32,352 nt of DNA from Pyrinomonadaceae bacterium (GTDB lineage Bacteria; Acidobacteriota; Blastocatellia; Pyrinomonadales; Pyrinomonadaceae). Positions within the stretch are counted from its first letter, which is position 1. Each line of letters opens with the position of its first letter. Location of the stretch: NCBI GenBank assembly GCA_013003295.1, contig JABDJV010000402.1, positions 1 through 32,352 on the forward strand, read 5' to 3'. Below the pieces are notes generated by a model. That model saw only the letters and a program-made list of their open reading frames with translations. It was not told the DNA's origin and did not search any database. The translations under genes were made by a program, and so were the position numbers. Below, piece by piece: positions 1-32,352 of the stretch.

Positions 1-533
1 GCCCTGGATACGGCGGCTCCTGCTTTCCAAAAGACACCCGGGCACTTACAACCGTCGCTGACAAATATGACATTGAAACACTAATCGTTGACGCCGTAGT
101 TGAAGCAAATGAGCGCCAACGAATGGCTATGGTTCCAAAGATCAAGGAACTCGTTCGTGATTTTCAGGGAAAACGAATCGGCGTTTTGGGGCTCTCGTTC
201 AAACCAGAAACCGATGATATGCGAGAGGCTCCGGCCATCGAAATAATTGAGGAATTGATCGCCCAAGGCGCTAGTGTCTGTGCATATGATCCAGTTGCAA
301 TGGACGAAGCCAAGAAGTCGCTCCCAAATATTGACTACGCGGAAAACGAATACGACGCGATTGAAGACGCCGATGTTCTTGTTATAATAACCGAGTGGAA
401 CCAGTTTAGGGCGCTGGACATGAACAAAGTCCGAAGCTTGTTGAAATCCCCAAAAATTGCTGACCTCCGCAACATATACGAACCCAAAGACATGAAGGAA
501 TTGGGCTTTGAATATGTTGGCGTCGGCAGATAA
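1..533 (+). CDS. ugd: UDP-glucose 6-dehydrogenase, C-terminal part (5' truncated by window edge)
   Basis: NAD-dependent enzyme that oxidises UDP-glucose to UDP-glucuronate for polysaccharide precursors in the cytoplasm. The reading frame is open from the window edge; codons fall in phase from base 3 and read PGYGGSCFPKDTRAL, the signature around the catalytic cysteine (codon at 21-23). Downstream comes the C-terminal UDP-binding domain with GVLGLSFKPETDDMREAPA and a Rossmann-like segment ending at a TAA at 531-533. An internal ATG at 123 is not the true start because the catalytic motif lies upstream of it. The next gene, a sugar-nucleotide epimerase, begins about 20 bases after the stop, so the two are likely cotranscribed. 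The KPETDDMR sequence favours UDP-glucose over the UDP-HexNAc dehydrogenase branch. Identity is secure; the N-terminus is not visible. Confidence 0.95.
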   Translation, partial: PGYGGSCFPKDTRALTTVADKYDIETLIVDAVVEANERQRMAMVPKIKELVRDFQGKRIGVLGLSFKPETDDMREAPAIEIIEELIAQGASVCAYDPVAMDEAKKSLPNIDYAENEYDAIEDADVLVIITEWNQFRALDMNKVRSLLKSPKIADLRNIYEPKDMKELGFEYVGVGR

Positions 534-552
534 TCCTTTTCAAATTGCAAAT

Positions 553-1509
553 ATGTCTCTAACTACAAAATGCCTCGTTACCGGGGGAGCCGGTTTCATC
601 GGATCTAACCTTGCTGATGAATTGATCAAGCAGGGAGCAAAAGTGTCGATAATTGATAATCTCGTGACCGGATTTAGGGAAAATCTAGAGGAAATACGGG
701 GCGATTTTGAGTTTATAGAAGGCGACATTAATGACGACGAAGCGCTCGCGCGAGCTCTGGAGGGCGTCGAAATTGTGTTTCATCAAGCAGCACTCCCGAG
801 TGTGCCGAGATCTGTCGAAAATCCCCAGGAGACACACGAGGCATGTGTTAATGGTACTTTCAAACTGCTGATCGCATCGAGAGACTCCGCAGTAAAGCGT
901 TTCGTCTACGCTGCGTCGAGTTCAGCATACGGCAACCAAGAAACGTTGCCAAAAGTGGAAACAATGTGTGCCGAACCTTTGTCTCCTTATGCTGCGGCAA
1001 AATTGATGGGTGAGCACTATTGTGCGGTTTTCCATGAAGTTTACGGTTTGGAAACCTTGTCTCTGCGATATTTCAACGTATTTGGTCCCAGACAAAACCC
1101 CTCATCTTTCTACTCCGGAGTAATTTCCCGTTTCATAGACGCACTAATGAGTGATCAAACGCCGGTTATTTATGGTGACGGAGAGCAATCCCGCGATTTT
1201 ACATATATTGCCAACGTTGTTGATGCAAATCTGAAAGCGGCCCAAACCGATCGAGGATTTGGCAAGGTTATGAACACTGCCAATGGAGAGCGGATCACCT
1301 TGAACGAACTCCTGGAGGTTCTTAAAGATTTGACCGGGAAGCACGACGTTACGCCTGATCACCAGGAAGAAAGGGCGGGAGATGTTAAGCACTCTCAGGC
1401 TGACAACAGCGCAGCCGTTGAGTACTACGGCTACGAAAAGCTTGTTGGATTAGAAGAGGGGCTAAAGAGGACGGTCGACTGGTGGAAACAAAGCCGTTTC
1501 GCGAAATAG
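553..1509 (+). CDS. SDR-family UDP-sugar 4-epimerase (UDP-GlcNAc/UDP-Glc type)
   Basis: Extended short-chain dehydrogenase that interconverts C4 epimers of a UDP-sugar. From the ATG at 553 the protein is 318 residues. GGAGFIG (residues 11-17) is the NAD-binding glycine motif, ASSSAYG (121-127) holds the catalytic Ser region and Y146/K150 form the YxxxK pair. The RYFNVFGPRQNP and SRDFTYI segments resemble WbpP/TviC-type UDP-N-acetylglucosamine 4-epimerases. TTG at 508 and ATG at 514 are in frame but would put extra residues before the Rossmann strand and overlap ugd; the 553 start places the glycine motif where the family has it, although no clear Shine-Dalgarno is seen there. It follows ugd directly, suggesting shared supply of exopolysaccharide or O-antigen precursors. 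UDP-glucose or UDP-glucuronate 4-epimerase activity remains possible. Confidence 0.88.
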   Translation: MSLTTKCLVTGGAGFIGSNLADELIKQGAKVSIIDNLVTGFRENLEEIRGDFEFIEGDINDDEALARALEGVEIVFHQAALPSVPRSVENPQETHEACVNGTFKLLIASRDSAVKRFVYAASSSAYGNQETLPKVETMCAEPLSPYAAAKLMGEHYCAVFHEVYGLETLSLRYFNVFGPRQNPSSFYSGVISRFIDALMSDQTPVIYGDGEQSRDFTYIANVVDANLKAAQTDRGFGKVMNTANGERITLNELLEVLKDLTGKHDVTPDHQEERAGDVKHSQADNSAAVEYYGYEKLVGLEEGLKRTVDWWKQSRFAK

Positions 1510-1534
1510 TCTCTGGTGCAAGGAAATGATGAAG

Positions 1535-1566
1535 AAGAGGATAGGCAAAATTGCCTATCCTCTTTT
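1535..1566 (+). terminator. Rho-independent terminator after the ugd-epimerase operon
   Basis: A perfect 12-bp stem (1535-1546 with 1553-1564) around a 6-base AAAATT loop is followed by a T-rich stretch including TTTT and TTTTT. It lies between the epimerase stop and the stop of the convergent M28 peptidase gene, so it may also limit read-through from the other side. Confidence 0.88.
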
Positions 1567-1586
1567 CATTTTTGGAAATTAAACGA

Positions 1587-3242
1587 TTATCGACCTCTTG
1601 GAGCAGGAGCCCTGGGCATTTCGGTCTTAGAAAAGCGCGGCAAGAGTTCATCTCTCATCGCAAGTTCATAAACCCCCGCAGCTACCAACGCCGCGGTCGC
1701 CTTTACATCATCCTCAACGATCCTTTCATACGTGTCCAGATTCGTATGCCAAGTCGTTGTGAAGTACTCGATGGGATCCTGAAGAGCGCCAATTCCGGGC
1801 AGGCCGGCTTGATTGAACGACGTGTGATCCGATCCGCCAAGCCTTCGGCTCGTGGTATTATTAGCGCCTTCAAAACGAACATCCTTAAAAGGTCCGGCGA
1901 GCGCATCGTTAAGAATTTTGCCGGCAGCATCTGGTCCGAAAACACTCCAGCCGCGAACCATTCCCGTTCCCGAATCGACGTTAAAATACCCGCCAAACTT
2001 CTTATACGCCGGTTTTGGGTTTTCTGCCGTTCCAAAATGCTTGGCAACATAAGCCCGGGAACCGAGCAAACCCTGCTCTTCACCTGACCATAGCGCAATA
2101 CGGATAGTTCGCTTCGGCTTAACACCGATGGCTTTTAGGATCCTTCCGGCTTCCATCATGATCGCACAGCCGATCCCATTGTCAGTCGCTCCTGTCGCAG
2201 AATGCCACGAGTCAAGATGGCCACCCATCATGATTACTTCATCCTTCGTCTTTCCGCGTCCTGCGATTTCACCAATAGTGTTGTAGGAAGTGGCGCCTTT
2301 CGGGTAATACGTGTTCTTGATATAAAATTCAAGCTTTACGTTGTGACCGCCTTTTAGGAGTCTCCAGACACGTCCATAGTCTTCATTCCTCATCACAACT
2401 GTCGGCGGAGTTGTCGCCGGATCCGCCCTTCGATTACCAAACGCACGAATCGTACCGTGACGCATTCTGGAATCATTGATTCTTACGGCAGGTTTATTTT
2501 GACTTAAAAACTGATTCATTCGAACGAAAATCTGTCTGCCGCTCAAAGTAGCAACCTCCGGCTTTGGACATTTTGGGCGATTATTTGCAGGCGGGGTCGG
2601 GCGACGGCGCGGACCACCGCGGCGTCTCGCGGCTATTACTTCATCCGAAAGGCGTTTCGCCGGAGGATTGAAATTTACCCCCAGGCTTCGGGGACTGCCG
2701 GCCAAAACGATTCCTCCCCGAACTTTTCCGGCGATCGAAGCAAGATAAGCATCGAGTTCGGCTCTGGTTGGCGATCTCAAACACTTTGGATTATCCCCGT
2801 TCTGAATTCGCGGAGTATCCAAGGCGACCGCTTCCGCCGTCACTATCCCATTAGTCCCTGGAGTCCATGCTAAAACCTCAAAATCAAGCACGTCATTCAT
2901 CGGAGAGACGATCGAGCCGATTGCACGCTGATTTGCCCAACCAGGTGAACCAAAATCCCAAGGCTCCATTTCGACCCGGTCAAATCCCCATTCCTTCATC
3001 TGTTTCATCGACCATTTTCCTGCAGCTTCAAGATTTGGCGAGCCCGTAAGCCTTGGTCCGTAAACATCCGTATACATATGCAGTGTGTTCATGATCTGCG
3101 AGTTTTCCATTGCCTCTTTGCGGATCTTCGCGACTACCGCGGGAGTTAGCGCCGAGCTCTTTTTTGCAAACACGGCCGGGGCAGTTTGCAGAAGCATTGC
3201 AAAAACAAATAGCAATACTGAAATTCTTTTGAATTTAGTCAT
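1587..3242 (-). CDS. Secreted M28-family zinc aminopeptidase (carboxypeptidase Q-like)
   Basis: Di-zinc exopeptidase predicted to act outside the cytoplasm. The 551-residue protein starts with a Lys/Arg n-region and hydrophobic stretch ending in AVFA (about residue 26), a typical signal peptide. The M28 catalytic core is at residues 335-505: H342 and D344 (GGHLDSW), D354 (ATDNG), E388/E389 (WSGEEQG), D423 (NVDSG) and H499 (WHTNLDT) match the expected ligands and catalytic acid. Residues 100-310 probably hold the inserted PA-like region, interrupted by an Arg/Pro-rich low-complexity stretch (about 203-228). AAAGGA precedes the ATG. It is 33 bases downstream of mtnA on the same strand and is probably cotranscribed. 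Peptide substrate is unknown. All metal residues appear present, so it should be active. Confidence 0.9.
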   Translation of the reverse strand: MTKFKRISVLLFVFAMLLQTAPAVFAKKSSALTPAVVAKIRKEAMENSQIMNTLHMYTDVYGPRLTGSPNLEAAGKWSMKQMKEWGFDRVEMEPWDFGSPGWANQRAIGSIVSPMNDVLDFEVLAWTPGTNGIVTAEAVALDTPRIQNGDNPKCLRSPTRAELDAYLASIAGKVRGGIVLAGSPRSLGVNFNPPAKRLSDEVIAARRRGGPRRRPTPPANNRPKCPKPEVATLSGRQIFVRMNQFLSQNKPAVRINDSRMRHGTIRAFGNRRADPATTPPTVVMRNEDYGRVWRLLKGGHNVKLEFYIKNTYYPKGATSYNTIGEIAGRGKTKDEVIMMGGHLDSWHSATGATDNGIGCAIMMEAGRILKAIGVKPKRTIRIALWSGEEQGLLGSRAYVAKHFGTAENPKPAYKKFGGYFNVDSGTGMVRGWSVFGPDAAGKILNDALAGPFKDVRFEGANNTTSRRLGGSDHTSFNQAGLPGIGALQDPIEYFTTTWHTNLDTYERIVEDDVKATAALVAAGVYELAMRDELLPRFSKTEMPRAPAPRGR

Positions 3243-3275
3243 AATTTTTCCTTTTAAATTTTTATAATGGTTTTA

Positions 3276-4328
3276 TTAACCGTCTTCTCTCATCTTACGC
3301 AGACTTTCGATATAAGGTTTCCGCGCTACGCCTTTTTCTGTGATGATCGCATCGACCATTTCATTTGGCGTGACATCAAAGGCATAATTGCCAACCTCGA
3401 TTCCTTCGGGAGCTAGCTGAATGTCCTGAACGTGTGTAACTTCCCTAGTATCCCGTTCCTCGATTGGTATGTCATCACCGCTCGCACTGTCAAAGTCAAT
3501 GGTCGACATCGGTGCTGCAACATAGAAAGGAATCCCATGTTCTTTTGCAAGAACGGCAACCATATATGTACCGATCTTATTCGCCACATCGCCGTTTGCC
3601 GCGATCCGGTCAGACCCGACCACTACCGCCTGGATCATTCCCTTTTTCATAATATGGCCGCTTTGATTGTCGGTGATCAGCGTAACCGGGATCTTATCCT
3701 GAAGTAATTCCCAGGCAGTCAAACGGGCTCCCTGCAGATATGGACGGGTTTCATCAGCAAAAACCATTACGCTTTTTCCCTGATCAACTGCACCGCGGAC
3801 AACGCCAAGGGCCGTTCCCCATACGCCGCCCGTAGCCAATGCTCCGGCATTGCAATGGGTTAGAACATTCGAATCATTTTCGAGCAGCTCCCCTCCAAAT
3901 CGAGCGATCAAACGCTGCGACTCGATATCTTCTTCATGAATCGCTTTTGAATCATCGATCAGAATCTGTTTTATCTCGCTTACCGACTTTCCATCATCCT
4001 TAGCTTTTTGAAAAGTTCTCTTCATCCGGTCGATCGCCCAAAAAAGATTTATTGCGGTCGGCCGGGTTTTCGAAAGAACGTCGCAGACGTAGTCAAGCTC
4101 CTCTTCGAGATCGTCGACACTCATACCGACAAAATTCTTTGCGCCCAAAGCAATCCCGTACGCACAAGAAACGCCGATCGCCGGAGCTCCGCGAACAACC
4201 ATGTCGCGGATTCCATCGGCAACGTCATTAAAAGTTTTCAGCTTCAACCATTTTTCTTCAGTCGGGAGAAGCCTTTGATCCAGCATTTCTACACATTCTT
4301 CTGTCCATCTGACAGGTATAATTCCCAT
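3276..4328 (-). CDS. mtnA: Methylthioribose-1-phosphate isomerase
   Basis: Converts 5-methylthioribose-1-phosphate to methylthioribulose-1-phosphate in the methionine salvage pathway (cytoplasm). The 350-residue protein is full length for the family. The eIF2B-alpha-like fold signatures are visible: RGAPAIG (46-52), the catalytic cysteine C159 in THCNAGALATGG, and the catalytic aspartate D240 in GSDRIAANGD, positions almost identical to those of characterised bacterial MtnA. A purine-rich AAAGGGAAAA sits upstream of the ATG at 4328. It precedes the M28 peptidase gene by 33 bases. No other methionine salvage gene is in the window, so the rest of the pathway must lie elsewhere. The eIF2B family also contains ribose-1,5-bisphosphate isomerases, but the motif spacing favours MtnA. 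Confidence 0.93.
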   Translation of the reverse strand: MGIIPVRWTEECVEMLDQRLLPTEEKWLKLKTFNDVADGIRDMVVRGAPAIGVSCAYGIALGAKNFVGMSVDDLEEELDYVCDVLSKTRPTAINLFWAIDRMKRTFQKAKDDGKSVSEIKQILIDDSKAIHEEDIESQRLIARFGGELLENDSNVLTHCNAGALATGGVWGTALGVVRGAVDQGKSVMVFADETRPYLQGARLTAWELLQDKIPVTLITDNQSGHIMKKGMIQAVVVGSDRIAANGDVANKIGTYMVAVLAKEHGIPFYVAAPMSTIDFDSASGDDIPIEERDTREVTHVQDIQLAPEGIEVGNYAFDVTPNEMVDAIITEKGVARKPYIESLRKMREDG

Positions 4329-4510
4329 TTATATATGTTTTCCCTTTTTAATTTAGATTTTCGATTGCGGTAAAATAATACCCCAAATTATTTTCAAAAT
4401 GTAATTCGCAAAACTATTTTTGTGTGCTTGCTAAACCGAATCACTATTGTCGTCAGAGAAAAATATCAGATAACATTTATTAGCGAAGCAAGTTCGCCGA
4501 AAAAGGCTGA

Positions 4511-4612
4511 TGCGTAATGATCGTTCTCGAAAAAGGTTCAAGCTTGAACTTTACCTACCCGCGCCCGACGGCCGGGACAACAACTTCAGGAAATATGTCA
4601 TAGGCCAGTAAA
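4511..4612 (+). CDS. Possible 33-residue ORF or gene remnant
   Basis: A short frame, ATG at 4511 to TAA at 4610-4612, begins MRNDRSRKRFKLELY and continues LPAPDGRDNNFRKYV. It lies in the 295-base gap between the divergent mtnA and macro-domain genes. The residues look protein-like (basic start, then an amphipathic beta-strand-like stretch) and could be the broken start of a longer protein. There is no convincing Shine-Dalgarno. The remainder of the gap (4329-4510) shows only AT-rich sequence that probably carries the divergent promoters. Low confidence that it is expressed. Confidence 0.2.
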
Positions 4613-4623
4613 TCAATTCACTG

Positions 4624-5166
4624 ATGGAAATTCTAATTGAAAACACGCGGATAATTGCGAAAGTGGGCGATCTCGTCAAAGAAACGACCGATGCTATTGT
4701 AAACGCGGCCAACCATACTTTGCTCGGAGGCGGAGGCGTGGATGGAGCGATTCACTCCGCTGGAGGAACGGAGATCTTAAGGGAATGTAAGGCAATTCGC
4801 AAGACCGATTTCCCGGACGGCCTGCCGACGGGAAAGGCAGTGATCACTTCGGGCGCTGATCTTCCGGCCAGATTCGTCATTCACACTGTCGGCCCGATTT
4901 TCGGTGCAGAAAGTAATAATGAAGCCAAACTTTTAACCGACTGTTACAGGAATTCTTTGGAATTGGCAGTATCGAAAAACCTACGGTCGATAGCCTTCCC
5001 ATCGATCTCGACCGGAGCGTTTTATTTTCCAAAGGATTTGGCCGCACAGATATCATCCCAGGCGATAACCGCCTTTTTAAGGACGAATGAAAACCTCGAA
5101 TCGATTAACCTAGTATTTTTTTCAGATACTGATCTGCGTACATTCGAGAAGCATCAGGCGTTTTAG
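4624..5166 (+). CDS. Macro-domain protein (O-acetyl-ADP-ribose deacetylase-like)
   Basis: A stand-alone macro domain of 180 residues, predicted to bind ADP-ribose and possibly remove acetyl or ADP-ribosyl groups from it. Motifs in order: VGDLVKETTDAIVNAAN (14-30, adenine/ribose pocket and the key Asn30), GGGGVDGAIHSAGG (35-48, phosphate loop with the conserved GVD-AIH), HTVGPIFG (87-94) and PSISTGAFYFP (126-136, second phosphate loop). This arrangement matches the YmdB/MacroD class, where the Asn and Asp support hydrolysis. It is followed 130 bases later by alpha-glucan phosphorylase with no clear terminator between. No ADP-ribosyltransferase partner is adjacent, so it is probably a general metabolite-clearing enzyme rather than a toxin-antitoxin member. 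Confidence 0.92.
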   Translation: MEILIENTRIIAKVGDLVKETTDAIVNAANHTLLGGGGVDGAIHSAGGTEILRECKAIRKTDFPDGLPTGKAVITSGADLPARFVIHTVGPIFGAESNNEAKLLTDCYRNSLELAVSKNLRSIAFPSISTGAFYFPKDLAAQISSQAITAFLRTNENLESINLVFFSDTDLRTFEKHQAF

Positions 5167-5295
5167 AATCGTTCCGGCTTTGGCTATTTGTAGATTTTAG
5201 CTTATATTTATAAATTAATTTCTTAGGCTCTGGAATTGCAGAAGCCCCCCTAGTCTACCGCACTCTAGCAACGGGCCAAAAATAATAATAAAACG

Positions 5296-7500
5296 ATGGA
5301 AATTTCAGGCGAAGCCATAACCGATATGCAACAAGCCGTTAGTTTACAGACTGAAGAGCGCTATAAAGAGGATTTTTATTTTTCGAAAACGATTCCTCAA
5401 AACCTTAGGTTTTTGGAAGACCTTTCCTGGAACTTTTATTGGTCGTGGAATAAGGGGGGGAGCGAGCTTTTTCGCGATCTGGATTCGCAGCTTTGGGAGA
5501 AGTGTGAACAAAACCCTCGGCGAATGCTCAAGGAAATCAGTGAGTTGCGTCTGTGGCAAAAAGCCAATGAAAGTGAATACGTTGCCAGGCTCGACCAATT
5601 TGAAGCTAATTTCAATAAATACATCCGAAAAAAAATCGAAGGTTTTGGTACCATTACCGCTGAAAAGCCGGCTGCCTATTTTTGCGCAGAATATGGTGTT
5701 CATAATTCCCTCCCGATCTATTCAGGCGGTTTAGGAATACTTGCAGGAGATCACCTAAAATCTGCCAGCGACATGAACGTACCGCTGGTCGCGGTTGGAT
5801 TGATGTACCGATTTGGCTACTTCAGGCAGAAGATCAGGCATGATGGCTATCAACAGGAAAAATATGTTGATTCCTTTGACAATGAATTGGCCCTGACGCC
5901 TGTGTTAGATGAAAATGGCGAACGGGTCAAAATAATGATACACATGCGCCGGCGTGAAGTTTACGCCCAGGCGTGGCTCGCGCGCATCGGCAGAATCTCG
6001 CTCTACCTTCTTGATACAAATATCGATCAGAACGATGAGATCGATCGATTTATTACCGGACATTTATACGGCGGCGATTCCGAAACCCGTGTTGTTCAGG
6101 AAAAAATTCTCGGTATCGGCGGCGTCCGGCTGCTCAGAAAACTAAATATCGATCCGTCCGTATATCATTTGAACGAAGGGCATTCTGCATTCCTTACGCT
6201 CGAGCTCGCAAGAGAAACACTTGAATCCGACAAATCGTTGAGCTTTGCCGAAGCGGCTTCCCACGTTCGTGAAAAGTGTGTATTCACAACACATACGCCG
6301 GTTGCAGCAGGAAATGACTCATTTTCACCGAAACTTATCGAAGATTGCTTTGATGAAAAATTCCTTAGCGCTTTGAAGCTTGAAAAAGAAGAGCTTTTCG
6401 CGCTCGGACGCTCAAAACCGCAAGATACGGAAGAGTGGTTTGGGATGACACCGCTGGCTATACGTCTTACACGCTCGGCAAACGGCGTCAGCAAGAAACA
6501 CGGCGAAGTATCAAGGAATCTTTGGCTAAAAATGTTTGAAAAGGACATAAAGGCGGAAGAAGTTCCGATAACTCATATTACCAACGGCGTTCACCCCTTA
6601 ACTTGGATCGCACCTGCTTTCAAAACATTATACGAGAAGCACATAGGCTCCCGTTGGACCGAACTTTTGCGGGATCAAGGCGCCTGGAGCAAGGCGATAG
6701 AAAGGCTTCCCGATAGTGAGGTTTGGGAATCACATCAGCTTTTGAAACAGCTTTTGATCTCGTTCATACGGGAGCGAACATTTGCGAAGAACACCGGTAA
6801 ACAAGACACGATAAATGAGCGTGAAAATACCGCGCGGCTATTTGACAAGGATGTCTTAACGATCGGGTTTGCACGCCGCGTGGCCGCTTATAAACGCTGG
6901 AACCTACTGATGGCTGATCTTGTGCGCCTGCTCAAATTGGTTGACGATGCCGATCGGCCGGTTCAATTCGTTTTCGCAGGGAAAGCCCATCCGCAGGATA
7001 AAAAGGCCAAGAGGATTCTTCAAAACCTGGTTAGCATTAATCATGAATCAAATTGGCAAAAACGTGCGGTTTTTATTGAAGACTATGATCAGGAGGTTGC
7101 GCGATATCTCGTTCAAGGGGTCGATGTCTGGATGAATGTTCCGCGCCGTCCGCTTGAGGCTTCAGGCACAAGCGGTCAAAAAGTTGCCATGAATGGCGGA
7201 TTGAATTTCAGCGTTCTCGATGGCTGGTGGATCGAGGGGTTCAATGGCGAAAACGGCTTTTCGATCGGAGAGTTGAGCGCGAGCGAAGAAAAACTGGATG
7301 AGGCGATTCATGACGCGAATGACGCCGAATCACTATATTCAGTACTTGAAAACGAAATAGTGCCTGCCTATTACGAGACAAATGAAAACGGCCTGCCGAT
7401 TGGGTGGATAAAAAAAATGAAGAATTCCCTTGCTACTCTCACTCCGCAGTTTAGCAGTGATAGAATGGTTCAAGACTATATTGACCAAATCTATCTATAG
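5296..7500 (+). CDS. glgP: Alpha-glucan phosphorylase (GT35, short bacterial type)
   Basis: PLP-dependent enzyme releasing glucose-1-phosphate from glycogen or maltodextrin in the cytoplasm. The 734-residue length fits the short family with an N-terminal DUF3417-type domain (roughly 30-125) rather than the ~800-residue glycogen phosphorylases. Visible motifs: AAYFCAEYGVHNSLPIYSGG and the following GDHLKSASD near the start of the catalytic fold, HLNEGHSAF, THTPVAAGND, THITNGVH and the C-terminal PRRPLEASGTSGQKVAMNGG, in which K629 is the expected Schiff-base lysine for PLP. The motif has Gln instead of the usual Met before that Lys. The start at 5296 lacks a clear Shine-Dalgarno; an ATG at 5326 is an alternative. 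No other glycogen gene is adjacent. Confidence 0.93.
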   Translation: MEISGEAITDMQQAVSLQTEERYKEDFYFSKTIPQNLRFLEDLSWNFYWSWNKGGSELFRDLDSQLWEKCEQNPRRMLKEISELRLWQKANESEYVARLDQFEANFNKYIRKKIEGFGTITAEKPAAYFCAEYGVHNSLPIYSGGLGILAGDHLKSASDMNVPLVAVGLMYRFGYFRQKIRHDGYQQEKYVDSFDNELALTPVLDENGERVKIMIHMRRREVYAQAWLARIGRISLYLLDTNIDQNDEIDRFITGHLYGGDSETRVVQEKILGIGGVRLLRKLNIDPSVYHLNEGHSAFLTLELARETLESDKSLSFAEAASHVREKCVFTTHTPVAAGNDSFSPKLIEDCFDEKFLSALKLEKEELFALGRSKPQDTEEWFGMTPLAIRLTRSANGVSKKHGEVSRNLWLKMFEKDIKAEEVPITHITNGVHPLTWIAPAFKTLYEKHIGSRWTELLRDQGAWSKAIERLPDSEVWESHQLLKQLLISFIRERTFAKNTGKQDTINERENTARLFDKDVLTIGFARRVAAYKRWNLLMADLVRLLKLVDDADRPVQFVFAGKAHPQDKKAKRILQNLVSINHESNWQKRAVFIEDYDQEVARYLVQGVDVWMNVPRRPLEASGTSGQKVAMNGGLNFSVLDGWWIEGFNGENGFSIGELSASEEKLDEAIHDANDAESLYSVLENEIVPAYYETNENGLPIGWIKKMKNSLATLTPQFSSDRMVQDYIDQIYL

Positions 7501-7536
7501 TCTTCCCAAATCAAATACAATTTCATAGAGGTCCAT

Positions 7537-8259
7537 ATGTCCGCAGAGATCGAATTCAAGACAGGTGTTATAAAACCGTACGAATGTATGAAAGAAGGTT
7601 GGGAATTGATCAAACCTCAATTCTGGCTGATCTTCGGGATAACATTCGTCGGCATTCTCATCGCGAGTTTCGTCCCATTCGGAATCGCTTTGGGTGCGAT
7701 GTTTTGTGGAATTTATATACCGATCTTTAAGTTGATGGAGGGAGAGGAGGCAAAGTTTGAAGACCTATTTCAAGGTTTCAGCTATTTTGTGCCCGGATTG
7801 GTAGCGACGCTGGTATTGATAATCCCGGCATTCATTTTGACGGTTATTTCATATATACCTTTGATAATATTTCAGATCAGATTGGCGCAAAATCCGAATC
7901 CCGATCCAAATGAGCTGTTTGTTTTCTTCGCGTTCGTATTGGTCGATATGATAGTGATCTGGCTCGTTTTGGGCTGCATTCACGCTTTTCTATTTTTCGC
8001 CTACCCACTGATCGTTGAACATAAGCTCGGCGGCTGGGAGGCTTTTAAGCTTAGTGCGAAAGCAGTTTGGAAAAACCTCAGTGGCGTAGTTGGGTTTATA
8101 ACGCTTGAGATCGTGCTCGGGATACTCGGCTATCTCGCGTGCATGATCGGAGTTTACTTTACTCTGCCCGTGATGTTTGCAGGTGCGCTTGTTGCTTACA
8201 GGAAAGTATTTCCTGAAGCCGGAGATTCGGATTTCGCCGCGCCGTCAAATGCATATTAA
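7537..8259 (+). CDS. Multipass integral membrane protein, function unknown
   Basis: A 240-residue hydrophobic protein with a short soluble N-terminus, then about five to six predicted membrane segments (approximately residues 28-62, 86-115, 127-158, 177-205 and 205-225) and a short acidic tail. Loops carry a GWEAFKLSAKAVWKN segment, which resembles the amphipathic interfacial helices found in the DUF975/glycerophosphodiester-phosphodiesterase membrane-domain superfamily. I do not recognise a specific function. AGAGG lies six bases before the ATG. The YtxJ gene begins 15 bases after its stop, so it probably belongs to the following small operon. Confidence 0.75.
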   Translation: MSAEIEFKTGVIKPYECMKEGWELIKPQFWLIFGITFVGILIASFVPFGIALGAMFCGIYIPIFKLMEGEEAKFEDLFQGFSYFVPGLVATLVLIIPAFILTVISYIPLIIFQIRLAQNPNPDPNELFVFFAFVLVDMIVIWLVLGCIHAFLFFAYPLIVEHKLGGWEAFKLSAKAVWKNLSGVVGFITLEIVLGILGYLACMIGVYFTLPVMFAGALVAYRKVFPEAGDSDFAAPSNAY

Positions 8260-8274
8260 GCAGCAAAAACGATT

Positions 8275-8616
8275 ATGAAAGCTCAATTCAAAGAATTCTA
8301 CGAAGTCGAAAAACTCGAAGAACTTTTCAAGGCCTCTCACAATAAGCCGGTCGTATTTTTTAAACACAGTATGACTTGCCCGATAAGCAAAAACGTTCTC
8401 AGAGAAATTGCGGAGGTCGATTCGGAGATTTGGCTGATGGTCGTCCAGGACGCCCGAAAGGTATCTAATGCGTTTGCGGAAAAGACCGGTATCAAGCATG
8501 AGTCGCCCCAGACCGTTGTAATCAAGGACGGAAAGCCGATATACAATGCTTCTCATTATGATGCGACAGCATCCGATGTAGAATCAGTAATATCAGAGTT
8601 CGAGGCGGTCAAATGA
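8275..8616 (+). CDS. ytxJ: YtxJ-like monothiol bacilliredoxin
   Basis: A small thioredoxin-fold protein (113 residues) of the YtxJ/BrxC type, which in Firmicutes removes bacillithiol from S-bacillithiolated proteins. The active-site motif is TCPIS with a single cysteine at C35, preceded by KPVVFFKHSM. The C-terminal half contains HESPQTVVIKDGKPIY, including the cis-Pro region of the thioredoxin fold. Its stop codon overlaps the start of the next gene by four bases (ATGA), indicating translational coupling with the DUF971 gene. Presence of this family implies that the organism makes bacillithiol or a related thiol, but no biosynthesis gene is in the window. Confidence 0.88.
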   Translation: MKAQFKEFYEVEKLEELFKASHNKPVVFFKHSMTCPISKNVLREIAEVDSEIWLMVVQDARKVSNAFAEKTGIKHESPQTVVIKDGKPIYNASHYDATASDVESVISEFEAVK

Positions 8617-8912
8617 TAGAACCATCAAAGATAATCGAAGAATCGGATTCGGAAATTTCAATCGTTTGGTCCGATGAATCGGAAACCAAATACAACGCCT
8701 TTGAGCTCAGAAGGGCGTGCCCCTGCGCGAGTTGCATCGATGAATGGACGGGTGAAAAACGCCTTAAGGATGAAACCATTCCGGAAGATATAAATTTCTC
8801 ACACATTTCGATCGTTGGCAGATACGCGTTGAATTTTCACTTCTCCGACGACCACGAAACAGGAATTTTCAGTTTTAATTTTCTTCGGAAGTTAGCCGAA
8901 AATACCCGCTGA
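8613..8912 (+). CDS. DUF971 domain protein
   Basis: A 99-residue single-domain protein of the DUF971 family, the same fold as the N-terminal domain of gamma-butyrobetaine hydroxylase and often found near iron-sulfur carriers. Seen here: IVWSDESETKY, the LRRACPCASC cluster (C36, C38, C41) that can hold a metal, and the VGRYALNFHFSDDHETGIFSF block matching the family's 'VG-YA...W-D-H-GI-S' pattern. The ATG overlaps the ytxJ stop, so the two are cotranslated. The exact molecular role of stand-alone DUF971 proteins is not settled; metal binding is an inference from the cysteines. Confidence 0.88.
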   Translation: MIEPSKIIEESDSEISIVWSDESETKYNAFELRRACPCASCIDEWTGEKRLKDETIPEDINFSHISIVGRYALNFHFSDDHETGIFSFNFLRKLAENTR

Positions 8913-8958
8913 TTAGACATTTAATACGATTAGAATTCACTGATTGAAAGCAATAGAT

Positions 8959-9231
8959 ATGAATGAACGCGACATTTTCGACGAAAAGCAAGAAATAAAA
9001 AAAGCCAGCTATGCCTGCGTATTCTGCGGCGAACGCAATGACTACGATGTCCGTTGGCTAAAACGCACAAAGAAGAAGAAGATTCGCGGCGGGCTCAATG
9101 AAAGAGACCGTAGTCAGCTGGAAAAATCGCGTGATTATATGGTCCGGGTCGACGACCAATTGATGTGTAAAAACAATCGCTGCCGGCGGCGCTTCGAGAT
9201 CCCAACGTCTCAATCAGTCGTCTTTATCTAA
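8959..9231 (+). CDS. Small Cys-rich (zinc-ribbon-like) hypothetical protein
   Basis: A 90-residue protein of unknown function. It has CVFC at C20-C23 and a second pair C70/C75 (CKNNRC), together able to form a four-cysteine zinc site. Between them is a strongly basic stretch (KRTKKKKIRGG) that might contact nucleic acid. The in-frame TTG at 8944 is possible, but ATG at 8959 has a GAAAG purine tract at a suitable distance and is preferred. It follows the DUF971 gene by 46 bases on the same strand. Confidence 0.65.
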   Translation: MNERDIFDEKQEIKKASYACVFCGERNDYDVRWLKRTKKKKIRGGLNERDRSQLEKSRDYMVRVDDQLMCKNNRCRRRFEIPTSQSVVFI

Positions 9232-9296
9232 CTCTTCGCTTCCGGCCTGAGCCTGTGATATCCTTGACGTATTAAAACAGCTCAGGAGGAATGATC

Positions 9297-9680
9297 GTGA
9301 AAGGGAAGGATTTGGAATTCTACAAGGACCAGCCGGTGCCCGACAAAGACGTTAAGGCATTGATGGACGATGAAATCGAACATGCCCCGCAAGCGCCTCA
9401 CGAATTGGAAGAAAGACTAGAAGAACACCATTCGACTTCCCCTCAACTCTCAGGAGGCGACATTGATGCCGAATGGGAAGACGCCAATAACACTGGATCC
9501 GAAGCGGTTTTTGGGCATAATCCGACACCCGATCAGTCTGACGTTGAAGACAATGCGCATGCGATGGGAATCAACTTTGAGGACGATGAAGCATTAGATT
9601 TCGAAAAGAAGATCGAGAAGAGAGACAGCAATCGTTTCGAACTAAAGGAGTTTTCAAAGGGCGGCGGAAACAGTATTTAA
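9297..9680 (+). CDS. DUF6335-like acidic hypothetical protein
   Basis: A small hydrophilic protein of about 127 residues, rich in Asp and Glu, with no signal peptide or membrane segment. The SPQLSGGDIDAEWEDANN segment followed by GSEAVFGHNPTPDQ and a C-terminal EKRDSNRFEL is recognisably the pattern of DUF6335 proteins known from cyanobacteria and other phyla; their function is unknown. Start choice: a strong AGGAGGA at 9284-9290 abuts ATG 9291 with no spacing, while the in-frame GTG at 9297 lies seven bases downstream, a normal distance. I therefore prefer GTG 9297. TTGACG occurs at 9264-9269, but no matching -10 is seen at a normal distance before the coding region. Confidence 0.72.
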   Translation: MKGKDLEFYKDQPVPDKDVKALMDDEIEHAPQAPHELEERLEEHHSTSPQLSGGDIDAEWEDANNTGSEAVFGHNPTPDQSDVEDNAHAMGINFEDDEALDFEKKIEKRDSNRFELKEFSKGGGNSI

Positions 9681-9705
9681 GATTCAAATCGAATTATCGT
9701 GATAT

Positions 9706-9745
9706 AAATAAGCGCGGAGAATGGCCAATATCTCCGCGCTTATTT
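9706..9745. terminator. Bidirectional hairpin terminator
   Basis: A perfect 15-bp stem (9706-9720 with 9731-9745) around a 10-base loop, A-rich on the left and T-rich on the right, lies between the stop codons of the convergent DUF6335-like and asparaginase genes. It can work on both strands. Confidence 0.9.
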
Positions 9746-9760
9746 ACTTTCTAAATCCTA

Positions 9761-10843
9761 TTACTTCTTACCATAGATCTCCACAACCGGTTTTCCCTTT
9801 TCATCTATATACGCTCGATACATGCCCTCCGAATTGAAAGAGATCCCGATGTTCCCTTTTGAATCAATTGCGATGACGCCTCCATCGCCGCCGAGTGACT
9901 GAAGTTTCCCTTGGATAACCGCGTCGGCAGCCTCCTGAACGGACATATTTTTATACTCCATCATCGAGGAAATATCTTTTGCCACGCTTAGGCGAATAAA
10001 GAACTCACCCCAACCCGTTGCGGAAACGGCGCAGGTTGAATTATTCGCATACGTTCCCGCGCCAATAACCGGAACATCTCCGACACGGCCATATTTCTTG
10101 TAAGTCATTCCTCCGGTTGAAGTTCCCGCCGCGAGATTTCCTTTCTTATCGAGTGCGACCGCGCCAACAGTTCCAAACTTATTCTCAGGTTTTTCACGCG
10201 GATCACCGATTACCGAATTGGCTCCAACACCCTTGCCTTTGGCTTTTTCCGCCTCCCGCTTAATGATTCTTTGGAGTGAGTTCCAGCGTCTTTCGGTCCA
10301 AAAGTACTTTTCCGGAACCATCGTTATTCCAAGATCTGATGCAAACTTCTCTGCTCCGTCGCCAATCATCATAACGTGTTCCGATTTCTCCATTACCGCA
10401 CGCGCCAGGGTGATCGGATTCCGAACTTTGTGTAAGCCCGCAACGGCGCCTGCGTTTTGCGTTTTTCCGTCCATCACGGAAGCATCGAGCTCATTTTTTC
10501 CGTCAGCCGTAAAAACAGCCCCTTTTCCCGCGTTAAACAAGGGTGAATCTTCCATAATGATGATCGCTGCTTCGATCGCATCAAGAGAAGACTTGCCAGC
10601 GTTTAGCGCCTTATAACCTGCAAGAACCGCTTCCTCCAGTTTTGCCCGATATTGCCTTTCCCTTGCCTTTGTCAAAGAACCCCTCCGAATCACGCCCGCT
10701 CCGCCATGAATGACAAATCCAACCTTGGCGTTTTGCGGCGATTGCAGTTTCAAGGTGCTTTGGCGTTTACTTTTTTGCGCCGAAAAGAGCATCGGAAACA
10801 GCAAGAAGGTGCAAATAATCGCCAAAAATAAGGTCTTTTTCAT
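9761..10843 (-). CDS. Exported isoaspartyl peptidase / L-asparaginase (Ntn hydrolase)
   Basis: Plant-type asparaginase that hydrolyses isoaspartyl dipeptides and asparagine after autocleavage. With the start at 10843 the protein is 360 residues and opens with a signal peptide (MKKTLFLAIICTFLLFPMLFSA). GGGAGA is eight bases before this ATG; a longer in-frame start at 10918 would bury the signal peptide and has no such site. The family motifs are clear: HGGAGVI, FNAGKGAVFT, ELDASVMDG, and FGTVGAVALD, whose Thr225 becomes the N-terminal nucleophile after cleavage. STGGM and GRVGD-P--GAGTYAN complete the substrate pocket. The signal peptide indicates periplasmic location, as for several family members. 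Its stop lies next to a bidirectional terminator. Confidence 0.93.
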   Translation of the reverse strand: MKKTLFLAIICTFLLFPMLFSAQKSKRQSTLKLQSPQNAKVGFVIHGGAGVIRRGSLTKARERQYRAKLEEAVLAGYKALNAGKSSLDAIEAAIIIMEDSPLFNAGKGAVFTADGKNELDASVMDGKTQNAGAVAGLHKVRNPITLARAVMEKSEHVMMIGDGAEKFASDLGITMVPEKYFWTERRWNSLQRIIKREAEKAKGKGVGANSVIGDPREKPENKFGTVGAVALDKKGNLAAGTSTGGMTYKKYGRVGDVPVIGAGTYANNSTCAVSATGWGEFFIRLSVAKDISSMMEYKNMSVQEAADAVIQGKLQSLGGDGGVIAIDSKGNIGISFNSEGMYRAYIDEKGKPVVEIYGKK

Positions 10844-11068
10844 ACATTTTTCTCCCAATAAATATGCCGTCAGATTATCACAAGAGCCCCATATCTTTGT
10901 ATTCCGAAGTTCTTCCACCGCGTGCAGTTGATCAACCTTCTGAGTGTAGCGTGTTACCGTTCATAAAGATTCAAATCCGGCTCGTTCAAAGATTTGTGGA
11001 AAAACATTTTATATGGGTCTATTATTACATATATACTATCTGTCCAAACTAAAACGGCACGGTTCTTT

Positions 11069-11761
11069 ATGAACGGTTATTGGGTCCATATATTTATCGC
11101 CTTGGTGCTATTCTTTCCGAAGATTGAGCTTGCGAGAGATTTGCGACACAACCCTGTAACACCTTTCGCTGTAAACGAACCGGTCACCGAATTCGAAATG
11201 AAAGTTCTTGCTGAAATAAATTCGGCAAGAACAAATCCCGAATCTGTCATACCTCATCTTGAAAGGCAGGAGTCTCTCTTTCGCGGGCGGGTTTTATACA
11301 TTCCAAAACAAACTCCTTTTTTAACGGTTGAGGGTTTTCCTGCGGTCGATGAAGCAATCGGAGTTTTGCGGCAGGCTCCAAAGGCACAGTCATTGCGCAT
11401 CTCGGACGGCCTGGTAAAAGCAGCAAAAACGCAATTAGCCGACTTGCTTGAGAACCCGGAACTTGGCCACACAGGGAAAGACGGCAGCAATCTCAGCAGA
11501 CGTCTGGACCGGATCGGGATTTCCGGAAAGGCTGGTGAGAACATAACTTATACACCGCTGACGGCGCGACAAGTAGCGCTGAAAATGCTCGTAGATGATG
11601 GAGTGAAGAGCCGTCATCACCGGGAAAACTTATTAAATCCCATATTTCGGCTGGTTGGAATCGGTTGTGAACAATATAAGAACCGTAGATACATTTGTGT
11701 GATCGTCTTCGCCGACAAATTTGTCAAAAGCGACCCCGCAAAGCGCCTCAGGCAATATTGA
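11069..11761 (+). CDS. Secreted CAP-domain (SCP/PR1-like) protein
   Basis: A 230-residue exported protein with a CAP fold. The ATG at 11069 opens with a hydrophobic segment resembling a signal peptide (residues 5-17). An in-frame TTG at 10994 would add 25 residues and is less likely. The CAP domain spans about 42-218: FEMKVLAEINSARTNP (first helix), GHTGKDGSNLSRRL with H134, AGENITY with E157, and HHRENLLNPIFRLVGIG with H184 and E186, the residues that form the CAP cavity. Bacterial CAP proteins are secreted and of mostly unknown activity. Its last 14 bases overlap the 3' end of the convergent gene. Upstream, the 10844-11068 gap holds AT-rich sequence with possible -10 elements around 11027-11040. 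Confidence 0.85.
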   Translation: MNGYWVHIFIALVLFFPKIELARDLRHNPVTPFAVNEPVTEFEMKVLAEINSARTNPESVIPHLERQESLFRGRVLYIPKQTPFLTVEGFPAVDEAIGVLRQAPKAQSLRISDGLVKAAKTQLADLLENPELGHTGKDGSNLSRRLDRIGISGKAGENITYTPLTARQVALKMLVDDGVKSRHHRENLLNPIFRLVGIGCEQYKNRRYICVIVFADKFVKSDPAKRLRQY

Positions 11762-12590
11762 TATCATCTGATCTGTTGGGAGCCCAAAAAGAATCGGTTA
11801 ACTGAATAAGACAGGTCCGTGCTTCATTCGACGAAAAATCTTCAATCAAGTTTCTTTTTGCATCATCCGCGATGTTCTCAAGTGTGATCTGCGAAGCATC
11901 TTGCTCCTGTCCGCGGCTGTGCACATCACCCAGAAGTTCCGCAAACCGGGAAAGGTTCGCCAGCTCAATATAATCCGCTCCGGACAGGATCGCCCCTAAG
12001 CGCAGGGCAAGCCGCATCAATACAGATGTTTTTGGACTTCCGGAAGACTCAAACTCCTCGGCTCCCGAAGCTGCCTCGTCTGCTACTATTTCCTTGCCGA
12101 TCAAACCCGCCGAACCAATGCACTCGACGATTTCAGAATGGGCCTGTAACGCCCGTTCCGGCATTCCCCCGTGATTAACGAATACCAATGGATACGAAGC
12201 GTTCAGAAGTCCGATCCCGATCAATACGGCCAAATCCTCGCCAAATTCCTCATGAAGGCCCTTATATTCCTGGGCAGTTTTATCGTTTCCCATACATGGC
12301 AGCTCGCTGAAAATATGCGAGGCCTGAAAAATAAATTCAACCGCCGCTGCCGTCGGCAAAACATCGTCGGCTTTTCCGCCAACTAATTCCGCGCCAAGTA
12401 GAGTTAGCATTGGCGTGATTCTCAATTCTTCGGTTGAAAGTACATGATCAACCGCGCTATCAAACGCCGTATCGATACCCGAAGGAGCCTGGGGCCGATG
12501 ATCTTCCAATGCTTTTTCGATTTTCGATTGATAAGTTTCGACGTAATGCTGATATTCGTCTGAATTTTCGTTTATTATTTCCATTAACAT
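11748..12590 (-). CDS. Polyprenyl synthetase-fold protein lacking catalytic Asp motifs
   Basis: A 280-residue protein that aligns by eye with trans-isoprenyl diphosphate synthases but appears non-catalytic. Retained features: LRITPMLTLLGAELVGG where the family has GKRLRP, ELPCMGND (96-103) in the place of the family's DDLPCMDND, FGEDLAVLIGIGLLNAS (116-132), and PKTSVLMRLALRLGAILSGA (186-205). Lost features: all Asp residues of the first DDx(2-4)D motif (SELPCMG here), the second DDxxD motif (AELLG at 217-221) and the GKR lysine/arginine pair. It overlaps the upstream gene's stop by seven bases (ATG 12590; a second ATG at 12584), so it is translationally coupled. It could be a structural or regulatory partner of an active synthase encoded elsewhere, as in heterodimeric prenyl synthases. 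Fold assignment is fairly secure; function is not. Confidence 0.78.
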   Translation of the reverse strand: MLMEIINENSDEYQHYVETYQSKIEKALEDHRPQAPSGIDTAFDSAVDHVLSTEELRITPMLTLLGAELVGGKADDVLPTAAAVEFIFQASHIFSELPCMGNDKTAQEYKGLHEEFGEDLAVLIGIGLLNASYPLVFVNHGGMPERALQAHSEIVECIGSAGLIGKEIVADEAASGAEEFESSGSPKTSVLMRLALRLGAILSGADYIELANLSRFAELLGDVHSRGQEQDASQITLENIADDAKRNLIEDFSSNEARTCLIQLTDSFWAPNRSDDINIA

Positions 12591-13477
12591 CCTACGGTCC
12601 GCTTTCCGGCAACGTCCTTAACTAAATCGCCTTCTTCTGCGCTGGAGGATAGAAAAAGAATTCGCGCGGTCACATTATAATGATCACTCAAGTCAGCAAA
12701 AAAATCGAGTTTACCATCGTTATCCAAATCGCCGACCCAGTGCAATGTCCATGAATCTCCGAATCGGCCGCCTTCTTGCGGATGGACAACCTGTGCAATC
12801 CCGCCAGATTCGATTATCAATTTGGATCCTTCAGAAATAGATTTCTCTTTTGTTTTTTCATTAACGACTTTTAGCACAAACTTTGTTTCCCGAAGAATGA
12901 ATTCCGTCTCGAAGCCGTTATTCAAATTGGTTTTGCTATCCCATTCTTCATCCGGGATTTTTCGCGCATCAAAAAGCGTAATAACCTTTTCAGACCTCAA
13001 GCCATCTGCGTTTTTCAGTAAAAAAATTGGAGTCGTTTTTTGATTTACGGAAACCTTCTTGCCCGTCATTTGATCTGTATCGCTATCGGCAATTTCATCT
13101 TTTACCGCAGTCACTTGAAGAGTGGTCCAAGCGAGAAAGCTCTTGCCATCTTCATTAAACAGACCTAACCATTTCTCACCCGACTTCGCTTCAACTTCTT
13201 CGCCATGAAACTCGCCGACTTGAAGAAGATCTATCAAATATCCATCGAAATTCTCCCGGTTCCGCTCCTCTAGGTATTCCGCTTTCAGAGGCGATCTCTT
13301 CTCGATCTCCGCGGTTATCTCTTGACGTTTCAACTGGTTAGTAACTAAAACCTCAGCCCTTGACGCTTCGACATTCCCAAAACTCTTCGACGAAGCTGTT
13401 AGAAATGCTAAGACCGAAACACATCCAATCACGATAGTAATAAGAAGAACACCCGCACGGATTTCTGTTAGTTTCAT
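12584..13477 (-). CDS. Membrane-anchored hypothetical protein with FG-GAP/VCBS-like calcium loop
   Basis: A 297-residue protein of unknown function. Residues 8-28 form an N-terminal hydrophobic anchor or uncleaved signal, after which the chain is hydrophilic and predicted extracytoplasmic. Near the C-terminus GDLDNDGKLDFF (249-260) is a DxDxDGxxD loop of the kind found in FG-GAP/VCBS repeats and dockerin-type calcium sites; only one copy is present. The middle is rich in Lys and Glu with predicted strands. It begins five bases after the stop of the upstream gene, and its stop overlaps the start of the prenyl-synthase-like gene, so all three are one operon. Confidence 0.7.
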   Translation of the reverse strand: MKLTEIRAGVLLITIVIGCVSVLAFLTASSKSFGNVEASRAEVLVTNQLKRQEITAEIEKRSPLKAEYLEERNRENFDGYLIDLLQVGEFHGEEVEAKSGEKWLGLFNEDGKSFLAWTTLQVTAVKDEIADSDTDQMTGKKVSVNQKTTPIFLLKNADGLRSEKVITLFDARKIPDEEWDSKTNLNNGFETEFILRETKFVLKVVNEKTKEKSISEGSKLIIESGGIAQVVHPQEGGRFGDSWTLHWVGDLDNDGKLDFFADLSDHYNVTARILFLSSSAEEGDLVKDVAGKRTVGC

Positions 13478-13482
13478 ATGAA

Positions 13483-13836
13483 TTACCCTCGACTCTTTTC
13501 GGTTTCAAACACCTTGCTAGCATGGCCAGCAATTTCGGCACTAACGGTTATCCGAAACGGATGAGTCGCTACATAGCTGGGAATTTTTTTTACCGTAGCT
13601 CCTATGCCCTCAAGAATCCCGGCGATCTTCTCATCCGAAAACTCTTCCATTCCAAACGACTCGGTTCCACGCTTGAAGGCTCCCCGCAAGCGATCAAGAG
13701 GCAGTTCCCGGTCAATCAACTCAAACCCGCGAGATTGAAACTCTCCAAGTGCGAAAAGAATCACTTTTACGGATTCTTCATCCTTTTTTTCGGTCTCAAA
13801 AAGGGATGGCTGATCTACTTTGGCGGCGTCAATCAT
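13483..13836 (-). CDS. Hypothetical protein, first gene of a three-gene operon
   Basis: A 117-residue soluble protein with no motif I recognise. It starts MIDAAKVDQPSLFETEKKDE and is rich in charged residues, with a likely alpha/beta core around residues 22-95 (VKVILFALGEFQSRGFELI, EKIAGILEGIGATVKKIP). There is no signal peptide or membrane segment. It is the first of three tightly packed genes; the next begins five bases after its stop. An AGAAAGA tract precedes the ATG. The 13837-14017 gap to divergent coaBC presumably carries both promoters, but I see no strong consensus there. Confidence 0.6.
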   Translation of the reverse strand: MIDAAKVDQPSLFETEKKDEESVKVILFALGEFQSRGFELIDRELPLDRLRGAFKRGTESFGMEEFSDEKIAGILEGIGATVKKIPSYVATHPFRITVSAEIAGHASKVFETEKSRG

Positions 13837-14017
13837 TATTCTTTCTAGTAATCTGCTTTCGATTCTCGATGCTAATGAGATTTAAACTCTACCACAAGAG
13901 CGGCTCCGGAAGGACGTTGCTAGCCACAGTTTATTTGGCAGAACTCCTCAGCTTTTTAACTTTTCGGGTAAATGGTAAACTTCCGGTTAAATACATAAGC
14001 AAATTTCGGCAGATTTT

Positions 14018-15277
14018 ATGAGTGATGAGAAAATGAAATTTCGGGTAGGACTTGGTGTAACCGGCGGAATCGCTGCCTACAAAGCGATCGAAGTCTTGCG
14101 ACTGCTTCAGAAAAGCGATTGTGAGGTTCGGGTCGCGATGACAAAGCATGCAACCGAGTTTATCAGTCCGCTGACATTTCGTGCTCTTACCGAAAATTAC
14201 GTACTCGTCGACGACTACGAGCCGGATAATCCCGATCCGATCGCACATATAAACTTCTCCCAGGAAATAGATCTTTTCCTGGTCGTTCCCGCAACTGCCA
14301 ATACCCTTGCAAAGTTTGCAAACGGCATTGCCGACGATTTTCTGACCTCAACCTACCTCGCCTCGACCGCCCCGGTGATGGTTGCACCGGCGATGAATAC
14401 CACCATGTGGGATCAACCGGCGACGCAAAGAAATATAGCGAATCTTAGGGAAGACGGCGTGTATTTCGTTGAGCCGGTCTCTGGTGAACTAGCCTGTAAA
14501 ACCGTCGGCACCGGAAAACTCGAAGACGTTGAGAATATTGCAGCCCAGGCACTTTCACTTTTGACGAAAAAAAAAACGAATAGCCCGGAAGCTATTGGAA
14601 AAAGCCAGGACCTAAACGGCCAAAAGATCCTGATCACTGTTGGCGGAACTCGCGAGGCGATCGATCCGGTCAGATTCATTTCAAATCACTCATCAGGGAA
14701 AATGGGCTTTGCCATTGCTGAAGCCGCTGCGAAACGCGGAGCTGAAGTGACCGTTGTTTCCGGCATCACAACGGTCGAACCGCCCGACGGAGTTAAAGTA
14801 GTTCCGGGGATATCCGCAGAGGAGATGCATACTTCGGTAATGCGGGAGCTTTCAGGAAAGACGATTTTTATAGGCGCTGCCGCGGTTGCAGATTATCGAC
14901 CTAGAAGTGTGGCTGATGCGAAGATCAAAAAGGAAAAGAAGGATTCGATGAGTTTGGATCTGGAAAAAACGACCGATATCCTCGCGGTGGTTTCGGAGAA
15001 TCGGCACCAAGGTCTTACCGTGGTCGGGTTCGCTGCCGAAACGAACAATGTTGTCGATTATGCAAGATCAAAGCTTGAGAAAAAGAATCTCGATATGGTA
15101 GTTGCCAATGACATCACGAAGAAAGGTGCCGGGTTTAATACCGACACCAATATTGCGACGATCATTGTACGGGGAAATCCGAAAGCTATCGATCTGCCAA
15201 TTATGAAAAAGAGAGAGCTGGCGGATAATATACTCGACGAGGTTTTGAAATTAAAAACTGCTCGCAAATCTGCTTGA
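14018..15277 (+). CDS. coaBC: Bifunctional phosphopantothenoylcysteine decarboxylase/synthase
   Basis: Catalyses two successive steps of coenzyme A synthesis in the cytoplasm: joining 4'-phosphopantothenate to cysteine (CoaB) and decarboxylating the product (CoaC). The 419-residue protein is full length. CoaC domain (about 7-182): FMN-binding GVTGGIAAYK, catalytic H77 (AHINFSQ), PAMN (125-128) and C160 in ELACKTVGTGKL. CoaB domain (about 200-412): ITVGGTREAIDPVRFISNHSSGKMG, GAAAVADYRP and KIKKE with the conserved lysine. The linker contains three lysines encoded by a run of ten A's (14567-14576). The usual ACG after the CoaC cysteine is ACK here. An in-frame ATG at 14033 is an alternative start. 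It heads a run with the DNA glycosylase and Nudix genes. Confidence 0.96.
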   Translation: MSDEKMKFRVGLGVTGGIAAYKAIEVLRLLQKSDCEVRVAMTKHATEFISPLTFRALTENYVLVDDYEPDNPDPIAHINFSQEIDLFLVVPATANTLAKFANGIADDFLTSTYLASTAPVMVAPAMNTTMWDQPATQRNIANLREDGVYFVEPVSGELACKTVGTGKLEDVENIAAQALSLLTKKKTNSPEAIGKSQDLNGQKILITVGGTREAIDPVRFISNHSSGKMGFAIAEAAAKRGAEVTVVSGITTVEPPDGVKVVPGISAEEMHTSVMRELSGKTIFIGAAAVADYRPRSVADAKIKKEKKDSMSLDLEKTTDILAVVSENRHQGLTVVGFAAETNNVVDYARSKLEKKNLDMVVANDITKKGAGFNTDTNIATIIVRGNPKAIDLPIMKKRELADNILDEVLKLKTARKSA

Positions 15278-15310
15278 ATAGTGATCCTCCCTCGGGACTT
15301 GACGCAAAAA

Positions 15311-16303
15311 ATGAATGATTCGACGCGAAAAGAAATCTCAAGACTGGTCATAGATATCAAGGAACAGGTTCAGTATCTGGAGGAACTGGGCGTCGAAACG
15401 CTCGCGGCAGATCTGCCTGTGAATACATTCAATCGTGTAGATAAGTCGATTTCACAAAAGACGAAAGCCGGCGGCGAACACAGCGATTCACCACGCGTCG
15501 ACACTCTCAAACGGCCGGACGGCATAACAACTAAATCCCCACCGAAGAATTCAACACGACAAAAAGATTTCTTGAATTCAACACGTATTTCAAGTGTCTC
15601 GCGGCCGTCAAAAGAGATTCAGTCTAGTAATCAGGATTCCGATAAAAAAGTGAATCCACCTGTAGAAAAACCAATGACCAAAACACAAACTTTAACCGAA
15701 TCTCTCTTCGGAGATGCCTCAGTTTCTTTGCCAAAAACAGATGAGACGTTAGAGAAGATTTACAAGGAGATCGGCGGCGATTGCAGCCGCTGCGTCCTTT
15801 GCGAGAAGCGCACACAGGTTGTGAACAGTGTCGGCGATCCGGATGCGGACCTGATGTTTATCGGCGAGGCGCCGGGAGCAGATGAGGATGAGCAAGGCGA
15901 GCCGTTTGTCGGGCGCGCCGGGAAACTTCTGACAAAGATCATAGAGGCGATGAAACTAAGCCGCGAAAAAGTCTTTATCGGCAATATTAATCGATGCCGC
16001 CCGCCTGGTAACCGCCAGCCCGTTCCCGAAGAGGTCGAACAATGCAAGCCGTTTTTGATCCGCGAGATCTCCGTTGTCCGTCCGAAAGTGATCGTCGTGA
16101 TGGGAAATACGGCCTGTCAGAACTTGCTCGGAACAAAAGTTGGGATCACCAAATTGCGCGGGAATTTTCAGGAATACTATGGTGTAAAAGTTATGCCGAC
16201 CTTCCACCCCGCTTATCTTCTGCGTGATCCGCGCAAGAAGCGAGAAGTTTGGGAAGATATGAAAATGGTCACTGATTTCCTTGCAAACAACGGTTCTGAA
16301 TGA
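15311..16303 (+). CDS. Family-4 (iron-sulfur) uracil-DNA glycosylase
   Basis: Removes uracil from DNA in base-excision repair. From ATG 15311 the protein is 330 residues; an in-frame GTG at 15281 would start just after the coaBC stop, but the helical [17 protein letters not shown] opening is typical of this family's N-terminal extension. Residues 40-145 are a Ser/Thr/Lys-rich linker of low complexity. The C-terminal 180 residues are the glycosylase: Fe-S cysteines C158, C161, C229 and C245 (spacing 2, 67 and 15), motif 1 [20 protein letters not shown] (185-204) and motif 2 HPAYLLR with H299. Family-4 enzymes are usually about 200 residues, so the linker makes this one unusually long. The stop overlaps the Nudix start (ATGA). 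Confidence 0.93.
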
Positions 16304-16848
16304 CCCGCGAAGATATGAAACCCGAAATTATATCGACAGAAGAAGTTTATCAAGGGAACGTCTTCAAGGTTCTTCGTGCCGAATTAAAGGACGGCGACCT
16401 TGAATACAGGCGGGATATAATCACTCACAACGGAAGCGCCGTGATCGTGCCGGTCTTCGATAACCACGAGATTGCATTAGTGCGGCAGTATCGCCATCCT
16501 GCGGGAAAATACTTGATCGAATTGCCTGCGGGTACGATCGACCGTGGTGAGAGCCCCGAAGAGGCGGCGTTGAGGGAGGTCGAAGAGGAAATCGGTTACA
16601 AGGCCGCCGCTTTAGAAAAACTCACTGAATTTTACGTTTCTCCGGGTTTCCTGACCGAGAAAATGCACGTATTTCTGGCGACCGGGCTCACAAAAAGTAG
16701 GCAAAATTTGGATGACGATGAGATTCTTTCGATTGAAAATTTAACTTTCGAAGAAGCCTACGAAAAAATACTCTCGGGAGAGATCGAGGATGCCAAAACT
16801 ATCAACGGTTTGCTCCTCGCCGGAAAGCGTTTTGGCATCGGATTTTAA
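16300..16848 (+). CDS. Nudix hydrolase, ADP-ribose pyrophosphatase type
   Basis: Hydrolyses ADP-ribose (or a related nucleotide sugar) to AMP and a sugar phosphate. The 182-residue protein has a complete Nudix box between G78 and Y100: G-x5-E84-x7-R92-E93-V-x-E96-E97-x-G99-Y100, with all metal-binding glutamates. ALVRQYRHP upstream and SPGFLTEKMHVFLA downstream are characteristic of the ADP-ribose pyrophosphatase (NudF-like) subgroup; the Pro near 115, about 15 residues after the box, supports this specificity. The ATG overlaps the uracil-DNA glycosylase stop, so translation is coupled. It would clear free ADP-ribose, a possible functional echo of the macro-domain gene at 4624, but the two are not linked. 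Confidence 0.92.
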   Translation: MTREDMKPEIISTEEVYQGNVFKVLRAELKDGDLEYRRDIITHNGSAVIVPVFDNHEIALVRQYRHPAGKYLIELPAGTIDRGESPEEAALREVEEEIGYKAAALEKLTEFYVSPGFLTEKMHVFLATGLTKSRQNLDDDEILSIENLTFEEAYEKILSGEIEDAKTINGLLLAGKRFGIGF

Positions 16849-16861
16849 CGGCGCCCACGCC

Positions 16862-16890
16862 TTGACGCTACATACCTTTTTCGATATTCT
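16862..16890 (+). promoter_or_regulatory. Predicted sigma-70 promoter of the rplM operon
   Basis: TTGACG (16862-16867), a 17-base spacer and TATTCT (16885-16890) form a near-consensus housekeeping promoter about 50 bases before rplM, in the only gap between the Nudix gene and the ribosomal genes. Confidence 0.7.
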
Positions 16891-16940
16891 AACGGTTCGC
16901 ATTTTGGCGAAAATTCTTAAATTTCAGAGCAAGTATTTAT

Positions 16941-17384
16941 ATGAGTACGTATTTTCCAAGTGGAAAAAACTTGGCAGAAAATCGCAAATGGTTCGTAGTC
17001 GATGCAAAGGGTAAAACCGTCGGCCGGCTTTCAACAGAAATCGCCCGAATTTTAACGGGCAAGAACAAGCCGGATTGGACGCCGTTTTTGGATATGGGTG
17101 ACCACGTGGTTGTTATCAATGCCCGCCACGCAATATTTAAAGGCACGAAAAACGAGCAGAAAAAGTATTACAGCCACTCTGGTTATCCGGGTGGTCTGAA
17201 AACCACGTCGGTTAAGAAGATGTTTGCGGAAACCCCCGAGCGAATTATCGAAAAATCGGTAAAAGGCATGATCCCGAAAACAAAGCTGGGACGTGCAATG
17301 TATAAAAAACTAAAGGTTTACGCCGATGCCGATCATCCGCACAAAGCTCAAAACCCCGAACCAATTGAGATCGAAACGATTTAA
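16941..17384 (+). CDS. rplM: 50S ribosomal protein L13
   Basis: Large-subunit ribosomal protein that binds 23S rRNA early in assembly. The 147 residues cover the whole family. Characteristic segments: RKWFVVDAKGKTVGRLSTEIA (15-35), VVVINARHAIFKGTK, YYSHSGYPGGLK and GMIPKTKLGRAMYKKLKVY, ending with HPHKAQNPEPIEI. The start at 16941 gives the usual N-terminus. It precedes rpsI by nine bases, the almost universal L13-S9 pairing. A good promoter is 50 bases upstream. Confidence 0.98.
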   Translation: MSTYFPSGKNLAENRKWFVVDAKGKTVGRLSTEIARILTGKNKPDWTPFLDMGDHVVVINARHAIFKGTKNEQKKYYSHSGYPGGLKTTSVKKMFAETPERIIEKSVKGMIPKTKLGRAMYKKLKVYADADHPHKAQNPEPIEIETI

Positions 17385-17393
17385 TATTTAATT

Positions 17394-17786
17394 ATGGCAG
17401 ACATACAATATTACGGCACAGGCCGCAGAAAAAACGCAATCGCAAGAGTTTATGTTCGCCCGGGTAAGGGTGAGATCACGATAAATCGTCGTGAATTTAC
17501 AAACTATTTCCCGAATGAGGCTCTTCAGATGATCATTCGCCAGCCGCTTAGCTTAACCGAAACGACCGAAAAATTCGACATTCTTGTTAATGTCGGAGGC
17601 GGCGGAATCGCGGGGCAAGCTGGCGCAGTAAGACACGGAATCACGAGGGCTTTGCTTGACTACAATGCTGATTTGCGGCCGGTTTTGAAAAAAGCCGGAT
17701 TGATAACACGTGACCCGCGTAAGAAAGAACGCAAGAAATACGGGCAGAAAGGTGCTCGCGCGAGATTCCAATTCTCGAAACGATAA
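17394..17786 (+). CDS. rpsI: 30S ribosomal protein S9
   Basis: Small-subunit protein whose C-terminal tail reaches the P-site tRNA. The 130-residue sequence has the S9 hallmarks: [16 protein letters not shown] near the start, [19 protein letters not shown] in the core and the very basic [25 protein letters not shown] end with the invariant terminal SKR. It is nine bases after rplM, so the two are cotranscribed. A 150-base leader with inverted repeats separates it from rpsB. Confidence 0.98.
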
Positions 17787-17862
17787 TCGCTAAACGCAAT
17801 ACGTTTTAACCTGTTCGCGAAAAACCGTAAAACGAATCGCGTACCGCGTATTGCAAAATCCA

Positions 17863-17936
17863 TTACCGGAAGATATTGGTTTGTAAAATCATTTCCGGTG
17901 AGCACACTAAAACCAATAGACCAGGAGATTTAAGTT
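17863..17936 (+). promoter_or_regulatory. Structured rpsB leader: two interleaved helices (candidate pseudoknot)
   Basis: Just before the rpsB Shine-Dalgarno (AGGAGA, 17923-17928) two complementary pairs interleave. Helix A pairs 17863-17872 with 17892-17901 (core ACCGGAA/TTCCGGT). Helix B pairs 17874-17882 with 17910-17918 (TATTGGTTT/AAACCAATA, nine pairs). Their arms alternate (A, B, A, B), so they would form a pseudoknot or exclude each other. Autoregulation by S2 binding its own leader is known in proteobacteria; a similar role here is an inference. Confidence 0.5.
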
Positions 17937-19019
17937 TTGGCAACAGTAACGATGAAAGAGCTTCTCGAGGCAGGAGTTCACTTTGGCCACCAGGTTCGCC
18001 GTTGGAATCCGAAAATGAAGGAGTTCATTTTTGGTGAGAGAAACGGTATTTACATTATTGACCTTCAGAAGACACAAAAGCTTTTCCGTGACGCGCTGGC
18101 TTACGTCCAGAACACGCTGACGGAGAAACCTTCGACAAAAGTCTTATTTGTAGGAACTAAAAGACAGGCACAGGACGCCATCATCGAGGAAGCGACCAGG
18201 TGTAATCAGTATTACATTAACAATCGGTGGCTCGGCGGCTTGATGACCAACTACAAGACTGTCCAAAGATCGATCAAGAGACTAAAAGAGATCGAGGAAA
18301 TGAAGGAAGATGGCCGGGCCGAAATGCTTACCAAAAAGGAACGGCTTCAGTTGGACCGGGAATTGGGCAAACTGATGAAGAACCTTTCAGGCATTAAGGA
18401 TATGGGCGGACTTCCTGACATGCTTTTTGTTATCGATGTCCGCAAGGAAGATATTGCGATCAAAGAAGCGAACCGACTCGGAATACCTGTGGTTGCTGTA
18501 GTTGATACCAACTGCTCTCCCGAGGGAGTCGACTACATAATTCCCGGAAACGATGATGCACTTCGTGCGATACGGTTGTTTACATCCAGGGTTGCGGACT
18601 CAATCCTTGAAGGTCAGAATGTCGCTAACGAGGGAATGACGCAGGAGGAAGAAGAAGGAGAAGCTGCTGAAGGAGCTGCTGAAGCGCCGCCTGTTGACGA
18701 AAAAGCAACTGAAAAAGCTGATGACAAGGCGGCGGCAGAAACTGCGGCGGCTGAAACCAAGAAGGAAGTGGAAAAACCCACTTCCCCGGAAGAAAAAACC
18801 GCTTCCCCGGAAAAAGAAAAGGTCGAGGCTGAGGTTAAGACTGAAGCAAAAGCTGCTGCTCCTGAAAAAGTTCCAGCTCCCGAAAAGGCAGAGATCGCAG
18901 CCGAAAAAGCAAAGCCGGAGGAAAAAGCCGAAGCCAAAGAACCTGAGGCTAAAACGGAAGAAAAGCCGGAAGAAGCAAAAGACGGGGCAAAGAAAGAGAC
19001 CGAAGCCTCAGCAAGTTAA
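17937..19019 (+). CDS. rpsB: 30S ribosomal protein S2 with long acidic/basic C-terminal tail
   Basis: Small-subunit ribosomal protein. Residues 1-230 are a complete S2: [72 protein letters not shown] and [29 protein letters not shown]. Residues 232-360 form an extra tail almost entirely of Ala, Glu, Lys and Pro, predicted disordered; S2 is normally about 240-260 residues. The start is a TTG at 17937, fixed by AGGAGA eight bases upstream and by the family's N-terminus; no ATG lies closer in frame. Gene order rpsB-tsf-pyrH-frr follows. A structured leader precedes it. Confidence 0.97.
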
Positions 19020-19039
19020 AAGATCAGTTTTTAAGTCAG

Positions 19040-19080
19040 AAAGCGTAGCTCTTAACTTGAGATAGTGGGCTACGCTTTTT
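19040..19080 (+). terminator. Hairpin terminator/attenuator between rpsB and tsf
   Basis: A 10-bp stem (19040-19049 with 19069-19078, AAAGCGTAGC/GCTACGCTTT) with a 19-base loop is followed by T's. It lies within a conserved operon, so it may attenuate rather than fully end transcription, letting rpsB exceed tsf. Confidence 0.75.
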
Positions 19081-19118
19081 TACAAGAAATTTTTATAACA
19101 AATGTTTGGAGTTAAATT

Positions 19119-19784
19119 ATGGCAGAGATCACAGCAAGTATGATTAGAGACATTCGCGAAAAGACCGGCGCGGGTATGGTCGATTGTAAAAAGGCACTGG
19201 TAGAAACGGATGGCGACGTTGAGAAAGCGGCTGAACTTCTACGAAAGAAAGGTATGGCTACGGCGGGTAAAAAGGCAGGCCGGGTTACCGCGGAGGGCGC
19301 GGTTGGTTCATACATACATATGGGCGGAAAGGTCGGTGTAATGGTCGAGGTAAACTGCGAAAGCGATTTTGTTGCCCGCGGAGAGGAATTTCAGCAGCTT
19401 GTAAAGGATGTAGCGATGCACATCGCAGCAGTTGATCCGAGGTATGTTACGCGCGAGGAAGTACCCGAAAGCGAAATAAATAAAGAGCGCGATATTCTGA
19501 TGGACCAACTCAAAAACGACGAGAAAAACGCCAATAAACCTGAAGAGGTCTTAAAGAAGATCATTGAGGGTCGTTTGAATAAGTTTTTTGAAGAGATCGT
19601 GCTTTTGGAGCAATCATTTGTTAAGGACCCGAGCAAAACGGTCGGCGACCTTGTCACTGAAAAGATCGCTACGATAAAAGAAAATATTTCGATCCGGCGA
19701 TTCACACGTTACAAAATGGGTGAAGGAATCGAGAAAAAAGAAGATGATTTTGCTTCCGAAGTAGCCTCAATGGTTGGAAGCTAG
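19119..19784 (+). CDS. tsf: Elongation factor Ts
   Basis: Nucleotide-exchange factor that regenerates EF-Tu-GTP. The 221-residue length corresponds to the shorter EF-Ts type. The N-terminal UBA-like domain has [37 protein letters not shown] (9-45); the core contains [20 protein letters not shown], the contact region for EF-Tu, and [25 protein letters not shown] in the C-terminal part. GGAG lies upstream of the ATG. It follows rpsB after a hairpin and precedes pyrH after another. Confidence 0.97.
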
Positions 19785-19789
19785 CAAAT

Positions 19790-19830
19790 ATGGGTTTTCG
19801 AAGTTGAACTTCGAAGGCCCATTATTTTGT
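19790..19830 (+). terminator. Hairpin terminator after tsf
   Basis: A 14-bp stem including two G-U pairs (19790-19803 with 19809-19822) closes on a five-base loop and is followed by TATTTTG. It lies 4 bases after the tsf stop and ends 30 bases before the pyrH start. Confidence 0.7.
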
Positions 19831-19855
19831 CCTTTTGGCGAAGACGGTAAAATCT

Positions 19856-20599
19856 ATGACGAAACCTGCGTACAAGAGAATCCTGTTAAAACTTTCGGGC
19901 GAAGCTCTAATGGGAGACCAAAATTACGGCATTGACACAAAGGTGGCAAAATCCGTAGCTGAAGAGATCAAAGAGATCTATCAATTGGGCGTCGAAATTG
20001 CGATCGTTGTCGGCGGTGGAAATATTTTCCGAGGTGTTTCAAAATCGGCGGGAAATATGGACCGGGGGAGCGCGGATTACATTGGAATGCTTGCAACCGT
20101 GATGAATGCCGTGGTTTTGCAGGATGCATTGGAAAAATGCGGTGTATTTACGCGGGTATTGTCGGCGATCGATATTCCGCAGCTTGCCGAACCCTTCATA
20201 CGCAGACGCGCGATAAGGCATCTGGAAAAAGGTCGTGTAGTAATTTTTGGCGCGGGAACCGGAAATCCGTATTTCACCACCGATTCAGCGGCGGCGCTGC
20301 GGGCTTTGGAGATAAAAGCAGAGGTAATCATGAAGGGGACAAAGGTTGATGGAATCTATTCGTCAGATCCGATGACCGATTCTGACGCGCAGCGTTTTGA
20401 TAAGATCTCGTATCAGGAGGTTCTCGAAAAACGCCTGAAAGTGATGGACTCGTCCGCTATATCCCTTTGTATGGAAAATGATTTGCCAATAGTGGTTTTC
20501 AATATGAACGCGACTGGCAATATACTAAAGGCAGTAAATGGAGACCTTTCGATCGGAACGATCGTTACTGCAAACGGAAAATCTCAGGCGACCAGTTAG
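19856..20599 (+). CDS. pyrH: Uridylate kinase (UMP kinase)
   Basis: Phosphorylates UMP to UDP, the entry to pyrimidine nucleotides; hexameric amino-acid-kinase fold. Motifs: [45 protein letters not shown] and [19 protein letters not shown], all diagnostic. The ATG at 19856 gives the standard N-terminus of 248 residues; a TTG at 19835 is in frame but would add seven non-conserved residues. A Shine-Dalgarno is weak. It sits in the conserved rpsB-tsf-pyrH-frr order, 38 bases before frr. Confidence 0.97.
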
Positions 20600-20637
20600 A
20601 TATTGCTAAATTATAAAACGAATGTGCGAGGAAAATT

Positions 20638-21198
20638 ATGGGTATAAACGCTGTAATTAACGAAACTAAACCAAAAATGGCATCGGTTGTAGACGACCTT
20701 CAAAAGAAACTGGCGGCGGTTAGGACCGGGCGTGCCAACACGGCTTTGCTTGATAACGTGGTCGTCGATTACTACGGAACTCCGACACCTTTGAACCAAA
20801 TGGCGTCGGTCAGTATTCCTGAGCCGCAATTGCTCGCTATCCAACCGTGGGATGCGACCCAAATTGAAGCAATCGAAAAGGCGATCAATAATGCGAATCT
20901 TGGAATCAACCCGTCCAATGATGGCAAATTGATCAGGCTCCCGATCCCTCCGTTGAATGAGGAAAGACGTAAGGAGCTTGCAAAGCAAGTACATGAGATT
21001 GCCGAGGAACACCGCATCGCTATTCGAACGATCCGCCAGCACTCAAATAACGAGCTAAAGAAAATGCTCAATGAAAAAGAAATCTCCGAGGATAATGAGC
21101 ATATAGGTCTCGACGAAGTTCAGAAATTAACTAATGAACATATTGCCAAAATCGATGACTTTGCGAAACACAAGGAAGACGAGATTTTGACGGTCTAG
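20638..21198 (+). CDS. frr: Ribosome recycling factor
   Basis: Dissociates post-termination ribosomes together with EF-G. The 186-residue protein has the RRF hallmarks: LAAVRTGRANTALLDNVVVDYYGTPTPLNQMA (31-62), PWDATQIEAIEKAINNANLGINPSNDGKLIRLPIPPLNEERRKEL and the C-terminal helix with IRTIRQHSNNELKKM. GAGGAAA precedes the ATG by six bases. It ends the translation operon and is followed by a strong terminator. Confidence 0.98.
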   Translation: MGINAVINETKPKMASVVDDLQKKLAAVRTGRANTALLDNVVVDYYGTPTPLNQMASVSIPEPQLLAIQPWDATQIEAIEKAINNANLGINPSNDGKLIRLPIPPLNEERRKELAKQVHEIAEEHRIAIRTIRQHSNNELKKMLNEKEISEDNEHIGLDEVQKLTNEHIAKIDDFAKHKEDEILTV

Positions 21199-21286
21199 CG
21201 GTAAACTTCCCGACGAATTGGATTTGTTTTCCGAGTCCGTGCGAAAGCCTTTTTCCAGGAGAAAAGCTCAATAAATGATTGAAACT

Positions 21287-21332
21287 AAAGGTTGCGCCTA
21301 AAAAATAGGCACAGCCTTTCTTTGTTTTTTTT
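21287..21332 (+). terminator. Terminator of the translation operon
   Basis: A 14-position stem with one mismatch and one G-U pair (21287-21300 with 21306-21319) and an A5 loop is followed by a T-rich tract (TTTG then eight T's). It lies 88 bases after frr. Confidence 0.82.
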
Positions 21333-21337
21333 GCGTA

Positions 21338-21426
21338 CTTTGCGCCTTTGCGGGAGTTGCATTGGTTAGCACTTGGCCCGTATGTTAAAAAAGAAATTTC
21401 CCGCAAAGGCGCAAAGGCGCAAAGGG
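21338..21426. repeat. Intergenic inverted repeat with GCAAAGGC tandem units
   Basis: Two perfect 18-base arms, 21338-21355 and 21399-21416, are inverted about a 43-base AT-rich loop. The right arm continues as tandem eight-base units GCAAAGGC (21403-21426); the left side continues as TTTGCG with a one-base shift. It lies between the frr terminator and the LolA-like gene. Similar 'gcaaaggcgcaaag' palindromes are scattered in many bacterial genomes, so this is probably a dispersed non-coding repeat rather than a gene-specific site. Confidence 0.7.
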
Positions 21427-21460
21427 TAAAAATCGAACCAGCGGGAATTATCTTCACTTC

Positions 21461-22144
21461 CTATTCCAAACTAAATACGTCGTCATCAATCTGAGTATTA
21501 ACCAGGATCTCCCTGGCCTTAAATTCAGCGTAGACCGTCATTTGGGACACATCGAAGCGCTGAGCATACTTTTTGGGAATGACCACTCCATCTACTTCCT
21601 GATATTTGTCGATCTCAACAGACGTTGTAACATCTCTGTCGTTGACGATATAACTCGCCTCATACGCCTTAACGCGATTGGTCTTTTTTGAAATATAGAA
21701 ATCGGTAAAGTAGCCGTCCGGCGCCGTGATTCGAAAGCCTCTTTTCTTTTTATTTGCCAGGTCCGACGTCTCAAAGCCTTTGGACCCCAATTTTTGAAGA
21801 AGCGGCATTCCGATTCGGTTGATCGGCGGAAGCGTAAATCCTCTTTCGATCGAAGAATACGTTTGCTGCCCGTCAAATACCTGCTTAAATGGCTGAAACG
21901 GATTATCGATCTCAAGACGGTATTTATCCCCTGCGAAGATCGTCACAAAAGTAGCCGGGATCGCCTGATTGACTACGGAAGCCGTAATATCGACTGACCC
22001 CCTGACGATCAGACTCTTCATTTCAACGTATTTAGCGCCGCCGTGTGCTGAAAGCACTTCGTCGGCCAGATCGTCGGAGGCAGCTCCATTCGCCAGTGCG
22101 ATCAACATCAGAATCGCTATTACTAAAAATAAAAACTTCTTCAT
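21461..22144 (-). CDS. Exported LolA-like outer-membrane lipoprotein-sorting family protein
   Basis: A 227-residue exported protein beginning at ATG 22144 with a signal peptide (MKKFLFLVIAILMLIALANG). GAGGGA is six bases upstream; an in-frame start at 22159 would only lengthen the N-terminus. The body is a LolA/LolB-like half-barrel: repeated strand segments such as SLIVRGSVDITASV, AGDKYRLEID, YFTDFYISKKTNRVKAYEAS and EVDGVVIPKKYAQRF, patterns of the TIGR/COG2834 outer-membrane lipoprotein-sorting family. It is a lone gene between two terminator/repeat regions. Whether it carries lipoproteins or another lipid is unknown. Confidence 0.75.
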   Translation of the reverse strand: MKKFLFLVIAILMLIALANGAASDDLADEVLSAHGGAKYVEMKSLIVRGSVDITASVVNQAIPATFVTIFAGDKYRLEIDNPFQPFKQVFDGQQTYSSIERGFTLPPINRIGMPLLQKLGSKGFETSDLANKKKRGFRITAPDGYFTDFYISKKTNRVKAYEASYIVNDRDVTTSVEIDKYQEVDGVVIPKKYAQRFDVSQMTVYAEFKAREILVNTQIDDDVFSLE

Positions 22145-22188
22145 GAATCCCTCACACAAATTAAATCGACAAATTTTAGAATAGACAA

Positions 22189-22222
22189 GAAAAAAGGTGA
22201 AAGCAATATTTCAGCTCTCACC
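22189..22222 (-). terminator. Terminator of the TonB-dependent receptor gene
   Basis: On the minus strand a nine-position stem (22214-22222 with 22196-22204, one mismatch) is followed by a run of T's (22195 down to 22189). It lies just after the receptor stop at 22248. Confidence 0.75.
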
Positions 22223-22247
22223 TGTCAATAATTACGGGTCAGTTCTT

Positions 22248-25187
22248 TTAGAAACGGAACCGGGTTCGAAACTCAATTCTTCGCGCTCCGCCGCCCCAGC
22301 CGCCGATGCCTCCCGTCGAGGTGCCAAACAATGATGAATTGATGTTTCCGACCGGATTACCGACGTTGTTTATATTAAACAAGTTTCTAAGTCGAACGCC
22401 GAAAGTAATGTTGTACGGCTTTCTTTCTCCGCCGCCAAAGCCACCTCGGCCTCCGCCAAAGACATTTCCGCCGCGCCGTCCACCGCGTCTTCCGCCTCTT
22501 CCCCTTCGGGTCGAATTTTCACCCTGTACGGCCGGTTTTCCGCCAAACCCAAAGGTCTTGTCAATGCCCAGGTTCACCGTAAGACTCGAGGGCCCTCGAC
22601 CATAGTTTCTCGGAACCGTAGCATTCGGATCGTTATCTCCCAGGTCGCAATACGAGGCCGTGACTCCAACTTGAGCACAAGCATCACTCAACTGTTGAAA
22701 TGTAGGTCGGTCGTTAAAAATCGAGTCGCCGTTTAGGTCACGTCCCGCCGTGATGTTAAACGGCCTTCCCGAACCGGCAATGATAAACGGACGAATGCTA
22801 AACCCATATGGCATCGAGATCGATCCAAAGAAAAAGAATCTATGCCGTTGGTCAAAACTCGAATCTGCATACTCGTCACTAATGTCATAGCTGTAAACAG
22901 GAAACCCGCCATCGGAATTGCTTTTCGTTTTTGCAAGCGTATAGTTTCCAAAAACCGTCAGACGGTTACTCAACAAAGTTCTGAAACTAACAACAAACCT
23001 CTGATCCGTGGATACTCCGCTTGACTCGTACTGGTATATATTGCCCTGAGTCGGGTCGGGGCGCAGCGCTAAAAGCTGAACCGGATCGTTTACGGGACAG
23101 TCAAATCCTGGAGGGCAAACCGGAGCATTGATATTTCTCGAACGAATTTGGTGGAGGCTGCGAGAAAAGTAGTAGTAGAAAGACAAATTCGATCTGGCCG
23201 GAAGCGTTCTCTCAACACTCAAACCACCCTGAATCGAATAGGGAGCCTGCAACCCATCCGCGACAATGCGGGGAGTACTTGTCAAAGGCGCGATATTGGC
23301 CAATTGATCCGCAGTCGGCACATTTGTAACGCCATTTAGATCGAAAATGGCCTGTCCGAGGATTGGGTTGTTTCCGCCGATAATAAATTGCTGCTGTCGA
23401 ATCCCGTCAAGCCTTTGGGCTGTCAGAGTATTGTTGGCGCCAAATCTGGAATAGAAGATCCCAATACCGCCGCGTAGGACCGTTTTCGGAGGCTTAGCAC
23501 CGCCCGCGCCAGGGGCAAAACCAAATCCAAATCTCGGAGCAAAATTCGAATTGTCGCTGATATTCGTTTGATTCTCGTAGCGAAGACCAAAATTCAACGA
23601 TAATTTCGGGCTTACGTTCCAATCATCTTTGATAAACAATCCGACATTATATTGCGAAATGTCTGCCAGTGGATTTCCTGTAGTAATGCTGAACTGGTTT
23701 GGATTGTATCTGGGATCCGGATTACCAAGAAGGTTTTGACGGTACTGTTCGATCGAGCTTACGAAAACATCATCGTTCGGATCGTTAATGTCCCCCTCAT
23801 CAAGAAATCCGGTAAAGGTAAATGTTCCGTTATAGTTAGATTCCGTGCGATCTTCTAGCGTAATACCTTGAATTCGCGCACCAAATTTGACCGAGTGTTG
23901 AGAGTTTTGGCCAAACGATGTTGTCGTATAGTTTTGAAACTCCCAGAATTTTTGCTTGTCTGTATTCAAACCGATCGTCGAACCTCCGCCAAAGAAGCCA
24001 TCCAGTACATTGATAGCAGGGGTCGAATTATCACCCGTCGTTTCGCGATTATCCACCCTGTATTGAAACCGCGTTTCGTTCACAGTTCTAGGATTGAGAA
24101 TCGCCGTTTCCGTGAGCTGCAGCGTATTTTCGGTGTTTTCAGTTTGAGTCCCGCGAGAGGGGAGCACAAATGCCCCGCCAAAGTTTTCGGATGTGCGCCG
24201 TTCATATTCATAACGTGCCACAAAGGTGTTGTTCTCGTTGATTTTCAGATCAATGCGCGGATTCACAGAGAATCGTTTGTTTGGCTCCGTGAATTCCTGT
24301 TGAAAAGGAACAACATTAAAGTTGGGGTCAATGACCGTTGCATTGATAGCCGAGCCATTTGTTCGGTCACGATTGCTGAGACCGAGCGAAAAGGAGGCAA
24401 AGTCTTTCTTGATCGGTCCGCTTAGGTAGCCGCCGTAGGTTTTCTGTTGGCTATCCGCCTTGTTCTCTGAAAAAGGATTCCGTGCATTTAAGGCAGAATC
24501 GTTGAAATTAAAATAGGCCTGCCCGCGGAACTTATCCGTTCCCGGCTTTGTTAAGATCTCAATTCGTCCCCGGCCTAAACGGTCGTACTCCGCTGAAAAC
24601 GGGTCCCGGTTTATTCTGATCTCCCGGATCGATTCTTTTGGCGGGATGTTTCCACCTTCAAATCCGTCGATATAGATCTGGCCGCCATTTGGTCCCGTGC
24701 CTCCGCCGGCAAGGGCCTGAAGAGCCGCTTCCAGATCATCTGGGTCGTCGGGTAGGTTTTCAATATCCTCTTCTTTAAGTACAAGGGCAGTCGCATTGGT
24801 CGCGGCGTCCGTTGAAACCTGCTCGTCATCCGAAACGTCGACTTCCTCAACAACTGCGGCGACCGCCATAACCACTTTCAGATTCTCGGTTTTGCCACTC
24901 ACAACCACCACATCAGATTTCTCAAAATCCGCAAAACTCGGAGCTGTGATCTTAACCGTATATTTGCCGGGAGCAAGACCTCTTACGGTGTAAAAACCGC
25001 TGTTATTTGTAAACGTCGTCTTCTCGTTTCCACCCGCGTCGGTTATAACCACGTTGGCTCCGGCCAATGCGTCGCCAAGACTATCAGCTACCTGTCCGCT
25101 GATGGTTCCTGTGCCCTGAGCAAACGTCGCCGAACTCAAAGCTATCAACACTACGCTTGCGTAGATTAGGGATATAATTCTGTTCAT
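22248..25187 (-). CDS. Oar-like TonB-dependent receptor with Arg/Gly-rich C-terminal region
   Basis: Large outer-membrane barrel protein, 979 residues, for substrate uptake or surface display. Order: signal peptide (1-23), carboxypeptidase-regulatory-like Ig-type domain (about 26-108: GTISGQVADSLGDALAGANVVITD...GKYTVKI), plug domain (about 115-215, with QIYIDGFEGG and GRGRIEILTKPGTDKFRGQ), and a beta-barrel of the Oar type to the C-terminus, which ends with aromatic FRF as barrel proteins do. Residues 892-922 are an Arg/Gly-rich tract (RRGRGG, RRGGRRGG, GGGRGG) near the end of the barrel. GAGGAA precedes the ATG. It follows the DUF5666-like gene by 55 bases. Such proteins are abundant in acidobacteria; the ligand is unknown. 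Confidence 0.92.
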   Translation of the reverse strand: MNRIISLIYASVVLIALSSATFAQGTGTISGQVADSLGDALAGANVVITDAGGNEKTTFTNNSGFYTVRGLAPGKYTVKITAPSFADFEKSDVVVVSGKTENLKVVMAVAAVVEEVDVSDDEQVSTDAATNATALVLKEEDIENLPDDPDDLEAALQALAGGGTGPNGGQIYIDGFEGGNIPPKESIREIRINRDPFSAEYDRLGRGRIEILTKPGTDKFRGQAYFNFNDSALNARNPFSENKADSQQKTYGGYLSGPIKKDFASFSLGLSNRDRTNGSAINATVIDPNFNVVPFQQEFTEPNKRFSVNPRIDLKINENNTFVARYEYERRTSENFGGAFVLPSRGTQTENTENTLQLTETAILNPRTVNETRFQYRVDNRETTGDNSTPAINVLDGFFGGGSTIGLNTDKQKFWEFQNYTTTSFGQNSQHSVKFGARIQGITLEDRTESNYNGTFTFTGFLDEGDINDPNDDVFVSSIEQYRQNLLGNPDPRYNPNQFSITTGNPLADISQYNVGLFIKDDWNVSPKLSLNFGLRYENQTNISDNSNFAPRFGFGFAPGAGGAKPPKTVLRGGIGIFYSRFGANNTLTAQRLDGIRQQQFIIGGNNPILGQAIFDLNGVTNVPTADQLANIAPLTSTPRIVADGLQAPYSIQGGLSVERTLPARSNLSFYYYFSRSLHQIRSRNINAPVCPPGFDCPVNDPVQLLALRPDPTQGNIYQYESSGVSTDQRFVVSFRTLLSNRLTVFGNYTLAKTKSNSDGGFPVYSYDISDEYADSSFDQRHRFFFFGSISMPYGFSIRPFIIAGSGRPFNITAGRDLNGDSIFNDRPTFQQLSDACAQVGVTASYCDLGDNDPNATVPRNYGRGPSSLTVNLGIDKTFGFGGKPAVQGENSTRRGRGGRRGGRRGGNVFGGGRGGFGGGERKPYNITFGVRLRNLFNINNVGNPVGNINSSLFGTSTGGIGGWGGGARRIEFRTRFRF

Positions 25188-25242
25188 TGGGATTCCTCTT
25201 ATTCTTTATTAAAACTAATTTGCTTATTTCTTTTTATAAAAA

Positions 25243-26451
25243 CTAAAAACTTACACTGTCGAGGCCCGGTATCGAAAACCCGCCGGAACTCACGCCGCCG
25301 CGACTGCCCCCACTCCGGGCACGCATCTGGGCCATCGTGATGAAAGGCTCCACACCTGCAAGTAGCTTGATCGCAGTAAGCCTGGTCGGATCATCTCCCT
25401 TTGGACTCGAGGCAGCGATCATATCGCCCGCCTTTAAGTCCTTGACTGTGATCGTCGGAAAACGGTTGAGCATCTGGTTTATGTCCATGCCGCCTCTTCT
25501 GCCGCCCCGCCGGGCACCTGCAGAGCGATTGCCTTCCCCACCGCCGGAAGCGTTTCTTTGACCAGCCCGCCGCTGGTTTCCGCTGCGCGGCGGTCTTGCA
25601 CCTCCGGCTCCATTTCCACCGGCACGTCCGGCCATCATTTGTGCAAACCTTTCCGGGAACTTCTTAACCAGGGAATTGCTGTTTACCGCGATGGTGACAT
25701 CTTTTTTCGTTTTAAGATCAGTGATCGTGACCTCATTTTTTTCGGCGTCAATCGATTTGACCGCGCCGGCAACGGTTACAAAGGCTCCGGTAAGGATCTC
25801 TTCCGCCTTTAGGGTCGTTCCATCTTCGCTTTTGTCGCCCAAAGCGCTCACCATGTCTTCTTTCTGAATATCTGAAAACTTACTCTCGACCGCATCCGCA
25901 TATTTAACCGAGGTCGGCGCATATCTAAGATATTTAACATCGGATTTGGGAGTAACTTTAACCGTAGTCGCGGCTCCGGTAACACTGGGAATGAGAACGG
26001 TGATTTCTTTTGTCTCCGGGTTAACTTCCGTCACCCTGCCGGAAATACCGCGTGTGCGCCATTCCTGCTGTTGTTTTTGTTGAATTTCTGCCAGGTCCGA
26101 TCCTTTCACAAGATAGATCGTCTTAGTGATCATGTCCGTCTTGCTTTTTGGAAAGGTTCCGACAATAACCACTTGATCTCCCACGGAAATTTCCGAGAGC
26201 TTGGAATCTTTTGCTGCCTTCAGGCTCAAGTTATCGGGCGGCAGACGCTTAAAGGTTGTGGTTTCGATCACAAGTGCGTCGATCGTCGCTTTTTCGGTCT
26301 TTACGACGACCTTTTTCTCGCCCACGGCAGTCACCGTGCCTCGTGCGAGACTCGCTTTCGTGCTGCCGCTTGGCTGCGCGTTGACCGCCGCCGCAAATGC
26401 GACCGGGATAATCAAAGATATAACAGATAGAATCGTGCGCTTAGAAATCAT
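25243..26451 (-). CDS. Exported DUF5666-like protein with Gly/Arg-rich insertion
   Basis: A 402-residue protein with a signal peptide (ends AVNAQ, about residue 26) and three similar beta-rich modules of the DUF5666 kind, which look like OB-type folds: 36-118 (ARGTVTAVGEKKVVVKTE...VGDQVVIVG), 135-222 (ISGRVTEVNPETKEITVLI) and 224-365 (VTVAGAVKSIDAEKNEVTITD...AGDMIAASS). The last module is split by a Gly/Arg-rich insertion (274-321). GAAGGAGAAG lies just before the ATG. A TATAAT box and 10-base-spaced direct repeats are upstream. It is followed by the receptor gene, so the pair is probably an operon; acting as periplasmic or surface partner of the receptor is inference. Confidence 0.75.
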   Translation of the reverse strand: MISKRTILSVISLIIPVAFAAAVNAQPSGSTKASLARGTVTAVGEKKVVVKTEKATIDALVIETTTFKRLPPDNLSLKAAKDSKLSEISVGDQVVIVGTFPKSKTDMITKTIYLVKGSDLAEIQQKQQQEWRTRGISGRVTEVNPETKEITVLIPSVTGAATTVKVTPKSDVKYLRYAPTSVKYADAVESKFSDIQKEDMVSALGDKSEDGTTLKAEEILTGAFVTVAGAVKSIDAEKNEVTITDLKTKKDVTIAVNSNSLVKKFPERFAQMMAGRAGGNGAGGARPPRSGNQRRAGQRNASGGGEGNRSAGARRGGRRGGMDINQMLNRFPTITVKDLKAGDMIAASSPKGDDPTRLTAIKLLAGVEPFITMAQMRARSGGSRGGVSSGGFSIPGLDSVSF

Positions 26452-26545
26452 TCAATACTTCTCCTTCAAAGCTGTTTGCCGCTATTTTATATAAAGTCTG
26501 GATCTATCAATACAATGTTTCGGATTGATAAGTATTAAGACGTTG

Positions 26546-26551
26546 ATTATA
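26546..26551 (-). promoter_or_regulatory. Possible -10 box of the DUF5666/receptor operon
   Basis: On the minus strand this reads TATAAT, a perfect -10, about 95 bases before the start at 26451. No good -35 is present at 16-18 bases; instead direct TGTAA repeats occupy that place, suggesting activator dependence. Confidence 0.45.
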
Positions 26552-26565
26552 GGAGAAAAGTTTTA

Positions 26566-26597
26566 TGTAACTTGTAAAGATTTGTAAAGTTGTGTAA
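26566..26597. repeat. Helically phased TGTAA direct repeats (candidate operator)
   Basis: TGTAA occurs at 26566, 26573, 26583 and 26593; the last three are exactly ten bases apart, and two are embedded in identical TTGTAAAG octamers (26572-26579, 26582-26589). They cover the -35 position and upstream side of the TATAAT at 26546-26551 on the minus strand, as expected for a regulator binding in tandem. Confidence 0.5.
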
Positions 26598-26624
26598 GTA
26601 AACACAATGAACGTTCTACCGGCT

Positions 26625-27584
26625 TTATACACCCTGCCAATCTTTATTCGTTCGGGCAGTAGTAACAATGCCAAGACTTGCAGTAAAAAGTATGAACAAC
26701 GCGATTGTCCAAAGATAAGGAATTGAGAGAAGAGTCGTCCAAATAATGGTACCGATCAAAAGGGTTGAGGTCTCCGATTGCTTTGCCTGAGGACGGAATT
26801 GCTTTGCAACCCATTTTCCCACGCTCGCCTGCAGAACAACACGGCCGAATACATATGCGAGCATGATCAGTACGAAGGCCATCAAACCAATAACCACACT
26901 CACAAAACTAGGCAGGAATTCAAGACTAAATAGGACTGTCAGTGTTGTAACAACAAATACGAGTCCGCCAACGCCAAACATTTTTAGCCTGGATAGTTGA
27001 AATCGGGTCACCGCCCTGCTGATAGCTCCCGGCGTAATCGTAGTCAACGCAAGGGATATGATAAACCAAAACAAAACAGACAGAATTCGCTGCGCCAAAA
27101 AGCTCAAAGAAAAACTTGGCGCAAGGATCTGTGTCGGATTCTGCATTAAATCCCGGAGCTCATCCTCATACCCGGCGTACATTACAGTTTCCTTGCCTTC
27201 GCTCCGAAGCGGTTTATTTGCCTCCGGCTGGTATTTTCCACCAAATATAATTACGTCTCCGCCGATAAAAGCGCTTTCCTTTTGAATCACGGAACCACCG
27301 ATCGTCGCGACATCTCCGGTCACTTTTCCCTCGATGATCACATCCCCGCCAAACGCCAAAACGCCTTTTGCGTTGGTTTTGACGATCACGGTTTTGCCAA
27401 ATGCAAATACCTCCATCTCAGGAGCGTTTTCTACGATCAGGGTTTTTTCATCGGGCTGGGAGAGCTGCGTTTGAGAAAAGACGGCGAATGAGAAGAGAGT
27501 AAGAACCAGGATTCCTAATATAAGCCGCTGAAAAGCAATCTGAGGAAAATCAAACCCGGTTTGGTAAAGATTAGAAAGGACCAC
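26625..27584 (-). CDS. Bactofilin-like domain fused to multipass membrane region
   Basis: A 319-residue protein, last gene of the ECF sigma operon. Residues 18-37 form a signal peptide or first membrane helix. Residues 55-116 show short repeated beta strands (VLAFGGDVIIEGKVTGDVATIGGSV, GGDVIIFGG) of the polymer-forming bactofilin-type right-handed helix. Residues 160-310 hold four or five hydrophobic segments (about 165-187, 205-223, 226-250, 274-306). The start is GTG at 27584, five bases after the anti-sigma stop. This combination is common in membrane-stress operons but its role is unknown; it may assemble at the membrane in response to stress. Confidence 0.75.
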   Translation of the reverse strand: MVLSNLYQTGFDFPQIAFQRLILGILVLTLFSFAVFSQTQLSQPDEKTLIVENAPEMEVFAFGKTVIVKTNAKGVLAFGGDVIIEGKVTGDVATIGGSVIQKESAFIGGDVIIFGGKYQPEANKPLRSEGKETVMYAGYEDELRDLMQNPTQILAPSFSLSFLAQRILSVLFWFIISLALTTITPGAISRAVTRFQLSRLKMFGVGGLVFVVTTLTVLFSLEFLPSFVSVVIGLMAFVLIMLAYVFGRVVLQASVGKWVAKQFRPQAKQSETSTLLIGTIIWTTLLSIPYLWTIALFILFTASLGIVTTARTNKDWQGV

Positions 27585-27589
27585 AATAT

Positions 27590-28168
27590 TTAAGCGCGAT
27601 TGTAGCGTAAAACGATCCGTGAAAGGGCAAGCGACGTGAAAATAAAGAACGCTACGATCAATCCCAATGAAATTACTGAACCAAATACAAATCGGTGGCT
27701 TAAGTTTCGAAGGATTATCGAAACACCGTTTGCGAGATCAAAAACCAAATGAAATATAAATCCTCCGACTGCAGCAAACTGCTCTGCCGATCTCTCAAAA
27801 GCACCTAAAACTGAATTCAGCTCTGTTCCCAGCCCAATGACCACGAGAAAAAACAGAACTGCGCAAATGTACAGCGCCTTTGATCGCTCTCTTGGCTGAC
27901 GTAAACCACTGACATTACTTTCCGCCCGGGCTGCAATGACCTTTGAGAAATCAACGGGCACCTCAATCTCCTTCGATTCCTCTTCGAGCATGATCTCAAG
28001 CGTAGTCGAGACCTTCTTTTGCGCATTCACTTCATCCCGGCAAATCTTGCAGTCCTTAAAATGAAGCTCAAGATCGAATTCATCAGCGGGAGACAATTCG
28101 CCGTCGAGGTAGTCAAGCACCTCTCCGCGAGGACAGCCAACTTCAATGTTTTTGCTGAACGAATTCAT
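27590..28168 (-). CDS. Zinc-finger anti-sigma factor (transmembrane)
   Basis: A 192-residue membrane protein expected to sequester the ECF sigma factor encoded two genes upstream. The N-terminal domain has C12, then H36-x3-C40-x2-C43 (LHFKDCKICRDEV), the ZAS zinc motif. A strong membrane helix lies at about 98-115 and a second hydrophobic pair at about 135-152 and 160-183, which is more membrane content than the usual single helix. It is six bases after the DUF4870 gene and five before the bactofilin-like gene. The signal that releases the sigma factor is unknown; several extra C-terminal helices could be the sensor part. Confidence 0.88.
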   Translation of the reverse strand: MNSFSKNIEVGCPRGEVLDYLDGELSPADEFDLELHFKDCKICRDEVNAQKKVSTTLEIMLEEESKEIEVPVDFSKVIAARAESNVSGLRQPRERSKALYICAVLFFLVVIGLGTELNSVLGAFERSAEQFAAVGGFIFHLVFDLANGVSIILRNLSHRFVFGSVISLGLIVAFFIFTSLALSRIVLRYNRA

Positions 28169-28174
28169 AAAATC

Positions 28175-28549
28175 TTACTTAAAGAACTTTATCGTTAACG
28201 GATATTCCCAAAATTCTCCATTGTTTGCTTTGATCCCACCGACGATCGGAAAAACAATTCCCAAAATCGCAACGACGATCATTGTAAGAAACCCGACCAA
28301 AACAAACATCAGTACAACACTTACCGCTATATAAATGAACGAAGAAATGAGCCAGTTGACAACCATCTTGCCATGGGCATCAAGAGCGGGCATCTCTTCT
28401 TTTTTCATCTGCCAGATCAATATCGGCACGATCAGTCCGCCCATCGGTATAACCAAATTTATAAGTTGGGACATGTGCAAAAAAAGCCCCATCTGTCTTT
28501 CATCCGATGTCTGTAAAGAATTATGTGGTTGGTACTCCATCTGATTCAT
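28175..28549 (-). CDS. DUF4870 membrane protein
   Basis: A 124-residue membrane protein of the DUF4870 family, function unknown. After a polar N-terminus (1-20) it has LGLFLHMSQLINLVIPMGGLIVPIL-type first helix (about 22-46), the conserved DAHGKMVVNW segment (57-66), and two further helices (about 67-86 and 88-106) before the short YPLTIKFFK tail. It lies between the sigma and anti-sigma genes with gaps of 15 and six bases, so it is part of the same transcript. Its placement inside a sigma/anti-sigma pair hints at a role in sensing or modulating that system. Confidence 0.9.
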   Translation of the reverse strand: MNQMEYQPHNSLQTSDERQMGLFLHMSQLINLVIPMGGLIVPILIWQMKKEEMPALDAHGKMVVNWLISSFIYIAVSVVLMFVLVGFLTMIVVAILGIVFPIVGGIKANNGEFWEYPLTIKFFK

Positions 28550-28564
28550 AATTTCTCCGCAAGT

Positions 28565-29170
28565 CTAAAAGCCCTTTAATCCGCGGTCAACAAAAATCTC
28601 CCGCATCATTTCTCTTGCTCTAAAAAGCCTGTTTTTCACCGTTCCGAGCGGCAGCTCGGTAACCTCCGCGATCTCTCCGTAGCTAAGATCTTTTCCGTGA
28701 CGCAATACGATCAGCTCTCGATAAACCGTTGGTAAACACTTCACTACCGACTCGATCTCCGCCCGCCATTCCTTTCGTTCGCGATCTTGTTCAGGGGTCG
28801 GCCGGGGGCTTTCAAGCTGGAGTTGGTATGTACCCTCGTCAGTTTCGGTCTCAAGACTTTGCTCCTTTCCGGAGCGGCGCCGGATGTGATCTATTGCAGC
28901 ATTGTGGGCGATCCGATAAAGCCATGTAGAGAACTTGTAGTCCGAACTGTATCGCTCAAGTGATTTGTATACTTTTATAAATACTTCCTGCGTTACATCT
29001 AGCGACGCATCGTAGTCATTCAACATTCGATATACATAGCTTGCGATCGGCCGTTGATACCGTTTTACCAGTTCTTCGAAGCTGTCCTCTCTCCCTCTAA
29101 TCGAGATCGCGATCAACTCGCTATCTTCAAGCGCGTGTATGTTTTCGGCTGTGATCATTTTAGTTCTCAT
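28565..29170 (-). CDS. ECF-family RNA polymerase sigma factor
   Basis: Directs RNA polymerase to stress or envelope promoters. About 201 residues from ATG 29170; an in-frame ATG at 29158 and an upstream start at 29221 are alternatives. Sigma-2: FEELVKRYQRPIASYVYRML with DVTQEVFIKVYKSL and FSTWLYRIAHNAAIDHIRRR (about 27-100). A charged linker separates it from sigma-4: LPTVYRELIVLRHGKDLSYGEIAEVTELPLGTVKNRLFRARE, a helix-turn-helix. No sigma-3 is present, as in all ECF factors. It is the first gene of a four-gene operon ending with a bactofilin-like protein, and probably controls its own operon. Confidence 0.94.
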   Translation of the reverse strand: MRTKMITAENIHALEDSELIAISIRGREDSFEELVKRYQRPIASYVYRMLNDYDASLDVTQEVFIKVYKSLERYSSDYKFSTWLYRIAHNAAIDHIRRRSGKEQSLETETDEGTYQLQLESPRPTPEQDRERKEWRAEIESVVKCLPTVYRELIVLRHGKDLSYGEIAEVTELPLGTVKNRLFRAREMMREIFVDRGLKGF

Positions 29171-29490
29171 TATGCAAAGTTTTAACGGTTCTTTTGAGCA
29201 AAAAGTTTCAATTAAGATCATTTTAACGACTGTTTTGTGATGCTACAAAAGAATATTTGATTTTCTGGCAATTTCGCGGGCAATGAGTATGGATTGAAAT
29301 GGTCGTAAAAATCAATAAAAATCAAAGAATTTGTGAGGCGGGAATATTTTACCGGTAAACAACGCATTGTATTTGAAAGGCATCATAGATTTGTTACCAA
29401 TAGTGTAATTGCTGCTGACGCTTCGAAAAATTTCTTGCATTGATGTGAGAGGTTTCATAGAATTGGGTTAATCATTTCGTTGGAGTACCT
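29171..29490. promoter_or_regulatory. Divergent control region between ECF operon and VWFA genes
   Basis: This 320-base gap has no gene that I can support. It holds a perfect tandem repeat of ten bases (TAAAAATCAA at 29306-29315 and 29316-29325), a 12-base palindrome TTTACCGGTAAA (29348-29359) and a TTGGAG Shine-Dalgarno (29479-29484) before the VWFA gene. No convincing sigma-70 box is seen, in keeping with control by an alternative sigma factor. Confidence 0.5.
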
Positions 29491-30489
29491 ATGGCTGTAA
29501 AAGTTTTCCTTTCCTGCAGACGATTAAACGACTTTAATCGTCTATGTATGATTCTTTTTGTTATTCTTCTTTCTGTCAGTGCAGCAATCTCTCAGGAAAC
29601 ACAACCGACGCCTCCGATCCAAGGCGTTGAGAATCAAGATGACATTAAAGTTGAAACTGATCTGGTGACGCTAACGCTAACCGTAACTGATTATTACGGT
29701 CGTTACGTATCGGGATTGACGAAAGAACATTTCACCGTTTTTGATAATAAGGAAAAGCAAAATATCACGTTTTTTAGCGATACCGATGCTCCCGTATCGA
29801 TCGGGATCTTGTTTGATGTCTCCGGGTCGATGAGTGGGGAAAAGATCGCGAAAGCGAGAAACGCTTTGGCAAGGTTTATAAATACGAGCCATCCAAGGGA
29901 CGAATACTATTTGATCGCCTTTAATAAACGAGCTCAGCTTCTTATGGATCGAACCCGCGACGGGGAAGCGGTGCTGAATAAGTTGACACTGGTAAAACCA
30001 AAGCACAACACTGCGCTTTATGATGCCTGCTATTTGGGTGTTGAAAGAGTGACGCGCGGAACCCACCAAAAGAAGGCATTGTTGATCATAAGCGATGGCC
30101 AGGATAACTCGTCGCGATATAGCTATAAGGAAGTCAGGCGTTTGATGAAAGAATCGGATGTAGTTATCTATTCGGTTGGTATTATGGACGGAAGAGATGC
30201 CGGAAGTATGATCGGAATCCAGGGACAGGCGTTCTTAGACGAGCTTTCCAGTGTAACCGGCGGAAAGTCGTTTTACCCAAATACAGCGGTTGAAATGGAT
30301 GAGATATTCGAGCGAATTGCGCTTGAATTGCGACATCAGTATTCGATCGGGTTCACACCTCCAAACTTTAAACCGGACGGAAAATGGCATAAAGTCAAAG
30401 TTAAGGTCAAACCTCCTCGCGGTCTTCCGCGTCTAACGGTTAGAAATCGAAAAGGCTACTATGCTTCGCCGAATTCAAACTATCGTTAA
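29491..30489 (+). CDS. VWFA-related acidobacterial exported protein (first copy)
   Basis: A 332-residue exported protein with the N-terminal beta domain plus von Willebrand A fold characteristic of acidobacteria (TIGR03436-type). Residues 18-35 are a signal peptide. The N-terminal domain (about 51-97) contains ETDLVTLTLTVTDYYGRYVSGLTKEHFTVFDNKEKQ. The VWA domain (about 101-295) has a full MIDAS: DVSGSMS with D109, S111 and S113, NTALYDACYLG supplying the Thr, and IISDGQDNSS supplying the Asp. The C-terminal RHQYSIGF and YY are family signatures. TTGGAG lies six bases upstream. A paralogue follows 33 bases later. Such proteins bind ligands through a metal ion; the ligand is unknown. Confidence 0.88.
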   Translation: MAVKVFLSCRRLNDFNRLCMILFVILLSVSAAISQETQPTPPIQGVENQDDIKVETDLVTLTLTVTDYYGRYVSGLTKEHFTVFDNKEKQNITFFSDTDAPVSIGILFDVSGSMSGEKIAKARNALARFINTSHPRDEYYLIAFNKRAQLLMDRTRDGEAVLNKLTLVKPKHNTALYDACYLGVERVTRGTHQKKALLIISDGQDNSSRYSYKEVRRLMKESDVVIYSVGIMDGRDAGSMIGIQGQAFLDELSSVTGGKSFYPNTAVEMDEIFERIALELRHQYSIGFTPPNFKPDGKWHKVKVKVKPPRGLPRLTVRNRKGYYASPNSNYR

Positions 30490-30522
30490 AACTGAAGTTC
30501 CCTGGCTTCTAACTGAATACTA

Positions 30523-31626
30523 ATGAGAAAATTCGTTTCAAAAATCACTTTGCCGATACTCTGCCTGAGTTTGGGCATCGGCTTCTTTGTCTTAAACTTT
30601 GCGATCGGAAAGGCTCAAACAACTGAGACCCGGGATCGGACGAGTACGCCAACACCAACTCCGCCACCGGTTCCGTCGGGAACTCCTCCACCGTTGCCCG
30701 TCGATGATGACGGTATCATCGAGATCGGCACCGAACTCGTAAATCTGAATGTTCGTGTGGTTGACCGTTTCAATCGGCCGATCGCAAATCTGAGAAAAGA
30801 GGATTTTCAGGTATTTGAAGACAGGATACCGCAGCCGATCGAATTTTTCTCGCAATCGGAAGTTCCGACTAATTACGCATTGGTTATAGACAATTCCGGC
30901 TCGCTTCGCTTCCAGCTTGAAAAAGTAATTGAAGCCAGCAAGACCATCGTTAATACAAACCGTCCGGACGATGAAACTGGTGTTATCCGGTTTGTCAGCT
31001 CAGAAAAAATTGAGATCCTGCAAGATTTTACTGCCGATAAAACGGACCTCAACGATGCACTTGACAACATGTTCATCGAAGGCGGGCAAACGGCGATAAT
31101 CGACGCGATTTACCTGGCAGCGGAAAAGGTTGATGAGTATGAGCGCAGCCGCAATCCGAACGACCGCAAACGTCGCGCAATGATCATCGTTTCGGACGGC
31201 GAAGACCGAAGCAGCTACTATAAAGAAGAGCAGCTGTTCAAGATGCTTCGGGAGGCTGATGTTCAGATCTATGCCGTTGGATTTATAAAGGACCTTGAAA
31301 CCGACGGTAGCTTTATCAGAAAGAGCCCGCAGAAAAAGGCGAAAAACTTCCTGAAGAAATTGGCTACTGAAACAGGCGGAAAGGCTTATTTCCCAAACAC
31401 TGTGAGTGAACTGCCGCAAATCGCAAGGGATATCTCGAGCGAGTTAAGAACGCAGTATTCGATTGGGTATTTACCGGATAATGATAAGCCGAAAAATGCA
31501 TTTCGCAATATCAAGGTAACGGTTAAAGATGGGCCGAACGGACAAAAACGAATAGCGCGCACCCGTACCGGTCTCGTAATAGACAAAAGAAAAGGAACGA
31601 AACCAGAATTTCAGAAGACCAACTAA
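30523..31626 (+). CDS. VWFA-related acidobacterial exported protein (second copy)
   Basis: A paralogue of the preceding gene, 367 residues. It has a signal sequence (about 1-31), a Thr/Pro-rich linker (39-60) absent from the first copy, the N-terminal domain IEIGTELVNLNVRVVDRFNRPIANLRKEDFQVFED and a VWA domain with a complete MIDAS: D123-x-S125-x-S127 (DNSGS), GGQTAIIDA and IIVSDGEDRSS. The shared RTQYSIGY end corresponds to the RHQYSIGF of its neighbour. The gap of 33 bases indicates a shared transcript ending at the terminator after 31626. The pair probably arose by tandem duplication. Confidence 0.88.
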   Translation: MRKFVSKITLPILCLSLGIGFFVLNFAIGKAQTTETRDRTSTPTPTPPPVPSGTPPPLPVDDDGIIEIGTELVNLNVRVVDRFNRPIANLRKEDFQVFEDRIPQPIEFFSQSEVPTNYALVIDNSGSLRFQLEKVIEASKTIVNTNRPDDETGVIRFVSSEKIEILQDFTADKTDLNDALDNMFIEGGQTAIIDAIYLAAEKVDEYERSRNPNDRKRRAMIIVSDGEDRSSYYKEEQLFKMLREADVQIYAVGFIKDLETDGSFIRKSPQKKAKNFLKKLATETGGKAYFPNTVSELPQIARDISSELRTQYSIGYLPDNDKPKNAFRNIKVTVKDGPNGQKRIARTRTGLVIDKRKGTKPEFQKTN

Positions 31627-31649
31627 ATATTTTTAACGTTAGGAATAGG

Positions 31650-31685
31650 AAAAAGGGAGCAGCAAATCCGCTGTTCCCTTTTTTT
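31650..31685 (+). terminator. Terminator after the VWFA gene pair
   Basis: A 14-bp stem with one G-U pair (31650-31663 with 31670-31683) around a six-base loop is followed by T's. It is 24 bases after the second VWFA stop. Confidence 0.88.
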
Positions 31686-31702
31686 CGCTTTCCAAGACAC
31701 TG

Positions 31703-31804
31703 CTAACGTTGGTTTTTCTTCTTGACGAACATAAAGATCAGGAAACCCAGGAATGCCATACCCAGCAGAATTGTTAGAAAAAATAGTCCTATTGCTATTT
31801 CCAT
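31703..31804 (-). CDS. 33-residue single-helix membrane protein
   Basis: A small frame, ATG at 31802-31804 and TAG at 31703-31705, encodes MEIAIGLFFLTILLGMAFLG followed by FLIFMFVKKKNQR: one hydrophobic helix and a basic C-terminal tail. Its start is three bases after the stop of the zinc-ribbon gene, so it can be translated by coupling. I do not recognise a family. A real gene is supported by the clean helix, the charge pattern and the tight placement, but length makes it uncertain. Confidence 0.55.
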   Translation of the reverse strand: MEIAIGLFFLTILLGMAFLGFLIFMFVKKKNQR

Positions 31805-31807
31805 TGA

Positions 31808-32341
31808 CTATTTCAAATACATTGCCAGATAAAATAATACGGCGCCAATAATCGTCAATATGCCCGCGCCGACTATAAATAGAATGTTTGGCGAACTCTC
31901 GTGCTCTTCCCAGACCACCTCCACTCTTTTGTTCCTGAATTTCTTTGGTTTTTTCCTCAGAGAGGCCGCAGTCTTAAACTCTTTATTCTCCGAAACATCG
32001 GTTTCTGTTTTTTGCGACTTTGCCTTAACTTCAATTCTTTCAGTCTTCTGAGCTCCTTCGTTATCGGCGCTCTGCTCATCTTCTTCTTGAATTTGGGCGA
32101 CCTCTTCTGGGTCGATTTCGACTACCGGATCTTCCAAGTCTGATTCCGCTTTTTCTTCGACGATTTCTTCTTGTAGATCACTTCGAAGCCATGCATCGCT
32201 TGCCTTTTCTTTTTCTATTGCAGCTAGCTCTGCCTCAAGCGAACCGCCGCATGCATAACAAAAAAGCGAATCCGGACGTATGTCCGCTCCGCAGGATGTG
32301 CATACCGATTCTTTTGCGACTGCTTCAGCCATTGATCTCAT
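31808..32341 (-). CDS. Zinc-ribbon protein with C-terminal membrane anchor
   Basis: A 177-residue protein: an N-terminal zinc ribbon (CTSCGADIRPDSLFCYACGG, about 14-33) with two CxxC pairs, a long acidic, low-complexity middle (about 38-120, many Glu and Asp), a basic patch (RKKPKKFRNKR) and a C-terminal hydrophobic helix (about 153-175). The C-terminal anchor implies that the ribbon faces the cytoplasm. ATG 32332 is a possible alternative start; the window ends 11 bases upstream of ATG 32341, so the 5' context is not visible. Function unknown. The small membrane ORF at 31703 follows it by three bases. Confidence 0.75.
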   Translation of the reverse strand: MRSMAEAVAKESVCTSCGADIRPDSLFCYACGGSLEAELAAIEKEKASDAWLRSDLQEEIVEEKAESDLEDPVVEIDPEEVAQIQEEDEQSADNEGAQKTERIEVKAKSQKTETDVSENKEFKTAASLRKKPKKFRNKRVEVVWEEHESSPNILFIVGAGILTIIGAVLFYLAMYLK

Positions 32342-32352
32342 TAGTATAGTTC

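Follow-up and report, generated by a model that had tools for sequence, protein, structure and literature searches.

The 32,352-nucleotide stretch of DNA analysed here (the window) carries a crtE-derived open reading frame (ORF) whose product has lost the active site of a prenyl synthase. The host is a soil bacterium, and the gene is the CrtE orthologue of the native crtE-crtB carotenoid pair of Pyrinomonadaceae. Codon models and retained positions support that the remaining protein is under selection outside the active site. We consider the chances about even that this dead CrtE is kept for a non-catalytic role, probably as a dimer-forming protein.

Identity of the window gene

Genome G000, the source of the window, comprises 3.85 Mb in 501 contigs and is 85% complete. 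At E <= 1e-25, 32 of the 119 other family genomes searched have a match to the window gene, the best-scoring matches being at the same locus. The matching records that carry names come from MAGs of Pyrinomonadaceae and other Acidobacteria; one is labelled Aridibacter famidurans. The sequence-only reading had said that orthologues retaining the Asp motifs would speak against it, and such orthologues exist: 25 from Pyrinomonadaceae retain all motifs (DDLPCMD, SDDLIDL, and GKRLRP in most) and mostly adjoin crtB, the squalene/phytoene synthase gene that neighbours crtE in intact genomes. The usual gene order in relatives is coaBC - 117-aa gene - (FG-GAP gene) - crtE - crtB, and the nearest intact copies, 53-57% identical to the window protein, occupy this position too, flanked by the 117-aa gene and crtB. 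Five residues before the first motif the orthologues have Ser, which we take to be expected of a GGPP synthase, and IspA has Tyr. Since the intact orthologues keep the motifs, adjoin crtB, and carry the GGPP synthase-type Ser, the window gene is CrtE by descent, and we infer that GGPP is the product of the native CrtE. Genome G003 was uninformative, as its contig stops just short of the crtE locus.

The ORF encodes 280 aa and is free of stops and frameshifts (Table 1). The second ATG, at 12584, is the likely start of crtE and overlaps the stop codon of the upstream gene in the sequence TAATG; this overlap is also present in G001 and G004. The upstream FG-GAP-like gene has two homologues in tandem in G001 and is absent from many relatives. 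In nearly all relatives, even those without crtE, the 117-aa gene adjoins coaBC and precedes crtE or crtB. On the other side, a CAP-domain gene (window 10994-11761) converges on the 3' end of crtE with a 14-base overlap. Homologues of it adjoin crtE in G004 and G019, both of which have no crtB at this site, and one is near crtE in G001, which still has crtB there.

Table 1. Features of the crtE locus in the window
Feature	Position	Strand	Basis or remark
crtE-derived pseudoenzyme ORF	11748..12590	(-)	PF00348 match; orthologues at the same locus
C-terminal helices I/J, residues 244-269, retained part	11784..11861	(-)	Retention across degenerate copies
Second Asp-rich motif site, residues 222-233, lost and partly deleted	11892..11927	(-)	Orthologue alignment
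Helices G/H, residues 193-221, retained part	11928..12014	(-)	Retention across degenerate copies
Residues 118-160 (helices E and F), retained part	12111..12239	(-)	N130, Y133, A150, H151, E153, and C157 kept in all five degenerate lineages
First Asp-rich motif site, residues 95-103	12282..12308	(-)	SELPCMGND for DDLPCMDNA; orthologue alignment
GGKR(L)RP diphosphate-binding motif site, now TEELRITP (residues 53-60)	12411..12434	(-)	Orthologue alignment
FG-GAP-like gene	12584..13477	(-)	Directly upstream; stop codon overlaps crtE start
117-aa conserved gene, no Pfam match	13483..13836	(-)	Upstream of crtE in nearly all relatives

Fold and active site

The prenyl-synthase fold proposed from the sequence is borne out by both profile match and structure prediction. 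Pfam PF00348 covers residues 43-221 with 32.1 bits, above the cut-off of 27, and the AlphaFold2 model, built with 30 orthologues, has a pLDDT of 87.6. The best PDB matches of the model are cyanobacterial CrtE structures (7my0 at TM 0.82). There were 189 PDB matches at E<=0.001, and the 50 listed are all prenyl synthases or their subunits, including subunits of the heteromeric enzymes of mint, rice, and snapdragon. The degenerate copy in G068 likewise models as a prenyl-synthase fold. By sequence, the closest solved proteins are plant and bacterial GGPP synthases. The best NCBIfam models are CrtE and FPP synthase, both far under their cut-offs. On NF045685 (CrtE) the window protein scores 91.3 bits against an equivalog cut-off of 460; since the intact G011 orthologue also scores just 187 bits, this cut-off fails to separate intact from dead copies. 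The Pfam match alone would label the window gene a GGPP synthase, which is a warning for annotation.

Aligned with the 25 intact orthologues, the window protein reads EELRITP at residues 54-60 in place of GGKRLRP, and the first Asp-rich motif is substituted as given in Table 1. The sequence-only reading had thus been right that GKR is gone and that ELPCMGND replaces the first motif. It had placed the DDxxD site at AELLG, and there it erred: intact orthologues have AELLG (217-221) too, as a normal conserved segment of helix H. The second motif follows just after it, as GDAYQLSDDLIDLEED in the orthologues and as GDVHSRGQEQDASQ, with a deletion, in the window protein. The RR pair at residues 106-107 is replaced by AQ, and H88, Q167/D170, and Q225 are also lost. 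Still present are R57 and K187-T188, and PKT (186-188), GAILSGA, and FGEDLAVL can all be seen in the ORF, as had been described. All metal-binding Asp residues are therefore lost in an intact frame, in agreement with the same reading. Its suggestion of a prenyl-diphosphate-binding role is unlikely, because most diphosphate-binding residues are lost. We infer from the alignment that the protein would no longer be able to bind Mg-diphosphates or to condense isoprenyl units. An enzyme that is still active, other residues having taken over as metal and diphosphate ligands, would be consistent with the retained K187-T188 and fold, but GKR, both Asp motifs, RR, H88, Q167/D170, and Q225 are gone and the window protein has no compensating Asp-rich stretch; we regard it as highly improbable.

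Lineages that lost the active site

The active site has been lost in five lineages, completely in four (G000, G004, G019, and G068) and partially in G001, where GK of GKR and most of the first motif are lost and the first two Asp residues of the second motif are kept. Because most orthologues keep the motifs, the loss is lineage-specific. All five degenerate ORFs are open, with internal deletions in the G004 and G019 copies. In all four full degenerates crtB is no longer adjacent to crtE; it is still adjacent in G001.

In a species tree of up to 12 neighbouring genes, G000 groups with G001 (80/64), G004 groups with the intact G002, G005, and G006 (94/99), G019 is placed among other species, and G068 is deeper, so that the degenerate lineages occupy about four places. 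The CrtE gene tree instead unites G000, G001, G004, and G019 (94/95). A single origin of the degenerate copies is disfavoured and parallel loss of the active site is favoured, though not as the only reading, since the species tree separates these lineages, the members of the gene-tree group are all long branches, and the CrtE data do not reject a tree in which G004 joins its intact sister species (p-AU 0.26).

In other relatives the gene is missing altogether. At the locus in G026 and G032, crtE is absent and the flanking genes are directly adjacent, and most of genus g9 is without crtE. Therefore, any helper role of CrtE is dispensable.

Selection on the degenerate copies

Degenerate CrtE branches are about 2.3 to 7.6 times their species-tree lengths, indicating that constraint on these copies is relaxed; intact copies of the same genus are at about 1. 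This acceleration bears on the main rival to a maintained dead CrtE, namely slow decay, in which CrtE became useless after the loss of crtB and drifts to loss, the frame being open since little time has passed per lineage. The two- to eight-fold faster evolution of the degenerate copies fits such decay, as do the deletion of crtE in relatives, the internal deletions in G004 and G019, and the lack of an adjacent crtB in all four full degenerates.

Codon models, run on a reduced taxon set, argue in part the other way. On the degenerate branches omega=1 was jointly rejected (lnL -6881.5 vs -7012.9, 131 units), and singly it costs 10-14 lnL units for G001, G004, G019, and G068. The terminal branch of G000 alone has an omega of 0.20, yet omega=1 is just 1.5 lnL units worse, and omega values are rough because synonymous sites are saturated. 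Neutral evolution of G000's own terminal branch alone is thus not rejected, which again is compatible with decay. Divergence by codon position in the degenerate copies decreases from third to first to second position.

The open frame also speaks against decay. Neutral simulations from an intact orthologue to 55% identity, the divergence of the window copy, gave about 7 stops, and none of 1500 runs was stop-free; the open frame of the window ORF is therefore beyond chance. G000 keeps 3 of 19 catalytic invariants vs 50 of 70 other invariants (P 1.6e-5). The five lineages, all open, keep the same non-catalytic positions: 43 sites are kept in all of them vs about 5 expected if the lineages were independent (shared ancestry and site rates uncorrected). 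In the four full degenerates, helices E, F, G, H1, and J are kept at 0.55-0.67 and both Asp-motif regions at about 0.2. In solved trans-prenyl synthases, the dimer interface is made up of helices E and F. Taken with this evidence, slow decay is a real possibility, though not a probable one, and the window protein is probably a non-catalytic helper and not plain junk.

Carotenoid genes and other prenyl synthases

G000, G004, and G019 have a different carotenoid cluster elsewhere in the genome. Its genes are for a phytoene synthase of a second type, a desaturase (CrtI/CrtD), a prenyltransferase (UbiA), and a CruF-like hydratase-IPP isomerase fusion, a gene set resembling that of the C50 bacterioruberin pathway. 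In G000 the fusion gene is on contig C235 (L067, 4012-5316), where a CruF-like bisanhydrobacterioruberin hydratase has an IPP isomerase fused at its C-terminus; the gene lies within a phytoene synthase - desaturase - UbiA cluster, and many members of the family have the same fusion. Genomes with the native crtE-crtB pair yielded no full C50-type cluster. The cluster occurs across much of genus g9, and in G076 it adjoins an intact crtE. G068 instead keeps a type-1 crtB elsewhere in its genome.

G000 encodes two other prenyl synthases, a long-chain type (contig C459) and an IspA type (contig C1), both motif-bearing. The first motif of IspA is intact in all genomes compared. We considered whether the degenerate CrtE is needed together with IspA for GGPP supply. 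This is weakened by nearly complete g9 genomes that have the C50 cluster and no CrtE, their only synthases being of the IspA and long-chain types. The sequence-only reading had suggested a regulatory subunit of a heterodimeric synthase; crtE has been deleted in relatives in which IspA and carotenoid genes persist, which shows that such a subunit is not generally needed.

Residue 124 in helix E of IspA (G000 contig C1, L084) is Thr or Ser in 19 of the 21 genomes counted as CrtE-intact, and mostly Ala, Val, or Asn (15 of 18) where CrtE is lost or dead. It is the most CrtE-associated of 288 columns (p 3.5e-6, kinship uncorrected), and it stays a lead because there are only three phylogenetically independent pairs. 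The substitution is possibly a compensating chain-length change in IspA. It is also seen where crtE is absent, which would be in line with a takeover of GGPP supply by IspA alone.

Comparison with known non-catalytic subunits

Non-catalytic prenyl-synthase subunits are established in plants, where they set product length, and in bacteria as HexA/HepS (PMC7839719). The window protein shares with bacterial CrtE/GGPP synthases (7my0, 6sxl; NF045685) the fold, the best structural match (TM 0.82), and, in intact orthologues, the phytoene synthase neighbourhood, but it is without catalytic motifs and scores 91 bits vs the cut-off of 460. Like the small subunits of plant GPPS/GGPPS (mint 3kra_B, snapdragon 3qkc, and rice OsGRP 5xn6), which it matches in sequence and fold, it has a prenyl-synthase fold without DDxxD. 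The mint small subunit regulates an active partner and is itself non-catalytic (PMC7839719). Unlike the plant small subunits, the window protein has no CxxxC (its cysteines are only at 99, 157, and 259), and its gene is separate in origin, having arisen from bacterial CrtE at the native locus. The idea of a bacterial non-catalytic subunit is known from HexA/HexB of Micrococcus luteus and HepS/HepT of Bacillus, where it sets chain length (PMC7839719). However, the window gene is orthologous to a motif-bearing enzyme and does not belong to a separate small-subunit family; no small-subunit model was among the NCBIfam matches listed for the window protein. In the open-access literature searched, which misses most subscription papers, we found neither a bacterial CrtE turned pseudoenzyme nor a bacterial non-catalytic subunit that arose in place from a motif-bearing CrtE.

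Possible role of the dead CrtE

The sequence-only reading of a maintained non-catalytic protein is favoured, with the amendment that orthologues keep the motifs and that the loss, with crtB gone from the locus, is confined to certain lineages. In the explanation that we prefer, CrtE, the GGPP synthase of the native crtE-crtB pair, would have lost catalysis in G000, where the locus has no crtB any more and carotenoid synthesis would be encoded by the separate C50-type cluster, which is present as gene content. The remaining protein, predicted to keep the prenyl-synthase fold and apparently selected outside the active site, would then most likely act as a non-catalytic partner through helices E and F, either with itself or with the active IspA-type synthase, and might tune or stabilise IspA.

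Alternatively, the pseudoenzyme might moonlight with no prenyl synthase as its partner; it could be a homodimeric scaffold, for instance, or a regulator, tied to its 117-aa or FG-GAP-like neighbours. The order 117-aa gene - (FG-GAP gene) - crtE is conserved, with ends often overlapping, for intact and degenerate copies, and the clade-wide H151 and C157 on helix F are kept in all degenerate copies. However, G026 and G032 keep these neighbours in the absence of crtE, and we consider this role quite improbable.

Returning to the non-catalytic partner, a broader version is that CrtE became a non-catalytic subunit in situ on several occasions, in parallel lineages of the family, mostly where crtB left the locus, with a second, dimer-based function predating the catalytic loss. 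We put this forward tentatively, as rather unlikely. The intact, half-lost, fully lost, and deleted CrtE of related species form a natural series from enzyme to pseudoenzyme, and this series could be used to test whether the CrtE protein has a hidden second role.
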